This document shows, piece by piece, positions 1-64,000 of a stretch of DNA of 64,000 nucleotides. The DNA comes from Burkholderiales bacterium (GTDB lineage Bacteria > Pseudomonadota > Gammaproteobacteria > Burkholderiales > WYBJ01). The notes under the pieces are model-generated. The model did no database searches and was not told where the DNA came from. It saw nothing but the letters and a program-made list of their open reading frames with translations. The position numbers were made by a program, and so were the translations under genes. Within the stretch, counting starts at the first letter, position 1; each line of letters opens with the position of its first letter. The DNA is taken from contig JALHQN010000001.1 of assembly GCA_022841915.1 (NCBI GenBank), positions 186,001 to 250,000 on the forward strand. The letters are read 5' to 3'.

Positions 1-478
1 CGAAAGGCGAATCGACGGTGACGATTTCGCTGCCGGGCTCGATCGTATTGGCCTCGACGTAGCGTTCACGTCCGTTGTCGAAACCGAACAGATGGATCTT
101 GTCGTAGCGCGCCGCGAGCCGGCCCGTATCGTCGTAGACGAGACAGGTGTTGAGCACCTTGTCCGCCGCCTGCCCTTCGAGCGGGACCGAGCCGCCGACG
201 ATCCACATGCCGAGGTTGCGCGCCGTATCGGCCAGGAATGTCTGGATCCGCCCGGCGCCGAAACGCTCCCGCACCGCAATCTTGTCGCGCTCGTGCAATC
301 CCATGACGGGGAAGAATTCGGGCAAGGCGGCGAGCCGCGCACCCTCCTCGGCCGCCTGCGTCAACCATCGGGCGGCCTGCGCGAGATTGGCCTCGACGTC
401 CGGCCCGGAAACCATCTGAATGGCCGCCACACGAGCGGGGGTTGCCATCGGCGAACTCGATTGTTGTGGCGACATCAT
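1..478 (-). CDS. Carbon-nitrogen hydrolase (nitrilase family), N-terminal part, runs off the left edge
   Basis: The first ~159 residues of a nitrilase-superfamily amidase; the C-terminus and the catalytic Cys lie beyond the window. What is visible fits the family: a start of the type ARVAAIQMVSG, the glutamate of the catalytic triad in LPEFFPVMG, and the lysine in YDKIHLFGFD. Two ATGs (478 and 475) are possible starts, and a third, internal Met begins MATPARVAA. Members most like this one are Nit1/Nit2-type omega-amidases that act on small deaminated amides. In betaproteobacteria this gene commonly sits between yhdP and tldD, as seems to be the case here. It lies 11 bp beyond the small gene ending at 490, so one operon with yhdP is likely. 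Exact substrate unknown. Confidence 0.88.
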   Translation of the reverse strand, partial: MMSPQQSSSPMATPARVAAIQMVSGPDVEANLAQAARWLTQAAEEGARLAALPEFFPVMGLHERDKIAVRERFGAGRIQTFLADTARNLGMWIVGGSVPLEGQAADKVLNTCLVYDDTGRLAARYDKIHLFGFDNGRERYVEANTIEPGSEIVTVDSPF

Positions 479-489
479 CACCTTCCTCG

Positions 490-867
490 TCAGCGGGCCG
501 GGACAACTTCCAGTTGCAATGGCTGCCGGACTGCCAGGTCGGCGCGCAAGTCGATCCGATCCGGGTCGAGCGCATGGGCGACCAGCCAAGCCCGAATCTC
601 TTCCGCCTGCACGGCGGGCTCGGAACCCGACGCGTGCCGGATGACCAGGCGCGATGCAGGATCGGCCAGCAGCGCGGCCATCGACTGCTGAACGACCGCC
701 AAGCCCATCACGATTCGCCCGCTGCGCGGGCGATCCCACAGTTCCAACGGAACCGCGACAGCCTTGGTTTCGGCGGCGGCCGTGGATGCGGCGAAAGCAG
801 CCTCTCCCGAGAGCGTGAGACTGCACCACATGCCAATAGCCGCCAGGCACGTCCCGAGGGTCTTCAT
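490..867 (-). CDS. Small exported protein of unknown function, translationally coupled to yhdP
   Basis: A 125-residue protein with an N-terminal signal peptide (MKTLGTCLAAIGMWCSL, then an AFA-A cleavage-like site near residue 26). The start ATG overlaps the yhdP stop in a TGATG arrangement, which argues for coupled translation and for this start rather than longer in-frame extensions inside yhdP. The second half (ADPASRLVIRH ... EEIRAWLVAHALDPDRIDL) faintly recalls the OmpA-like peptidoglycan-binding fold, where a chain pairs up as a residue-counting RL-I-H / RA--V---L---I---RI pattern, but the usual Asp and Arg ligands are not clear. I do not assign a function; periplasmic location is inferred from the signal peptide. 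Confidence 0.72.
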   Translation of the reverse strand: MKTLGTCLAAIGMWCSLTLSGEAAFAASTAAAETKAVAVPLELWDRPRSGRIVMGLAVVQQSMAALLADPASRLVIRHASGSEPAVQAEEIRAWLVAHALDPDRIDLRADLAVRQPLQLEVVPAR

Positions 868-3800
868 CAGCCTGCCCCTCCGAATGGAACCTTCATGACT
901 GAAGGATCGCTCCACGTGCCCGTCACGGTGTACTCGTAGGCGATCAGTTGTCCCAGCGGATCCTTCAGCAGTCGCTGCGCGAGGAAGACCCCGATGCCTG
1001 CGACGGGCCCGCCCAGCAGCGCCGTGACGGTCGCGACACTGTCGCCGATCACGGGCGTCACGCGGACGCGCAGATTCTGCGTCTCCCGCGCGAGATCGAC
1101 GTCTCCGGTCATTGCGACCGTGGCTGACGAACCGACGATACGCAGACCATCCGTCGTCGCTATGCCGCGTTGCACCTTCGCCACGCCGGAGATGGTATCG
1201 AACGCGAAGCCATCGCTGAAGACGTCCTTGAAGTCGAGGGCAACCCGCCGAGGCAAGGCCTGCAGGTTGAAGATGGATAGCAGCTTGCCTAGCCCGGGAT
1301 CGAGCTTGATGAACTGGCCGCGGCTCGCCTCGATCGCAATCTGCCCGGACAGGCTGGGCATGTCGAGATCCTGTGGCGCACCGGTCCACGCCAGCTTGCC
1401 CGAGAGCGTCGCGATTCCGCCCTTGACCCCTTCCGGATAACCCATGCGCGCCAGGAATTTGCCGATGTCGGCCACCTCGAGCCGGTAATTGACCTCCGTG
1501 CGCGGCACCCGCGCTTGCCATTGCCATGTGCCGTCGGCCGTCAATGTGCCATCGGGACTGCGCAACTGCAGCCGCTCGATCTGCCAATTGCGGCCATCGG
1601 GCAAGGCCTTGAGCTCCAGACGTCCCCAGGCGCGCGCGTTGTGTCGGAAGTCGTCGACGACGATATCGAGCGCGGGATACTCGACGGACGCTGAGGTATC
1701 CGGCGTCGGTGACGCGCTGATCCTGTCCTGTGCCACGGGCAGATCCAAACGCTGCAATCGAGCCTCGATTCGCCCCTTACCTTGCGACTGCCAGCCGATC
1801 TCGCCGACCAACTCCTTGGCCGAAACCCGGGCGCGCCACTCGCCCGCCTTTGGGCGCGCCTCGATCGAAACATGGGTGAATCGCCGCGTAAAGACGTCCA
1901 GACTGCCCAGTTTGAGATCCAGCGCGGCGAGCGGCGGGGCGCCCGGACCGGCATTCGGCCAATCGGCCGTGACTTCGCGCCAGCGGTCCAGATCCAACGC
2001 GCTCAACGAACCGCGCACCCAGATACCGGGACCTTCGGCACTGGGTGGAGAAGCGCCCAGGCCGATCGCAGCCCGCTCCACGATCGAGCGGCCACCCTCG
2101 CGGCGTCGCTGAATCTGAGCACTGGCGACTTGCCCGATGCTCACGTCGACCTGGTCCTGCTGGCTGCCGCTCAAGCGTCGCTCGAAACGCATCGGAAAGC
2201 GCTCTGCCGCCGCCTTCGCCAGCGGCGCAGGCAGACTCGACGTCACCCCCTGCAGGGTGCTTTCCACGGTGAAATCCGCCAGCTTCGCACGCACCCTCAC
2301 CGAACTGCGCCAGTCGGCCGATCCGCTCAGATACTGCAGCAAGGGATGGTCGTAGCCTTTCTTCAAGACATCGATGTTCGCCCGTCCGCTGGCTGCCACG
2401 GCAACCGCGCCATCCTGGGTCGTGAGGTTGACGACAGCCGGGCCGCCGAAGATCTGCGCCGAGATGCCCTGTCCGCGTACGGCAGCTTCGGTAAAGTCGA
2501 TGCGTCCTTCAACCCGTTCGAGCGGCGGCAAGTCCGAATCTACCTTCAAGCGATTGGCGCGAAGCTGATAGCTGCCGGCCACGCGGGACTCCTGCAGCTT
2601 GCGCAGCGGCAAGGTCAGGCGGACGCTCAGACGGCCGCTGCCCTGCGCCTCCATGTCGTCGGTAAAACGGTCGATCATCGTCCCGACCGGGCTCTCGGCG
2701 ATGAAGCGCAGGAATTCCGCCGTGGCACCCTCGGCGTCGCCGTTGACCTCGAGTATTTCGCTGACATGCGCCAGATCCGGAATCACCGCCTGAACACGGG
2801 TGAGCTGCGCGCCGAGAATTCGGGCGCTCGAGGATTTGATTTCCATGCGCGTACCTATGAACGAGAGATCCGCACTCACGTTCTCCAACCGTGGCCAGCC
2901 GTCGGCATACTGGATGACGCCGTCGCGGGCCTTCGCCGTGACCTCGAAGATGTCCTTGCCGTTCTCGACGAAAGGGAAACGGGCGAGGTCGCCCTTGATG
3001 CGAAACTTGACGTCGTTCGAGCGCCCGGAAATCACCGCCGTCTGCAGCCATTCGCGAGTCGGCTTGCCGATCACGAGCGGCATGTACTTCGCCACGCGGC
3101 GGGCGTCTGCCCGACTCAAGGCGCCGGTCAAATCGATGGCCCCAGGGCCATCGGGCACGCTGCGATACGAGCCCTGCAGCGTGCCGGCCGCATCCTCGTT
3201 GGCGAACTTCACGTCGCTCAATCTAACGTCGTAGCGTCCGGCCGCGGCGGTCCAGTTCACTTGACCGGACATTTCCGCGAAAGCCAAGGCCTCGGTAAAC
3301 GCGTGCGGCAGCGCGATACCGACGTTGCGACTGGCGAGTTTCATGGCACCGCGCTTGTCGGTGGCGTCGACCGACCCCGTGACGCCAGCGATCCCGGGCA
3401 GTTTCCCCACGGCGTCGACGGACAGTTGTTCGAATCGAGCCTTGAGTTCGTACTGCGTCGGCGGCCATTCGCCCGTCCATTTGGCGCCGAGGTCGTAGAC
3501 CTTGCCCCGGGGCGCGAATCGGCGCAGTTCCTCCCGGGTCGCCGGATCGAAGGGCAAATGTCGAGCAAGTTCGGCCAGGGCGCCGAGATCGAGGATCGAC
3601 GCGCTGAACTCGCCCCGCGCCGGCTTACCCGCCTGCGCGAATGTGCGCCGCAGATTGAATTCTTTGGATGCGAACTCCCGCCCCCCAACGGCGAGCCCTT
3701 CCAGCCGCTGCCCGAACACCTCGATGCCCGATCTCCAGTCGCGCCAACCCAGATGCCCGGACAGATGGGCCAAGTCGAGTTCTTCCAGATCCGCACCCAG

Positions 3801-4676
3801 CCGCATCTTGACGTCCGACAAGCGAACATCCGCATTGGCGCCCGTCACCCGAGCGCCCGCGATGTCGACCCAGGTTCGTACGGCACCTCGACCTTTTGCG
3901 ATCTCGAAAGGCAGTTCGACCCATTGCTTCCACGGTGTCAGGTCGATGTCGTCGAACTGGGCGAATACCTGTCCCTCCCATTGGGCGAGCTTCTTCAGGC
4001 TGACGCCCGTGAAATCGCCGCGGATATCGATCGCGCCCGCCAGTTCTGCGGGTGCGCGGGCCCGCAAGCCGAAGCGATGGCGATGGTAGTCGTTCTCCAA
4101 CTTGATGCTGACACCGCTCAACTTCAGCTCCGGGGCTCGCCGGCTCTCGTCGATCCATGACACGCTGGCGTCGATGATGACGACCTCGCGCTGGCGCAGC
4201 AGCCAATCAGCGAGTCCGCTGTCGTGATCGCCTTTGCTGATCTCGATTCCCGCGATGGTGATCACGCCGTCCGCAGAACGGCGCACCAAGAGCTCGGGCT
4301 CATGGACCTGCAGCGTGTGGAAGCGCGGCTCGAGCACCAGCAACGAGAGCCAAGACAGCGAATTGTCGATTCGCTTGAGTTCGAGTGCCGGGCGGCCGGC
4401 GTGATCGTAAAGCACGACCTTTCCGAGGCTGAACTGGGGCCGCCATCCCTGCCAATCGGCCTTGATCTCTCCGATCGAAACCCGCTGCCCGGTCGCTCGG
4501 GCAAGCACAGCTTCGAAGTCGTCCCGATACGCTTCGATGTTGGGCAAAATGGCGTACCGCAAAGCCAGGATCGCCCCCCCAACAACGACAAGCGCGCCGA
4601 AGCCGGCATAGGCGACAAGCCGCCCCGACCAAAGCGGGATTACTCTGAAGATGAGTCGGGCTATGCGCCTCAACAC
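867..4676 (-). CDS. yhdP: YhdP family AsmA-like protein, putative phospholipid-transport bridge
   Basis: A 1269-residue protein with a single N-terminal membrane anchor (about residues 20-45, after a basic segment) and a very long periplasmic domain of repeating beta-rich AsmA/DUF3971 type sequence. The C-terminal part (SLSGQIAIEASRGQF..., then ...LFNLQALPRR) is the conserved AsmA-like end. In E. coli YhdP, together with TamB and YdbH, carries phospholipids between the inner and outer membranes; this role is inferred here by homology and length. The gene is divergent from glnE, with a 70-bp gap holding the glnE promoter, and is followed by a coupled small exported protein and a nitrilase. The order glnE / yhdP / nitrilase is typical of betaproteobacteria. 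Confidence 0.93.
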   Translation of the reverse strand: MLRRIARLIFRVIPLWSGRLVAYAGFGALVVVGGAILALRYAILPNIEAYRDDFEAVLARATGQRVSIGEIKADWQGWRPQFSLGKVVLYDHAGRPALELKRIDNSLSWLSLLVLEPRFHTLQVHEPELLVRRSADGVITIAGIEISKGDHDSGLADWLLRQREVVIIDASVSWIDESRRAPELKLSGVSIKLENDYHRHRFGLRARAPAELAGAIDIRGDFTGVSLKKLAQWEGQVFAQFDDIDLTPWKQWVELPFEIAKGRGAVRTWVDIAGARVTGANADVRLSDVKMRLGADLEELDLAHLSGHLGWRDWRSGIEVFGQRLEGLAVGGREFASKEFNLRRTFAQAGKPARGEFSASILDLGALAELARHLPFDPATREELRRFAPRGKVYDLGAKWTGEWPPTQYELKARFEQLSVDAVGKLPGIAGVTGSVDATDKRGAMKLASRNVGIALPHAFTEALAFAEMSGQVNWTAAAGRYDVRLSDVKFANEDAAGTLQGSYRSVPDGPGAIDLTGALSRADARRVAKYMPLVIGKPTREWLQTAVISGRSNDVKFRIKGDLARFPFVENGKDIFEVTAKARDGVIQYADGWPRLENVSADLSFIGTRMEIKSSSARILGAQLTRVQAVIPDLAHVSEILEVNGDAEGATAEFLRFIAESPVGTMIDRFTDDMEAQGSGRLSVRLTLPLRKLQESRVAGSYQLRANRLKVDSDLPPLERVEGRIDFTEAAVRGQGISAQIFGGPAVVNLTTQDGAVAVAASGRANIDVLKKGYDHPLLQYLSGSADWRSSVRVRAKLADFTVESTLQGVTSSLPAPLAKAAAERFPMRFERRLSGSQQDQVDVSIGQVASAQIQRRREGGRSIVERAAIGLGASPPSAEGPGIWVRGSLSALDLDRWREVTADWPNAGPGAPPLAALDLKLGSLDVFTRRFTHVSIEARPKAGEWRARVSAKELVGEIGWQSQGKGRIEARLQRLDLPVAQDRISASPTPDTSASVEYPALDIVVDDFRHNARAWGRLELKALPDGRNWQIERLQLRSPDGTLTADGTWQWQARVPRTEVNYRLEVADIGKFLARMGYPEGVKGGIATLSGKLAWTGAPQDLDMPSLSGQIAIEASRGQFIKLDPGLGKLLSIFNLQALPRRVALDFKDVFSDGFAFDTISGVAKVQRGIATTDGLRIVGSSATVAMTGDVDLARETQNLRVRVTPVIGDSVATVTALLGGPVAGIGVFLAQRLLKDPLGQLIAYEYTVTGTWSDPSVMKVPFGGAG

Positions 4677-4704
4677 TTGGGTTCCCGCCGTAAGTAGCTA
4701 GAAT
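4677..4704 (+). promoter_or_regulatory. Candidate sigma70 promoter for glnE
   Basis: TTGGGT (4677-4682), a 16-bp spacer and TAGAAT (4699-4704) lie 42 bp before the glnE ATG. Read by eye only; the spacing is one base short of optimal. Confidence 0.45.
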
Positions 4705-4746
4705 GAACAGCGCAGCCGATCAGCCAATTTTACTCTCAATCGCCTC

Positions 4747-7464
4747 ATGACCCCACCCGCCACCGGACCGGACCCGGCGTCCGACGAAGCGCTCCGAAAC
4801 GCCTTGCGGGCGAGTCGCTACGCCCGCCGGCTGCTTGCCGCTCAACCCGAGCTTGCCACAACGCTCGACGCGCAGCGTACGTTTACCGAAGACCAGATGC
4901 GGGCCTTTTTGGCGACTGCAAGCTCGGACGACGAAAACACCCTGGGAGCGGCCTTGCGGACGCTGCGCAAGCGCGTGATGCTGCGTCTGATCGTCCGCGA
5001 CATCGCCGGCTGGGCCGATCTCGCCGAAGTGACCTCGACCATGACGGCGCTGGCCGACGTCGTCATCGATACGGCGTGCGCGCGACTGGACCGCGCTCTG
5101 CAGGCGCAATACGGACAGCCCCTGGGGCAGGAGACCCAAACACCCCTGAAGCTCATGGTGGTCGGCATGGGCAAATTGGGCGGCCGCGAACTGAATGTCT
5201 CCTCGGACATCGATCTGGTGTTTCTCTACGCCGAAGAAGGCGAGACCACCGGCCCCAAGGTCATCAGCAATTTCGAGTACTTCACCCGACTGGCGCGCAA
5301 ACTCATCGCGGCCATCGGCGAGCTTACCGCCGACGGTTTCGTTTTTCGCGTCGACATGCGCTTGCGTCCCTACGGCGACTCCGGCCCGCTGGTAGGCAAC
5401 CTCACTATGTTCGAGAACTATCTCGTCACGCAGGGCCGCGAATGGGAGCGGTACGCGTGGATCAAGGCACGACTGATCATCGGCGAACACGAATCGGATC
5501 TGGCCTCGCTGGTGCGTCCATTCGTATTTCGACGTCACCTCGATTACGGCGCCCTCGCTTCGATGCGCGGTCTGCACGCCCAGATCCGCCAGGAAGTGAA
5601 CCGCCGCGACATGGCCGACAACATCAAGCTCGGTCCGGGCGGCATCCGCGAGATCGAATTCACCGCGCAAGTCTTTCAGCTGATTCGCGGCGGACGTGAA
5701 GCGGCGTTGCGCATCCAGCCGACTCTGTCGGTACTTCGTGTCCTGGCCGAGCGCCGACTGCTTCCGCAGGCCGCAGTGGAGGAATTGTCGCGCGCCTACG
5801 AATTCCTGCGCCGACTCGAACATCGGCTGCAGTACCTCGATGACCAACAGACGCAATCGCTGCCTCGAAGCGAGGACGACCAGTCGATCGTCGCGTGGAC
5901 CATGGGCTTTGCCGACTGGGGCAGCTTGCGCATCGAACTCGATCGACACCGCCAGGTGGTATCCGGCCATTTCGAACAGATCTTTTCCACGTCGCAGGAT
6001 GCTCGCGACGACAATCCGGCGGCCGGCTCGGCCACCGCAATAGCGGTCAGCCTCGATACCGACGCCGAAGCACTGCAGAACCGGTTGCAGGAACTGGGCT
6101 ACCTGGACACGAAGGCCCTGGCCGCGCGCGTCCTCGAACTGAAAACGGGCAGCCGATACCGCCAAATGCCCGCGTCCGGTCAGGCGCGCATCGACGCCCT
6201 GCTGCCGCGCATGCTCGAGGCAGCCGCCGTCCACACCCATCGCAATGCCGCGGTCGACAGCCTGCTCAACCTGATGGAGAGCATCGGCCGACGCGAGTCC
6301 TATCTCGCCCTGCTGCTCGAATACCCGCAGTGCCTGGCGGCAGTCGCCAAACTCGCCGCAACCAGTCGCTGGGCGGCAGACTATCTAGGGCAGCATCCGA
6401 TCCTGCTCGATGAATTGCTCGATGCGCGCGCGCTCCACGCCCCGCTCGACCCGGCGGCGCTGAGCCAGGCGCTGGAAGCGCAGGTCGCCGAGCACGTCGG
6501 CGACACGGAGCGGCAGATGGACACGCTGCGCCACTACAAGCATGCCCACACCTTCCGCCTGCTCGCCCAGGATCTCGCCGGCGAACTGCCGCTCGAAACC
6601 TTGAGCGACCATCTGAGCGATCTGGCCTGCGTGTGCCTGGCTGCGATCATGCGGCTTGCCTGGGATAATCTGCGCATCAAACACCGTCCGCAGCCGATCT
6701 TCGCCGTCATCGGCTACGGCAAGCTCGGCGGCAAGGAACTGGGCTACGCGTCGGATCTCGACATCATCTTCCTGTACGACGACCCGGCCCCCGACGCCTC
6801 CGAGGTCTATTCGCGATTCGCCTTGCGGATCAACACTTGGCTCACCACCGTCACCTCCGCCGGCGTGCTCTACGAAACCGACCTGAGATTGCGCCCCGAC
6901 GGCGCTGCCGGCTTGATGGTCAGTTCGTTCGAGGCCTTTGAAAACTATCAGCGCCAAAAAGCCTGGGTCTGGGAGCACCAGGCACTCACCCGCGCCCGGC
7001 ACGTGGCGGGCGACGCGGCGATCGGACGCCGTTTCGAGGTCTTGCGACATGAAATCCTGCGCCAGCAGCGCGATGCGCAGTTGCTCAAGCGCGAGATCGC
7101 TGCGATGCGCGCCAAGATGCTGGAGGCCCATCCCAACACCAGCGCCTTGTTCGATCTGAAGCACGATCGCGGCGGCATCATCGACGTCGAGTTCATCGTG
7201 CAGTACCTGGTGTTGGCGCACGCAGCGACGCACGCGGAACTCACAGCCAATTCCGGCAATCTCGCGCTGATCCGACGCGCCGCAGCGTTGGGACTCATCC
7301 CCGAGCAGACGGCCGCAGCCGTCCACGACGCGTATCGCACCTACCGAGGGATGCAGCACGCCGTGCGTTTGCACGGGGAACGATACGCCCGAGTGCAGCC
7401 AGAGGCCGTCGCTCCGCAGATCCAGGCGGTGCGGCAATTGTGGGACATCGTATTCGGCGCTTGA
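4747..7464 (+). CDS. glnE: Bifunctional glutamine synthetase adenylyltransferase/adenylyl-removing enzyme
   Basis: A 905-residue GlnE that adenylylates and deadenylylates glutamine synthetase according to PII/glutamine state, so setting ammonia assimilation. Both nucleotidyltransferase domains are visible: GMGKLGGRELN with the SSDIDLVFLY metal-binding aspartates (about residues 140-161, adenylyl-removing half) and GYGKLGGKELG with ASDLDIIFLYDD (about residues 655-678, adenylylating half). Each is followed by the GlnD-linked helical domain. Length is close to the usual ~900-950. It is the first gene of the plus-strand block and divergent from yhdP; ilvE follows after 84 bp. Confidence 0.97.
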   Translation: MTPPATGPDPASDEALRNALRASRYARRLLAAQPELATTLDAQRTFTEDQMRAFLATASSDDENTLGAALRTLRKRVMLRLIVRDIAGWADLAEVTSTMTALADVVIDTACARLDRALQAQYGQPLGQETQTPLKLMVVGMGKLGGRELNVSSDIDLVFLYAEEGETTGPKVISNFEYFTRLARKLIAAIGELTADGFVFRVDMRLRPYGDSGPLVGNLTMFENYLVTQGREWERYAWIKARLIIGEHESDLASLVRPFVFRRHLDYGALASMRGLHAQIRQEVNRRDMADNIKLGPGGIREIEFTAQVFQLIRGGREAALRIQPTLSVLRVLAERRLLPQAAVEELSRAYEFLRRLEHRLQYLDDQQTQSLPRSEDDQSIVAWTMGFADWGSLRIELDRHRQVVSGHFEQIFSTSQDARDDNPAAGSATAIAVSLDTDAEALQNRLQELGYLDTKALAARVLELKTGSRYRQMPASGQARIDALLPRMLEAAAVHTHRNAAVDSLLNLMESIGRRESYLALLLEYPQCLAAVAKLAATSRWAADYLGQHPILLDELLDARALHAPLDPAALSQALEAQVAEHVGDTERQMDTLRHYKHAHTFRLLAQDLAGELPLETLSDHLSDLACVCLAAIMRLAWDNLRIKHRPQPIFAVIGYGKLGGKELGYASDLDIIFLYDDPAPDASEVYSRFALRINTWLTTVTSAGVLYETDLRLRPDGAAGLMVSSFEAFENYQRQKAWVWEHQALTRARHVAGDAAIGRRFEVLRHEILRQQRDAQLLKREIAAMRAKMLEAHPNTSALFDLKHDRGGIIDVEFIVQYLVLAHAATHAELTANSGNLALIRRAAALGLIPEQTAAAVHDAYRTYRGMQHAVRLHGERYARVQPEAVAPQIQAVRQLWDIVFGA

Positions 7465-7548
7465 GACCGCCGCGGCGCGCCTCGCCGGGCCGCCCGCGCC
7501 AAACGAATTCGGCTAGAATTCCCGTTTTTCGCTTCAGGGAGTGGCACC

Positions 7549-8475
7549 ATGTCGATGGCTGATCGCGACGGCTGGATCTGGCAGGACGGAAAACTCAGGC
7601 CGTGGCGTGAGGCAACGACCCACGTGCTCACGCATACCCTGCATTACGGGATGGGTGTTTTCGAGGGCGTACGCGCCTACAAGACCCCCCGCGGCACGGC
7701 CATCTTCCGTTTGCAGGAGCATACCGACCGGCTGTTTCGCTCCGCCCACATCAACGGCATGAAGATGCCCTACGACAAGGCCACGATTTTCGAGGCGCAG
7801 CGCGAAGTGGTCCGGGCCAACAAGCTCGAAGAGTGCTATCTGCGCCCGATCGCGTTCTACGGCTCCGAAGCCATGGGCATCAATACGGCCAAGTGCTCGG
7901 TCCATCTCGCCATCGCGGCCTGGCCCTGGGGCGCGTACCTGGGCCCCGAGGCGCTCGAGAGCGGCATCCGCGTCAAGACCTCGTCCTTCACTCGGCATCA
8001 TGTCAACGTCACGATGTGCCGCGCCAAGTCAGTCGGCACCTACATGAACTCCATTCTCGCCAATCAGGAAGCCCACGCAGACGGCTATGACGAAGCGCTG
8101 CTGCTGGATGTCGACGGCTTCGTCGCCGAAGGCTCGGGCGAGAACATCTTCATCGTGCGCAACGGCAAGCTGTACGAACCCGAACTCACCTCCGCGCTCG
8201 AAGGGATCACCCGCGACGCGGTGATCACACTTGCGCGTGAATCGGGCATCGAGGTCATCGCCAAGCGCATCACGCGCGACGAGGTGTATGGCGCCGACGA
8301 AGCCTTCTTCACCGGCACGGCGGCCGAAGTGACCCCCATACGAGAACTCGACAACCGGACCATCGGCGCAGGGCGGCGCGGACCGATGACCGAAAAGTTG
8401 CAGAAGATGTTCTTCGATTGCGTCACCGGCAAGGCCGAAAATCATCGCGACTGGAACACTCCCGTTGCCGCCTGA
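7549..8475 (+). CDS. ilvE: Branched-chain-amino-acid aminotransferase
   Basis: A 308-residue fold-type IV PLP enzyme that transfers the amino group between glutamate and the keto acids of Leu, Ile and Val. The PLP lysine is K160 in RAKSVGTYMNS, followed by the family segment DGFVAEGSGENIF that binds the cofactor phosphate, and the N-terminal HYGMGVFEGVRAY. The ATG at 7549 is preceded by CAGGGAG at a good distance; a TAGAAT hexamer at 7514 may be the -10 element. A small zinc-finger gene and waaF follow on the same strand, the standard betaproteobacterial order. Confidence 0.97.
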   Translation: MSMADRDGWIWQDGKLRPWREATTHVLTHTLHYGMGVFEGVRAYKTPRGTAIFRLQEHTDRLFRSAHINGMKMPYDKATIFEAQREVVRANKLEECYLRPIAFYGSEAMGINTAKCSVHLAIAAWPWGAYLGPEALESGIRVKTSSFTRHHVNVTMCRAKSVGTYMNSILANQEAHADGYDEALLLDVDGFVAEGSGENIFIVRNGKLYEPELTSALEGITRDAVITLARESGIEVIAKRITRDEVYGADEAFFTGTAAEVTPIRELDNRTIGAGRRGPMTEKLQKMFFDCVTGKAENHRDWNTPVAA

Positions 8476-8487
8476 CCGAGGCTTGCC

Positions 8488-8694
8488 ATGAGCGAAGCGA
8501 AGACAGTCAACAAGGCACGGCATGTCGAAGTGACAGCCAAGGACCTGCCGCTGCACTGCCCCATGCCGTCGATGATGCTGTGGAACGCTCATCCACGCGT
8601 GTTCCTGGATATCGAGCGCACGGGCGCGGCGCTCTGTCCCTACTGCGGCACTCGTTACACCTTGCAGGGCGGCCCTGCTCACGCCGGACATTGA
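8488..8694 (+). CDS. CHCC-type zinc-finger protein
   Basis: A 68-residue protein of the zf-CHCC family, related to the zinc domain of the complex I accessory subunit NDUFS6. The metal ligands are C24, H35, C50 and C53 (HCP..., NAHPRVFLDI, LCPYCGTRY). It begins 12 bp after ilvE, with AGGCTTGCC before the ATG. Bacterial members are poorly characterised; zinc binding is inferred from the ligand pattern. Its position between ilvE and waaF is conserved in betaproteobacteria. Confidence 0.88.
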   Translation: MSEAKTVNKARHVEVTAKDLPLHCPMPSMMLWNAHPRVFLDIERTGAALCPYCGTRYTLQGGPAHAGH

Positions 8695-8736
8695 TTCGAT
8701 GACCGGCGCGCGCGTGGGCCAGTCCCGCCCGCGGAC

Positions 8737-9786
8737 ATGAGCAAGATCCTCGTTGTCGGCCCCTCCTGGGTCGGCGATACAGTGCTGGCGCAGCCCTTGA
8801 TCATGCGCCTGCGTGCTGCCTCGGCGAACACTCAGGTCGACGTCCTCGCACCTCCCTGGACGGTGGCACTGTTGCAGCGCATGCCCGAAGTGGGCGAGGT
8901 CATCGAGAATCCGTTCAAGCATGGCGAACTGAAGGTGTTCGCGCGACGCCGGCTGGGCATGGATTTACGGGCGCGGCGCTATGATGCCGCCATCATTCTG
9001 CCCAATTCGCTCAAGTCGGCCCTGCCGCCCTTCTTCGCGTCCATTCCGGTGCGAACCGGCTACCGGGGCGAGATGCGCCTGGGTCTGCTCAACGATGTGC
9101 GCAATCTCGACGAACGCCGTTTGCCGACGCTCGCAGAGCGCTTCGCCGCCCTGGCTCAGCCTCCCGGCACGCTCCTGCACCGGCCGCTGCCTCGACCGCA
9201 TCTGCGCACCGACCCATCCAATCGCGCGCGAGTCCTGAAATCGCAAGGCTTGACCCTGGAGCGCCCGATCGCGGCATTTTGTCCAGGGGCAGAATACGGC
9301 GCAGCCAAGCGCTGGCCGACGGAGCACTACGCGCGACTCGCCGAGCGCCTGCTCCAGGCAGGTCTGCAAGTCTGGCTGATCGGCTCCCCGAACGACGCCG
9401 CGATCGGCGCCGATATCGCAGCCGGCGTGCGAGGGCCCGGCGTAACGAACCTGTGCGGCAGAACCTCGCTCGCCGACGCCATCGATCTGCTCTCGGCCGC
9501 CACTGTGGTGGTCAGCAACGACTCCGGACTGATGCACGTGGCCGCCGCCTTGGACCGGCCTCTGGTCGCACTCTACGGATCGAGCAGTCCGGGCTACACC
9601 CCGCCCCTTTCGCAGGATGCCAGCATTCTCAGCCTGCAACTGCCGTGCAGTCCGTGCTTCAAGCGGGAATGCCCGCTCGGCCACTTGCGGTGCCTGCACG
9701 ATCTCGATCCCGAACAGGTTTGGCAGGAGATCGTGCGACGGAACATCGCCGGTGCAGGAATCAACGCCTCGCCGAGCGCCTGCTAG
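8737..9786 (+). CDS. waaF: Lipopolysaccharide heptosyltransferase II
   Basis: A 349-residue GT9-family glycosyltransferase that adds the second L-glycero-D-manno-heptose to the LPS inner core from ADP-heptose at the inner membrane. Features are the N-terminal KILVVGPSWVGD acceptor-binding segment, the central PGAEYGAAKRWP motif that is typical of WaaF, and the C-terminal SNDSGLMHVAAALDRPLVALYGSSSP nucleotide-sugar site. The C-terminal PCSPCFKRECPLGH cysteine cluster is also characteristic. The stop at 9784-9786 is immediately before the next gene's upstream region. Confidence 0.95.
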   Translation: MSKILVVGPSWVGDTVLAQPLIMRLRAASANTQVDVLAPPWTVALLQRMPEVGEVIENPFKHGELKVFARRRLGMDLRARRYDAAIILPNSLKSALPPFFASIPVRTGYRGEMRLGLLNDVRNLDERRLPTLAERFAALAQPPGTLLHRPLPRPHLRTDPSNRARVLKSQGLTLERPIAAFCPGAEYGAAKRWPTEHYARLAERLLQAGLQVWLIGSPNDAAIGADIAAGVRGPGVTNLCGRTSLADAIDLLSAATVVVSNDSGLMHVAAALDRPLVALYGSSSPGYTPPLSQDASILSLQLPCSPCFKRECPLGHLRCLHDLDPEQVWQEIVRRNIAGAGINASPSAC

Positions 9787-9796
9787 AATCGTTTCC

Positions 9797-10237
9797 ATGG
9801 CCGCGGCAGCATTCACCGATCCCCAGGAGGCAGAGCAGGCGTTCTACGACGCGTTCCGGCGCGCCGATCTGGACGCGATGATGGCCGTGTGGGCGCAAGA
9901 CGAGGAAGTGTTCTGCGTTCACCCGGGCGGCAGCCGACTCTCCAGTCTCGAAGCCATCCGTGAGTCCTTCAGCCAGATCTTCGCGGCGGGCCCCACGATG
10001 CGCTTCGATATCCGGGCAGCACAAACCTTGCGCGGCGGCTTGATCGCCGTGCACAGCGTCTACGAATACATCAGCATCCTGGGCGAAGGGCGCCCGCCGA
10101 CCGCGGTGGTCGCAACCAATGTCTACGCGAACGTAGGCGGGGGCTGGCGTATGGTCGCTCACCACGGTTCGCTCGCAGGCGAACAGGAAGCACCCGTCCA
10201 GGCGCAGCCGGTACCGCCCCCCGGTTTGCTGCACTGA
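9797..10237 (+). CDS. SnoaL/DUF4440-like (NTF2-fold) protein
   Basis: A 146-residue protein with the NTF2-like pattern of small ketosteroid-isomerase-type proteins: an opening EAEQAFYDAFRRADLDAMMAVW helix, DEEVFCVHPGG, the SFSQIFAAGP segment and the closing VVATNVYANVGGGWRMVAHHGS strands. Chosen start is the ATG at 9797; longer in-frame readings run into waaF. A TAGAAT hexamer at 9784-9789 lies only 7 bp before the ATG, so a nearly leaderless message is possible. Function is unknown; such proteins are often described as stress- or calcium/calmodulin kinase II association-domain-like. The ComA-like gene starts 33 bp downstream. Confidence 0.82.
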   Translation: MAAAAFTDPQEAEQAFYDAFRRADLDAMMAVWAQDEEVFCVHPGGSRLSSLEAIRESFSQIFAAGPTMRFDIRAAQTLRGGLIAVHSVYEYISILGEGRPPTAVVATNVYANVGGGWRMVAHHGSLAGEQEAPVQAQPVPPPGLLH

Positions 10238-10270
10238 TCATTCATCCCATTGCGCAAGAGAGTAAACACC

Positions 10271-11050
10271 ATGACCGGTACCTTTGCACTGCCTCCCAGA
10301 TCCAAGAAGCCGCGCAAGCGCGGCCTGACGTCGATGATCGACTTCGGCCCCGACACTTTCGGCTGGACGGGCGGCGAGCACGGCATCCGCGGGGTGCTCG
10401 AATGTGCGGCGGACTACATCGATTTCGCCAAGATCTATGCGATGAACGCACTGCTGCTACCCGCCGAAACGGTCAAGAAGGCCGCGCAAGCCTATCGCGA
10501 TGCCGAAATCGTGCCATTCGCCGGCGGCATCCTGTTCGAGTACGCATGGCAAAAAGGCCAGGTGCCGGAGATGATCGCGCACCTGCACAAGCTCGGGCTC
10601 ACAGGCGTGGAACTGTCGGAGAACTACATCGAACTCACCACCGAAGAACGGCTGCGTGAGATCGATCGCCTGCAAAAAGGCGGGCTGAAGGTGGTGTACG
10701 AGTTTGGCCGCAAGAATCCGGTCGAACCGATGAGCTTCGATTACGTCGCCGGGCTGGTCGACGAAGTGGCTCGACTCGGCATCGATCACATCACCGTCGA
10801 ACAGTGCGAGATCGATCTGCTCGCGAAAACATCCCCCACCGCCTTGGCGGACCTGCAACGCCAACCCTGGTTCGAGCACATGCTGATCGAAGTCGATCCC
10901 TACCGCTTCCCGCAGCAGCACGCACAGATCATCAAGGACTTCGGTCCCGAGGTTAACCTCGCGAACGTCACGCCTGGCCAGATACTGCGCCTGGAGGGCT
11001 TTCGCTGCGGGATCGGAAGGGCCGTGGATTACTCGCTTTTGACCCGGTAG
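10271..11050 (+). CDS. Phosphosulfolactate synthase (ComA) family protein
   Basis: A 259-residue TIM-barrel protein matching the ComA family: SMIDFGPDTFGWTGG near the start, YIDFAKIYAMNALLLP, the FAGGILFEYAWQKG segment, GVELSENYIELT, KVVYEFGRK, and ending ANVTPGQILRLEGFRCGIG. In methanogens ComA joins sulfite to phosphoenolpyruvate as the first step of coenzyme M synthesis; relatives occur in Bacillus and in plants (the heat-stress protein HSA32). None of the other coenzyme M genes is in view, so the reaction and role here are uncertain. The ATG at 10271 is preferred over a TTG at 10250. A terminator-like hairpin follows. Confidence 0.85.
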   Translation: MTGTFALPPRSKKPRKRGLTSMIDFGPDTFGWTGGEHGIRGVLECAADYIDFAKIYAMNALLLPAETVKKAAQAYRDAEIVPFAGGILFEYAWQKGQVPEMIAHLHKLGLTGVELSENYIELTTEERLREIDRLQKGGLKVVYEFGRKNPVEPMSFDYVAGLVDEVARLGIDHITVEQCEIDLLAKTSPTALADLQRQPWFEHMLIEVDPYRFPQQHAQIIKDFGPEVNLANVTPGQILRLEGFRCGIGRAVDYSLLTR

Positions 11051-11058
11051 CGATCAGG

Positions 11059-11089
11059 GCGAGCGCGACTGAGATTCATCGCGCCTCGC
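11059..11089. terminator. Stem-loop between two convergent genes
   Basis: Arms GCGAGCGCG (11059-11067) and CGCGCCTCGC (11080-11089) pair over 9 bp with one bulged C, around a 12-nt loop. It sits between the stop of the ComA-like gene and the stop of the convergent DUF4124 gene, so it may end transcription from both sides. There is no clear T-tract. Confidence 0.4.
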
Positions 11090-11096
11090 CTGAGCG

Positions 11097-11699
11097 TCAT
11101 TTGCCCGTCGACGATGCACCGGCCGATGCGGTGTTTGCGGGCTTGGCGCCCGCAGGAGTGGAAGTCACCTGGGCCGGCTGCCCCGTACCGGTCAATTCGC
11201 GAAAGCGTGCCTTTTGCGTATCGAACCTGGCGTTGATCGCGTCGGTTTCCTTCTGGTTCTGCTCGATCAGGCTGCCGAGCTTGTTCTGATCGTCCCGAGA
11301 GGACGACTTGGCCAGGCCGGCGCTGGCCAGCTTGAGCGTATCGGAGTTGCGGCGCAGTTCCCGCTCGCGCGCCTGGTCGATCTCTGCCTCATTGGCGTAG
11401 GTTGCAAGCAGTGCGTTGTCCTGACGCTGGCGATCGGTCTGCTGCTTGGCCTCGAGTTTGCGCTTCTCGGGATCCTGCTCGGGCACCCGACTGGGCACCG
11501 CCGCCTTTTGTTCGCTCTGCACCGAGCGTCCCGACTTCTTCAACTGGGCTCCGGCACGATCCGCATACTGAGGTGGCACTCGATCGCCGTAGTGCGTGTT
11601 GCCCTTCTCGTCCACCCACTTGTACATCGCCGCATGGGCCGGCAAAGCCAACAGACTGCCGAATACAACGACCGAGAATACGTAGCGTGCCCAACCCAT
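11097..11699 (-). CDS. Exported DUF4124-domain protein
   Basis: A 200-residue protein with a signal peptide (GWARYVFSVVVFGSLLALPAHA, cleavage near residue 24) followed at once by the DUF4124 signature AAMYKWVDEKGNTHYGDRVPP. The rest is charged and alpha-helical, likely coiled coil (KRKLEAKQQTDRQRQDN..., IEQNQKETDAINARFDTQKARF), ending in a low-complexity Ala/Ser/Thr tail. The start at 11699 is supported by GGAGAG 7 bp before the ATG; the frame stays open upstream but has no better site. DUF4124 proteins are periplasmic and of unknown function. The 279-bp region to the divergent hydrolase gene at 11979 contains no other gene that I can support. Confidence 0.82.
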   Translation of the reverse strand: MGWARYVFSVVVFGSLLALPAHAAMYKWVDEKGNTHYGDRVPPQYADRAGAQLKKSGRSVQSEQKAAVPSRVPEQDPEKRKLEAKQQTDRQRQDNALLATYANEAEIDQARERELRRNSDTLKLASAGLAKSSSRDDQNKLGSLIEQNQKETDAINARFDTQKARFRELTGTGQPAQVTSTPAGAKPANTASAGASSTGK

Positions 11700-11978
11700 A
11701 TATCTCTCTCCGTCTGCGCAGCCGCGAGCGGCTCGTCCTTGTCGTGCTGGCCCAGCAGATGCCTGCTGGACAACCCAGTGTACCGAGTGGGAGATTCGTT
11801 GCCGATACCGGTAGGACCGATCGGCCCAAGGACGGCCGACTAGAGGCATCGGTGCAGCAAATTTCTGGCTCGGAACACTGGGTAACGGAGGGCGCCGCGG
11901 AAAGCTTTAGCCAAGACACTCGCCCGGGGTCTGTCATACTCCCCTCTGACCGGCCGCTTCACGACCCTACGACAGCGC

Positions 11979-13040
11979 ATGATGAACGATCTGCCCGCCC
12001 ACGACGAGTGCCTTCCGATCGGAGTCGACACACCTTATCGACCACCCGCGTGGCTGCGCAATCCCCACGCGCAGACGATCTACGCCGCGTGTGTCGCATC
12101 GCGCCCCGACGTGGCGCTACGTCGCGAGCGCTGGAACACGCCGGACGGAGACTTCATCGACCTCGACTGGCTGCAGGCTCACGAGGGCACGGCGTATGCT
12201 TCGGACCGCGAGCATCCGCCCCTGATCGTGCTGTTTCATGGATTGGAAGGCAGCTCGCGCAGCCACTACGCACGCACGCTCATGCGCGCCGTCGATCGAC
12301 GCCGGTGGCACGGGGTGGTCGTGCATTTCAGAGGATGCAGCGGAGAGCCCAATCGACTGGCACGCGCCTACCACTCCGGGGACACTGTCGAGATGACGTG
12401 GATCCTCGAGCGCTTGCGTGCGCGGTGGCCGGGTCCGCTATGCGCGGTCGCCGTCTCGCTGGGGGCGAATGTGCTGCTGAAGTGGCTGGGCGAATCCGGG
12501 CAAAGTGCGCGCGGGGTTCTCGCAGCGGCCTGCGCGGTGTCCGCCCCTCTGGATTTGATGGCGACAGGAAGCGCCCTGGATCGCGGCTTCAACCGGATCT
12601 ACAGCTGGAACTTCCTGCGCACGCTCAAGCGCAAGAGCCTGGCAAAAGTTCTTCGTCACCCGCACGTCGGGAACGCCCAGGCCATCCGCGCCGCAAGGAC
12701 ATTAAAGGCGTTCGACGATCAGGTGACTTCCCGCCTGCACGGTTTTCGCGATGCGCATGATTACTGGACGCAATCGAGCAGCAAGCCCTGGCTCAAGCAC
12801 ATCGCCGTCCCCACCCTGGTACTGAACGCACGCGACGATCCGTTCCTGCCCGCCTGTGCGTTGCCGCAACCCAGCGACGTGTCGCCCGCCGTGACGCTGG
12901 ATTTCCCGGCGCACGGCGGTCACGTCGGCTTCGTTACAGGTCGCTTTCCCGGATCTATCGAATGGCTGCCGACCCGTGTGCTGCAATTCATCGACCGTGT
13001 CATGGACCGTCACAAAGGCGCGTCGAAGGCCATGGCATAA
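11979..13040 (+). CDS. YheT family alpha/beta hydrolase
   Basis: A 353-residue alpha/beta hydrolase of the YheT/EMB8 group. The opening PPAWLRNPHAQTIYA is the family hallmark, followed by DGDFIDLDW, LIVLFHGLEGSSRS (oxyanion loop), the HFRGCSGEPNR turn, the nucleophile elbow around VAVSLGANVLLKWLGE, and a C-terminal PAHGGHVGF that supplies the catalytic histidine. The Asp is in NARDDPFLP. Substrates in bacteria are not known. Two ATGs are adjacent at the start (11979, 11982). The pgm gene follows after 37 bp. Confidence 0.9.
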   Translation: MMNDLPAHDECLPIGVDTPYRPPAWLRNPHAQTIYAACVASRPDVALRRERWNTPDGDFIDLDWLQAHEGTAYASDREHPPLIVLFHGLEGSSRSHYARTLMRAVDRRRWHGVVVHFRGCSGEPNRLARAYHSGDTVEMTWILERLRARWPGPLCAVAVSLGANVLLKWLGESGQSARGVLAAACAVSAPLDLMATGSALDRGFNRIYSWNFLRTLKRKSLAKVLRHPHVGNAQAIRAARTLKAFDDQVTSRLHGFRDAHDYWTQSSSKPWLKHIAVPTLVLNARDDPFLPACALPQPSDVSPAVTLDFPAHGGHVGFVTGRFPGSIEWLPTRVLQFIDRVMDRHKGASKAMA

Positions 13041-13077
13041 TGTTTTCAACCCCCATAGACCGGATGCACCCGAGCCC

Positions 13078-14454
13078 ATGACCCCCATTCCCGCAGAAAT
13101 CTTCAAGGCGTACGACATCCGCGGCATCGTCGACAAGACCTTGACCATAGAAGGCGTCGAGCAAATCGGACGCGCGATCGGCTCCGAGGCGCGCGCCCGT
13201 TCCATCAAGAGCGTGGTCATCGGACGTGACGGTCGTCTGTCCGGCCCGAGCCTGAGCCAAGCGCTCGCCCGCGGCCTGCAATCCGCCGGCATCGATGTCA
13301 TCGATATCGGCCGCGTGCCCACCCCCGTCGTCTACTTCGCCGCGTACCAACTCGGCACCCACTCGGGCATCGCGGTCACCGGCAGCCACAACCCCCCTGA
13401 CTACAATGGCCTGAAGATGGTGCTCGCCGGCGAGACCCTGGCGGGAGATGCCATCCAGGCGCTGAAGAAGCGCATCGAGCAGGGCGACCTCGCTTCCGGC
13501 GCAGGCAGCTACACCGAGCAAGACGTCGGAGCGGAGTACATCTCCCGCATCGTCTCTGATGTGAAGATCGCGCGGCCGATGAAGATCGCCGTGGACTGCG
13601 GCAATGGCGTCGCCGGCGCATTCGCCCCCGCGCTGTACCGCAAGATGGGCTGCGAGGTGACCGAACTCTTCTGCGAAGTGGACGGCACTTTCCCGAATCA
13701 CCACCCGGATCCCTCGGTGCCGAAGAATCTAGAGGATCTCATCCGGGCCGTGCAGACTTCGGATGCCGAGATCGGATTGGCTTTCGACGGCGACGGCGAC
13801 CGGCTCGGGGTCGTCACCAAGAGCGGCAAGATCATCTACCCGGATCGGCAACTGATGCTGTACGCCAAGGACGTGCTGTCGCGCAACCCTGGCGGCCTGG
13901 TCATTTTCGACGTGAAGTCGACCCGCAATCTCGCACCCTGGATCGAGCGCCACGGCGGCAAGCCGCTGCTCTGGAAGACGGGCCATTCCTTCGTCAAGTC
14001 GAAAATGCGTGAAACCGGCGCCCTACTGGCGGGAGAAATGAGCGGCCACGTCTTCTTCAAGGAGCGCTGGTACGGCTTCGACGACGGCCTCTACGCCGGC
14101 GCCCGCCTGCTCGAGATCGTGAGCCGAGAGTCCGATCCCAGTGCGATTCTCGAAAATCTGCCGGATGCCTTGAGCACCCCGGAACTCCAGATCAAGCTCA
14201 CCGAGGGCGAGAATTACGCCCTCATCGACAAATTGCAGGCCAGCGCCAAGTTCACCGATGCGCGCGAGGTCATACGCATCGACGGCCTGCGCGTCGAATA
14301 TGCCGATGGGTTTGGCCTGGCCCGCTCGTCGAACACGACGCCTGTCATCGTCTTGCGCTTCGAGGCTGACAACGAGGCTGCGCTCAAGCGCATCCAGGAA
14401 GACTTTCGCCGCGTCATTCTGGGCGTGAAGCCCGACGCCGTATTGCCGTTCTAG
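13078..14454 (+). CDS. Phosphomannomutase/phosphoglucomutase (AlgC-like)
   Basis: A 458-residue alpha-D-phosphohexomutase, the length of Pseudomonas AlgC, converting mannose-6-P/mannose-1-P and glucose-6-P/glucose-1-P for LPS and exopolysaccharide precursors. Motifs in order: FKAYDIRGIV at the start, catalytic phosphoserine S103 in VTGSHNPPDYNG, the metal loop DGDGDR at about 241-246, the sugar-specificity loop GEMSGHVFF, and the phosphate-binding RSSNTTP near the end. The ATG at 13078 fits the family N-terminus; an upstream in-frame extension overlaps the hydrolase gene. A stem-loop follows the stop. Confidence 0.95.
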   Translation: MTPIPAEIFKAYDIRGIVDKTLTIEGVEQIGRAIGSEARARSIKSVVIGRDGRLSGPSLSQALARGLQSAGIDVIDIGRVPTPVVYFAAYQLGTHSGIAVTGSHNPPDYNGLKMVLAGETLAGDAIQALKKRIEQGDLASGAGSYTEQDVGAEYISRIVSDVKIARPMKIAVDCGNGVAGAFAPALYRKMGCEVTELFCEVDGTFPNHHPDPSVPKNLEDLIRAVQTSDAEIGLAFDGDGDRLGVVTKSGKIIYPDRQLMLYAKDVLSRNPGGLVIFDVKSTRNLAPWIERHGGKPLLWKTGHSFVKSKMRETGALLAGEMSGHVFFKERWYGFDDGLYAGARLLEIVSRESDPSAILENLPDALSTPELQIKLTEGENYALIDKLQASAKFTDAREVIRIDGLRVEYADGFGLARSSNTTPVIVLRFEADNEAALKRIQEDFRRVILGVKPDAVLPF

Positions 14455-14476
14455 GCAACGCACGTCGCGTGCGGGC

Positions 14477-14495
14477 CGGCCATCGACGATGGCCG
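14477..14495. terminator. Stem-loop after the phosphohexomutase gene
   Basis: CGGCCATC (14477-14484) pairs perfectly with GATGGCCG (14488-14495) around a 3-nt loop, 22 bp after the stop and between convergent genes. No T-tract follows, so intrinsic termination is only possible. Confidence 0.35.
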
Positions 14496-14566
14496 ACCTG
14501 CCGCGCCAAGCCGCTTTCCGGTATTCCCAAGGGCCCTCGCCCTCGGATGCGCACCTCGTCGAGCGC

Positions 14567-15625
14567 TCACAACCTTCGCAGGTGTGCGGTGACTTCCTCG
14601 CGATCGTGATAGAGATGCTTGATGCGCAGCGTGTGGCTATCCTTGACGTTCGCCAGCGTCTTCTCGATCACGCCGTGGCAGCGCAGGACTTCCTGCCAAC
14701 GATTCCGGTTGGGCAGCTTCAAATTGAAGATCGTCTCTCGGCACCAGCCGCGCTCGATCCATTGAGCCGCAAGGGCGGCGATTCTCGCCGGCGCGGCAAC
14801 CACATCGCACACCATCCAGTCGACGGGCCGCTCCGGACGAAACCGGAAGGCGTCCTCGCGCCGATGCTCGACCAGCTGCGTGTCGAGCACCGCCTGGGAA
14901 ATCGGTCCGTTATCCACCGCGAGAACGCGCACGCCTCGCGATGCGAGCACTTGGCTCCAGCCGCCGGGTGCCGCTCCGAGGTCGATGGCCACCCGACCGG
15001 CACGCATGCGGCCGAGCAGTTCGTCCTCGTTGGGAATGAAGGTCGCCAGCGCCTCGATGAGCTTCAATCCGGAGCGACTCGGTGCGTTCTCGCTAGCGCG
15101 CACACGCGCAATGCCCATCGGCCACGGCGAACTGTTGCCGGGATCGCTCACCCCGAGCACGGCTTCGTCGCGACCCAGGAAACAGATATGCAGGCGTCGT
15201 GCGCTGCGACGCTTGTCGCCCAGCACTTTAGCCTGCGCCAGCGCCGTCTGCAGTGCCTCTGTGTAACCCCGCATGCCGGCGAGCATCTGCCGGGGGCGAT
15301 CGGCATCCGGCGCCTCGATCCATGCCGCACCGAAGCGCTGACCGAGGCGTTTGGCTACTTCGACGATCGGCGTGACGCGGTCGGCGCCATCGGGCAGATC
15401 CACACGCCGGCACTGGGCCAGCATCTGACGCGCAAAGACGAGATCGGCAAAGTCGGGGGTCCAGTCGCGCCCTTTGCCGTGACTGCCGGGAGCAGGGATC
15501 CAGACGACATAGGCCTGCCCGAGCTCGTACTCGGCGCGCCCCTCCGCGCCTGCCTCGAGGGTTGCGACCGTCAATTCTGCGGCAAGGTCGGGTTCGAAAC
15601 CCGCACGGCAATGAAAGAGAAGCAT
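14567..15625 (-). CDS. rlmM: 23S rRNA (cytidine-2'-O)-methyltransferase RlmM
   Basis: A 352-residue protein that 2'-O-methylates C2498 in domain V of 23S rRNA. It has the N-terminal THUMP-like domain and a C-terminal RrmJ-like Rossmann domain. The SAM site IDLGAAPGGWSQVLASRG, the catalytic aspartate in VDWMVCDVV and the lysine in IFNLKLPNRNRW correspond to the K-D-K-E tetrad of this family. Start MLLFHCRAGFEPDLAAEL at 15625 is typical for RlmM. It faces the pgm gene and lies 49 bp beyond the enolase-superfamily gene on the same strand, which is likely transcribed separately. Confidence 0.93.
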   Translation of the reverse strand: MLLFHCRAGFEPDLAAELTVATLEAGAEGRAEYELGQAYVVWIPAPGSHGKGRDWTPDFADLVFARQMLAQCRRVDLPDGADRVTPIVEVAKRLGQRFGAAWIEAPDADRPRQMLAGMRGYTEALQTALAQAKVLGDKRRSARRLHICFLGRDEAVLGVSDPGNSSPWPMGIARVRASENAPSRSGLKLIEALATFIPNEDELLGRMRAGRVAIDLGAAPGGWSQVLASRGVRVLAVDNGPISQAVLDTQLVEHRREDAFRFRPERPVDWMVCDVVAAPARIAALAAQWIERGWCRETIFNLKLPNRNRWQEVLRCHGVIEKTLANVKDSHTLRIKHLYHDREEVTAHLRRL

Positions 15626-15674
15626 GCGACCTGCGCGCTAAGTTGGAATGGGTTGCGTCATCGAACTCGGCGCA

Positions 15675-16790
15675 TCAGGCGATGCGCAGCTTCTCGATGA
15701 GTTTCGGATCGGGATCGGCGCCCAGCCCGGGCAATTGCGGCACGGCGAAGCGCCCGTTCACCGGATCGATGCGCTCGCCCAGCGGATTTTCGGCGAAGTC
15801 GCAATAGAATCGTTCGACCGGGGTTTCCCGCGGGAGCGTCGCGAGCACGTGCATGGATGCGAGCAGGCCGGGCCCGAAATAGGCGGAATGCGGCACGACC
15901 TCCACGCCGTACGCCTCGGCCAGGGCGATCACCTTGCGCATTTCGGTGATGCCGCCCATCTTGGTCACGCTCGGCTGGGCGTAGGTGACCGCCCCGGCTT
16001 CGAACAAGCGCTGAAAATCCGCAAGATTGCCGACGTTCTCGCCGGCCGCCATCGCCATGCCGGTTGCATCACGCACTTCCGCCAACCCGACGACGTTCTC
16101 CGGCGGCCACACGGGCTCCTCGATCCAATACGGATCGTACGGCTGAAAAGCGAGCGACACGTCGATGGCCTCGCGCACGCTCCAGGGGCAATTCGTATCG
16201 ATCATCAAAGGGATGCCTTGGCCCGCAGCCTCGCGTGCCGCCTTCACTTCGGGCACCGTGATCTCGTGGATCTTGATGCGTTCATAACCGCGTGAGCGCG
16301 CCTCGGTCGTGTTCTGCGCCAAGGTCGCCGCCTTGCCATAGCGCAGCAGGCTCGCGTAGGCGGGCAGGCTCGCGCGCGGCGAGCCTCCGAGGAGTCGATA
16401 CACCGGCAGGTTGGCCGCTTTGCCGGCGATATCCCAAAGGGCGATGTCGATGCCGGACAAGCCGAACATCACGGGGCCATTGCGCCCCGCGTTGTGCATC
16501 GCGTGCTGCAAGCCGGCCATCACACTGGTGATCGAACCGGCATCGAGGCCGATGCACGCGGGGCCGATCAGGGTATCGATCGCCGCTTTCGTCGCCGGCC
16601 AGATGCGATGCCCGAAGGATTCGCCCCAGCCGGTGATGCCAGCATCGGTGTCGATGCGCACATACAGCGTCTCGATGCTGGTTCGCGGCTTGCCGCTCAT
16701 GAGGGGCGCATCGCCTTTGAGCAGCATGGGCATGCTGACGACGAGCGTCTCGACCCGCGTTATCTTCAACCTACTACCATCCCAAAACAT
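15675..16790 (-). CDS. Mandelate racemase/muconate lactonizing enzyme family protein
   Basis: A 371-residue enolase-superfamily enzyme, probably an acid-sugar dehydratase or racemase. The N-terminal capping domain (RVETLVVSMPM..., YVRIDTDAGITGWGE) is followed by the barrel with the base motif around YERIKIHEI, metal ligands in LMIDTNCPW, WIEEPVWPPE and AAGENVG, and a late VPHSAYFGPGL histidine. The substrate cannot be read from the sequence. The ATG at 16790 overlaps the end of the upstream gamma-glutamyltransferase-like gene by 17 bp, so the two are co-transcribed; a TTG about 24 bp downstream is an alternative start and upstream extensions also exist. Confidence 0.9.
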   Translation of the reverse strand: MFWDGSRLKITRVETLVVSMPMLLKGDAPLMSGKPRTSIETLYVRIDTDAGITGWGESFGHRIWPATKAAIDTLIGPACIGLDAGSITSVMAGLQHAMHNAGRNGPVMFGLSGIDIALWDIAGKAANLPVYRLLGGSPRASLPAYASLLRYGKAATLAQNTTEARSRGYERIKIHEITVPEVKAAREAAGQGIPLMIDTNCPWSVREAIDVSLAFQPYDPYWIEEPVWPPENVVGLAEVRDATGMAMAAGENVGNLADFQRLFEAGAVTYAQPSVTKMGGITEMRKVIALAEAYGVEVVPHSAYFGPGLLASMHVLATLPRETPVERFYCDFAENPLGERIDPVNGRFAVPQLPGLGADPDPKLIEKLRIA

Positions 16791-18489
16791 AGGCCGGGCG
16801 ACGCGGGTCGGCGCCGCCATGGATGATGCCTCGATCCTGGTCGACATAGAGCGCGCAGGGCGCGCCGGCCAGCCAGGTCCACTCGTCCCACCATTGGACG
16901 CGATGGCCGCGTTGCGCGAGCGCCTCGCCGGTCGGCTGCGCGATGCGCTTCTCCATCATCAACAGGCCCGGATAGTACGGATGCGGCTCGAACGATCCTG
17001 GGAAGCTGTAGGTCGAGAACCGCGGCGCCTCGATCGCAGACTGCACGTCCATGCCGAAGACATTCACATTGAGGAACACCTGGATCATCGACTGGCACTG
17101 TACATCGCCACCCGGCGTGCCGAACGGCATCAGGGCGCGGCCGTTCTTCAGCGCCAGTGCGGGATTGGGCGTGAGCCGCGGACGCTTCCCGGGCGCCACC
17201 GAGCAGGGATGATCCGGATCCGCCCAGGACTGCGTACCGCGGCCGGAGGCAACGAAGCCCGCACCCGGCACGACCGGCGCATTGTCGGAACCGTCGCTCG
17301 GCGTGCAAGAGAAGGCGTTGCCGTGCTGGTCGATGACGCACAGATAAGACGTATCGCCGGGCCGCACGTTGTCGGGCTGGGGAGCCGGCACCTTCGCCAA
17401 CGGCAAGCCTTCGGAGCCCTTGGGACGTCCAGGCGGCGGCATCTCGGGCCAAGCCTGATCGGGGCGGATCTGGGCGCGACGCTCATTCGCATACTCGTCG
17501 GACAGCAGGCCCTCCATCGGCACATCGACGAAGTTCGGATCGCCGATGTAGTGATGGCGATCGGCGAACGCGAGTTTGAGTGCCTCGGTCACGGTATGAA
17601 CGTACTCGGTGGAATTGTGCCCCATCGCCTTCAGGTCGTAGCCCTTGAGCAGGTTGAGAGCGATGGGCACGGTCGGCCCCTGGCACCAAGCCCCGCACGC
17701 ATGGACTTCGATCCCGTGAAAATCGGACTTCACGGTCGGCTCGAACTTCACCCGGAACTCGGCGAGATCCTCCGCGCGCATCAGCCCGCCCGTCTCCTCA
17801 TGGAACTTCAGGATCTTGCGTGCGATATCGCCCTTGTAGAACGCATCGCGGGCAGCCTGGATGCCGGCGGCACGGCCCTTGCGCGCAGCCGCTTTCTCTT
17901 CGTCGACCATGTACTGGATCGTGCGACCGAGATCAGCCTGTACGAACAACTCACCGATGACGGGGGCCTTGCCGTTGGGAAGAAACGCCGCCTCGCTCGA
18001 AGGCCAGCGCTTGTACGAATTGATCTTCTCGGCGATGAACTCGGCCATCAGCGGATACATCGGGAAGCCCTGGCTCGCGAAACGGATGGCGGACGCGGCC
18101 ACTTCGCCGAAGCTCATCGTGCCGTAGTGTTCAAGGGCGGTCAGCCACGCATCGGGTGCTGCCGGCACGACGGTGCGAAAGACGCCGGGAGGGATCTTGC
18201 CGCCATGGTTCTTGACGAAGTAATCGGGCGTGATCGCCTTCGGCCACACGCCGAGCCCGTCGATGGAGATGATCTTCCGATCTTCGGCCCGGTAGATGAT
18301 CATGGGCGCCACACCGGCGAAACTGACCTTTTCGGTTTGCAGCACGCCGATGCAAATCCCCGCGCACACGCCGGCGTCGACAGCGTTGCCGCCCGCCTCC
18401 AGGATCTGGAAACCAGCGTGGGCGGCCAGATAGTGTCCAGCTGCGATGACGTGCCGCGTGCCTGAAATGGTGGGTCTGTTGGATGCCAT
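16774..18489 (-). CDS. Gamma-glutamyltransferase family N-terminal nucleophile hydrolase
   Basis: A 571-residue member of the GGT/cephalosporin-acylase/CapD family, made as one chain that cleaves itself at a threonine. The likely nucleophile is T380 in PGDTSYLCVIDQHGNAFS; classical GGTs have TTHxSVVD there, so the local motif differs although the Thr is kept. N-terminal features are HVIAAGHYLAAHAGFQILEAGGNAVDA and SFAGVAPMI. I see no convincing signal peptide, so a cytoplasmic enzyme is possible, unlike periplasmic GGT. It overlaps the enolase-superfamily gene and is divergent from a PEP-mutase-like gene across 200 bp. The trio suggests breakdown of an amide- or peptide-linked acid; this is inference. 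Confidence 0.88.
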   Translation of the reverse strand: MASNRPTISGTRHVIAAGHYLAAHAGFQILEAGGNAVDAGVCAGICIGVLQTEKVSFAGVAPMIIYRAEDRKIISIDGLGVWPKAITPDYFVKNHGGKIPPGVFRTVVPAAPDAWLTALEHYGTMSFGEVAASAIRFASQGFPMYPLMAEFIAEKINSYKRWPSSEAAFLPNGKAPVIGELFVQADLGRTIQYMVDEEKAAARKGRAAGIQAARDAFYKGDIARKILKFHEETGGLMRAEDLAEFRVKFEPTVKSDFHGIEVHACGAWCQGPTVPIALNLLKGYDLKAMGHNSTEYVHTVTEALKLAFADRHHYIGDPNFVDVPMEGLLSDEYANERRAQIRPDQAWPEMPPPGRPKGSEGLPLAKVPAPQPDNVRPGDTSYLCVIDQHGNAFSCTPSDGSDNAPVVPGAGFVASGRGTQSWADPDHPCSVAPGKRPRLTPNPALALKNGRALMPFGTPGGDVQCQSMIQVFLNVNVFGMDVQSAIEAPRFSTYSFPGSFEPHPYYPGLLMMEKRIAQPTGEALAQRGHRVQWWDEWTWLAGAPCALYVDQDRGIIHGGADPRRPAYVLGW

Positions 18490-18689
18490 GCCGTATGCTC
18501 CTTACGAATCGCGACGGCGATCGTCCGTCGCGTTGATGAGGTCTGCTCGATCCGAGGCAGTTGGGCTGCGGCGCAGGTGAGCGCCAAGCCTTGAATGATA
18601 CTCCTCGAGGTCGCTGGCGGAGGAAGATTGACACCGGCGAGCATCCCTTGCTTTGATGGCGTCCGGATAACCATCACTCTGGAGGAACC

Positions 18690-19559
18690 ATGGCATCCCC
18701 TGCGAGCCGTCTGCGCGAAATGCTCGAGCACGAGCGTGCCCATGTCGCACCCGCCGTCTTCAACCCCCTGAGCGCCAAACTCGCGGAACAGGCCGGTTTC
18801 CCCATGCTCTATCTCGGCGGCGGCACGCTCGGCTACCTGAAGTGCTGCCTGGAAGCGAATCTCAATATCACCGAACTGTGTCAGGCGGGCATCGAGATCC
18901 GCGCCGTCACCGATCTGCCATTGATTCTGGATGCGGCAGCAGGCTTCGGCGATCCCATGCATATCCATCACACGGTGCAGATGGCCGAAGCAGCCGGCTT
19001 CGCCGCGATCGAGATCGAAGACCAAATTCTGCCCAAGCGCGCGCATCACCATGTGGGCATCGAACACATGGTTCCGCAGACGCTGATGGCGGCCAAGGTC
19101 GAGGAGGCCGTACGTGCGCGACGAGATCGCGATTTCGTCATCATCGCGCGGACCAACGGCGTGCGTCAGACCGGCATGGACGACGCGATCCAGCGCGCTC
19201 GCGCCTACCGGGACGCCGGCGCGGATGTTTTGTACATATCAGTGCGCACTCCGGAGGAGGCCCGGCGTGTCGCCGAGGCGCTGCCGCCACCCTTCATGTT
19301 CTCGCTGCCGGGTCACGGCGCTTCGGCGGCCGGTCTGTCCCTGGCCGAACTGGGGGCGCTGGGCTTTCGCATCCTCGCCAGTTCCATCTCCGCGTATGCC
19401 TTTCACCGCGCCATGAAGCGAAGCTACGACTGCCTGGCCCGAGGCGAACCCGACCCGGCCTTCGCTGAGACCACACACCATGCCGAGCAGGAAGCCTTGC
19501 ACGAGACGATAGCCATGGAGCAGATGCTTGCGATCGAGCGAGCCACGGTTGAAAAGTAA
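18690..19559 (+). CDS. Isocitrate lyase/PEP mutase superfamily protein
   Basis: A 289-residue barrel of the PEP-mutase/ICL superfamily: FNPLSAKLAEQAGFPMLYLGGG, the metal-binding DAAAGFGDP, IEIEDQILPKRAHHH, the ARTNGV strand and DAGADVLYIS. The usual KKCGH/KRCGH loop is PKRAHHH here, so the catalytic Cys of isocitrate and methylisocitrate lyases is missing. Oxaloacetate decarboxylase-like or other C-C lyase activity is more plausible than ICL. A GGAGGAACC element precedes the ATG. It is divergent from the GGT-like gene, suggesting shared control. Confidence 0.85.
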   Translation: MASPASRLREMLEHERAHVAPAVFNPLSAKLAEQAGFPMLYLGGGTLGYLKCCLEANLNITELCQAGIEIRAVTDLPLILDAAAGFGDPMHIHHTVQMAEAAGFAAIEIEDQILPKRAHHHVGIEHMVPQTLMAAKVEEAVRARRDRDFVIIARTNGVRQTGMDDAIQRARAYRDAGADVLYISVRTPEEARRVAEALPPPFMFSLPGHGASAAGLSLAELGALGFRILASSISAYAFHRAMKRSYDCLARGEPDPAFAETTHHAEQEALHETIAMEQMLAIERATVEK

Positions 19560-19724
19560 TCCGCGAGCGAGGTTGCGCCGCGTGCGCATGCCGGGCTTGC
19601 TGCGAAGAGACGTTTTCTCGTCGATGCCAGGACGAGCACGCATGCCAGGGAGCCCATCCGCCCAGACGGCGACGACCCGATCGCGCCGCAAGATCGGTCA
19701 TCCGACCACGCAAGGGAATTGACC

Positions 19725-21707
19725 ATGCGCTCCAAGCCGCTGTTGATCGGTATCGGCATCGCTGTTGTGCTATTCATCGGCGTCGCCCTCTACGCCATCA
19801 GCCGCGTCGAACCCGCCGACTACTTTCGTCTCGCCGCCGCCGTCGTCAAGGAACAGACCGGACGCGAACTGCGCATCCAAGGCGAGATCGGCTACTCGAT
19901 CTCGCTCGTGCCGACGGTGACTGCCGAGGACGTCCGCTTCCAGAACGCAGCTTGGGGAAGCCGGCCGGACATGCTTAGCGCGAAGCGCATCGAAGTCGAG
20001 ATCGCGCTTTTGCCGCTGCTGCGCGGCAAGGTCGATATTCGCGGCTTGAGGCTGATCGAACCGGATCTGCTGCTGGAGAAGAACGCCCAAGGGACGGGCA
20101 ATTGGACTTTCGAAACCGCCGCATCCGAACCCGGCGCGTCGCCCGATGCCCCACGGCAGCCGGTGCTCGATATCCGGCATGCCGAGATCGAGCGCGGCAT
20201 CGTGACCTATCGCGACACCGAAGCTGCCGGCCCGAGACAACTGACCATCGCTGCGCTGACGATGAAGAGTTCCAGCGATGGCGTGCATATCGACGCGGAT
20301 GCGCAGCTCAACGGCGTGCCCCTCGCACTGGTCGCACGGATGGAACAGGCGACGAATGCGCGCACAGTCGACGGGACGCTGAGCACTGCGGGTCTCGCGC
20401 TTGCTGCGAAGGGCAGCATCCCGCAGCGGGGCGTCGCTGGTTCAGGGTTGAACGGGGAATTCAAACTCCAAGTCAGCGACTGGGCATCGGTGGCGAAACT
20501 GGCTGCCATCGATGCTCTCCAGCTGCCGGCCCTGAAGGCGAACGGCTCGCTGCGCTCCGAGGACGATGCCTGGGTCATCGACAATCTGAAGGCGCAGCTA
20601 GGCAAGTCGAATGCCAGCGGACGCCTGCGATTCGGCAAGACCACTGCAGGCATGAAGATCGACGCGGCACTCGAATCGAGCTTCGTCGACTTGGCCGAAT
20701 TGCAGGGCGCGGCAGAGAAAAAACGCAACCCGGACAATCGCATCTTCTCTGTCGACCCGTTCCCGCTCGCAGCGATCAAGACCCTCAATGGCAAACTCGA
20801 TGCGCGAATCGCGCGCCTCGCGCTGCGGGACGGCAAGGTCGTCGAGGGACTGGAACTGAAGGTGACTGCCGAACAGGGCCGCGTGAACGCCGACCCTGCG
20901 CACTTGCTGGTGGAGGGCAAGGCGTTGCGATTTCGCGCCAAGCTCGACGCATCCTCGGGCCAGCGTCTCGCTGCCGATGTCGCTATCGACGGCAACGGCA
21001 TCGCCCTCGGCGCTCTGGGCGCATTGATGAACCTGTCGGGCACGCCGCAAGGCAGCCCCACGGACATCGCCATCCGCTTCAACGGCCAAGGCGAATCGAT
21101 GCGTGCCTTGATGGCCAGTGCCAATGCCGACGTTCGCATCGTCGTCGGCCCTGGCCGGCTGCGCAATCGTGTGATCGACTGGGGTTCGGATGTCACCGAA
21201 CTGCTCGATGCGCTCAATCCTGCCCGCAAGTCCGATCCATATACGGAACTCAAATGCGCCGTCGTTCGTTTAGCGATACGTCAAGGCATCGCCCGAGTGG
21301 ACAACAGCATCGCCGCCGAAACCGGCAAGGTTTCCGTCATCGCAGCCGGCGTGATCGATTTTCGCAACGAAACCTTGGACCTGGGATTCCGTCCGAAAGC
21401 GGCGACCGGCCTGGGCGTCGGCTTGGGCGGCCTGGCAAGCCTGGGACGCCTCAGAGGCAGTCTCGCCCATCCGAAGGTCGCGCTCGACATGGGAGGCGCC
21501 GCCAAGGCAGCCACCCAGTTGGGCTTGGCCGCAGCCACCGGAGGATTGTCGCTGCTGGCCGGAGGACTGCTCTCGGACAGCGTCCCCGATCATGCATGTC
21601 AGGCTGCTCTGACCGGTGTTACGCGCAGTCGTCCCTCGAAACCGCAAGCCGAGCCGTCGATCGTCGAAGAAGTGATCGGCAACATGAAGAAGCTGTTCGG
21701 GCGCTGA
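19725..21707 (+). CDS. AsmA family protein
   Basis: A 660-residue envelope protein with one N-terminal transmembrane anchor (LLIGIGIAVVLFIGVALYAI) and a long beta-rich periplasmic domain. The AsmA domain is seen in LRIQGEIGYSISLVPTVTAEDVRF and the repeat IEVEIALLPLLRGKVDIRGL; the C-terminal AsmA-like domain ends in a Gly/Ala-rich stretch (LGVGLGGLASLGRL...) typical of the family. Probably linked to outer-membrane lipid homeostasis, by analogy with AsmA/TamB. The ATG at 19725 has AAGGGA at good spacing; a TTG at 19719 is less likely. It stands alone between a plus-strand lyase gene and convergent marC. Confidence 0.88.
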   Translation: MRSKPLLIGIGIAVVLFIGVALYAISRVEPADYFRLAAAVVKEQTGRELRIQGEIGYSISLVPTVTAEDVRFQNAAWGSRPDMLSAKRIEVEIALLPLLRGKVDIRGLRLIEPDLLLEKNAQGTGNWTFETAASEPGASPDAPRQPVLDIRHAEIERGIVTYRDTEAAGPRQLTIAALTMKSSSDGVHIDADAQLNGVPLALVARMEQATNARTVDGTLSTAGLALAAKGSIPQRGVAGSGLNGEFKLQVSDWASVAKLAAIDALQLPALKANGSLRSEDDAWVIDNLKAQLGKSNASGRLRFGKTTAGMKIDAALESSFVDLAELQGAAEKKRNPDNRIFSVDPFPLAAIKTLNGKLDARIARLALRDGKVVEGLELKVTAEQGRVNADPAHLLVEGKALRFRAKLDASSGQRLAADVAIDGNGIALGALGALMNLSGTPQGSPTDIAIRFNGQGESMRALMASANADVRIVVGPGRLRNRVIDWGSDVTELLDALNPARKSDPYTELKCAVVRLAIRQGIARVDNSIAAETGKVSVIAAGVIDFRNETLDLGFRPKAATGLGVGLGGLASLGRLRGSLAHPKVALDMGGAAKAATQLGLAAATGGLSLLAGGLLSDSVPDHACQAALTGVTRSRPSKPQAEPSIVEEVIGNMKKLFGR

Positions 21708-21827
21708 ACGCCTCGCCGCACGATCGCGCGAACGAGTCGCGACGACAAACTGAGACTGCGTGGGAAGCCGCTGCCCCTCGCCCGACACGACCGTGGCGAA
21801 AGCGCCTCGGCGCCGCATCCTCGAACG

Positions 21828-22475
21828 TCAAGCCCCCGCCAGCGCCGGAAACAAAGCCTTCAACCCCGTCGCCATGCTTTCGATCGCAAAGGCGGCGAGC
21901 AGCAGCCCGAGCAGACGAGTCGCGATATTCAAACCGGCAGTCCCCATGCGTCGCCCCACAGGCACCGCCATCTTCAGCACCAGCCAAAGCACTGCGCATG
22001 CCAAGGCGATGCAGAGGATGATCAATGCATGGTGCAGCCAGCCGCCGCCGTGTGACGCGACGATCACCGTACTGATCGCGCCCGGCCCGGCCAGCAAGGG
22101 AATGGCAAGCGGCACGACACCGACACTGCTGCCGTGTTCCAGCTCGTCGGCTTCCTGAGCTGTCTGTCGCACGTCGCCTGCACGTGCGTTCAGCATGGCC
22201 AGCGCCATGAGCAGCAGGACCAGTCCTCCACCGACACGGAAGGACGCGAGACTGCCGCCCATGAAGTTGAGCAAGGTCTCACCCACGATCGATGCGCCGA
22301 CCAGCACACAAAGAACCGTCAACGTCACGATCTTGACCGTGCGCGCGCGTTCATGCTCCGGGCGACTCGATGTCACCGAGAGAAAAATGGGCACCGCGAT
22401 GAACGGATCCAGGATCGCGATCAAGCCGATGAGGAACCTGGAATAGTCCTGCCAGTTGACGAACGCGTCGGCCAT
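21828..22475 (-). CDS. MarC family integral membrane protein
   Basis: A 215-residue inner-membrane protein with about six hydrophobic segments. The family signatures are FLIGLIAILDPFIAVPIFLSV near the N-terminus and the VGVVPLAIPLLAGPGAIST segment in the middle. The name comes from the mar region of E. coli, but no link with antibiotic resistance is established and the function is unknown. It converges with the AsmA gene and lies 19 bp beyond the thioesterase gene, so both may share a transcript. Confidence 0.9.
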   Translation of the reverse strand: MADAFVNWQDYSRFLIGLIAILDPFIAVPIFLSVTSSRPEHERARTVKIVTLTVLCVLVGASIVGETLLNFMGGSLASFRVGGGLVLLLMALAMLNARAGDVRQTAQEADELEHGSSVGVVPLAIPLLAGPGAISTVIVASHGGGWLHHALIILCIALACAVLWLVLKMAVPVGRRMGTAGLNIATRLLGLLLAAFAIESMATGLKALFPALAGA

Positions 22476-22494
22476 TAAGGTCGGCAGCTCGGGA

Positions 22495-22926
22495 TCAGAC
22501 GCGTGGCCAGAGGATCATTTGCGTGCAGCGAAACAACGCGAGCCGCTGACGGGTGGCTTCGTTGCGCACCTCTGCGTCCCATACCTGCGTGCTGCGGCCC
22601 AGATGAGCCGGCGTCGCCTCGCACACGATCACCCCGTCGCGGGCGGTGCCCAGGTAATTGGTCTTGAGTTCCGCCGTGGTGAAGTTCGACGCGCCTTGCG
22701 GCAGATGGGCAAGGGCTCCATAGCCGCAGGCGGTATCCGCCAAAGCCACCACGACCGCGCCATGGAGGAAGCCATTGGGCGCCAATAGTTCCGAGCGCAA
22801 GGGCAAGCGCAAGACCACTTTGCCCGACTCGACTGCGACGATCTCTACGCCGACCAACCCGGGGAAACGCCCCAGGCTGAGACGTGCGAGTTCGGCGCAA
22901 TCGATCTCGCTGCGGAATGTGCTCAT
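22495..22926 (-). CDS. PaaI-type hotdog-fold thioesterase
   Basis: A 143-residue hotdog protein of the PaaI family, which hydrolyses acyl- or aryl-CoA esters in the cytoplasm. The signature is NGFLHGAVVVALADTACGYGA, with the catalytic Asp/Gly region, then LKTNYLGTARDG and the final strands. The ATG at 22926 is preceded by GGAGACGG; a longer in-frame version reaching 23004 is less likely. It is read with marC downstream. Substrate unknown. Confidence 0.87.
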   Translation of the reverse strand: MSTFRSEIDCAELARLSLGRFPGLVGVEIVAVESGKVVLRLPLRSELLAPNGFLHGAVVVALADTACGYGALAHLPQGASNFTTAELKTNYLGTARDGVIVCEATPAHLGRSTQVWDAEVRNEATRQRLALFRCTQMILWPRV

Positions 22927-23023
22927 GAAGCCGTCTCCGGATCGGCTCTTTGCCGAGGCGAGGCTCTCAACTCGGCCGACGATGCGCGCACTCGACGGCA
23001 CCACGAATGCGTGTGCGCGACGA

Positions 23024-24421
23024 TCAACCCACCGCGAGCCGCTTTCCCACGATCTGCGACGTATCGATGAGCGCCGTCATCTGGCTGATGCTGCTCAGAT
23101 CCTCGAACCCTTGAATCGCCTCGTACAAACGCTCGATACGCTCGTGCGGCAGGATGCGCGCGGAGCAATCGAAAAACTTGGTCTTCAGCATTTCAGGCGT
23201 CAAAGGCACGCTCGAGTTGCGCCCGTAGGCTTGATCGACCTTGGTCGACACGACACGTCCATCCTTGAGGGTGACGCGCACCTCCGCGCCGAAATGATTG
23301 TCCGGCGGAAACTGTGCATCGGTATAGATCGCTGCCTTGACCTTCTTCAACAGGGCGTTCGCAGCCGGATCCTTCCAATTGTCGCCTTCGAAATGATCGA
23401 TGGACACGAAGCCGTGAATCAGCGCGCGTGCCAGGGTGTATTGAACGCTGAACTTGGCATCGAGCGCACTGCGCGGATTCGGCCGGTTCGTATGCTCCAG
23501 GCGGCGGCGGTGCGTCCAGGATTCGATCATCTCCACCTGATCGGCGCGCAGAGCGTGTTTCTTGTGCAGTTCCAGCATGCAATCGATACCCGGGTGCGTG
23601 CTGGCACAGCACGGATACTGCTTGAAGCCGATCCCGGGCTTGACCACATCGTACGGTTCCCCCCAGGCGTCGAACATGCGAGCGACATCATAGTTGCCCG
23701 GCCCGTTGAAGACGTTCAGAAAGCCCTGCTTGTGCTCGAACACATCGGCTCCGCTGCTGAATCCTTCGCGGGCAAGCAGGCTGGCGTAGATGCCGTTGCG
23801 GGAACAGTGGCCGACGTGCAGCGGCTTCACCATCGAGCCGAAATTCGACTTCACGCCGGAGGAGAAAGACGCCGCAATCGACAACGCGGTTGCGGTGCGC
23901 TGCGCATCCAGGCCGAGCAGCTTGGCGCAAGCCGCAGCGGACCCGAACACGCCCATGGTCGCAGTCGGGTGCCAACCTTTCTCGTAATGGTGCAAGTTGA
24001 CGGCGCGCCCGATCTTCGCCTCCACCTCGAAGCCCGCAATATAAGCCGTGAGCACGTCGCGTCCATTCTTGCCGTGCTGCTCGCCCAATGCGAACAGCGC
24101 CGGCAGGATAGGGGCCGAAGGGTGGCCACCCATGGAATTGTTGCAATCGTCGTAATCGAGCGCGTGTGCCGCAGTGCCGTTGATCAGGGCCGCGCTCAGC
24201 GGATCGACCCGCCGCTCGCCGCCGAACACCAGGCACGGACCGGGAGCCGCAGCGATACCGAGTGCGGCGGCAGACATGCGGGCGCAATCCTGATCTGCGC
24301 CGGCAAGCGTGACGCCGACCGTATCGAGAATGCCGGCCTTGGCCCACGAGACCGCATCCGCGGGAATCTGTGCGTACTCGGTTGCTACGATGCGTTCTGC
24401 AAGCTGGTCAGCTATCGACAT
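23024..24421 (-). CDS. MmgE/PrpD family protein
   Basis: A 465-residue member of the family that includes 2-methylcitrate dehydratase PrpD and aconitate decarboxylases. Typical stretches are GILDTVGVTLAGADQD, INGTAAHALDYDDCNNSMGGHPSAPILPALFALGE, GFEVEAKIGRAVN, HPTATMGVFGSAAACAKLLGL and GSMVKPLHVGHCSRNG. No other propionate (prp) gene is nearby, so it is more likely one of the many catabolic family members of unknown substrate. GAGGAGA precedes the ATG at 24421. A strong stem-loop at 24493-24524 lies just upstream. Confidence 0.9.
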   Translation of the reverse strand: MSIADQLAERIVATEYAQIPADAVSWAKAGILDTVGVTLAGADQDCARMSAAALGIAAAPGPCLVFGGERRVDPLSAALINGTAAHALDYDDCNNSMGGHPSAPILPALFALGEQHGKNGRDVLTAYIAGFEVEAKIGRAVNLHHYEKGWHPTATMGVFGSAAACAKLLGLDAQRTATALSIAASFSSGVKSNFGSMVKPLHVGHCSRNGIYASLLAREGFSSGADVFEHKQGFLNVFNGPGNYDVARMFDAWGEPYDVVKPGIGFKQYPCCASTHPGIDCMLELHKKHALRADQVEMIESWTHRRRLEHTNRPNPRSALDAKFSVQYTLARALIHGFVSIDHFEGDNWKDPAANALLKKVKAAIYTDAQFPPDNHFGAEVRVTLKDGRVVSTKVDQAYGRNSSVPLTPEMLKTKFFDCSARILPHERIERLYEAIQGFEDLSSISQMTALIDTSQIVGKRLAVG

Positions 24422-24492
24422 TCTCGTCTCCTCTATGCCGTTCAGGTATCGATGCCATCGCCCGTGCAAGGGCCGATTGCCTCATCTCTCTA

Positions 24493-24524
24493 CGATCCCC
24501 AGGCGCCATGGCGCCTGGGGATCG
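24493..24524. terminator. Perfect 15-bp inverted repeat between two minus-strand genes
   Basis: CGATCCCCAGGCGCC (24493-24507) and its exact complement (24510-24524) are separated by AT. It lies 35 bp past the stop of the YdhR-like gene and 72 bp before the PrpD-like gene on the minus strand. No T-tract is present, so it may be a terminator, an RNA processing site or an operator. Confidence 0.5.
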
Positions 24525-24558
24525 CCGTTCGCATCCTTGCTCTGCCTGGCAACACCGT

Positions 24559-24870
24559 TCAGGCCAGCGTGATCTTGCCGGCCGTGTTGTCGACCATCAC
24601 CGGAGAATCAAGATAAACGATCTCCGGCTCGGAACCATACTTGGCCGTCACCGTGGCCTTCCAGTCGGCGTTGTAGACCGATTCTGCACGCTCGCGGGAC
24701 TCCCAGACATACACCCCGCCCGCACGCATGCCATCGTCGGAGAGGTAGTAGTTCTTGCGCAAGAGCCCGGGCATACCGAGATACCGAGGCGCGGTCGACT
24801 GAAACGTCGCGCTGATTTCATCCCGGGTAACGGGCTTGGGCAGCTTGAACGTGACGATGGCGATAATCAT
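24559..24870 (-). CDS. YdhR-like dimeric alpha-beta barrel (monooxygenase-like) protein
   Basis: A 103-residue protein opening with MIIAIVTFKLPKPVTRDE and containing APRYLGMPGLLRKNYYLSDDG and GGVYVWESRERAESVYN, the pattern of small YdhR/antibiotic-biosynthesis-monooxygenase ferredoxin-like barrels. Such proteins often act on aromatic or quinone-like compounds, but no substrate can be named. GAGGAGAAGC precedes the start. It is upstream of the PrpD-like gene but separated from it by a stem-loop. Confidence 0.82.
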   Translation of the reverse strand: MIIAIVTFKLPKPVTRDEISATFQSTAPRYLGMPGLLRKNYYLSDDGMRAGGVYVWESRERAESVYNADWKATVTAKYGSEPEIVYLDSPVMVDNTAGKITLA

Positions 24871-25004
24871 GACGCTTCTCCTCGTGACGGCGACAACTTC
24901 AGCCGACTGGACGACGGCTAGCTCCCTGCGCCCTGTTTCCTGTCACTTCGATGCTTGGTGCGAGATCGGGCGCCAAGCACAGAAGCTTGCCCTCGGATAA
25001 AACC

Positions 25005-27611
25005 TCAGAGGCGCTGCTCTACCCAGGCACGCACGCTGGCCAAGGCGGCCGGCAGTTTATCTGGCTGGGTTCCTCCGCCCTGTGCCATGTCCGGACGGCC
25101 GCCCCCTTTGCCGCCTACTTGCTGGGCGACATGACCGACGACCTCGCCCGCCTTCACCTTGCCGACCAGATCAGGAGTCACGCCGGCGATCAAGGTCACC
25201 TTCTCGCCCTCGGTCACTGCGAGCACGATGATCGCTGACTTGAGCTTCGCCTTGAGCTGATCGACCGTCTCCCGCAAGCCCTTCGCATCGGCGCCCTCGA
25301 GCATCGCGGCCAGAAGCTTCGTACCCTTCACCTCCACCGCCTGGTCGCCTAGCTCCGCCCCCTGGCTCGCCGTCATCTTGGACTTCAGGCGAGCGAGTTC
25401 CTTTTCCAGCGACCGAACGTTCTCGATCATCTGCTGGATCTTCGCATTGACTTCCTGCGGACTGCTCTTGAGCGCGGTCGCGGCTTCGCTGACGCGCTGT
25501 TCCTGTTGTCGGACATACGCGAGCGCGCCGTCGGCCGTGACGGCCTCGATGCGGCGAACGCCTGCGGCAATTCCGGTCTCGGCCACGATCTTGAAGAAGC
25601 CGATGTCGCCCGTGCGACGCACGTGCGTGCCGCCGCAAAGCTCGGTCGAGAACTCGCCCATGCCGATCACGCGCACTTCGTCGCCGTACTTCTCGCCGAA
25701 CAGCGCCATTGCGCCTGCCTTGACCGCCTCATCGTACTTCATGACTCGCGCAGAGACGTCGGCGTTGCGGCGGATCTCGTGATTGACCAGATCCTCGACC
25801 TGCGCAATCTGCTGCAGCGTCATCGGCTCGTTGTGGGCGAAGTCGAAACGCGTGCGTTCCGGATCGACCAAGGAACCCTTCTGCTGAACATGCGCGCCGA
25901 GCACTTTGCGCAATGCCGCATGCATGAGGTGCGTCGCGGAGTGATTCCAGGCAGAGCGCGAGCGCGACTGCGCATCGACCGCGCACATCACCTTGTCGCC
26001 GACCTTAAAGCGTCCCGCTTTCACCTTGCCTTTGTGGCCGAAGACATCGGCCTGAATCTTCTGCGTATCGTCGACTTCGAGGGTGCCGTTCACCCCGGCG
26101 AGTTCTCCGCGATCTCCGACCTGCCCGCCCGATTCGGCATAGAACGGCGTCCGATCGAGCACCACGATGGCCGCGTCGCCTGCACCCACTTCCTCGACCT
26201 GCGTACCCTCGCGATAGAGCGCGACCACGGTCGATTCGAGCGTCAGGGTATCGTAGCCGTGAAATTCTGTGGTTTGGCCGCTGTAGGCCACCCCGCTCGC
26301 CATGCTGAAGCGGGAGGCTGCCCGCGCCCGCTCACGCTGACGCTCCATGGCCGCTTCAAAACCGGCGTAGTCGACACGCACCCCGCGCTCGCGCGCAATG
26401 TCCGCGGTCAGATCGACCGGAAAGCCGAAGGTGTCGTACAACTGGAACACCATTTCGCCGTCGAGCATCTTGTCTTCACGCGTCAGCGCTCCTTCGAGCA
26501 CCTTCATGCCGTGATCGAGTGTTTCCGCAAACCGCTGCTCTTCCTGCAGCAGCACCTGGCTCACTCGCGTCTTTTCTTTCACGAGCTCCGGGTAGGCCGC
26601 GCCCATGGCAAGCGCGAGGTCGTCCACCAGCCGATGAAAGAACGGGTCGGTCTGCCCCAGCTTGTAGCCGTGACGGATGGCGCGACGCACGATCCGACGC
26701 AACACGTAGCCGCGCCCCTCGTTGCTCGGTATCACGCCGTCGATGATCAGGAAGCTGCATGCGCGGATATGGTCGGCGATGACCTTGAGCGAGTTGCTCG
26801 CCAGATCCTTGCTGTGAGTCTCGCGGGCCGCGGCCTTGATGAGGCTCTGGAACAGATCGATCTCGTAGTTCGAATGCACGCCCTGGAGCACCGCTGCGAT
26901 TCGCTCCAACCCCATGCCCGTATCGACCGAGGGCTTCGGCAGCGGATGCAGCACGCCAGCCTCGTCGCGGTTGTACTGCATGAACACGAGGTTCCAGATC
27001 TCGATGTATCGGTCGCCGTCGGCATCGGGCGATCCCGGCGGCCCGCCGGCGATGCCCGGGCCGTGGTCGTAGAACACCTCGGTACAGGGGCCGCAGGGGC
27101 CGGTATCGGCCATCTGCCAGAAGTTGTCCGACCCGCCACCGGGCTTGTCCCCGATCCTAACGCAGCGCTCGGCGGGCACGCCGATCATCTTCGTCCACAA
27201 GTCGTAGGCTTCATCGTCGTCTTTGTAGACGGTGGTCCACATCCGCTCCGGATCGAGGCCGTACACCTTGGTCAGGAGATCCCAGGCATACTGAATCGCG
27301 TCGCGCTTGAAGTAATCGCCGAAGCTGAAATTGCCCAGCATCTCGAAGAAGGTATGGTGGCGCGCGGTATAGCCGACGTTCTCGAGGTCGTTGTGCTTGC
27401 CTCCGGCGCGCACACACCGCTGTGAGGTCGTGGCCCGCGTATAGGGGCGCTTCTCTTGCCCCAGGAACACGTCCTTGAACTGAACCATGCCCGAATTGGT
27501 GAAGAGCAGCGTCGGATCATTGCCCGGCACCAGCGGGCTGGAACTGACGATGGTGTGGCCCTTGCCCTCGAAGTACTGCAAAAACTTGCTGCGGATCTCG
27601 CTAGATTTCAT
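25005..27611 (-). CDS. alaS: Alanyl-tRNA synthetase
   Basis: An 868-residue AlaRS, full length for the family. It has the class II catalytic core at the N-terminus ([11 protein letters not shown]..., [19 protein letters not shown] motif 2 region, DTGMGLERI motif 3), the editing domain with the zinc ligands HSATH near residues 555-559 and CGGTH near 657-661, and the C-terminal coiled-coil plus DHHA1-like domain ([15 protein letters not shown]). Start [11 protein letters not shown] is canonical. In many proteobacteria alaS follows recX, as here, although a 453-bp gap separates them. Confidence 0.98.
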
Positions 27612-28064
27612 GGCCTAAGCGACGCGCCCTGCGCGAAGGAAAACATTGATTCTCCCCGGAATATCGAGGGGAAGCAATCAGGCTCGGCTTTGGCAAAAGG
27701 GGTTGCCAGCCCGCCCGGCGACTAACGGCCCGCGTTCCGAGCGCAGAAATGCGATGGACGAAACCTCGAATCCGGCGTCGATTTGCCGGAGGTTCTCGCC
27801 AGATGTCGAGATGGGCCGCGATTTGCATCCAGCCCGGCACTGGTTTGGGCGCTTTTGTCCATTGCGGATCACGTCAGGCGAGGGACCGTTCACGAATCCG
27901 ACAAGGACCCGATCGCCCGAATTCCTCGCCGCGGCTCGAGAGTCTCGATGAGCGGATTTTCTGACTGAATCGCAGTTGCGTCAGCCAGGCCGGCGGGATC
28001 ATCGCCCGGCATCGCCGGCGTGGTGCCACGCCTCGGGCAGCCAACATGGCTGTCGACGGAGCAT
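27612..28064. other. Gene-free stretch between alaS and recX
   Basis: No reading frame here resembles a protein on either strand; the short open frames are mutually overlapping and have arginine/proline-rich, uninformative translations. It should hold the alaS promoter and the recX transcript end. One inverted repeat, GCCGGCG (27989-27995) with CGCCGGC (28013-28019), lies some 50 bp past the recX stop and could be a weak terminator hairpin. Confidence 0.5.
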
Positions 28065-28538
28065 TCAGTCCGCACCTTCTGACTCGGGATTCCAGTCGAC
28101 GTCACCGACTGGGTTCAAGATCACCTTGAGGGCGATGCTGCGACTGAATCCGCGATTGAGCAGGAAGCGCATCTGCCGCTCGCGTTGGCTGCGATCGGTA
28201 GCCGCTTCGCCGAAACGCCTTTGCAACAGCGCCATGGCGGTCTGCAGATCGCCCGCGTCGAGACCGGCCGTCGAAGCAGCGATTACATCGGCATCCAACC
28301 CACGCCGCTTCAACTCCATTCGGACGCGAGCGGCACTGGACCGCGATCGGCGGCCCCTGATGAGCTGATCGGCAAGTCTAGCCTCGGAAAGCCAGCCTTG
28401 ATTCTGCAGTTCGTCGAGCAGCGCCGACACTTGCTCGTATTCCGCGCCCTCGGGATCCAATAGGCGGCGCAACTCCGAACGCGAGCGCTCGCGTCTGGCG
28501 AGCAGCCGAATCGCTTTGCTTCTAAGGGCTTGGACCAT
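28065..28538 (-). CDS. recX: Regulatory protein RecX
   Basis: A 157-residue RecX, the negative modulator that caps RecA filaments. It has the three-helix repeat style of the family: LRSKAIRLLARRERSRSELRRLL, LLDELQNQGWLSEARLADQLIRGRRSR, VRMELKRRGLDADVI, and LLQRRFGEAATDRSQRERQMRFLLNRGFS. The ATG at 28538 gives the usual length, but the frame remains open far upstream without a better start. It follows recA on the same strand with a 322-bp gap, longer than usual. Confidence 0.92.
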   Translation of the reverse strand: MVQALRSKAIRLLARRERSRSELRRLLDPEGAEYEQVSALLDELQNQGWLSEARLADQLIRGRRSRSSAARVRMELKRRGLDADVIAASTAGLDAGDLQTAMALLQRRFGEAATDRSQRERQMRFLLNRGFSRSIALKVILNPVGDVDWNPESEGAD

Positions 28539-28860
28539 GGTGCTCGACGAGTCGATCGGTCTGAACGAGAGCCTCGGATGCCTCAGGACTCCGGTGGCAA
28601 CGACCGTGCGGACACTGCCGCCAGGCTTGGCGACGAAGCCATCGCGCGGAGAACCAACGACGACCCACAGTTGCTTGATGCCGGATCGGACGTTCGACCG
28701 CAGCAGGGACGATCGCAAACACCGCTGCCCCGACAGCCGCAGTGTCCGAAGCGAGCCACCCACCCCGGCCATCACGGTGCGCCGCGAGGCCCGAAGACAA
28801 CTCACGCCCAGTACGATATCGAGGCCTACCGTTCTCGGGCGCTGCCGTGCTCGCGGACGA
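28539..28860. other. Gap between recA and recX
   Basis: No protein-like frame is seen. On the minus strand the recX frame is open across the whole gap, so an N-terminally longer RecX with a non-ATG start cannot be excluded, but the extra sequence does not look conserved. No hairpin with a T-tract was noticed. Confidence 0.4.
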
Positions 28861-29889
28861 TCAGGCTTCTTCTGCAGCCGCCGCCGCGACACCGGCCGCT
28901 GGGACACCGAGGGCCTCGCGCACCTTGCCTTCGATCTCGCTCGCGATGTCCTTGTGTTCCCTGAGGTACTCGCGCGCGTTGTCCTTGCCCTGCCCGATGC
29001 GATCGCCCTTGTACGAGTACCAAGATCCCGATTTCTCGATGATGCGGTGATCGACGCCCAGTTCGATGATCTCGCCCTCGAGCGATATGCCCTCACCGTA
29101 GAGAATGTCGAACTCCGCCTGCTTGAAAGGTGGCGCCACCTTGTTCTTCACCACCTTTGCGCGGGTCTCGGAACCGACGACCTCATCGCCCTTCTTGATC
29201 GAGCCGATGCGCCGAATATCGATGCGCACGGAAGCATAGAACTTCAGTGCATTGCCGCCTGTCGTGGTTTCGGGATTGCCGAACATCACGCCGATCTTCA
29301 TGCGGATCTGATTGATGAAGATCACGAGCGTGTTGGATCGCTTGATGTTCGCGGTGAGCTTGCGCAGCGCCTGCGACATCAGGCGTGCCTGCAAGCCCAT
29401 CTGCGGCTCCCCCATCTCGCCTTCGATTTCCGCCTTGGGCACCAGCGCGGCAACCGAATCGATCACGACGACGTCCACCGAACTGGAACGCACCAGCATG
29501 TCCGCGATCTCGAGCGCCTGTTCGCCGTTGTCGGGCTGCGAGATCAGCAGCTCGGAGATGTTCACCCCGAGCTTTTGCGCGTACTGCGGATCAAGCGCAT
29601 GCTCGGCGTCGATGAAGGCCGCCGTGCCTCCCAGCTTCTGCATCTGCGCGATCACGGACAAGGTGAGCGTCGTCTTGCCCGAGGATTCCGGGCCGTAGAT
29701 TTCGACGACTCGCCCGCGCGGCAACCCACCGATGCCCAGGGCGATATCGAGACCGAGCGAACCGGTGGAAACGACTTGAATGTCATGCGTGGTGCCCGAC
29801 TCCCCCAAACGCATGATGGAACCCTTGCCGAACTGTTTTTCGATCTGCGTCAGTGCGGCCGAAAGTGCTTTTGCCTTGTTGTCTTCCAT
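28861..29889 (-). CDS. recA: Recombinase RecA
   Basis: A 342-residue RecA that forms ATP-dependent filaments on single-stranded DNA for homologous recombination and induces LexA self-cleavage. Walker A GPESSGKT is at residues 66-73; the [26 protein letters not shown] Walker B/L1 region and the [26 protein letters not shown]2 region are intact. The C-terminus ends in an alanine/glutamate tail. The ATG at 29889 has GGAG 6 nt upstream; an in-frame extension into the pncC intergenic region is not used. A GATAAT hexamer (29914-29919, minus strand) could be the -10 element. I found no clear CTGT-N8-ACAG LexA box upstream. Confidence 0.98.
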
Positions 29890-29978
29890 ATCGATCTCCG
29901 AGAACTTCGAGCCATTATCCCACACGCTTCGACCGCCGCACTGTGGCCGAAGGACTATGCACAGACCGTCCAAACGGA

Positions 29979-30464
29979 CTAATCGATGAACTTCAGCACG
30001 CCACGCAGCGCATGCTCGACACAACGCTTGCGCACGGCGTCGCGATCGCCGCGAAACCGGCGCGTCTCGACCGCAACGGCCTTGCCCTTGCGGCTCCAGG
30101 CGAAACACACCGTGCCGACCGGCTTTTCCGCCGTACCACCGCCTGGGCCGGCCACGCCCGAGACTGCGACCGTCAAGCGTGCATGACTCTTGGCCAGAGC
30201 GCCCTGCGCCATCTCGCGCACGACTTGTTCTGAAACTGCCCCATGCTTAGCCAACGAACGTGGCTTCACGCCCAGCATCTCCTGCTTCGACACGTTCGTA
30301 TAGGTGACGAATCCTCGCTCGAACCACTCCGAACTTCCGGGCACCATGGTGATCGCTTGACTGATCCATCCCCCGGTGCATGACTCGGCCGTCGCCATCA
30401 TCGTTTCCCGACGCTTCAACGCCCGTCCGACTCTGACGGCGAGTCGATACAGATCATCTTCCAT
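29979..30464 (-). CDS. pncC: CinA-family nicotinamide-nucleotide amidohydrolase (PncC)
   Basis: A 161-residue stand-alone CinA C-terminal domain that deamidates nicotinamide mononucleotide to nicotinate mononucleotide in pyridine-nucleotide salvage. Signature stretches are [33 protein letters not shown] and [25 protein letters not shown]. It lies 89 bp before recA and only 8 bp after pgpA, in the usual thiL-pgpA-cinA-recA order, so recA may be partly read through from this cluster. Confidence 0.93.
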
Positions 30465-30472
30465 GGTGATCC

Positions 30473-31012
30473 TCAGTCTATGAATGTCTTGACGAGCGCG
30501 ATCAACAGCAGCGTGTAGCCAGCCGCAAGCAGATCATCGAACATGACGCCGAAGCCGCCGTGAAGCGTGCGATCGAAATGGCGGATCGGCTGCGGCTTGA
30601 AGATATCGAACAGGCGAAACAAAAGGAAGGCGAACGCCTGCCACAAGCGGTCGGCCGGAACAAAGAACAATACCCACAAGAAAGCAACGGTTTCGTCCCA
30701 GACGATGCCGCCATGATCGGGGGTGCCGAGATCGTGAGTCGTGCGGCCACTCGCCCATACGCCGAGCAGGAACAGGATCACCAATATCCCCAGATGGCTA
30801 TAGTTCGACAGCCCCTGGAGCAACCACATATGCAGCGGAAACGCGATCAGTGTGCCGAACGTGCCGGGCGCGAATCGGATGAGCCCGACACCGCCCACGA
30901 AGGCGATGAAGTGCGCCGGGCGCGAATAGACGAAACGCCACGATGGCGCCACGACCGCCTTAGCCAAAATGATCGTACCCCCGCACTTGGGCGCCGCGTG
31001 CTCGGCCATCAC
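30473..31012 (-). CDS. pgpA: Phosphatidylglycerophosphatase A
   Basis: A 179-residue membrane phosphatase that makes phosphatidylglycerol from its phosphate. The family start RPAHFIAFVGGVGLIRFAPGTFGTL, the HDLGTPDHGGIVWDETVAF metal-binding segment and the C-terminal FDIFKPQPIRHFDRTLHGGFGVMFDDLLAA are all present, with about four membrane segments. The N-terminus is uncertain: the ATG at 31012 overlaps thiL by 53 bp, whereas a GTG at 30952 (8 bp after the thiL stop) would give the shorter family-like start APSWRFVYSRPAHF. Confidence 0.94.
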   Translation of the reverse strand: MMAEHAAPKCGGTIILAKAVVAPSWRFVYSRPAHFIAFVGGVGLIRFAPGTFGTLIAFPLHMWLLQGLSNYSHLGILVILFLLGVWASGRTTHDLGTPDHGGIVWDETVAFLWVLFFVPADRLWQAFAFLLFRLFDIFKPQPIRHFDRTLHGGFGVMFDDLLAAGYTLLLIALVKTFID

Positions 31013-31916
31013 CGTCTAGCAGGCTCACGCCTTGGCCTTTTCGCATAGCGCCTATCCTCTGCAACCGAACGCCGATCCGCCCGCTCAGCGCCTCGATTCG
31101 CGCACGGTTTTTCACTCCTGCCGTAAAGCACAGTTCGTAGTCGTCGCCACCGGCCACCAAGGCCTGTTCCGCGAGCTTTCGATCCGCGACCGCAGCCAAT
31201 GCCTTCGCACCAGGTATCCGGTCGAGCCACACATCGGCCCCCAGTGAAGATCGCTCGCAGATATGGCCGAGGTCGGCGGCGAGCCCATCGGAGATGTCGA
31301 TCGCCGCGTTTGCCAAACCGCGCAATCCCAGACCGAGCGCCACTCGAGGCTGCGGTCGATCCAGAGATCGTTTGCACCTCTCAGCCACGCTGGTAGACAG
31401 GCTGATGCGCCCCTGCTGGAGCGCGACCGCCAGGGCGGCACTGCCCAGTTCGCCGGAGACCCAGACATCGTCACCGACTCGGGCTCGATCCCGCCGCAAA
31501 GCCCGTCCTCGGGGCACTTCGCCGAATATCGTCACGCACAAGTTGAGCGGCCCCCGGGTCGTATCGCCGCCGATGAGTTCGACTTCGTGCGCATCGGCCA
31601 GCGCGTGAAAACCCGCCGAAAAAGCACGTAGCCAAGCAGGGTCGACCTTGGGGAGTGCCAGAGAGAGGAGCGCCCAGCGCGGTCGAGCGCCCATGGCGGC
31701 CATATCGGACAGGTTCACCGCGAGCGTCTTGTGCCCGAGTCTGCGTGGATCGGCATCCGCGAAAAAGTGCGTGCCGCTCACGAGCATGTCCGTCGAAACG
31801 GCGAGTTCCATACCTTTGCCGACACGGAACAACGCTGCGTCGTCGCCGACGCCAAGCACAGCTCGACGCTTCGGCCGAGTGAAGTAGCGCGCGATGAGTT
31901 CGAACTCGGAGGCCAT
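30960..31916 (-). CDS. thiL: Thiamine-monophosphate kinase
   Basis: A 318-residue ThiL that phosphorylates thiamine monophosphate to the active pyrophosphate. It opens with SEFELIARYFTRP and has LGVGDDAALF, the STDMLVSGTHFFADADP loop, GHKTLAVNLSDMAAMGARPRW, and the ISDGLAADLGHICERS segment of the PurM-like ATP-binding fold. The start at 31916 is the family-typical one. It lies 55 bp after nusB and overlaps pgpA, forming a nusB-thiL-pgpA-cinA run. Confidence 0.95.
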   Translation of the reverse strand: MASEFELIARYFTRPKRRAVLGVGDDAALFRVGKGMELAVSTDMLVSGTHFFADADPRRLGHKTLAVNLSDMAAMGARPRWALLSLALPKVDPAWLRAFSAGFHALADAHEVELIGGDTTRGPLNLCVTIFGEVPRGRALRRDRARVGDDVWVSGELGSAALAVALQQGRISLSTSVAERCKRSLDRPQPRVALGLGLRGLANAAIDISDGLAADLGHICERSSLGADVWLDRIPGAKALAAVADRKLAEQALVAGGDDYELCFTAGVKNRARIEALSGRIGVRLQRIGAMRKGQGVSLLDGDGRARGAQVRGYDHFG

Positions 31917-31971
31917 GCCGTATTGTACGCGCGGCAGGCTCGCCGCTTGACCACCCACCGCGCGCCCGCGC

Positions 31972-32418
31972 TCAGCGGCGCCCGGGCGCGCGCCCGCCCG
32001 CCTGCACCTCGATCGCGCGCACTTCGGTTGCAAGACGGTCGAGTACGCCGTTGACGTACTTGTGACCGTCGGTACCGCCGTAAACCTTGGTCAGCTCCAC
32101 CGCCTCGTTGATGACCACCCGATAAGGTGTCTCGATGCGATGGACCAGTTCGTAGGCAGCGATGATCAAAACAGCATGCTCGACAGGCGAGAGGGCGGAA
32201 ATCGGCCGATCGAGATAGGGAGTTAGTCGGGCCTGGAGATCATCAGCGTGCTCGATCACGCCGTTGAGCAGAGCATCCAGCAGTGGGCGGTCGGCCTTCT
32301 CGAAACCGTCCGCCTCTGCCAGCCCGTGCTCGATGGCGCGTACGTCGTTCTTTGCAAGCAACCATTCGTACACGCCTTGTACGGCGAACTCGCGAGCGAT
32401 GCGTCGACTGCTTTTCAT
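31972..32418 (-). CDS. nusB: Transcription antitermination protein NusB
   Basis: A 148-residue all-helical NusB that, with NusE/S10, binds boxA RNA and supports rRNA antitermination. The pattern [81 protein letters not shown] is canonical. ribH, a frequent upstream neighbour, is not present; the next gene upstream is divergent. The extra basic C-terminal tail (GGRAPGRR) is unremarkable. Confidence 0.95.
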
Positions 32419-32645
32419 TGCGGTAGGGGATGCGCCGGGTACGCTCGCTCAGGAGCCACGCGAGCGAAAGGCGCGAATTCTACCGGAAACCGGCAAATAC
32501 CCGCAGTGTTTCCCGGCATTGCTCCCTGCTGCGACGGATGCTCGCGCCCGCGCGTCGCGCACACGCGTAGACGGTCACGGCGCAGTCGACTCCGCCGCAA
32601 ACCCCGAATACACTCGAACTGCACTCGGAACCTCAAGGAAAACCC

Positions 32646-33293
32646 ATGAATCCCAAGCTCACGATCGATATCGTATCCGACGTGGTTTGACCGTGGTGCT
32701 ACATCGGCAAGCGGAGACTGGAGGCAGCCATCGAGCTGTACCTGCAGGAAGCGCCCGATGAGCCCAAGCCGGCCGTGCGCTGGCTGCCATTTCAACTCAA
32801 TCCTGACCTGCCCGCCGAAGGAATATCGCGCCAGGCGTATATCGAGCGCAAGTTCGGCCCGGGAGGTTCCAGCAACTACGCTCGAGTGACGAGCGTGGGC
32901 AAGGAAGTCGGCATCGAGTTCGCTTTCGAGGCGATCACCATCCAGCCGAACACGTTGAACGCGCACCGGCTGATGCACTATGCAACGCAGCACGGTCGGG
33001 ACGACGCCGTGGCCGAGAGCCTTTTCCGCGGCTACTTCGAAGAAGGCGCCGTAATCACCGATTTGGCCGTGCTGACCCGATTGGGCGTCCGCGCACGCCT
33101 GGAGGAGGCACCCTTGGCCGCTTACCTTGCCTCCGATCAAGACCACGATCTTGTTCTCGCGACGGATCTCCAGGCAAGACAGGCAGGCATAGGCGGCGTG
33201 CCCTTCTTCATCTTCAATCGCAAGGTTGCGGTCTCGGGTGCGCACGAACCCGAAACATTGCTCGGCGCGATGAAGCAGGCGCTCGAAGACTGA
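32646..33293 (+). CDS. FrnE-like DsbA-family oxidoreductase, candidate selenoprotein (in-frame TGA at the active-site Cys)
   Basis: Read through one TGA, this is a 215-residue thioredoxin-fold protein of the FrnE/2-hydroxychromene-2-carboxylate isomerase-like DsbA family. The frame starts MNPKLTIDIVSDVV, then TGA (32688-32690, codon 15), then PWCYIGKRRLEAAIE. Family members have CPWC here, so the TGA replaces exactly the nucleophilic first Cys and the product would be U-P-W-C. The rest is intact: LNPDLPAEGISRQAYIERKFG, LNAHRLMHYATQHG, and the cis-Pro loop GVPFFIFNRK. The ATG has AAGGA 7 nt upstream. A start after the TGA (for example a GTG at 32775) would lose the active site. There is no signal peptide, as for cytoplasmic FrnE. 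A nonsense mutation or sequencing error is the alternative. Confidence 0.82.
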
Positions 33294-33299
33294 TGCTTC

Positions 33300-33347
33300 A
33301 TCGTTGCCATGGCGAGATGCTCGGACACGGCACCTCGCCACAACGAT
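33300..33347. terminator. Long stem-loop just after the candidate selenoprotein gene
   Basis: ATCGTTG (33300-33306) pairs with CAACGAT (33341-33347), and TGGCGAG (33310-33316) with CTCGCCA (33334-33340): 14 bp with a 3-nt bulge and a 17-nt loop, starting 6 nt after the stop. No T-tract follows. It may end or stabilise the transcript; bacterial SECIS elements lie in the coding region, so it is not expected to be one. Confidence 0.5.
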
Positions 33348-33580
33348 CGTTCCTGCAAGCGGTGTGCGCGCCTGGCCCGCATCGATGCCTGTGACGGCAG
33401 CCTCAGCAAGCGACGACGGAATATCGACGCCGGACAGGCGAATCGCCACTCGCCCCCCGTTCAAGCTGCCATTCATTCCTCTAAAGATCAATGCTTTATC
33501 GGATTTCATCCCGACCGACGAGGATGGTTCGAAAGTTGCCTCATACGATGTCGAGACGGCAATCGGAACAGGCAACCACG

Positions 33581-33808
33581 ATGGTAATTTACCTGGCAGA
33601 CTACCTCACGCGCCAGCGCGACATCACGCTGAGAAAATCGGCGCGCCTTTCGGTCGCCGGCGGTCGACGCACCGGACAGCTACCCGCAAGCGCCTCACAT
33701 GCTCCCGTTATGCCCGGCACACTGTTCGCAGATCCAGGCGGGTGGCGCATGGGACCGTTTTCGGCGACCGAACTCAACACGCTGTATGCCGAGGCCACCT
33801 TGATCTGA
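33581..33808 (+). CDS. Possible small hypothetical protein
   Basis: A 75-residue open frame starting MVIYLADYLTRQRDIT and ending GWRMGPFSATELNTLYAEATLI. It has a mixed, protein-like composition and reasonable secondary-structure pattern, unlike the Arg/Pro-rich shadow frames around it. The ribosome binding site is weak and I recognise no family. It lies between the candidate selenoprotein gene (287 bp upstream, a region with one stem-loop and no other gene that I can support) and the ydcH-like gene. Confidence 0.4.
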   Translation: MVIYLADYLTRQRDITLRKSARLSVAGGRRTGQLPASASHAPVMPGTLFADPGGWRMGPFSATELNTLYAEATLI

Positions 33809-33855
33809 GCCGGAGCGCGTGTCTCCAACGCCTATCGCCCCAGCGGGGCGTCCGA

Positions 33856-33884
33856 TTGAAGTTTTGCCGACCTTCTTCTAGTAT
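33856..33884 (+). promoter_or_regulatory. Candidate sigma70 promoter for the YdcH-like gene
   Basis: TTGAAG (33856-33861), a 17-bp spacer and TAGTAT (33879-33884) lie 30 bp before the ATG at 33915. By eye only. Confidence 0.45.
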
Positions 33885-33914
33885 AGCGACGCATGTCTTT
33901 CGAGAGGGAGCGTC

Positions 33915-34124
33915 ATGCTGATCGAAGAAGACTTGGAAGCGACGAAGGCGAAACTTGCCGAACTGCACTCGGTGCACCGTAGCCTCGACAAGATGATCGA
34001 CAGCCTCGCTGACAGCCCGATTCAAGACGAGTTGGAAGTGCGGCGACTGAAAAAACAGAAGCTGCTGCTGAAAGACCAGATATTCCTGCTCGAAAGGCGC
34101 TTGGTGCCTGACGTGCCCGCCTAG
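33915..34124 (+). CDS. YdcH family (DUF465) protein
   Basis: A 69-residue helical protein: DLEATKAKLAELHSVHRSLDKMIDSL, then VRRLKKQKLLLKDQIFLLERRL, the two-helix coiled pattern of DUF465/YdcH. GAGAGGGAG lies just before the ATG. Function is unknown in the family. Its own promoter is probable, and two stem-loops follow its stop before the convergent dsbB. Confidence 0.88.
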   Translation: MLIEEDLEATKAKLAELHSVHRSLDKMIDSLADSPIQDELEVRRLKKQKLLLKDQIFLLERRLVPDVPA

Positions 34125-34129
34125 CGCTG

Positions 34130-34154
34130 AGCGGCAACCCTCACAGTTGCCGCT
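34130..34154. terminator. Stem-loop between ydcH-like gene and dsbB
   Basis: AGCGGCAAC (34130-34138) pairs perfectly with GTTGCCGCT (34146-34154) around a 7-nt loop, 5 bp after the YdcH-like stop. Fits a terminator for the plus-strand gene. Confidence 0.55.
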
Positions 34155-34162
34155 AGCCGCAT

Positions 34163-34183
34163 GAGCGGAATTCCTATCCGCTC
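34163..34183. terminator. Second stem-loop between ydcH-like gene and dsbB
   Basis: GAGCGGA (34163-34169) pairs perfectly with TCCGCTC (34177-34183) around a 7-nt loop and is followed by TTCT on the plus strand. With the preceding hairpin it probably forms a two-sided transcription end for the convergent pair. Confidence 0.5.
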
Positions 34184-34194
34184 TTCTCGCCGTT

Positions 34195-34737
34195 TCATGC
34201 GAATCGCATGTGCCTCTGGCGTCCTGCCAGAATGGCAGACCCAATCGCAAGCAGCCCCAGCAGCACGAACCACACCAGCGACCACCCAGCGATGGTGAGT
34301 CCCAGAAACGTCCAGCCCTTCTCCGCACATTCCCCGGACCCACGCAATATGAGGTCGAGCGCCTTGCTCAACGGAAATCGGGAAATGATGAAATCCAGAC
34401 CGGGGCCGCATTCAGGCACGAGGTGCTTGGGCAGGCTTTGGAGCCAGACTTGGCGTCCGGCAACGGCGCCGCCCGCGATCGCGAGCAACGACAATGTCGC
34501 TGCGTAAACGACATGGCCGCCTCTGCTGCGCGGATTGTGTAGTGCAGCCAGCAGAAACACGCCCCCGAGCGCGATAAACGCAATCCGCTGCACCATGCAC
34601 AGCGGACACGGATCCTCGCCCACCACGTGCTGCAGGTAAAGCGCGAAGCCGATCAAGCCGGCACACACCAGGAATCCTGCGAGATAGCCGTGTCGAGCCG
34701 ATAGCTTGAACATGTTGGTCGCCAGAGGAGTTGTCAT
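34195..34737 (-). CDS. dsbB: Disulfide bond formation protein B
   Basis: A 180-residue four-helix inner-membrane quinone reductase that reoxidises periplasmic DsbA. Both cysteine pairs are present: C44/C47 in GEDPCPLCMVQR and C110/C137 in VPECGPGLD and GSGECAEKGW. The second Met (MFKLSARHGYLAGF, eight residues in) is also a possible start. It is convergent with the YdcH-like gene. Its proximity to a DsbA-family gene at 32646 is notable, but that protein lacks an export signal, so a direct partnership is not implied. Confidence 0.94.
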   Translation of the reverse strand: MTTPLATNMFKLSARHGYLAGFLVCAGLIGFALYLQHVVGEDPCPLCMVQRIAFIALGGVFLLAALHNPRSRGGHVVYAATLSLLAIAGGAVAGRQVWLQSLPKHLVPECGPGLDFIISRFPLSKALDLILRGSGECAEKGWTFLGLTIAGWSLVWFVLLGLLAIGSAILAGRQRHMRFA

Positions 34738-34820
34738 CCCAAAGCCATTGCGGCGCCCCAGGTGCTCGACGCTCGAACGGGAACATCCGATATCCGAACG
34801 ATCGCTGCTAAACTTCTTTC

Positions 34821-35231
34821 ATGCTACGCGGAACGCGCGCCATCTCGATCGACGAATCACTGATTCAGGAGCAGTTCGTGCGCGCGCCTGGACCGGGCGG
34901 GCAGAACGTTAACAAAGTCGCCACGGCTGTGCAACTGCGCTTCGACGTCGCCCGGGCTGAAATGCCAGCCGACGTGAAGCGCCGTCTCGTCGCCGCCGCC
35001 GGTAGCATGATGACTCAGGAAGGCGTCCTGATCATACAAGCGAGTCGCTTTCGCAGCCAGACCCAGAACCGGGCAGACGCCCGCGAGCGCCTGCTGAAGC
35101 TACTGAAGAAAGCTGCGACTCGGCCGCGACCGCGTATAGCCACGAAACCCACCCTCGCCTCTCGCGAACGAAGACTGGATGCAAAGAAACAGCGGAGCAC
35201 CCTCAAGCGAGCTCGTCGAGAAACCGAATAG
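34821..35231 (+). CDS. arfB: Alternative ribosome-rescue factor ArfB
   Basis: A 136-residue RF1-like peptidyl-tRNA hydrolase that releases nascent chains from ribosomes stalled without a stop codon. The GGQ catalytic motif is at residues 26-28 (FVRAPGPGGQNVNKV), followed by the ICT1/YaeJ-type core and a very basic C-terminal tail (TKPTLASRERRLDAKKQR) that enters the empty mRNA channel. It is divergent from dsbB (83-bp gap) and ends 8 bp before the convergent cytochrome gene. Confidence 0.94.
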   Translation: MLRGTRAISIDESLIQEQFVRAPGPGGQNVNKVATAVQLRFDVARAEMPADVKRRLVAAAGSMMTQEGVLIIQASRFRSQTQNRADARERLLKLLKKAATRPRPRIATKPTLASRERRLDAKKQRSTLKRARRETE

Positions 35232-35239
35232 CCCGCCGC

Positions 35240-35938
35240 TCAGGCGAAATTGAGCAATGCCGCGACCGCCGCGGCGGCGATCGCCAGAAGCACGACCGCA
35301 AGCCAAAGACTCGCCATGCGCCCTTCCACGACAGGCGTGCCGGGCGGGAGGCGCTTGCGACCGGTGACCATGGCGCTGATCAGGTTCTCCCGCTTCACGA
35401 GCAGGTGGAACACGACGGCCGCCAGATGCAGGCCGATGAGCCCCAGCAATACGTTGAAGTTGTAGCGATGCACAGTGGTCAGCAGATCCGACACCGTGCT
35501 GGCGACATACCCGGCCAGCGGCCCCTCGGTCGCGATCTCGTCGTTGGCGAACAGCCCGGTGGCCGCCTGCACGAACAGACTCAGGAGCAACGCGAGCACG
35601 CTCCAGCCTCCCGCGGGATTGTGGCCGACGAAATGAGGCGAATCCTTCCGCAGCACGCCGCCCAGATAGCGCGCCACGACAAAAGGGCCGCGAACGAAAT
35701 CGCCAAAGCGCGCATGCTGGCTGCCCAAGAAACCCCAAGCGACTCGAAACAGCACCAGCGCCAGGATCGAATAGCCCACCCACATGTGATAGGTCATGGC
35801 ATTGCCCCCGATCTCGCTACTCAACCAGGATGCGAACACCAGCACGACGAACATCCAGTGCACCAGGCGCACTGGCAAATCCCATGTTCTGACCGAGGAG
35901 GCTGTGAGTTCTCGGGTTTGCTTCGTAAGCTCTTGCAT
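35240..35938 (-). CDS. Cytochrome b561-type membrane protein
   Basis: A 232-residue integral membrane protein of the cytochrome b561/hydrogenase b-type subunit superfamily, a diheme electron carrier of the inner membrane. Candidate heme ligands are H27 (RLVHWMFV), H51 (TYHMWVGY) and histidines in the fourth helix (LLGLIGLHLAAVVFHLL). At least four membrane helices are seen, plus an extra C-terminal one (LWLAVVLLAIAAAAVAALL). Such proteins often partner with cytochrome c or a periplasmic oxidoreductase, but no partner gene is adjacent. Confidence 0.88.
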   Translation of the reverse strand: MQELTKQTRELTASSVRTWDLPVRLVHWMFVVLVFASWLSSEIGGNAMTYHMWVGYSILALVLFRVAWGFLGSQHARFGDFVRGPFVVARYLGGVLRKDSPHFVGHNPAGGWSVLALLLSLFVQAATGLFANDEIATEGPLAGYVASTVSDLLTTVHRYNFNVLLGLIGLHLAAVVFHLLVKRENLISAMVTGRKRLPPGTPVVEGRMASLWLAVVLLAIAAAAVAALLNFA

Positions 35939-36013
35939 CGGTTCACTCCCGGACGGCAGCGAGGATTTTTTGGCAACTCATCACAAAAATCACAGAGACA
36001 TTTCTCGGTCGCG

Positions 36014-38188
36014 CTAACCAGCCTGGCCAGTGGCCCGCTCATCCATGCTTTCTGCATGTCGCACCGAGGGCCGGATGGCAGCTGCGCTCGCCAATTCGCC
36101 TAGTTGGACATAATCGGTCTTGCCGCTGCCGAGCACAGGCAACGAGCGCACATGCACGATGCTGCGCGCGACCGCCAAATCCTGCAATCCCAGCCTTCGG
36201 GCGGCCTGATGAAGCCTGATCCGGTCCAACTCGGCATCTGTGGTGAATAGCACCGTGATCTCGCCCCGATCCGGCGACATGGCAACCGTCGCTGCGTGCT
36301 GGTGCGCCGAAGAGCATTCCCGCGCCAGACGCTCGACCATTTCCAGAGCCACCATTTCGCCTGCCACCTTGGCGAAACGCTTGAGTCGTCCCAGGACGCA
36401 CACGTAGCCGTCGCCGTCGATCGAAACGACGTCGCCCATGCAGTGCCAACCCGGCCCCAACTCGGAACGCGCCGGCTGCAGCTCACCGGGCCGATCCAAG
36501 ACAAAGTACCCGAGCATCATATTGGGGCTCGATACGTGAAGCACTCCGCCCTCGGAAATCCCCTCCACAGGCACCAGCCTGAAATCGACGCCTGCCAGAA
36601 AGCGACCGACTGCGCCGACGCGAAATCGCTCGCGGGTCGCAAGCGAGACAGCCGGTCCGCATTCTGTCGATCCATAGCCCTCCAGCACACGCAAGCCGAA
36701 CTTCTCATGATAAATGCGCTGCACCTCGGGATTGAGCTTCTCGCCTCCGGAGATCACATAGCGTACTGACGCAAAATCCAGCGGACGCGCCTGGCGGGCA
36801 TAATTGCCGAGGAAGGTGCTGGTCCCGAACAGGTAGGTGCACCGTCGCGAATAGGCGATCTCAGGAATGATGCGGTAGTGCAATGGGTTGGTATACAAAA
36901 AGAGCTTCGTCCCGTAGCACAAGGGCATCAGCGTGCACGCGATGAGACCGTAGGTGTGGTACATCGGAAGCGCGTTCAAGAACTTGTCGGCTGCGCAGAA
37001 GTCGATCGCGGCTGCCAGCTGCGCCATGTTTGCCAGCGCTGCATCATGCGACAAAGCCACACCTTTGGGCTTGCCCTCCGAGCCGGAGGTGAACAGCACC
37101 AAGGCAACATCGTCATGCCTGCCTCTCGATGTCGCGCGTCGGGGGAACCGCAAGGCCCAGAAAACGAGCCACAGCTTGTCCGTGACCCTGAGCTGTTCTC
37201 GCAGCTCCTCGAGGTAGATGATGCGGCAGTGTCCGATTGCCTTCAGGAGGCGATCCAGACGCGCCAACTCGACGAATCGCCGGGATGTCACCACGACCCG
37301 AACTCCGGACGCATCCACGCTGGCAAGAACGGCGTCGGGACCGGAACTGTAATTGAGCATGGCGGGGATGCGCCCCATGGCGCTTAGGCCGAACAGCGTT
37401 CCGACAGCGGCGGCGGTATTTGGCAAGAGCACGCCGACGACAGCACCCTGCGGAGTTTCGCGGGCGAGCAGGCGACCTAGCGCCAGCGACATCTTCAGCA
37501 CGGTCCCGTACGACTCCTCGATCTGCCGCGAATCCTCCACGATCGCGGTACTCCGACCGTTTTGCTCAGCCGCATCGACCAGCGCATCGAAGAGCGTCTG
37601 CCGAGGCCGAGCGAGCACCTGGGTCAACTGCAGCAGGGAGAGCATTCGGTCAGTAGCCTGCCGACGACGTTCCCGCGCGGGCAGGCCGGCCTCGAGCTCG
37701 ATGCGAGTGAGCTTGCCCACCGTGACAGTAATGCCGCGACCCGGTCGCCCGCCAGCGCCCACGCTGCCGTAGCGTATGTTTATGGGAAGAATCCGTACAC
37801 CGGTGCGCGCAGCCACGATAGCCGGCGCCTGGTAGAGCTTGCCCGCAGATCCCGGGCTGATTGGACGATTTTCGGGGAAGACAACCACTCTGTGCCCCTG
37901 CGCGACCTGCCTGGCCAGGCGCCGCACACTGGTGGCCAAACTCCAGTCTACCTCGTGCACCTCCCGCCCACGCAGGAGCCATCGGCATAAACAGTGCCGC
38001 GCGGAAGCCTGGCTGGACATCACCACTGCATCTTCGCCGAACACAGTGGCGAGAACCCACGGGTCGAGCGGGCCCGGATGGTTCGCCACGATGAGCAACG
38101 GACCTGCCGCAGTCAGCTCCCGCACCTCGCCTTCGACACGCAAGCGAAATGCGGTACGCAGCAAGCGTGTCAGCATCGCCACCATCAT
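36014..38188 (-). CDS. Aas-like fusion: glycerophospholipid acyltransferase plus acyl-ACP/CoA ligase
   Basis: About 724 residues from the ATG at 38188 (an in-frame ATG at 38260 would add 24 residues), the size of E. coli Aas. The first ~190 residues are a PlsC/LPLAT domain with H37-X4-D42 (NHPGPLD) and FPENR at 104-108. The rest is an adenylate-forming ligase: the phosphate loop FTSGSEGKPKG at 366-376, GYGSTECGPAVS, WHCMGDVVSIDGDGY and the C-terminal lysine in GSGKTDY. Aas reacylates lysophospholipid using fatty acid and ACP at the inner membrane. Here it is divergent from rpfF across a regulatory region, so recycling or activating DSF-type fatty acids is a possible role (inferred). Confidence 0.88.
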   Translation of the reverse strand: MMVAMLTRLLRTAFRLRVEGEVRELTAAGPLLIVANHPGPLDPWVLATVFGEDAVVMSSQASARHCLCRWLLRGREVHEVDWSLATSVRRLARQVAQGHRVVVFPENRPISPGSAGKLYQAPAIVAARTGVRILPINIRYGSVGAGGRPGRGITVTVGKLTRIELEAGLPARERRRQATDRMLSLLQLTQVLARPRQTLFDALVDAAEQNGRSTAIVEDSRQIEESYGTVLKMSLALGRLLARETPQGAVVGVLLPNTAAAVGTLFGLSAMGRIPAMLNYSSGPDAVLASVDASGVRVVVTSRRFVELARLDRLLKAIGHCRIIYLEELREQLRVTDKLWLVFWALRFPRRATSRGRHDDVALVLFTSGSEGKPKGVALSHDAALANMAQLAAAIDFCAADKFLNALPMYHTYGLIACTLMPLCYGTKLFLYTNPLHYRIIPEIAYSRRCTYLFGTSTFLGNYARQARPLDFASVRYVISGGEKLNPEVQRIYHEKFGLRVLEGYGSTECGPAVSLATRERFRVGAVGRFLAGVDFRLVPVEGISEGGVLHVSSPNMMLGYFVLDRPGELQPARSELGPGWHCMGDVVSIDGDGYVCVLGRLKRFAKVAGEMVALEMVERLARECSSAHQHAATVAMSPDRGEITVLFTTDAELDRIRLHQAARRLGLQDLAVARSIVHVRSLPVLGSGKTDYVQLGELASAAAIRPSVRHAESMDERATGQAG

Positions 38189-38279
38189 GATTACGGCATT
38201 CCCATCAACGTTTCCCCCGCTCGCCCCGTACCGCCGGTGAGGCGCCGACAAGCGCGCCACGCTATCGCTTGCGACATTG

Positions 38280-38298
38280 TGTAGGAAAAATTCCTACA
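38280..38298. promoter_or_regulatory. 19-bp palindrome, operator candidate (site 1)
   Basis: TGTAGGAA-AAA-TTCCTACA is a perfect inverted repeat between the Aas-like and rpfF genes, about 90 bp before the likely Aas-like start. A second, near-identical palindrome lies 24 bp further (centre to centre). Reads as a transcription-factor site. Confidence 0.65.
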
Positions 38299-38303
38299 GT
38301 GCT

Positions 38304-38322
38304 CGTAGGACAACTTCCTACG
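38304..38322. promoter_or_regulatory. 19-bp palindrome, operator candidate (site 2)
   Basis: CGTAGGA-CAACT-TCCTACG shares the GTAGGA/TCCTAC arms of site 1 with the same overall length. Related half-sites follow at 38335-38343 (TTTCCTTAC) and 38465-38471 (TTCCTAC). Confidence 0.65.
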
Positions 38323-38476
38323 CTATGTCAGCCATTTCCTTACATTAAGCCCGTTTTTAACATTTTTCGTGGCCTTCAAAGGCTACTTGATCACTGATTA
38401 ACTTTCAATTCCTAGAAACCTAACAAACTGTGAGATTTGTGTTTTATAAAACTTTGCCATACATTTCCTACACGAT

Positions 38477-38495
38477 TGTCAGAATTACACTGACA
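38477..38495. promoter_or_regulatory. Dyad close to the rpfF start
   Basis: TGTCAG (38477-38482) and CTGACA (38490-38495) form an inverted repeat with a 7-bp spacer, 40 bp before the rpfF ATG. It could be an operator or a leader hairpin. A TTGCCA (38455-38460) and CAGAAT (38480-38485) pair with an unusually long 19-bp spacer overlaps it; this is speculative. Confidence 0.4.
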
Positions 38496-38535
38496 TCCGT
38501 CAAAACCATCAATTTCTACTGCCAGGAGAACGCAA

Positions 38536-39462
38536 ATGGACATGCACGTGCCGATGCAACTATTGGAAGCCCGCGACGCATCACTGGCACGACGCATGAC
38601 GTCGGCGTTGGAATACAGGTTCTCGACCCAGCTCACTGCACGATTCGACACCACGCAGAAGGCCATGTGGTCGCGCTGGCTGCCCTCGCCTCGGCCGTGC
38701 TTCAATCCTGGCCTGCTTCGTGACATCCGCACCTACTACGACATGCTCCAGCACACGAACGGCTGCGTGAATGACGGCGTCGACGATCATTCGATCGAAT
38801 ACGTGGTGCTCGCCTCCGGCATGCCAGGCGTGTTCAATCTCGGGGGCGACCTCGATCTTTTTCGCTCGCTGATCGAAAAGCGCGATCGCCCCGGGCTGTC
38901 AGTCTATGGGCGTGCCTGCGTCGACGTCTTGTACAGCAACTACATTGCACACGGCCTGTCGGCCACCACCATTTCACTGGTACAGGGCGAATGCCTCGGC
39001 GGGGGCTTCGAAGCGGCCCTGTCGAGCGACGTCATCATTGCCGAGCGCTCCGCTCGCTTCGGCTTTCCGGAGATTCTCTTCAATTTGTTCCCTGGCATGG
39101 GCGCCTATTCGTTCCTCTATAGGCGCGTGGGCGAGAAGCGCGGTGAGGAAATACTCACGAGCGGCCGAATCTACAGCGCCGAGGAAATGCGGGAGTTCGG
39201 TGTAATCGACCGCGTCGTCGACGACGGCCAAGGCGAAGCCGAGGTCAATGCGCTGATCAAGCAGCGTGCGCGCAGCAGGAATGGTCTTTGCGGCATTTCG
39301 GCGGCCCGTCGCCGCGTTCAGCGCATCGACCTCGCGGAACTGGTCGATATCGTAGAAATCTGGGTAGACTGCGCCTTGCGACTCAACACGCGAGACCTGA
39401 AGCTCATGCAGCGACTCGTATCGCGTCAGAGCGGGCTCGCCGAGTCGCAACAGATTCACTGA
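38536..39462 (+). CDS. rpfF: DSF synthase RpfF (crotonase-fold fatty-acid signal synthase)
   Basis: A 308-residue crotonase-superfamily protein that matches RpfF rather than an ordinary enoyl-CoA hydratase. RpfF turns 3-hydroxyacyl-ACP into cis-2-unsaturated fatty acid signals (DSF/BDSF), acting as dehydratase and thioesterase. Seen here: MPGVFNLGGDLDLFRSLI, VQGECLGGGFEAALSSD and FGFPEILFNLFPGMGAYSFL. The two catalytic glutamates correspond to E159 and E179, 20 residues apart as in Xanthomonas RpfF, and the C-terminal IVEIWVDCALRL helix is also typical. AGGAG lies 6-7 nt before the ATG. It precedes a sensor-type GGDEF/EAL gene by 22 bp. Confidence 0.9.
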   Translation: MDMHVPMQLLEARDASLARRMTSALEYRFSTQLTARFDTTQKAMWSRWLPSPRPCFNPGLLRDIRTYYDMLQHTNGCVNDGVDDHSIEYVVLASGMPGVFNLGGDLDLFRSLIEKRDRPGLSVYGRACVDVLYSNYIAHGLSATTISLVQGECLGGGFEAALSSDVIIAERSARFGFPEILFNLFPGMGAYSFLYRRVGEKRGEEILTSGRIYSAEEMREFGVIDRVVDDGQGEAEVNALIKQRARSRNGLCGISAARRRVQRIDLAELVDIVEIWVDCALRLNTRDLKLMQRLVSRQSGLAESQQIH

Positions 39463-39484
39463 GCCGACCGGCTCGAGGGATGTC

Positions 39485-41452
39485 ATGGGCACTATTCGAG
39501 ACAAGGCGACAGATGCGCGCCCGCGCTACGAGTACAGCATCCAGGAGACAGCCGATCGCCTGGGCTTGCCGGTGCACACGCTGCGGCGCTGGCACGAACA
39601 AGGCATCCTCGTGGCGCGCCGCACGGGCGGCGGGCATCGCCGCTACGCGCGCGAATTGATCGACACCTTGGCCAGTTCGGGCATGCAGGAATTGTCAGGA
39701 TCGGCGGCATCCGAGGAGCTGGCGGCGGTGAAGCGCTCGCTCGAGGACAAGCGGCGGGTGATACAGCTGTTGCTCGAAAGCGAGAAGCGCTATCGGGATT
39801 TGGTCGAAACGTCTCACGACCTCATCTGGACCACCGATGCGCAGGGTCGATTCACCTACGTGAACGCGGCCTCCGTGGAGGTGTTCGGCCTCGAACCGCC
39901 TGAGATCATGGGGCGCTGCTTCTTCGATTTCGAAGTGCGTCCCGCGCACATCGCCAATCGCAGATTTCTCGCAAAGCTCATGCGACAAGGCGAGGTGCGC
40001 AACTACCTCACGCATCTCAGAACCATCCACGGCCAGGATCGCTGGATCGGCATCAACGCCCGTCTCACGGCCTCCGAGGCCGGCACGATCACGGGCATCA
40101 GGGGGACAGCTCGGGATGTCACCGAAGCCCACATTGCCATGATTGCCATGGAGCACATGGCGGCGCGCGACCATCTCACGGGATTGCCCAACAGAACGGC
40201 CCTGCAGCAGGCCTTGGAGCAGGCGTTAAAGGCGGAAGAACATGGCTCGGTCATATTTCTGGATCTGGACCACTTTCGCTACGTCAACGAGAGCTTCGGC
40301 TACCCTGCCGGCGACCATCTTCTGATCGGCATCGCAGCGGCGTTGCGCGAAGCGGTCGAGCCTTCCGGAGCGCGCGTCTATCGCCTGGGTGGGGATGAGT
40401 TCGCGCTCGTAGCGAAAGACAAGCTGCGCGCGCAGGCCTCGGAGCTGACGGAAAAGACGCTCGAAGCCATCCGCCAGTACCGCTGCACGCTGCGCGCCGG
40501 TCACCGGATGTGGGGGGTGAGCGCCTCGGCGGGAGTGGCTCTGTTCCCGTTTCACGGCAACGACGTGCCCGGATTGCTTTCGAATGTCGATGCAGCCATG
40601 TTTCAGGCCAAGGAGGAGGGGCGCAATCGATACGTGATGTTCGGAAACGACCCGGACGACAGGCGCAGTACGCAGCGTCGGGTGCATTGGTCCCGCAAGC
40701 TGCGCGATGCGATCGACGCCGACCGCATCGTCCTTCATTGCCAGCCTGTCGTGCGCCTGGCGGACAGGAAGACCGTGCACTACGAGGTGCTGGCCAGACT
40801 GCGCGACGACGACGATTCCCTCATTCAACCTGCGCAATTCATCGAACTGGCCGAATCGCTCGGGTTGATCCGCGAAATCGACCTGCGCGTGGTCGAAAAA
40901 GTGCTGCAGCATATCGTGGCCTACCCCGCCCGCGACTCGCTGCGCTACTTCGTCAACCTGTCACGGGTATCGATTTCAGATCCCGCCTGGGTACGCCGTT
41001 TTCAGCAACTGCTCGCCTCCGCCCCCGTGAGACCGGGCCAGCTCGTATTCGAAATCACCGAAACCGCGGCGATGTCGGAGGTGGACGTCACACTCAAATT
41101 CATCGAGCGGCTCAAGGCGATGGGGCACCGCTTCGCTCTCGACGATTTCGGCGCCGGCTTCAGTTCCTTCTTCTACCTCAAGCGCTTCGAAGTCGACTAC
41201 ATCAAGATCGACGGCGGCTTCATCCGCGATCTATGCGAAGGCGACTCCAACGTGCTGTTCGTACGGGCGCTCAACGACATCGCACGCGGCTTGTCGAAGC
41301 AAGTCATCGCCGAGGGCGTCGAGACTCCGGAGGCTTTGGAAATACTGCTGCAGATGGGAGCGCAGTATGGCCAGGGTTTCTTGTTCAGGTCGCCTTACCC
41401 GCTGGAAGGCGACCCGGACGCGGCACCACTCCATCGGCCCGCCGTCGCCTGA
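39485..41452 (+). CDS. MerR-type HTH / PAS / GGDEF / EAL protein, RpfR-like signalling protein
   Basis: A 655-residue protein in four parts: a MerR/excisionase-like winged HTH (residues ~16-62: YSIQETADRLGLPVHTLRRWHEQG, RTGGGHRRY), a PAS domain (~100-215), a GGDEF domain with intact GGDEF at 302-306 and no RxxD inhibitory site in the usual place, and an EAL domain (~405-640) with EVL at 434-436, DDFGAGFSS, IAEGVE and the C-terminal YGQGFLF. Both cyclic-di-GMP domains look active by motif. Burkholderia RpfR, the BDSF receptor, has PAS-GGDEF-EAL and is encoded next to rpfF; its N-terminal RpfF-interacting domain appears replaced by a DNA-binding domain. GAGGGA precedes the ATG. Confidence 0.9.
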   Translation: MGTIRDKATDARPRYEYSIQETADRLGLPVHTLRRWHEQGILVARRTGGGHRRYARELIDTLASSGMQELSGSAASEELAAVKRSLEDKRRVIQLLLESEKRYRDLVETSHDLIWTTDAQGRFTYVNAASVEVFGLEPPEIMGRCFFDFEVRPAHIANRRFLAKLMRQGEVRNYLTHLRTIHGQDRWIGINARLTASEAGTITGIRGTARDVTEAHIAMIAMEHMAARDHLTGLPNRTALQQALEQALKAEEHGSVIFLDLDHFRYVNESFGYPAGDHLLIGIAAALREAVEPSGARVYRLGGDEFALVAKDKLRAQASELTEKTLEAIRQYRCTLRAGHRMWGVSASAGVALFPFHGNDVPGLLSNVDAAMFQAKEEGRNRYVMFGNDPDDRRSTQRRVHWSRKLRDAIDADRIVLHCQPVVRLADRKTVHYEVLARLRDDDDSLIQPAQFIELAESLGLIREIDLRVVEKVLQHIVAYPARDSLRYFVNLSRVSISDPAWVRRFQQLLASAPVRPGQLVFEITETAAMSEVDVTLKFIERLKAMGHRFALDDFGAGFSSFFYLKRFEVDYIKIDGGFIRDLCEGDSNVLFVRALNDIARGLSKQVIAEGVETPEALEILLQMGAQYGQGFLFRSPYPLEGDPDAAPLHRPAVA

Positions 41453-41453
41453 T

Positions 41454-42005
41454 TCACCACTGGCCCGCGACGATTTTTTCGGCGAGCAGGAGGCCCATGA
41501 CGGTTTTCGCTTCGCAGATGCGGCCGCTGCGCACCCACGCGAGCGCTTCCTCCAGCGAGAGCGTGAACACGTCGAGAAACTCTCCGTCGTCGAGCCGATG
41601 CCCGACATACTCCAACTCCCGCGCGAGATAAAGCTCGATCCGTTCGTTCGAGTAGCCGACCACAGGATAGGTCGTGAGGAGATGACGCCAGTCGGCGGCA
41701 CGATAGCCTGTTTCCTCGAGCAGCTCGCGCTTGGCGGTATCGAGCGGGGACTCGCCTGCATCGATCTTGCCCGCGGGCAGCTCGTAGACATGTGCGCGCA
41801 GCGGATACCGGTACTGTCGCTCCATGATCACGCTCTGCGGATCAGGCATGGCGAGCATCACGGCGGCACCAGGATGCACGATGTACTCCCGCCGCGAGGT
41901 GCTGCCGTCGGGCAAACGTACCGTGTCTTCCTGCACATGCAGGAGCTTGCCTCGATAGACGGTCTTGAGTTCGAGCGGATGCTCGGTGAGATCTCGTTCG
42001 CTCAT
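41454..42005 (-). CDS. Nudix hydrolase, ADP-ribose pyrophosphatase type
   Basis: A 183-residue Nudix enzyme. The Nudix box is complete (GKIDAGESPLDTAKRELLEETGY), preceded by ERQYRYPLRAHVYELPAGKID typical of ADP-ribose/GDP-mannose pyrophosphatases (NudF/NudK). It probably removes ADP-ribose or nucleotide-sugar excess in the cytoplasm. The gene ends one base from the convergent GGDEF/EAL gene and its start is 69 bp from the end of nuoN, so it may be read at the tail of the nuo operon. Confidence 0.92.
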   Translation of the reverse strand: MSERDLTEHPLELKTVYRGKLLHVQEDTVRLPDGSTSRREYIVHPGAAVMLAMPDPQSVIMERQYRYPLRAHVYELPAGKIDAGESPLDTAKRELLEETGYRAADWRHLLTTYPVVGYSNERIELYLARELEYVGHRLDDGEFLDVFTLSLEEALAWVRSGRICEAKTVMGLLLAEKIVAGQW

Positions 42006-42074
42006 GCCTCGCCCTTTACGCGACTGCTGAACGGCACGCAGCTTCCCAGCCAGTGCCGCTTGTTTCCGGGAACG

Positions 42075-43529
42075 CTATAGCGAGTACTGTATCGAAACAA
42101 TGCACAGCGCCATCAGCGGCTGCGGCAGGATGCCGAGCACGAGCATCGACAATCCGTTCACGCTGAGCACAAGCCGCATGTCCGGGTGCGGCAAGATTGG
42201 CGTGACATCCTTGGGCTCATCGAAGTACATGAGCTTAACGATCCGCAAGTAGTAGAACGCCCCGACCAAGGACATCAGCACCGCAAGCACGGCAACCCAG
42301 ATGAAGCCGGCTGAAAACACCGCCTGCAGGACAGCGAGCTTGGCATAGAAACCTACCGTAGGCGGCAGGCCAGCCATGGAGAACATCGTGATCAACATCA
42401 TGAACGCGTACCACGGACTGCGACGGTTCAAGCCCTTGAAGTCGTCCAGCATGTCGGCCTCGAAGCCGTCGCGGGAGAGCAGCAGGATCATGCCGAATGC
42501 AGCAAGGCTCATAAGCACATAGGTGATCACGTAAAACATGGCCGAGCCGTAACCGTTCAGGTCGCCCGAAAGTACGCCGAGCAGCACGAACCCCATGTGC
42601 GAGATGGTGGAATAAGCCAACATCCGCTTGAGGTTCGTCTGCGCGATCGCGGTGAGGTTGCCGATCACGAGCGAAGCGATCGACAGGAGAAGCAGCATCT
42701 GCTGCCAATCGACCACCATCGACTCGAGGCCCGTGACGAGCAGACGCATCACCAAAGCGAACGCAGCCAGCTTGGGCGCGGAGCCGATAAACACCGTTAC
42801 CGCAGTCGGCGCGCCGTGGTAGACGTCCGGCACCCACATATGGAAGGGCACTGCCCCGAGCTTGAAGCCGATGCCAGCAACGAGGAAGGCGACACCGAGC
42901 CCGAGCACCCACACCTTGGGGTTATCCGTTCCGGCAATGGCGGAGGCGATCTGTTCCAGATTCATGGTGCCGGTGGCGCCGTAAATCATCGACATGCCGT
43001 AGAGCAGCAAACCGGACGCGAGCGCGCCCAGTATGAAATACTTCATCGCCGCCTCGACAGCAGCGCGGGAATCCCGCTGCAAGGCCACCATCGAGTACAA
43101 GGCGAGCGAGAGCAACTCCAGTCCGAGGTAGAGCAGCAGCAGATGGCTGGCGGAGATCATGATCATCATCCCCAGCGTCGCGAACAAGGCCAGCACGAAC
43201 AATTCGCCGCGATACATGCCACGGTCACCGATGTAGGTGCGCCCGTAGATGAGGATGGTTGCCACGGCGACGCACACGGAGACTTTCAACACATCGGCCA
43301 TCGGGTCGCGCACGAACATGTCGCTGAACGTATAGACCGTGGCGCCCGTGCCCGTCACCACCATGACCGCGCATACGGCCAGTGTGATCAACGTCAACAC
43401 GTAACTCACCCAGCGCGAGCGCTCGGCCAGGAAGACATCGATCAGCAGCACCGCGCATGCCGCGACCAGCAGAAAAATCTCCGGCGCTGCTGGCGCCAGA
43501 TCAGGGATGGGAAAGGCTATCGGCTGCAT
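42075..43529 (-). CDS. nuoN: NADH-quinone oxidoreductase subunit N
   Basis: A 484-residue antiporter-like membrane subunit of complex I, with about 14 hydrophobic helices. Conserved features are the TM lysine/glutamate region in [18 protein letters not shown] and the [20 protein letters not shown] and [17 protein letters not shown] segments. It is the last gene of the operon, 13 bp after nuoM. Confidence 0.97.
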
Positions 43530-43542
43530 CGGTTATCTGCCC

Positions 43543-45027
43543 TCAGGGGAGCTTGCTCTTGGCCACGTGTGCAAGCAGGTCGTTCACGCTCACGTGCAGC
43601 ACTTCGGTGAACGGAGCCGGATAGATGCCCATAAACAGCACGCATATCGCGAGAACCACCATGAAAAGCGTTTCGCGGGCCGACAGATCGTCCAGTGCTG
43701 CGACGTGGTCGTTGGCGACCGCACCGAAGACCACGCGTTTGTACATCCACAAAGTGTATGCCGCGCCCAGGATGAGGGTCGCTGCGGCCAGGAACGCATA
43801 CCAGAAGTTCACTTTGGCCGCGCCCATGATCACCATGAACTCGCCCACGAAGCCGCTCGTCCCGGGAAGGCCCGCATTGGCCATGGCGAAGAGCATGAAG
43901 AAACTTGCGAATACCGGCATGCGATTGACCACGCCGCCGTAGTCGGCGATCTGCCGCGAATGCATGCGATCGTAAAGAACACCCACGCACAAGAAGAGCG
44001 CGGCCGATATGAACCCGTGGGAGATCATCTGGATGATCGCGCCCTCGACCGCGATCGAATTAAACAGGAAGATGCCGAGCGTGACGAAGCCCATGTGCGA
44101 GATGGACGAATAAGCGATCAACTTCTTCATGTCGGACTGCGCCAACGCCACCAGCCCGATATAGACGACGGCGATCAGCGACAGGACGATCACGAACCCC
44201 GACAGCGCCTGGCTCGCATCGGGAACGATCGGCAACGAAAGTCGCAGGAAACCGTAGCCGCCCAGCTTCAGCATGATCGCCGCAAGCACGACCGACCCTC
44301 CCGTGGGCGCTTCCACGTGCGCGTCAGGCAGCCAGGTGTGCACCGGGACCATGGGCACCTTGACTGCGAAGGCGAGGAAAAAGGCCAAGAACACCAGGAC
44401 CTGAGCCGCGAACGGAATCGGCAGCATGTACCAATCGAAGAAGGAGAAGCTGCCACCCGACGACAGATACAGATAAATCAGGGCGATGAGCGCCAGCAAT
44501 GAACCCATCAGCGTATAGAGAAAAAACTTCAACGCCGCGTAGACCCGGTTGGGCCCGCCCCAGACGCCGATGACGATGAACATCGGGATCAGCGTAGCTT
44601 CGAAGAAAACGTAGAACAGGAGCCCGTCCAAGGCGCAGAACACCCCGTTCATCAATCCCGAAAGGATTAGGAACGCGGCCATGTACTGTGCCACGCGGCT
44701 ATCGATGACCTTCCATCCCGCGATCACGACCAGCACGGTGGTGAAGCAGTTGAGCAGGATCAGCAGCAGCGAGATGCCGTCGATGCCGAGGTGATAATAG
44801 ACATTGAACGCCTGAATCCACTGCTCGCGCTCGACGAACTGAAAGCCGCTGGCAGAGGAATCGAACCCCGTCCACAGCGGCAGCGCCACCACGAAGCCAG
44901 CGATGGCGCCTACCAGCGCCAACAGACGAGCCAAGCCGGCGTTGCGATCGGAACCGGTGAACAACACCGCGATCCCGGCAAGGATCGGCAGCCAGATGAC
45001 GGTACTCAGAAGCGGAAGCGCGTTCAT
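43543..45027 (-). CDS. nuoM: NADH-quinone oxidoreductase subunit M
   Basis: A 494-residue proton-pumping membrane subunit. Key segments are FFEATLIPMFIVIGVWGG (glutamate of the pump channel), VHTWLPDAHVEAPTGGSVVLAAIMLKLGGYG and IAYSSISHMGFVTLGIF. It starts 19 bp after nuoL. Confidence 0.97.
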   Translation of the reverse strand: MNALPLLSTVIWLPILAGIAVLFTGSDRNAGLARLLALVGAIAGFVVALPLWTGFDSSASGFQFVEREQWIQAFNVYYHLGIDGISLLLILLNCFTTVLVVIAGWKVIDSRVAQYMAAFLILSGLMNGVFCALDGLLFYVFFEATLIPMFIVIGVWGGPNRVYAALKFFLYTLMGSLLALIALIYLYLSSGGSFSFFDWYMLPIPFAAQVLVFLAFFLAFAVKVPMVPVHTWLPDAHVEAPTGGSVVLAAIMLKLGGYGFLRLSLPIVPDASQALSGFVIVLSLIAVVYIGLVALAQSDMKKLIAYSSISHMGFVTLGIFLFNSIAVEGAIIQMISHGFISAALFLCVGVLYDRMHSRQIADYGGVVNRMPVFASFFMLFAMANAGLPGTSGFVGEFMVIMGAAKVNFWYAFLAAATLILGAAYTLWMYKRVVFGAVANDHVAALDDLSARETLFMVVLAICVLFMGIYPAPFTEVLHVSVNDLLAHVAKSKLP

Positions 45028-45046
45028 GCGTGCGATGTCCTCATGC

Positions 45047-47080
45047 TCATGCCTGCATGAACAGCAGCGTGATCAGGAACAACACGCCAATGATCATGGT
45101 GAATGCGTAATGGTAGATGTAGCCCGACTGGAAGTGGCGGATGATGCCGGCCATCCACCCCACCAGTTTTGCAGATCCGTTGACCACGAACCCGTCGATG
45201 ACGCGAACGTCGCCGAAGCGCCATAGCCCCTGGCCCAGGCACCGGGTGCCGCGCGCGAAGAACCACTCGTTGAACTCGTCGAAGTAGTACTTCTTGTCGA
45301 GGATGCGGTAGATCAGCGGGAAGCGCGCCGCGATCACCGCGGGCAGATCGGTGCGCTTGATGTAGAGGAACCACGCGACGGCGATGCCGGCCATCGAAAG
45401 CCAGAATGGCAGCGTGAACAACGCATGCGTCATCATGCCGAGCACACCTGTGAAGGTCTTGCCAAACTCGGCCAGGCCGTTGTGTTCGGGTGCGACGACG
45501 ATGGCGTCGCCGAAATAGTTGCCGAACAACACGGGCCCGATCAACCAGCCGGCGGCGATCGCGGGAATCGAAAGCGCGATCAGCGGCAAAGTCACGACCG
45601 ACGGCGACTCGTGCGGCCGACCGCCATGACCATGGCCATGATCGTGGCTGTGGTCGTGCTCGGCATGGGCATCCGCGTGGGCGTCACGATGCTCGCCCTG
45701 CGCCGCGTGCGCATTCCCAACCGCAAACCGCTCTTTGCCATGAAAGGTCATGAAGATGAGGCGGAAGGTGTACAGCGCCGTGACGAACACGCAAGCCGCC
45801 ACGCAAAAGTATGCGAAGCCCGCCCCTGGCAGATTGGACAGCCGGGTCGCCTCGATGATCGCATCTTTGGAGAAGAAGCCCGAAAGGCCGGGCACGCCGG
45901 CACTCGCCAGCGCGGCGATCAGCATCGTCGCGTAGGTAATGGGCATGTACTTGCGCAAGCCGCCCATGTTCCGCATGTCCTGCTCATGATGCATCGCGAT
46001 GATGACCGAACCGGCGCCGAGGAACAGCACGGCCTTGAAAAAGGCATGGGTCGCAAGATGGAAGATCGCGGCGGAATAGGCAGAAGCGCCGAGCGCGACG
46101 GTCATGTATCCGAGTTGAGAGAGTGTCGAATACGCCACCACCCGCTTGATGTCGTTCTGGACGATCGCCACCAGCCCCATGAACAGCGCTGTAATGGCGC
46201 CGATCACGATCACGAAAGAGAGCGCCGTCTCGGATAGCTCGAACATCGGCGACATGCGCGCCACCATGAAGATCCCGGCCGTCACCATGGTCGCCGCGTG
46301 GATCAGGGCTGAAATCGGCGTCGGGCCTTCCATCGAATCGGGCAGCCAAACGTGCAGGGGAAACTGGGCGCTCTTGCCCATCGCCCCGATGAAAAGAAGA
46401 ATGCAGATGACGGTTACCAGGCTCCAGGCATGGCCGCCGAAGATCTCGATATTCATGCCGGCCAGCTGATCGACTTTCCCGAACACCGTCGCGTAGTCGA
46501 GGCTGCCCGTGTAGGCGAGCACCAGGGCGATGCCGAGGAGAAAGCCGAAATCGCCGACTCGGTTGACGAGAAAGGCCTTCATGTTGGCGTAGATGGCCGT
46601 GGGACGGGTGTACCAGAAGCCGATCAGCAGATACGACACCAGGCCCACCGCTTCCCAGCCGAAGAACAGCTGAACGAAGTTGTTCGACATGACGAGCATC
46701 AGCATGGCGAAGGTGAATAGCGAGATGTAGCTGAAGAAGCGCTGATAGCCGGGATCGTCCGCCATGTAGCCGATGGTGTAGATGTGCACCATCAGGGAAA
46801 CGAAGGTCACCACCACCATCATCGTGGCGGAAAGGCGGTCGATGAGAAATCCGATATCGAAGCGGACGTCTCCGGATATCAACCAGGTATAGACCGCGCC
46901 GTTGAAGGTGTTTCCATCCAGCACGTCGCGGAAGACGGCCAGTGCCGCGCCGAACGCAACGATCATCAAGGCGATCGTGACCGAATGTGCGCCACGACGT
47001 CCGATGAGGCGGCCCAGAAGGCCAGCCAGAAGCGCGCCCAACAAGGGAGCGAGAGGAACGATCAAATAAAGTGTCTGCAT
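45047..47080 (-). CDS. nuoL: NADH-quinone oxidoreductase subunit L
   Basis: A 677-residue pumping subunit with the long lateral helix expected at the C-terminus. It has GWEAVGLVSYLLIGFWY (pump glutamate), FPLHVWLPDSMEGPTPISALIHAATMV and VVAYSTLSQLGYM. An unusual histidine/aspartate-rich stretch occupies about residues 458-490 (positions 45611-45709), 11 His in 33 residues, between two membrane segments; it may bind divalent metal or simply be a flexible loop. The spacing to nuoK is 44 bp. Confidence 0.97.
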   Translation of the reverse strand: MQTLYLIVPLAPLLGALLAGLLGRLIGRRGAHSVTIALMIVAFGAALAVFRDVLDGNTFNGAVYTWLISGDVRFDIGFLIDRLSATMMVVVTFVSLMVHIYTIGYMADDPGYQRFFSYISLFTFAMLMLVMSNNFVQLFFGWEAVGLVSYLLIGFWYTRPTAIYANMKAFLVNRVGDFGFLLGIALVLAYTGSLDYATVFGKVDQLAGMNIEIFGGHAWSLVTVICILLFIGAMGKSAQFPLHVWLPDSMEGPTPISALIHAATMVTAGIFMVARMSPMFELSETALSFVIVIGAITALFMGLVAIVQNDIKRVVAYSTLSQLGYMTVALGASAYSAAIFHLATHAFFKAVLFLGAGSVIIAMHHEQDMRNMGGLRKYMPITYATMLIAALASAGVPGLSGFFSKDAIIEATRLSNLPGAGFAYFCVAACVFVTALYTFRLIFMTFHGKERFAVGNAHAAQGEHRDAHADAHAEHDHSHDHGHGHGGRPHESPSVVTLPLIALSIPAIAAGWLIGPVLFGNYFGDAIVVAPEHNGLAEFGKTFTGVLGMMTHALFTLPFWLSMAGIAVAWFLYIKRTDLPAVIAARFPLIYRILDKKYYFDEFNEWFFARGTRCLGQGLWRFGDVRVIDGFVVNGSAKLVGWMAGIIRHFQSGYIYHYAFTMIIGVLFLITLLFMQA

Positions 47081-47124
47081 GGGTATCGTGCACGGTCGGA
47101 CGACGGCCTCGAGGCCGCGCCCGC

Positions 47125-47430
47125 CTATCCTTTCAGACTGTCCAGGTCCTCGACGTCGATGGTATTCAAGCCGCGGAACAACACGACCAGAATGGCAAGA
47201 CCGATGGCGGACTCAGCCGCCGCGACCGTCAAAATGAAGAAGACGAAGACCTGTCCGGCCATGTCGTCCAGGAAGTGCGAGAAGGCGACGAAGTTCATGT
47301 TCACCGCCAGAAGCATCAGTTCGATGGCCATCAGGAGCACGATCACGTTGCGGCGATTCAGAAAGATACCGACCACGCTGATCGCGAACAGGATGGCCCC
47401 CAGCACGAGATAGTGCGAAAGCGTGATCAT
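47125..47430 (-). CDS. nuoK: NADH-quinone oxidoreductase subunit K
   Basis: A 101-residue, three-helix subunit with the conserved membrane glutamates in [19 protein letters not shown] and [17 protein letters not shown]. It overlaps the end of nuoJ by 4 bp (ATGA), so translation is coupled. Confidence 0.97.
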
Positions 47431-48083
47431 CGCTGCTCTCCTGTCGATGCTCCGCTGCCCGCTTCGGGTGGAATCTCCGGCTCGCGCTGCACCGAAGGCA
47501 TCGAGACCAGGCGCACACGATCGGCACGGCGCACGGAAACCTGCTTGGCCGGATCCTGGTACTTCGTGTTCTTGCGCCTACGCAGCGTCAATGCGATCGC
47601 CGCGACGATTGCGACCAGCAGGATCACCGCGGCGATCTCGAACGGATAGACGTATTCGGTGTAGAGCAGCCGACCGAGCTCTTTCGTGTTGCTGTAGTTC
47701 TCGGGCAGCGGAGGGGGTGCGGGCATGTCGCGCAGTTGCGAACTGCGCGCCCACAGCACCAGTCCGATTTCCAGAACCATGAGCAACGCAACGGTCAGCC
47801 CCAAGGGCAGATACGTGAACAGCCCCTCGCGCAGCCGCTGCAGATTGATGTCGAGCATCATGACGACGAAGAGGAACAACACCATCACCGCCCCTACATA
47901 GACGAGCACCAGCACGATGGCCAGGAACTCGGCCTCCAGAAGCAACCACAGTCCGGAGCACGACACGAACGCCAACACGAGAAAGAGGACACTGTGCACC
48001 GGGTTACGCGAGGTGATGACCCGAATCGCCGCGAATATCATGATCGCGGCCAGCACGTAGAACACCAGCACTTGGAAACTCAT
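47427..48083 (-). CDS. nuoJ: NADH-quinone oxidoreductase subunit J
   Basis: A 218-residue membrane subunit with five helices; the conserved [24 protein letters not shown] is present. It has an extra charged, probably cytoplasmic C-terminal tail after the last helix. The ATG at 48083 is preceded by GAGGGGAG; a longer in-frame reading to 48143 is not likely. It is 90 bp after nuoI. Confidence 0.96.
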
Positions 48084-48173
48084 CGACTCCCCTCGACGCC
48101 CTGGCTCGCTGCTGCAAGCCGCATGGTCATGTCGCGCGGCCAACCTGCTGGAGAAAGCCCCAGCAGGCCGCCA

Positions 48174-48665
48174 TCACCGGTAATTCGCATCTGCAGCGCG
48201 ATCGCGTGCGATCTGATCTTCGTACTTATCGCCGATCGCGAGCAGCATCGGCTTGGTGTAGATCAAATCGCCGCGCTTCTCGCCGTGGTATTCGAGAATG
48301 CGCGTCTCGACGATCGAATCGACCGGACACGACTCTTCACAAAGACCGCAGAAAATGCACTTGGTGAGATCGATGTCGTAGCGGGTGGTACGGCGGGTGC
48401 CATCGTCGCGCTGCTCGGACTCGATCGTGATGGCGAGCGCCGGGCAGACGGCTTCGCACAGTTTGCAGGCGATGCAGCGCTCTTCCCCGTTCGGATAACG
48501 ACGCAGGGCATGCAACCCGCGAAACCTGGGACTTTGCGGCGTCTTCTCTTCCGGATACTCGATGGTGATCTTGCGTGCGAACAGATGGCGCCCGGTCAAC
48601 GCCATGCCGCGCAACAGCTCGAACAGGAGGAAGGTGCGGAAGAACTCTCGAATACGCTGGATCAC
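48174..48665 (-). CDS. nuoI: NADH-quinone oxidoreductase subunit I
   Basis: A 163-residue TYKY-type subunit carrying clusters N6a and N6b through two 4Fe-4S motifs, [13 protein letters not shown] and [13 protein letters not shown]. It forms part of the electron path to quinone. It starts 10 bp after nuoH. Confidence 0.98.
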
Positions 48666-48675
48666 GGCCGTCTCC

Positions 48676-49752
48676 CTACCAGAGCCACCAAGGCGTCATC
48701 ATCCAAACCGCGAGCACGAAGATCCATACCAGGGTGATCGGTATGAATACCTTCCAGCCGAGGCGCATGATCTGGTCGTAGCGATAGCGGGGGAAGGTGG
48801 CACGCAACCACAAGAACACGAAGAGAACGCAGAAGACCTTGACAGCAAGCCAGTGAAATCCCGGCGCGACCAGCCAAGCCGCCAGCGGCACGTCGTTCAA
48901 CGCTGCAAACGCGAACGGCGAGAGCCAGCCGCCCAGAAACATGACCGCGCACAGCGTCGACACGAGGATCATGTTGGCGTATTCGGCCAGGAAGAAGATG
49001 GCGAAGGTCATGCCGGAGTATTCGACGTGAAAGCCGGCCACGATTTCCGATTCGCCCTCGGCGACATCGAACGGCGCCCTGTTCGTTTCGGCCACGCCAG
49101 CAATCACGTACACCATGAAGAGCGGGAACAGCGGCAGGAAGAACCAGTTGAGAAAGCCGTACGGCCCGACCTGCGACACGACGATCTCACCGAGATTCAG
49201 ACTCTGCGCCGCCATTAAGACGCCGACGAGCGCGAACCCCATCGCGATCTCGTACGAAACGATCTGCGCAGCGGAGCGCATGCTGCCGAGGAAAGCGTAC
49301 TTGGAGTTCGAGGCCCATCCGGCAATGATGACCCCATACACACCCATGGACGTGATCGCCAGCACGTACAACAGGCCGGCATCGATATCGGCAAGCACCG
49401 TTTCGGGTGCAAACGGCACCACCGCCCAAGCTGCCAGCGCCGGCGCGATGGCCAGCATAGGCGCAAGGACGAACAAGAACCGATTGGCGCCGCTCGGGAC
49501 GATGATCTCCTTGAGCAGCAGCTTCAATCCGTCCGCGACCGGCTGTGCCAGGCCGCCTAGCCACCGCAGACCGAAGAACGTCACCCGGTTCGGGCCCTTG
49601 CGCACCTGCATGAAGCCGATCACCTTGCGCTCGAGCAGCGTGAGGTAGGCAACGCAGCCCAGCAAGGGAATCACGATCGCCATGATCTTCGCGAGCGTCC
49701 ATACCGCCGGCCAAGTCGCCCCGAACATCTGCTCGAAAAAGGTGAGATCCAT
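48676..49752 (-). CDS. nuoH: NADH-quinone oxidoreductase subunit H
   Basis: A 358-residue membrane subunit next to the quinone chamber, with eight or so helices. The conserved loop GPNRV... near the N-terminus, [13 protein letters not shown] and the [26 protein letters not shown] segment are all intact. It starts 3 bp after the nuoG stop. Confidence 0.98.
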
Positions 49753-49755
49753 GAT

Positions 49756-52119
49756 CTAGCCGGCCTTCCGCTCGTCGAGTGCAGCCGCAGCCGCCTCGAT
49801 CGGACCCAACAACGCGCCCAGGCCTGCAGTCGCCCGGTGCCCGGCGCAGATCCGGATGCAGTTCGAAGGCACGCGCTCATCCAGAACCACGGCCACGATA
49901 GCTTCCCCGCCCGCCTGGCGCAGGCGAACACCGCTTCCCACACGCAATCCGAGTCGATCCATCGTCTCGGCATTCAGGCTGGCGGCCGGCGCCTGACCAT
50001 CCCGGGTCAGCGACAACGAAGGCGCACGCCGCACGATTGCATCGGCGTGGTAGCTTTGAATCTCGCCGATTCGCTCCAGTGACATCTGCGGCGACGGGAT
50101 CGCTTCCAAAGCGGCATCGGTCAAGCGATTGTCAAGCCGTGCGAGAACGTCGCCCTTGCCGAGCACGTCCGTTCGGACCTCTTCGCTCGATGTATAGTCG
50201 AAGCCACCCACGCCCAGCGCATTGCCGAGCACCCGCAATACCTTCCATCCGGGTCGTGCATCCCCGATGGGATTCACCACGCCGCGGAAACTCTGTACTC
50301 GCCCCTCGGTGTTCACGAACGTGCCCGAGGTCTCGGTAAAAGGAGCGATCGGCAGCAGAACATGAGCATAGTCGACAGCCGCATGCTGATAGGCGCTGAG
50401 AACAACGACGAACTGCGCCGCCTTCATGGCAGCCATCGCGCGGCTGGGATCGTGGCAATCGAGTTCGGGCTCCACGTTCAAGAGCACGTAAGCTTGCCGC
50501 GGGGTCTCGAGCATCTCGCGCGCGTTCAAACCGGTCACGGATCCGACATGGGGCAATGCACCGGCCAGCGCGCCGCCCACGCTGTTGGCGGCCTCGCCCA
50601 GAAAGCCGAAACGGGCGCCGGTCGCGGTCGCGATAGCCTGAGCCAATGCATGAAGCTGGCCCGCGTTTGGGTGATGCTGAGCCAAGTTGCCCAGGTAAAT
50701 GGCAACATTCTCTCCAGACACCAGACTGGCAGCGATGCGGCGCGAAGCATCGGAGCTTTCGATGGCGGCAACCGCCTCGGGCGCTGCAACGCCTTTAGCC
50801 TCGCATACGGCCTTCAATATCTCTGCCAAGGCATGCGGCAACCGACTCGGTGCCGCAATCACGCGATTGGCAACGCGCATGAGCAGATCGTCGTCGACTG
50901 CGTGCACGATGTTGACCTGCAGCGACTTCTTCGCCGCTTGTCGCAGCCTGTGTGCGAACAAGGGATGATCCTTGCGCAGCGTCGAGCCGACGATCAAGAC
51001 CCGGTCGAGATGCGGCACATCCGCGATCTGCGTCCCCAGCCACGGGACGCCGGCCATGCCGGCGTCGCGACTGAAATCGGACTGCCGCAACCGGTAGTCG
51101 ACGTTGCCGCTGCCCAGGCCGCGCATGAGCTTCTGCAGCAGGTAGAGTTCTTCCAGGGTCGAGTGGGGTGTCGCAAGAGCGCCGAGCGCTGCCGGCCCCT
51201 GAGCATCATGCACCTGCTTCAATCCGGCAACGGCGAAATCCAGCGCCGTCTGCCAATCGACTTCACGCCATCCACCCTGCTCGCGAATCATCGGACGGAC
51301 CAGGCGCTCGGCGGAGTTGAGCCCTTCGTAAGCGAAGCGGTCCTTGTCGGAGAGCCAGCATTCGTTGATCGCCTCGTTCTCTCGCGGCAGAACCCGCATC
51401 ACCCGGTTCTGCTTCACCTGCACGGTGAGATTCGAACCGAGGCCGCAGTGCGGGCTCACGCTGGGGCGCCGCACCAGTTCCCACGTGCGGGCGGAATACC
51501 GAAACGGTTTGGACGTCAACGCGCCCACGGGACACAAGTCGATCACGTTGCCGGACAGTTCGGAATCGACGGTCTGGCCCACGAAGGTGATGATCTCGGA
51601 ATGCTCGCCGCGGCCGATCATGCCCAGTTCCATCACACCCGCGATTTCCTGCCCGAACCGGACGCAGCGCGTGCAGTGGATGCAGCGGGTCATGTCGGTG
51701 GAAATCAATGGTCCCAGGTTCTTGTTCGACACCACCCGCTTGGGTTCGTCGTAACGCGAACTGCTCCCGCCGTAGCCCACGGCGAGATCCTGCAGCTGAC
51801 ACTCTCCGCCTTGATCGCAGATCGGGCAGTCGAGCGGATGGTTGATGAGCAGAAACTCCATCACGCCCTTCTGGGCGTCGACGGCTGTCTTCGAGTGAGT
51901 CCAGACCTTCATGCCGTTGGTGACTGGCGTCGCGCACGCCGGCAAAGGCTTCGGCGCCTTCTCGACCTGCACCAGGCACATTCTGCAGTTGGCGGCGATC
52001 GACAGCTTGCGGTGATAGCAGAAATGGGGAATGTAGAGGCCTTCCCGATTGGCGGCATCCATGATGGTGCTGCCTTCGGCGACTTGCAGCGTCTTTCCGT
52101 TGAGTTCGATCTCTAGCAT
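49756..52119 (-). CDS. nuoG: NADH-quinone oxidoreductase subunit G
   Basis: A 787-residue iron-sulfur subunit. The N-terminal ferredoxin-like 2Fe-2S domain (HFCYHRKLSIAANCRMCLVQVE), the CPICDQGGECQLQD and DMTRCIHCTRCVRFGQE 4Fe-4S sites, and the long molybdopterin-oxidoreductase-like C-terminal domain are present. The ATG at 52119 gives the typical start MLEIELNGKTLQVAEGS. It is 20 bp after nuoF. Confidence 0.97.
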   Translation of the reverse strand: MLEIELNGKTLQVAEGSTIMDAANREGLYIPHFCYHRKLSIAANCRMCLVQVEKAPKPLPACATPVTNGMKVWTHSKTAVDAQKGVMEFLLINHPLDCPICDQGGECQLQDLAVGYGGSSSRYDEPKRVVSNKNLGPLISTDMTRCIHCTRCVRFGQEIAGVMELGMIGRGEHSEIITFVGQTVDSELSGNVIDLCPVGALTSKPFRYSARTWELVRRPSVSPHCGLGSNLTVQVKQNRVMRVLPRENEAINECWLSDKDRFAYEGLNSAERLVRPMIREQGGWREVDWQTALDFAVAGLKQVHDAQGPAALGALATPHSTLEELYLLQKLMRGLGSGNVDYRLRQSDFSRDAGMAGVPWLGTQIADVPHLDRVLIVGSTLRKDHPLFAHRLRQAAKKSLQVNIVHAVDDDLLMRVANRVIAAPSRLPHALAEILKAVCEAKGVAAPEAVAAIESSDASRRIAASLVSGENVAIYLGNLAQHHPNAGQLHALAQAIATATGARFGFLGEAANSVGGALAGALPHVGSVTGLNAREMLETPRQAYVLLNVEPELDCHDPSRAMAAMKAAQFVVVLSAYQHAAVDYAHVLLPIAPFTETSGTFVNTEGRVQSFRGVVNPIGDARPGWKVLRVLGNALGVGGFDYTSSEEVRTDVLGKGDVLARLDNRLTDAALEAIPSPQMSLERIGEIQSYHADAIVRRAPSLSLTRDGQAPAASLNAETMDRLGLRVGSGVRLRQAGGEAIVAVVLDERVPSNCIRICAGHRATAGLGALLGPIEAAAAALDERKAG

Positions 52120-52139
52120 GTGTACGCGTCCCACGCCTC

Positions 52140-53453
52140 TCAAACGTAATCGGGCACCAGACACTTGCCGTGCTGGATATGGTGCTCGAACTCATGGCGG
52201 AAATGCTTGATGAATGCCCGCACGGGCATGGCCGCCGCATCGCCGAGGGCGCAGATCGTGCGGCCCTGAATGTTGTCCGCAACGCTGTTCAACGCGTCGA
52301 TGTCCTCCGGCTTGCCGCGCCCATGCTCGATGCGATCGACCATGCGGTAGAGCCAGCCTGTACCTTCCCTGCACGGCGTGCACTGTCCGCAGGACTCTTC
52401 ATAGTAGAAATACGAGAGCCGCAGCAGGCAGCGCACCATGCAGCGGGTTTCGTTCATCACGATCACCGCGCCCGAACCGAGCATCGATCCCGCCTTCGCG
52501 ATCGAATCGTAGTCCATGTCGGTCTGCATGATGACGTCGGCGGGCAGAACAGGCATCGAGGAGCCGCCGGGAATGCATGCCTTGAGCTTCAAGCCATCGC
52601 GCATCCCGCCCGCCATCTCGAGCAGCTTCGCGAACGGCGTGCCGAGCCTGACTTCGTAGTTGCCCGGGCGAGCGACGTCGCCGGACACGGAGAAGATCTT
52701 CGTGCCGCCGTTGTTCGGACGCCCCAGTTCGAGGAAGGCGTCGCCGCCGTTGCGAATGATCCAAGGGACGGCAGCGAAGGTCTCGGTGTTGTTGATGGTC
52801 GTCGGTTTGCCGTACAAGCCGAAGCTGGCGGGAAATGGCGGCTTGAACCGCGGCTGCCCCTTCTTGCCTTCGAGGGATTCGAGCAATCCGGTCTCTTCGC
52901 CGCAGATGTACGCGCCATAACCATGATGGGCATGCAACTGAAACGAAAAGCCGCTACCGAGGATGCCGTCGCCCAGATAGCCTGCGGCGCGCGCTTCATC
53001 GAGAGCTGCCTCGAAACGCTGGTAAGCCTCCCACACCTCGCCGTGAATGTAGTTGTACCCGACGGTAATGCCCATGGCGTAAGCTGCTATCGCCATGCCC
53101 TCGATCACCACATGCGGGTTGTAGCGCAGGATGTCGCGATCCTTGAAGGTGCCCGGCTCGCCTTCGTCGGAGTTGCATATCAGATACTTCTGGCCGTTGA
53201 ACTGGCGCGGCATGAAGCTCCACTTGAGGCCGGTCGGAAAGCCGGCGCCGCCACGTCCGCGCAGAGAGGACTTCTTGACCTCCGCGATCACCTGCTCGGG
53301 AGTCATGTTCTCGCTGAGGATCTTCTTCAGTGCCTCGTAGCCCCCGCGAGCCTCGTAGTCCTTCAGGCGCCAATTGAGCCCATCGATCCCTTTCAGGATC
53401 ACCGCATCGGGACCATAGATGTCGGCTGCAAAGGGGGGAATCGGCGCGTTCAT
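52140..53453 (-). CDS. nuoF: NADH-quinone oxidoreductase subunit F
   Basis: A 437-residue NADH-binding subunit with the FMN/NADH site [15 protein letters not shown] and the N3 cluster motif [12 protein letters not shown] near the C-terminus. The ATG at 53453 overlaps nuoE by 4 bp, which fixes the start; longer in-frame readings run through nuoE. Confidence 0.98.
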
Positions 53454-53947
53454 TCCGGCTTCCTCTGACTGTCGATCAACTCGTCGATCTTCTCGTTGGA
53501 CATCCAGGACAGCATCGTCGTGTTGTTCAAGAGCATTACGGGCGCATCGCCGCACGCCCCGAGGCACTCGCCTTCCTTCAGGGTGAAGGCACCATCCGCG
53601 GTCGTCTCCCCGAACCCGATACCGAGCCGCTTCTTCAGATGCTCTGCCGCTTTGTTCGCCCCGCTCAGTGCGCAAGGCAGGTTCGTGCACAGGGTGAGCT
53701 TGCAACGCCCGACCGGTTTCAGGTTGTACATCGTGTAGAAGCTCGCCACCTCGTACACCGCGATCGGTGGCATGCGCAGATAATCTGCGACGAAATCCAT
53801 GGTTTCCGTCGCGAGCCAGCCCTTCTCTTCCTGGGCGATTGCCAGGGCGGACATCACTGCCGACTGCCTCTCCTCGGCAGGATACTTCGCGATCTCGCGA
53901 TCGATGCGAGCGAGCGCCTCGGGGGATAGAAGCATCGGCGCATTCAT
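53450..53947 (-). CDS. nuoE: NADH-quinone oxidoreductase subunit E
   Basis: A 165-residue thioredoxin-like 2Fe-2S subunit. The four ligand Cys are in [11 protein letters not shown] and [10 protein letters not shown]. Both ends overlap their neighbours (nuoD and nuoF) by 4 bp, so translation is tightly coupled. Confidence 0.98.
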
Positions 53948-55197
53948 CGATCGACCTCACCGAACACGATATCCAGGGTGCCGATGATGGCAACCACATC
54001 CGCGAGCATGTGGCCTCGGCTCAATTCATCGGTGGCCGCCAAATGCGCGAAACCCGGCGCGCGAATCTTCACCCGGAACGGCTTGTTTGCGCCATCCGAT
54101 ACCAGGTAGATGCCAAACTCGCCCTTGGGATGCTCGACGGCGGCATAAGTCTCACCCGACGGAACGTGCATGCCCTCGGTGAACAGCTTGAAGTGGTGGA
54201 TCAACTCCTCCATGCTGCTCTTCATCGACACTCGCGCCGGTGGCGCAACCTTGTAGTTCTCGACCATCACCGGGCCCGGATTCGCCCGCAGCCACGCTAT
54301 GCACTGCTTGACGATGCGGTTGGACTGCCGCATCTCTTCCATGCGCACGAGATAGCGGTCGTAGCAGTCCCCGTTCACCCCGACCGGAATATCGAAGTCC
54401 ATGCGGTCGTAGACTTCATAGGGCTGCATCTTGCGCAGATCCCAGGCAATTCCCGAACCGCGCACCATGGGCCCGGTGAATCCCAGGGCTTTGGCGCGCT
54501 CGGGCGTGACCACCCCGATGCCGACGGTGCGCTGCTTCCAGATCCGGTTGTCGGTCAGCAGGGTTTCGTACTGATCGACGTAAGTGGGAAAACGCTCGGT
54601 GAAATCTTCGATGAAGTCGAGCATCGAGCCCTGTCGATTGCCGTTCAAGCGCTTGAGATCTTCCGCATCGCGGGTGCGCGAGGGCTGATACTGCGGCATG
54701 CGTTCGGGCAGGTCGCGATAAACGCCGCCCGGGCGATAATACGCGGCGTGCAAGCGCGCGCCCGAAACGGCCTCGTAGCAGTCCATGAGATCCTCGCGCT
54801 CACGGAAGCAATACAGGAACACCGTCATCGCGCCGATATCGAGCGCGTGCGCCCCGAGCCACAGCAAGTGATTGAGGATGCGCGTAAGCTCGTCGAACAT
54901 CACCCGGATGTACTGCGCCCGCACCGGCACTTCGATGCCGAGCAGGCGTTCGATGGCCATGACGTATGCATGCTCGTTGCACATCATGGAGACGTAGTCG
55001 AGGCGATCCATGTAAGGCAGCGCCTGCAGATAAGTCTTGCTCTCGGCCAGTTTCTCGGTCGCCCGATGCAACAGACCGATATGAGGGTCGGCCCGCTCGA
55101 TCACCTCGCCATCGAGTTCGAGTACGAGGCGCAGCACGCCGTGCGCAGCCGGATGCTGCGGGCCGAAGTTCATCGTGTAATTGCGGATCTCAGCCAT
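53944..55197 (-). CDS. nuoD: NADH-quinone oxidoreductase subunit D
   Basis: A 417-residue 49-kDa-type subunit that lines the quinone site with NuoB. It opens [24 protein letters not shown] and has [34 protein letters not shown] and ends in the conserved DIVFGEVDR. The start at 55197 is the family one. A 126-bp gap to nuoC holds no other gene. Confidence 0.98.
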
Positions 55198-55323
55198 GAC
55201 ACAGCTCGGGCGGTAAGGCGTTGGGACGATACATCGGGGCGGGGCACGACTCCCCGCAGCCTGCGGCACGGCGGAGGTCCGTCGCGCACATGCAAATTCG
55301 CACCAGCAGGAGGTCGTCGAGGC

Positions 55324-55923
55324 TCATTCCCCGGTATCTCCGTAAGTCTCCTCGCGCACGATGCGAGGCACATTGTTGCGCGGCTCGATCGTGACGGGCT
55401 GGTAGATGACCCGCCGCTGCTCCGTGTCGTATCGCATCTCCACGTTTCCCGACAGCGGGAAATCCTTGCGGAACGGATGCCCGATGAAACCGTAGTCAGT
55501 GAGGATCCTGCGCAAATCGGGGTGTCCCTCGAATACGATGCCGAAGAGGTCGAATGCTTCGCGCTCGTACCAATTGGCAGAAGGCCACAGACCGATGACC
55601 GAATCGACGCGTGGGTAATCCTCTTCCTCGCAGAACGCCCGGACGCGCAGCCGGAAGTTATGTTCCAGCGAAAGAAGATGATAGACGACCGCGTAGCGCG
55701 GCCCTTCGTAGCCCACGCCGAAACTCAAGTAGTCGATGCCGCAGACGTCGATCAGTGTTTCGAATCGCAGCGCGGGCTCGTCACGCAAAGACTGCATGAA
55801 GGCAAGCAATCCCTGCGCCTTCACGACCACGGTCACCTCGTCGCCGAACACCTGCGGCTCCGGAAGAGTGTCCGCGAACGTCACCCGCAGGGCAGCTACG
55901 ACGCTATTGCTGATTGATGTCAT
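55324..55923 (-). CDS. nuoC: NADH-quinone oxidoreductase subunit C
   Basis: A 199-residue 30-kDa-type subunit with DVCGIDYL, the [39 protein letters not shown] signature and a short C-terminal tail. It lies 98 bp after nuoB. Confidence 0.97.
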
Positions 55924-56021
55924 CTAGTTTTCACCCACGCGGAACGCGGCGTACATGGCTAGCTTTAGGATTGAATGAAGCGGCGGCTTGCGCGCCTCTG
56001 AATGTCCGTGTCCGGTCTGCT

Positions 56022-56492
56022 CTAGCGCGCGATCGTGTTGGTGCGTTTGATCTTGTTCTGCAATTGAATGATTCCATACAACAGTGCCTCGGCTGTGGGC
56101 GGACACCCGGGCACGTAGACGTCGACCGGGACGATCCGGTCGCAACCCCGCACGACCGAGTAGGAATAATGGTAGTAGCCGCCACCGTTCGCGCAAGACC
56201 CCATCGAGATCACCCAGCGCGGCTCGGCCATCTGGTCGTAAACCTTGCGCAAAGCGGGCGCCATCTTGTTGCATAACGTGCCGGCGACGATCATCACGTC
56301 GGACTGGCGGGGACTGGGACGAAACACGATGCCGAAGCGGTCGAGGTCATAGCGCGATGCGCCGGCATGCATCATCTCGACAGCACAGCACGCAAGGCCG
56401 AACGTCATCGGCCACATCGAACCGGTGCGCGTCCAGTTGATCAGGCTGTCCGCAGTCGTCGTGACGAATCCTTTTTCAAGCACGCCTTGCAT
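56022..56492 (-). CDS. nuoB: NADH-quinone oxidoreductase subunit B
   Basis: A 156-residue PSST-type subunit carrying cluster N2, with [19 protein letters not shown] and [37 protein letters not shown]. It is 79 bp after nuoA. Confidence 0.98.
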
Positions 56493-56571
56493 CTTTTCTA
56501 AGCTCCGGACCAGGGAGCAGCGACCGCGCGATCACCAGGCTTCCCGATGCATGTTCCTAGTGATGTCACCA

Positions 56572-56940
56572 CTACTCCCATTCGAGCGCACCCTTCTTCC
56601 ATTCGTAAATGAAGCCCACCACGAGAATGAGGAGGAAGATGCCCATTGAGGCCACCCCGAACCAGCCGAGTTCGTTGAGCACGATCGCCCACGGGAAAAG
56701 AAATGCGATCTCGAGATCGAACAGTATGAACAGGATTGCGACCAGGTAGTAGCGCACGTCGAATTTCATGCGCGCATCCTCGAATGCCTCGAAGCCGCAT
56801 TCGTAGGGAGAGAGTTTCTCCGGGTCGGGTCGATTGTTGCCCAGGGCCGTGCTTGCGGCCCAGCCCAGCATCATCGGCACCGCACCGATCGCGAGCCCGA
56901 CGACTATGAACATGAGGATCGGAAAGTAGTTTTCCAGCAT
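56572..56940 (-). CDS. nuoA: NADH-quinone oxidoreductase subunit A
   Basis: A 122-residue, three-helix subunit; [39 protein letters not shown] is the family core. The ATG at 56940 gives MLENYFPIL; an upstream TTG is less likely. First gene of the nuoA-N operon, 121 bp after the tRNA-Leu gene. Confidence 0.97.
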
Positions 56941-57061
56941 CGTACCGCTCAATTATCCCTGGCGAGCGACCCTTGGCGAGCGCAGATAGAAGTGCGCGAG
57001 CGGCAGTCCGCCGCCTAACGCTTCCGCTACGTCCGCGACTCGCATGATCGCGCTGACCTTC

Positions 57062-57146
57062 TGGTGCCGACGGTGAGACTCGAACTCACACGGCTTTCGC
57101 CACCGCCCCCTCAAGACGGCGTGTCTACCAATTTCACCACGTCGGC
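57062..57146 (-). tRNA. tRNA-Leu (anticodon GAG)
   Basis: An 85-nt class II tRNA on the minus strand. Acceptor arms GCCGACG and CGTCGGC pair perfectly, with discriminator A and an encoded CCA end (57062-57064 on the plus strand is TGG). The anticodon arm CCGTC-TTGAGGG-GGCGG gives anticodon GAG; a short variable arm (TGGCGAAAGCC) and T-loop GTTCGAGTC follow. Its place between secG and nuoA is conserved in betaproteobacteria. Confidence 0.96.
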
Positions 57147-57213
57147 ACTGCTAAACTGCATTTCTCGCTTCGACCAACCCTCGCCCGATCGGGGCGAACC
57201 GGCTGTCAGCGGC

Positions 57214-57594
57214 TTACTTCGGCACTGCGCCAGCCTTGGAATTCGGATCGGCGGGAGCACTGGGCGTAGGCACGGTCGGATCCTGCGCAGGCACTGCGGG
57301 AACCTTGCTGCCATCCTGCGCACCGCTCGGCGCTCTTTGGATGACGCCCTCGCTATCTCTTCCGCTGCTGCCCAAGTAGGTCAGACCCAAGCTGGTCAGG
57401 AAGAAGACCGTCGCCAGAACCGCGGTCGTTCGGGACATGAAATTGGCCGAGCCGCTCGATCCGAAAAGGCTGCCGGCGGATCCGCTTCCGAACGCCGCCC
57501 CCATGTCCGCGCCTTTGCCATGCTGCAAAAGCACCACCCCGATAATGGCGATACCAATCAGCACATGAATGATCAACAGCAGGATTTCCATCAA
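57214..57594 (-). CDS. secG: Preprotein translocase subunit SecG
   Basis: A 126-residue two-helix partner of SecYE. MEILLLIIHVLIGIAIIGVVLLQHGKGADMGAAFGSGSAGSLFGSSGSANF is the canonical start, followed by the second helix and a Pro/Ala-rich tail. It lies 26 bp after tpiA and is followed by the tRNA-Leu gene. Confidence 0.97.
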   Translation of the reverse strand: MMEILLLIIHVLIGIAIIGVVLLQHGKGADMGAAFGSGSAGSLFGSSGSANFMSRTTAVLATVFFLTSLGLTYLGSSGRDSEGVIQRAPSGAQDGSKVPAVPAQDPTVPTPSAPADPNSKAGAVPK

Positions 57595-57620
57595 TACCCT
57601 ATGCTTTCAACCAGCCGCCG

Positions 57621-58376
57621 CTACTGGCCGGCAGCCGCGCAAATTCCCAGAAACTCGTTGGCATCGAGTGAGGCGCCCCCCACCAACCCGCCATCGATGT
57701 CAGGCATGGCAAAGAGCTCTGCTGCGTTGCCCGCCTTCACACTGCCCCCATACACGATCCGGAGCTGCTCCGCCAACGCCTGATCGCGACCGGCGACGAA
57801 GCCGCGGATAGTGGCATGGACCGTCTGCGCCTGCTCGGGCGAGGCCGTCTTGCCAGTACCGATCGCCCAGACGGGCTCGTAAGCAATCACGGCACAAGCC
57901 AATGACCCGACCCCCAACTCCTCGATCACCGCGCCGATCTGCTCGGTCACGACATCCTCGGTCACACCGCCTTCGCGCTGGGCCAATGTTTCGCCTACGC
58001 ACAAAATCGGCACCAGGCTCGCTGCTTGAGCAGCTCGCATCTTGCGGGCCACCAAGCGACTGTCTTCACCGTGCATGGCACGCCGCTCGGAATGCCCCAC
58101 GAGCACATAACCACAACCAAATTCCCGCAACATCGATGCGGAGACTTCGCCGGTGTAGGCCCCTTTGGCATGTTCGCTGACATCCTGTGCGCCCCAGCCG
58201 ATCGGACTACCCTGCAGCAGCGCTTGAACCTGTGTCAGGAAAGGGAACGGAACACACACTGCGGACTCGCATCCGACACCAGCCGCCAGACCGGCTTTAA
58301 GAGCACTTAAGAGTGTCTCGTTCGCGGTCAAGCTACCATGCATCTTCCAGTTGCCGGCAACGAGTTTGGTACGCAT
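57621..58376 (-). CDS. tpiA: Triosephosphate isomerase
   Basis: A 251-residue TIM barrel that interconverts glyceraldehyde-3-P and dihydroxyacetone-P. Catalytic Lys is in AGNWKMHG, His in LVGHSERR, and Glu in IAYEPVWAIGTGK; the phosphate-binding YGGSVKAGNA is also present. Likely in one transcript with secG. Confidence 0.98.
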   Translation of the reverse strand: MRTKLVAGNWKMHGSLTANETLLSALKAGLAAGVGCESAVCVPFPFLTQVQALLQGSPIGWGAQDVSEHAKGAYTGEVSASMLREFGCGYVLVGHSERRAMHGEDSRLVARKMRAAQAASLVPILCVGETLAQREGGVTEDVVTEQIGAVIEELGVGSLACAVIAYEPVWAIGTGKTASPEQAQTVHATIRGFVAGRDQALAEQLRIVYGGSVKAGNAAELFAMPDIDGGLVGGASLDANEFLGICAAAGQ

Positions 58377-58712
58377 CCTAATCTTCGACTTTCAAAGCTG
58401 CCGAATAGTACCGCCGTACCCATGCACCGGTCAATTTGCGGCGATGCAAGACCTGAAAATTTTTGCCCGCGAGGGCATCGGACACCCACGCTCGATCGAA
58501 CCGGCCTGCAATGACGTCCTGCGTCTGCTCCATGCAGGGTGGACGTGGGCCCAGTCGGTCTCGTCGAACAAGATGAATAGCGTCGGGTTGCATCTAGCCG
58601 GCAGCGGCGAAGACCCTAGCAGCCTGCTGGACGAATCACGGGCCGCCATCGATGCGCTGACCGCACGCGCTCTAGCGTTAGCGCAGGATCCGGGAGCTAG
58701 GCCGCGCCTGCG
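58377..58712. other. Gap between tpiA and glmM
   Basis: Should contain the tpiA-secG promoter on the minus strand. One plus-strand open frame (from about 58444, overlapping the end of glmM) has a somewhat protein-like opening, MQDLKIFAREGIGHP, but no convincing ribosome site or family, so I do not call a gene. A small inverted repeat (GCGCT ... AGCGC) lies near 58680. Confidence 0.4.
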
Positions 58713-60071
58713 TCAAGCCGCCGCTTGCCGCAGGGTGGCGGCGATATGCTCGGCCAACTGATGTACCTTGTCCTGGGCCTGCCCTTCGACCATCACGCGA
58801 ATCACGGGCTCGGTGCCCGAAGGGCGCAACAGCACCCGACCCAACGATGAGAGTTCCGCTTCAGCGGCGGCGACGGCCGCGCAAACGGACGCGTCGCCGC
58901 GGAAGTCGAATTTTCGGTCCACCCGAACATTGATGAGCACTTGCGGATAGAGCTCAAGTCCAGCCGCCGCCTGTTCGAGCGTCTGACCGCTGCGCCGAAG
59001 TCCATGCAGCACCTGCAATGCCGAGACGATTCCATCGCCGGTGGTATGTTTGTCCAGGCATACGATGTGCCCCGAACCCTCGCCACCCAACTGCCACCCA
59101 TGCGCGACCAGTTGCTCGAGGACATAGCGATCTCCCACGGCGGCTCGAGCGAAGGGAATCCCCATCGCCTTGAACGCATTCTCGAGCGCGAGATTCGTCA
59201 TCAGTGTCCCGACGACCCCGCCCTTGAGAGTTCCCGACGCGTGACGCTGTAGAGCGATCATGTAGAGCAGCTGATCCCCGTCGTAGACTCGGCCTTGCCT
59301 GTCGACCATGATCAGCCGATCGCCGTCCCCGTCCAGAGCGATGCCAAGGTCTGCCCGATGCTGCCGTACCGCAGCCCTCAGGGCGGCAGGATGCGTGGCA
59401 CCGCATTGATCGTTGATGTTCAAGCCGTTCGGCTCATTACCGACGGAGAAGACTTCGGCGCCCAATTCATGCAGCACATGAGGCGCAATATGGTAGGTCG
59501 CGCCATGGGCGCAATCGACCACGATGCGAAGACCGCGAAGATCGAGTTCGCTGGGGAAGGTGCTCTTGCAGAATTCGATATAACGCCCGTCGGCATCCAT
59601 CACCCGCCGAGCCTTGCCCAGTTGCGCCGAAGGTTTCGGCGTCAGGGGAGCGTCGATACCTGCCTCGATGGCCTCCTCCGTTTCGTCGGGAAGCTTGTTC
59701 CCATTGGAGGAAAAAAACTTGATCCCATTGTCCTCGAAGGGGTTGTGTGAAGCGCTGATGACGATGCCTGCCTGCAGGCGCAAGGCCCGGGTGAGGTAGG
59801 CCACCGCCGGCGTGGGCATGGGCCCGGTCAGGAGGCTATCGACGCCTGCCGCCGACAAACCCGCCTGCAATGCCGCTTCCAGCATGTACCCCGAGATGCG
59901 GGTATCTTTGCCGATGAGGACGGTCGGCCGCTCGCCCTGCGACAAGTGCCAATCGGCGCTGGCGAGCACCTTACCCGCCGCATAACCGAGGCGCATTACG
60001 AAGTCCGGCATGATCGGCATCTCGCCGACTCGCCCGCGGATGCCATCTGTTCCGAAGTATTTTCTTGCCAT
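58713..60071 (-). CDS. glmM: Phosphoglucosamine mutase
   Basis: A 452-residue mutase that turns glucosamine-6-P into glucosamine-1-P for UDP-GlcNAc. It opens [16 protein letters not shown], has the catalytic phosphoserine S108 in [13 protein letters not shown], the DGDGDR metal loop, GEGSGHIV and [14 protein letters not shown]. It follows folP with an 82-bp gap, the standard ftsH-folP-glmM order. Confidence 0.98.
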
Positions 60072-60153
60072 GCTCTCTGGGGGATCGGGATAGTCTGGGA
60101 GTACTACGGCTATTGGGGCACGAAGCTTAGGCTGGAAGAAGAGGCCAGGGGCA

Positions 60154-61005
60154 TCAGGAGCAGCCGTTCAGCGCATCGAGTACGTCCAACGCGTCGCGCG
60201 TCGCGCCTACGTCGTGAACGCGGACGATTCTAGCCCCGTTGACTACCGCCAGCAACGCAGCGGCTACGCTTGCATGCACGCGATCCTGGACATCCCGACC
60301 GGTGATCGCTCCGAGCATCGATTTTCGTGACAGCCCCGCCAGCACCGGCCAGCCCAGATCAGCCAAGCGTCCCAGGTTCTTCAGCAACAGCAGATTGTGC
60401 CCTAGCGTCTTGCCGAAGCCGAACCCGGGATCGAGCACGATGCGCTCCTTGACGATCCCCAGCGCTTCGGCGGCATGCGCCCGATCCTGCAGAAAACCGG
60501 CCACCTCGGCGACGACGTCGTCATAGTGCGGGTTGGATTGCATGGTGCGCGGTTCGCCCTGCATATGCATGATGCAAAGCGCCGCCGCACTGTCGGCCAT
60601 CACGTCGAGCGCCCCCGGCACACGGAACGCGGCAACGTCGTTGATCATGTCCGCACCCGCGGCCACCGCTTGACGCATGACTTCGGGCTTGGTGGTATCC
60701 ACCGAAAGTGGCACACCCACCTGCGTCAGGGCTTCAAGAACGGGCAATATGCGTGCAAGTTCTTCCGCTGCATCGACGGGGAGCGATCCTGGTCGGGTCG
60801 ACTCGCCACCGATGTCGAGGATATCAGCCCCTTCGACGACCAACTTGAGACCGTGCTCGATCGCCGCAGCCGACTGCGCATGCGCGCCGCCGTCGGAAAA
60901 CGAATCGGGGGTCACATTGATGACCCCCATGATGAGCGGCTTGCCCAGAGAGAGCCTGAACCGCCCGCATTGGAACGGGCGTTCAGGGTGAAGCCCCGGA
61001 GGCAT
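60154..61005 (-). CDS. folP: Dihydropteroate synthase
   Basis: A 283-residue TIM-barrel enzyme that joins p-aminobenzoate to hydroxymethyldihydropterin-PP in folate synthesis, the sulfonamide target. Signatures are [48 protein letters not shown] and the C-terminal [12 protein letters not shown]. It starts 17 bp after ftsH. Confidence 0.97.
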
Positions 61006-61022
61006 CGGCTGACGGTCGCCTA

Positions 61023-62924
61023 TCAGGCGGTCCCGCCTTGCGTGGTTGTCGTGCCGGCCGTCGGCGCAGGGGTCGGCGTGTCATCCTGTGAGGGCGGCAC
61101 AGGCGGCATCGAGGCAGGCTTCGGGGGCCGGGGCTCCCTGCCCGCCATGATGTCCTCGATCTGATCGGCGTCGATCGTCTCCCATTCCAGCAGAGCGCGA
61201 GCCATTCTCTCGACCTTGTCCCGATTTTCCTCGATCAGGCGGCGAGCCAGGCTGTACTGCTGGTCGACGATGCGGCGGATTTCCATATCCACTTGCTGCA
61301 TGGTCGCTTCGGACACGTTTTTGTGCGTCGTGATGCTGCGCCCGAGGAACACTTCGCCTTCGTTCTCCCCGTAGACCATCGGCCCCATCGATTCACTCAT
61401 GCCCCACTGCGTGACCATGCGCCGTGCGAGATCGGTCGCGCGCTCGAAGTCGTTGCTAGCGCCGGTGGTCATCTGCGACATGAACACCTCTTCGGCGATT
61501 CGGCCACCAAACAGCACCGCGATGTTCTGCAGCAGATGCTCGCGGTCCATGCTGTAGCGGTCTTCCATGGGCAACTGCATCGTGACGCCCAAGGCACGCC
61601 CGCGCGGAATGATGGTCACCTTGTGCACCGGATCGGTTCGGGTCAGCAACTTGGCGACGACCGCGTGCCCTGATTCGTGGTAAGCCGTGTTGCGCCGCTC
61701 ATGCTCTGGCATGACCATGGACTTGCGCTCCGCGCCCATCATGATCTTGTCCTTCGCTCGCTCGAAGTCGTGCATGTCGACCAGACGCTTGCCTCCGCGC
61801 GCCGCGAACAATGCAGCCTCGTTCACCAGATTGGCGAGATCGGCGCCGGAAAAGCCGGGCGTTCCCCGCGCGATGATGTCCCCCTTCACATCCGGGGCGA
61901 CGGGCACCTTGCGCATGTGCACCATCAGAATCTGCTCCCGGCCGCGAATGTCCGGCAAGGGCACAACGACCTGACGGTCGAAACGCCCAGGACGCAGAAG
62001 CGCGGGATCGAGCACGTCAGGCCGGTTGGTGGCGGCGATCACGATCACTCCGGCACTGCCCTCGAAGCCGTCCATCTCGACCAGCAATTGGTTGAGCGTC
62101 TGCTCGCGCTCGTCGTTGCCGCCGCCCAATCCGGCGCCGCGCTGGCGACCGACCGCGTCGATTTCATCGATGAAAATGATGCAAGGCGCGTGTTTCTTCG
62201 CCTGCTCGAACATGTCCCGCACCCTTGCGGCGCCAACGCCCACGAACATCTCGACGAAGTCAGATCCGGAAATACTGAAGAAGGGTACCTTCGCCTCGCC
62301 GGCAATGGCCTTCGCAAGCAGCGTCTTGCCCGTACCCGGACTGCCCACCATCAGCACGCCGCGAGGTATCCGGCCACCAAGTTTTTGAAACTTGCCCGGG
62401 TCGCGGAGAAACTCGACCAGTTCCGAGACATCGTCCTTGGCCTCTTCGCAGCCCGCCACGTCGGCGAAAGTTATGGTGTTGTTGCTCTCATCGAGCATGC
62501 GAGCTCGGCTTTTGCCGAATGAAAACGCACCACCGCGCCCCCCGCCCTGCATCTGGCGCATGAAGAACACCCAGACGCCGATCAGCAACAGCATCGGGAA
62601 CCAGGAAACGAAAATGTTCATCAGCAGCGACGGCTCTTCTTCGGGCTTCGCCTCCACGATCACGCCTGCCTTGAGAAGATCGCTCACCAGCCAGGGATCG
62701 GACGGCGAATAGGTGGTGAACCGCTCGCCACTGCGCTTGATGCCCTTGAGTACACGCCCCTCGATCGTCACCTTGGCGATCTGCCCCTGCTTCACCTCTT
62801 CGATGAACTGGGAATACTCGGTCGATTTCTGCGCCGTTTGACGCGTGCTGAATTGATTGAACACCGTCATCAGCACCAGGGCTATGACGAGCCAGATCGC
62901 TATGTTCTTGATGAGATTGTTCAA
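61023..62924 (-). CDS. ftsH: ATP-dependent zinc metalloprotease FtsH
   Basis: A 633-residue membrane-anchored AAA+ protease that degrades unstable membrane and cytoplasmic proteins. Two N-terminal membrane helices flank a periplasmic domain; Walker A GSPGTGKT is at 194-201, Walker B IIFIDEID follows, and the zinc site HESGH is at 416-420. The C-terminus has a Pro/Thr-rich tail. It lies 73 bp after rlmE. Confidence 0.98.
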
Positions 62925-62997
62925 AATCCAGTCCTAGACAGATCGATGGAGACCCGAATCGATTCTAACCCCAACCCGGCCGACACGACAGCCGCGC

Positions 62998-63618
62998 TTA
63001 CCGGAAGACGCCGCGGCACAACACGTACACCTCGCTCGAGTGGCTGCGCGATGCAGCCGGCTTGCGAATGAGGACTTGCCTGAACACCTGCTTCATATCA
63101 CGGATTACGGCGTCGAGGCCTGAACCATGAAAAACTTTGACCAGCAAGCATCCATCCGGTTTCAGCATCCGTCTGGCAAACACGACCGCCAGCGCTATCA
63201 ACGCTTGTGATCGCGCCTCGTCCGCCGAGGCGATTCCCGTTAGGTTGGGGGCCATGTCGCTGATCACAAGGTCCACGCCCTTGTCCCCGACGAGATCGGC
63301 GATTTTCTGCTGGACCGATTCGTCGTTGGCGTCGCCCAAAACGAAGTCCACGCCCTTGAGCGGCTGAAGCGGCAGGATATCGAGCGCGACCACGCGTCCC
63401 GATGGGCCGACGCGCTCACGCGCGACCTGCGACCAGCCGCCCGGTGCGGCCCCCAGATCGACGACGCTCGCTCCGGGTCGCAGCAACCGGTCCCGCTCGT
63501 CGATCTCCGACAGCTTGTAGGCCGCGCGTGAGCGGTATCCACTGCGGACCGCCTGCTTCACGTAGGGGTCGTTGACGTGGCGGCGCATCCATTGATTGGC
63601 TGGTTTCTTTCGACTCAT
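62998..63618 (-). CDS. rlmE: 23S rRNA (uridine-2'-O)-methyltransferase RlmE
   Basis: A 206-residue FtsJ/RrmJ enzyme that 2'-O-methylates U2552 of 23S rRNA. The N-terminal ...SGYRSRAAYKLSEID, SAM motif VDLGAAPGGWSQ, VISDMAPNLTG and KVFHGSG carry the K-D-K-E catalytic residues. Its start is only 15 bp from that of the divergent yhbY, so the promoters must overlap the coding regions. Heads the rlmE-ftsH-folP-glmM run. Confidence 0.97.
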   Translation of the reverse strand: MSRKKPANQWMRRHVNDPYVKQAVRSGYRSRAAYKLSEIDERDRLLRPGASVVDLGAAPGGWSQVARERVGPSGRVVALDILPLQPLKGVDFVLGDANDESVQQKIADLVGDKGVDLVISDMAPNLTGIASADEARSQALIALAVVFARRMLKPDGCLLVKVFHGSGLDAVIRDMKQVFRQVLIRKPAASRSHSSEVYVLCRGVFR

Positions 63619-63625
63619 CTAGAAT
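63596..63625 (+). promoter_or_regulatory. Candidate promoter for yhbY within the 5' end of rlmE
   Basis: TTGGCT (63596-63601), an 18-bp spacer and TAGAAT (63620-63625) end 8 bp before the yhbY ATG, so the message would have almost no leader. By eye only. Confidence 0.45.
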
Positions 63626-63633
63626 GGCTGCCT

Positions 63634-64000
63634 ATGTCTGAAACCACGATGCCCGAATCGCCCTTGCCGGGAAAAACACTGCGCGAACTTCGCGCCAGGG
63701 CCCACGCGCTCAAGCCGGTGGTATGGATCTCTGAGAACGGAGCCACGCCGCCCGTGCTTCGTGAGATCGACCGTGCATTGAATTCCCACGAATTGATCAA
63801 GATACACGCCGCAGTCGACGGGCGCGCCGCCCGCGAGGCGCTGCTCGACGATTTGTGCGCCAATCTCGGCGCTCAGCCCGTGCAAGTGATCGGCAAGATG
63901 CTCGTCGCTTATCGACCCAATCCGAAAGCCGCGCCAGCCCAAGCGCAGCGCCCGGCCGCGAAGCGATCTCCCGGAGCGGCGGCGACCAAGAGTCCCGCCA
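63634..64000 (+). CDS. yhbY: YhbY family RNA-binding protein (CRS1/YhbY domain), runs off the right edge
   Basis: The first 122 residues of a YhbY-like protein, which associates with pre-50S ribosomal particles. The CRM-domain pattern is seen in GKTLRELRARAHALKPVVWISENGATPPVLREIDRALNSHELIKIH, followed by IGKMLVAYRPN and a basic Ala/Pro/Lys-rich tail longer than in E. coli YhbY. Divergent from rlmE, as in many proteobacteria. The stop lies beyond the window. Confidence 0.93.
   Translation, partial: MSETTMPESPLPGKTLRELRARAHALKPVVWISENGATPPVLREIDRALNSHELIKIHAAVDGRAAREALLDDLCANLGAQPVQVIGKMLVAYRPNPKAAPAQAQRPAAKRSPGAAATKSPA

Follow-up and report, generated by a model that had tools for sequence, protein, structure and literature searches.

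A candidate selenocysteine-containing FrnE-type oxidoreductase of Burkholderiales and a conserved hairpin past its in-frame TGA

Results

An frnE gene with an in-frame TGA at its active site

The DNA analysed here is a stretch of 64,000 nt (the window) from a Burkholderiales bacterium whose genome is a 6.21 Mb draft of 66 contigs. The window holds an frnE gene (Table 1) with a single internal TGA, at codon 15, followed by CCG TGG TGC (Pro-Trp-Cys). An earlier note on this DNA had described this TGA, a good ATG with an upstream AAGGA, and a frame that stays open to a normal stop with family-typical sequence, and all three are borne out. We found that the read-through product matches the Pfam DSBA family (PF01323) with an E value of 2.5e-35 and 122.5 bits (cut-off 25.6) over residues 6-209, and an NCBIfam scan of the product at E 0.01 gave no match. 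The product has a GVP loop, which we take to be the cis-Pro loop, and GVP or SVP is present in 39 of 40 relatives. No leader sequence was seen.

Table 1. Positions in the window of the Sec-type frnE gene and its features
Feature	Position	Strand	Remarks
AAGGA, likely ribosome-binding site	32635..32639	+	sequence; 6 nt ahead of ATG
Sec-type frnE gene	32646..33293	+	215 residues including Sec15; stop TGA 33291-33293
In-frame TGA, codon 15, proposed selenocysteine codon (motif U-P-W-C)	32688..32690	+	same site in 71/71 TGA genes
TGC = Cys18, resolving Cys of UPWC	32697..32699	+	sole Cys of the protein
5' arm CATCGG, conserved RNA lower stem	32702..32707	+	first base 12 nt past last TGA base
3' arm CCGATG, conserved RNA lower stem	32755..32760	+	conserved, paired in TGA genes
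Whole proposed Sec-insertion hairpin, 59 nt	32702..32760	+	predicted -25.0 kcal/mol; predicted apical loop 32729-32734

Three distinct sequences of solved structure match the product: 5cnw and 5cp1 (both 'FrnE protein') and 3gl5 (SCO1869, putative DsbA oxidoreductase). The best is 5cnw, FrnE of Deinococcus radiodurans (DR_0659; E 1.8e-38), and residue 15 of the window protein aligns with its residue 22, which is described as the first Cys of the CxxC motif (PMC8945050). The TGA thus stands where the active-site Cys of FrnE/DsbA proteins would be, as had been claimed. The prediction that a standard gene caller would start past the TGA also holds: under table 11, the frame yields an ORF of 172 aa that starts at GTG 32775 and has no active-site motif.

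A dsbB gene (PF02600, E 5.2e-45) lies on the minus strand at 34195-34737, about 0.9 kb past frnE. Among six relatives inspected by eye, the genes adjoining frnE have no common context.

A different genetic code, with TGA read as an amino acid throughout the genome, has nothing beyond the TGA itself to recommend it. Both frnE and several of its relatives' genes end in TGA, and the other genes of the window read under table 11, so we give this explanation a negligible probability.

The TGA is conserved in two families

Of 60 relatives, 24 have an frnE homologue, with the TGA form in G000-G003 and in G048, which belongs to f46, another family of the order. All four genomes of the window genome's genus have the TGA form, the other three being 70-77% identical. 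In a sample of the order, 156 of 399 genomes match; among the matches listed there are 15 TGA forms (four of the genus and 11 of f46), and two other matches carry TAA. The other 141 matching genomes lack the TGA form, Cys forms being commoner across the order. Within family f46, 67 of 74 genomes match and 66 of the 74 have the TGA form. The 67th match (L248, G428:C402:747-1421) is a decayed Cys-type frnE remnant with CPWR and then a stop. In the phylum sample (176 of 398 genomes match), TGA is listed, among the matches listed, for only one genome besides that of the window, G741, and we rejected it as a TGA form, its own CPWC being intact. Codon 15 is hence TGA in close relatives and Cys in farther ones; the earlier note had suggested this comparison of homologues.

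Across both families, we inspected singly 71 TGA genes in 70 genomes (one genome, G431, has two) and found the TGA at the same place, within U-P-W-C, in every one, with conserved sequence before and after it. The equivalent of Cys18 is Cys in 40/40 genes of the first set, and PWC is present in all 31 of the second. In the first 40, the frame is open for 195-209 codons past the TGA (in one gene to the end of its stretch); the second set was selected for at least 100 open codons past the TGA, and none of the 31 genes sought failed. Over at least 100 codons past the TGA, no extra stops or frameshifts were seen in the 71 genes, and the one decayed copy, in G428, is Cys-type. For eight pairs, dN/dS past the TGA is 0.08-0.21, i.e. 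purifying selection.

With the column that tells Sec from Cys masked, a quick method gave a tree of 100 rows: 40 Sec, 35 Cys from Burkholderiales and a random 25 of the remaining Cys rows. One branch (support 70) separates all 40 Sec rows from the rest; together with L126, a Cys paralogue on a long branch, they form a group with support 97 that is placed among the Burkholderiales Cys rows. The simplest reading of these sequences is a single Cys-to-Sec change followed by inheritance, the placement of L126 being unsure.

These results bear on whether the window gene is an ordinary Cys-type frnE with a nonsense mutation or a sequencing error. One change from TGC or TGT to TGA would suffice for this, and Cys forms prevail in the order. 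The same TGA, however, recurs in 71 genes of 70 genomes, the frame past it is open and under purifying selection, the Sec forms are one group in the tree, and an RNA stem (below) is specific to the TGA forms. Hence, a random nonsense mutation, which the earlier note had also argued against, or an error is very improbable.

Family f46 also has a second, distant DSBA-domain gene (L217, G425:C79:13379-14921, minus strand; 34% identity, PF01323 114.6 bits) with a TGA at the same motif place (U-P-F-C). It is perhaps another Sec-type DsbA-like protein.

The genome has the Sec machinery and other TGA genes

The earlier note had proposed a search for selA, selB, selC and selD, and we found all four in the genome of the window. 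The tRNA-Sec gene lies at C1:637593-637683 (75 bits, cut-off 47; anticodon TCA), directly preceded by selA (573.8 bits) and selB (434.5 bits), both above their cut-offs, and selD is on contig 28 (424 bits, cut-off 125). In control genomes the same searches give matches in 14/14, with scores above the cut-off in five for tRNA-Sec, two for selB and two for selD.

Two further genes have an in-frame TGA. One is selD itself (L099, G000:C28:17953-18882), where the TGA has the context GGG-U-GCK and a hairpin comes next, its loop predicted as GUU; nearby, on the opposite strand, is a frame that by eye resembles selenouridine synthase. The other is a stretch like formate dehydrogenase alpha on contig 15 (fdh; L155, G000:C15:76739-77530), in which one in-frame TGA is followed by GUCCCC-GGUCU-GGGGAC, a textbook SECIS-like hairpin with the GGUCU loop on a six-pair stem. 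The best named model for the 264 residues scanned is formate dehydrogenase-N alpha, at 295.9 bits, which is below the whole-protein cut-off. The genome also has the Cys paralogue of frnE (L126), 49% identical.

The TGA form goes with tRNA-Sec

tRNA-Sec scores split into a group of at least 67 bits and a group of at most 52 bits, and we took the upper group as true, a threshold of our own. In the order sample 60 genomes were scored, namely the 15 TGA genomes and the best 45 of the 141 other matching genomes, which is a non-random draw; tRNA-Sec was found in 15/15 and 17/45, respectively. In family f46 it was found in 63 of 66 TGA genomes and in four of the eight others. Overall, tRNA-Sec is present in 67/70 TGA genomes vs 17/45 of the Cys genomes examined, with relatives counted that are not independent. 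None was found in the TGA genomes G400, G430 and G431, which are bins 80-86% complete. A genome can have the machinery without the Sec form, as the 17 of these 45 Cys genomes with tRNA-Sec show.

A hairpin past the TGA is conserved in the TGA forms

Folding the first 45-63 nt past the TGA in 14 genes gave no shared fold. A longer hairpin was found at columns 15-73, numbered from the U of UGA. Its lower stem, CAUCGG/CCGAUG (columns 15-20 and 68-73), begins 11 nt after the UGA, is nearly fixed in the 40 TGA genes of the first set and is paired by RNAalifold. An Asp codon in this stem is GAT in 40/40 Sec genes vs 6/23 Cys forms in which the residue is Asp (of 102 Cys forms, 71 have a gap and eight another residue in this column), and the other Asp codons of the same 40 Sec genes are GAT in 197/497. 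The codon ahead of it ends in C in 40/40 Sec genes; at base 15, 38 of them have C and two have U, and C is found in 64 of the 102 Cys forms. Constraint on the protein alone does not explain the conservation of the stem bases.

Full pairing of the stem was found in 39 of the 40 Sec genes, in 3 of the 102 Cys forms (all three among the 35 from Burkholderiales) and in 20% of codon-shuffled Sec genes. Compared with their own codon-shuffled versions, columns 15-73 of the 40 Sec genes have a mean z of -2.1 (34 below -1), and the same fold test on 35 Cys forms gives a mean z of -0.03, with three below -1. When the gene is divided into 11 segments, z is -0.7, -1.6 and -2.1 for the three whose start lies at or ahead of the hairpin, and -0.5 to +0.8 for the other eight.

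Because this segment was picked after inspection of the first 40 genes, we used a held-out set, the other f46 TGA genes, 30 of whose 31 members differ from the first 40. Of these 30, 28 are fully paired and 29 have z below -1 (mean -2.4). The stem Asp site is GAT in 26, GGT (Gly) in three and AAT (Asn) in one, and the third base of this codon is T in all 71 TGA genes. The GGT variants retain a U-G pair in the stem, and in one held-out gene (L246) both sides of pair 18-70 are changed, from C-G to U-A, despite the change from Asp to Asn. No stem pair has such a double change in the first 40 TGA genes. Full pairing thus holds for 68/71 TGA genes vs 3/102 Cys genes. The held-out genes are akin to the first 40; therefore, the confirmation comes from a single lineage, and P values would exaggerate its strength. 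Taken together, the comparisons support a hairpin under selection past the TGA of the TGA forms; the Cys forms lack it.

Two other helices were considered. The helix of columns 49-54/58-63, which some genes fold, has pairing in 70.4% of cells and was rejected as a shared element. The stem of columns 23-27/40-44 was not counted; by eye, its Arg and Ala codons are also in Cys forms. Synonymous conservation in blocks (14 Sec and 102 Cys forms) is nothing special at codons 8-14; synonymous identity in the 14 Sec vs the Cys forms is 0.67 vs 0.51 for codons 22-40 and 0.69 vs 0.54 before the TGA. Of the raised codons 22-40, only 22-23 fall in the stem (32754-32760).

The hairpin departs from the SECIS consensus

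In a published bSECIS model, a stem of 4-16 bp bears an apical loop of 3-9 nt, one of whose first two bases is G; the loop lies 16-37 nt from the UGA, and the MFE is at most -7.5 kcal/mol. Some genes do not fit the model (PMC13188914). The MFE of the window hairpin (columns 15-73) lies far below this limit, but its predicted loop, CAUCGA, is 38 nt from the UGA and has no G in the first two bases. At 16-54 nt past the UGA of the window frnE, there is no hairpin with at least four uninterrupted pairs and a G at loop base 1 or 2 (bulges disallowed). A simple consensus scan (at least four uninterrupted pairs, loop of 3-9 nt, G at loop base 1 or 2, 16-37 nt from the UGA) found hits in 16/40 Sec vs 45/102 Cys forms, i.e. 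no discrimination, and none in the window gene. Hence, we rejected the frnE hairpin as a consensus bSECIS and propose it as a Sec-insertion hairpin whose shape is non-consensus. The SECIS check suggested by the earlier note is thus answered in part: a conserved hairpin does follow the TGA, but a predictor based on the consensus would probably miss it.

The frnE, fdh and selD elements of the window genome have in common a helix that starts 11-13 nt past the UGA; the predicted selD loop is at 20 nt and that of fdh at 18 nt from the UGA. It is possible, though we would not call it probable, that the Sec-insertion elements of the frnE genes in both families are a class of their own: 59-nt hairpins whose defining part would be the lower stem, 11 nt past the UGA, in place of a short stem topped by a loop with G first. 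The same SelB would then read both this element and the GGUCU fdh element in one cell.

The departure from consensus also fits an explanation without Sec, in which a near-cognate tRNA or release-factor failure gives low-level readthrough of the UGA and the hairpin only stimulates it. A hairpin past a stop codon can raise readthrough. Against this, it is precisely the redox nucleophile that is recoded, 67 of the 70 genomes with the TGA form have tRNA-Sec, and the helix starts where those of fdh and selD in the same genome do. We therefore consider readthrough without Sec improbable, if less so than a mutation or an error.

Discussion

Since relatives keep the TGA, the machinery and the hairpin, the internal stop is almost certainly read as Sec. 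We conclude that the gene very probably encodes a thiol-disulfide oxidoreductase of the FrnE subfamily of the DsbA family, with Sec in place of the attacking Cys of CPWC. In the mechanism that we propose, SelD would make selenophosphate, SelA would turn Ser-tRNA-Sec into Sec-tRNA-Sec, and SelB, presumably held by the hairpin based 11 nt past the UGA, would bring Sec-tRNA-Sec to the UGA; without Sec insertion, the product would stop after 14 residues. The pair Sec15/Cys18 should alternate between selenolate/thiol and selenenylsulfide. In the attacking position, Sec would be expected to make exchange faster and to help the enzyme recover from over-oxidation.

The protein is probably cytoplasmic, given that no leader was seen. 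By analogy with Deinococcus FrnE, it may reduce or isomerise disulfides when the cell is under oxidative or metal stress. In the published description, the Deinococcus protein is an oxidoreductase predicted to be cytoplasmic and proposed to reduce disulfides, and its mutant is more sensitive mainly to cadmium and diamide (PMC8945050). Because the genome holds both, the Sec frnE and the Cys paralogue L126 may divide the work.

Our findings add a lineage-wide selenoprotein to Burkholderiales. They also give 71 natural sequences for asking what SelB requires, useful because the fdh, selD and frnE elements appear to share little beyond the helix start. Such genes are probably under-annotated, since a caller using the standard code loses the active site.

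The window frnE has the same Pfam family and the same UxxC motif as the DsbA-like UxxC selenoproteins (COG2761 / PF01323), COG2761 being, we assume, the FrnE group. This kind is already known, since DsbA-like UxxC selenoproteins of COG2761 were predicted from the Sargasso Sea in 2005 (PMC1088965). The same kind is named 'DsbA 1' in the GOS study of 2008 (PMC2398784), is reported in genomes such as those of Anaeromyxobacter, Desulfovibrio and Desulfotomaculum (PMC1794560), is counted as 45 proteins across 41 organisms (PMC5029168), and is given as a DsbA-like selenoprotein in a 2022 review (PMC9312934) and as 'DsbA-like protein form 1' in a 2026 review (PMC13188914). For Betaproteobacteria, the 2006 survey, in the sections covered here, gives one selenoprotein family, FdhA (PMC1794560), and a term search of the main text of the deep-Sep paper (PMC12013277) gave no DsbA or FrnE. 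In the literature on FrnE or COG2761 selenoproteins, in which few subscription papers were covered, only the 2005 Sargasso Sea paper pairs COG2761 with selenocysteine, and the papers that name FrnE together with selenoproteins do not, by title, deal with bacterial selenoproteins; that on DsbA-family, Burkholderiales or betaproteobacterial selenoproteins, with similar coverage, gave by title nothing on this clade or hairpin. Hence, the Burkholderiales branch of DsbA-like selenoproteins and its hairpin appear to be new.

The known COG2761 selenoproteins are reported from marine metagenomes and from genomes such as those named above, whereas the clade described here belongs to Burkholderiales. 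Compared with FrnE of D. radiodurans (5cnw), the window protein has Sec for the first Cys of CxxC, and it lacks the C-terminal CXXXXC of the Deinococcus protein because Cys18 is its one Cys. The consensus bacterial SECIS of fdh in the same genome resembles the frnE element in the start of its helix, 11-13 nt past the UGA, but has a six-pair stem with GGUCU at 18 nt, whereas frnE has a 59-nt hairpin with a predicted CAUCGA loop at 38 nt.
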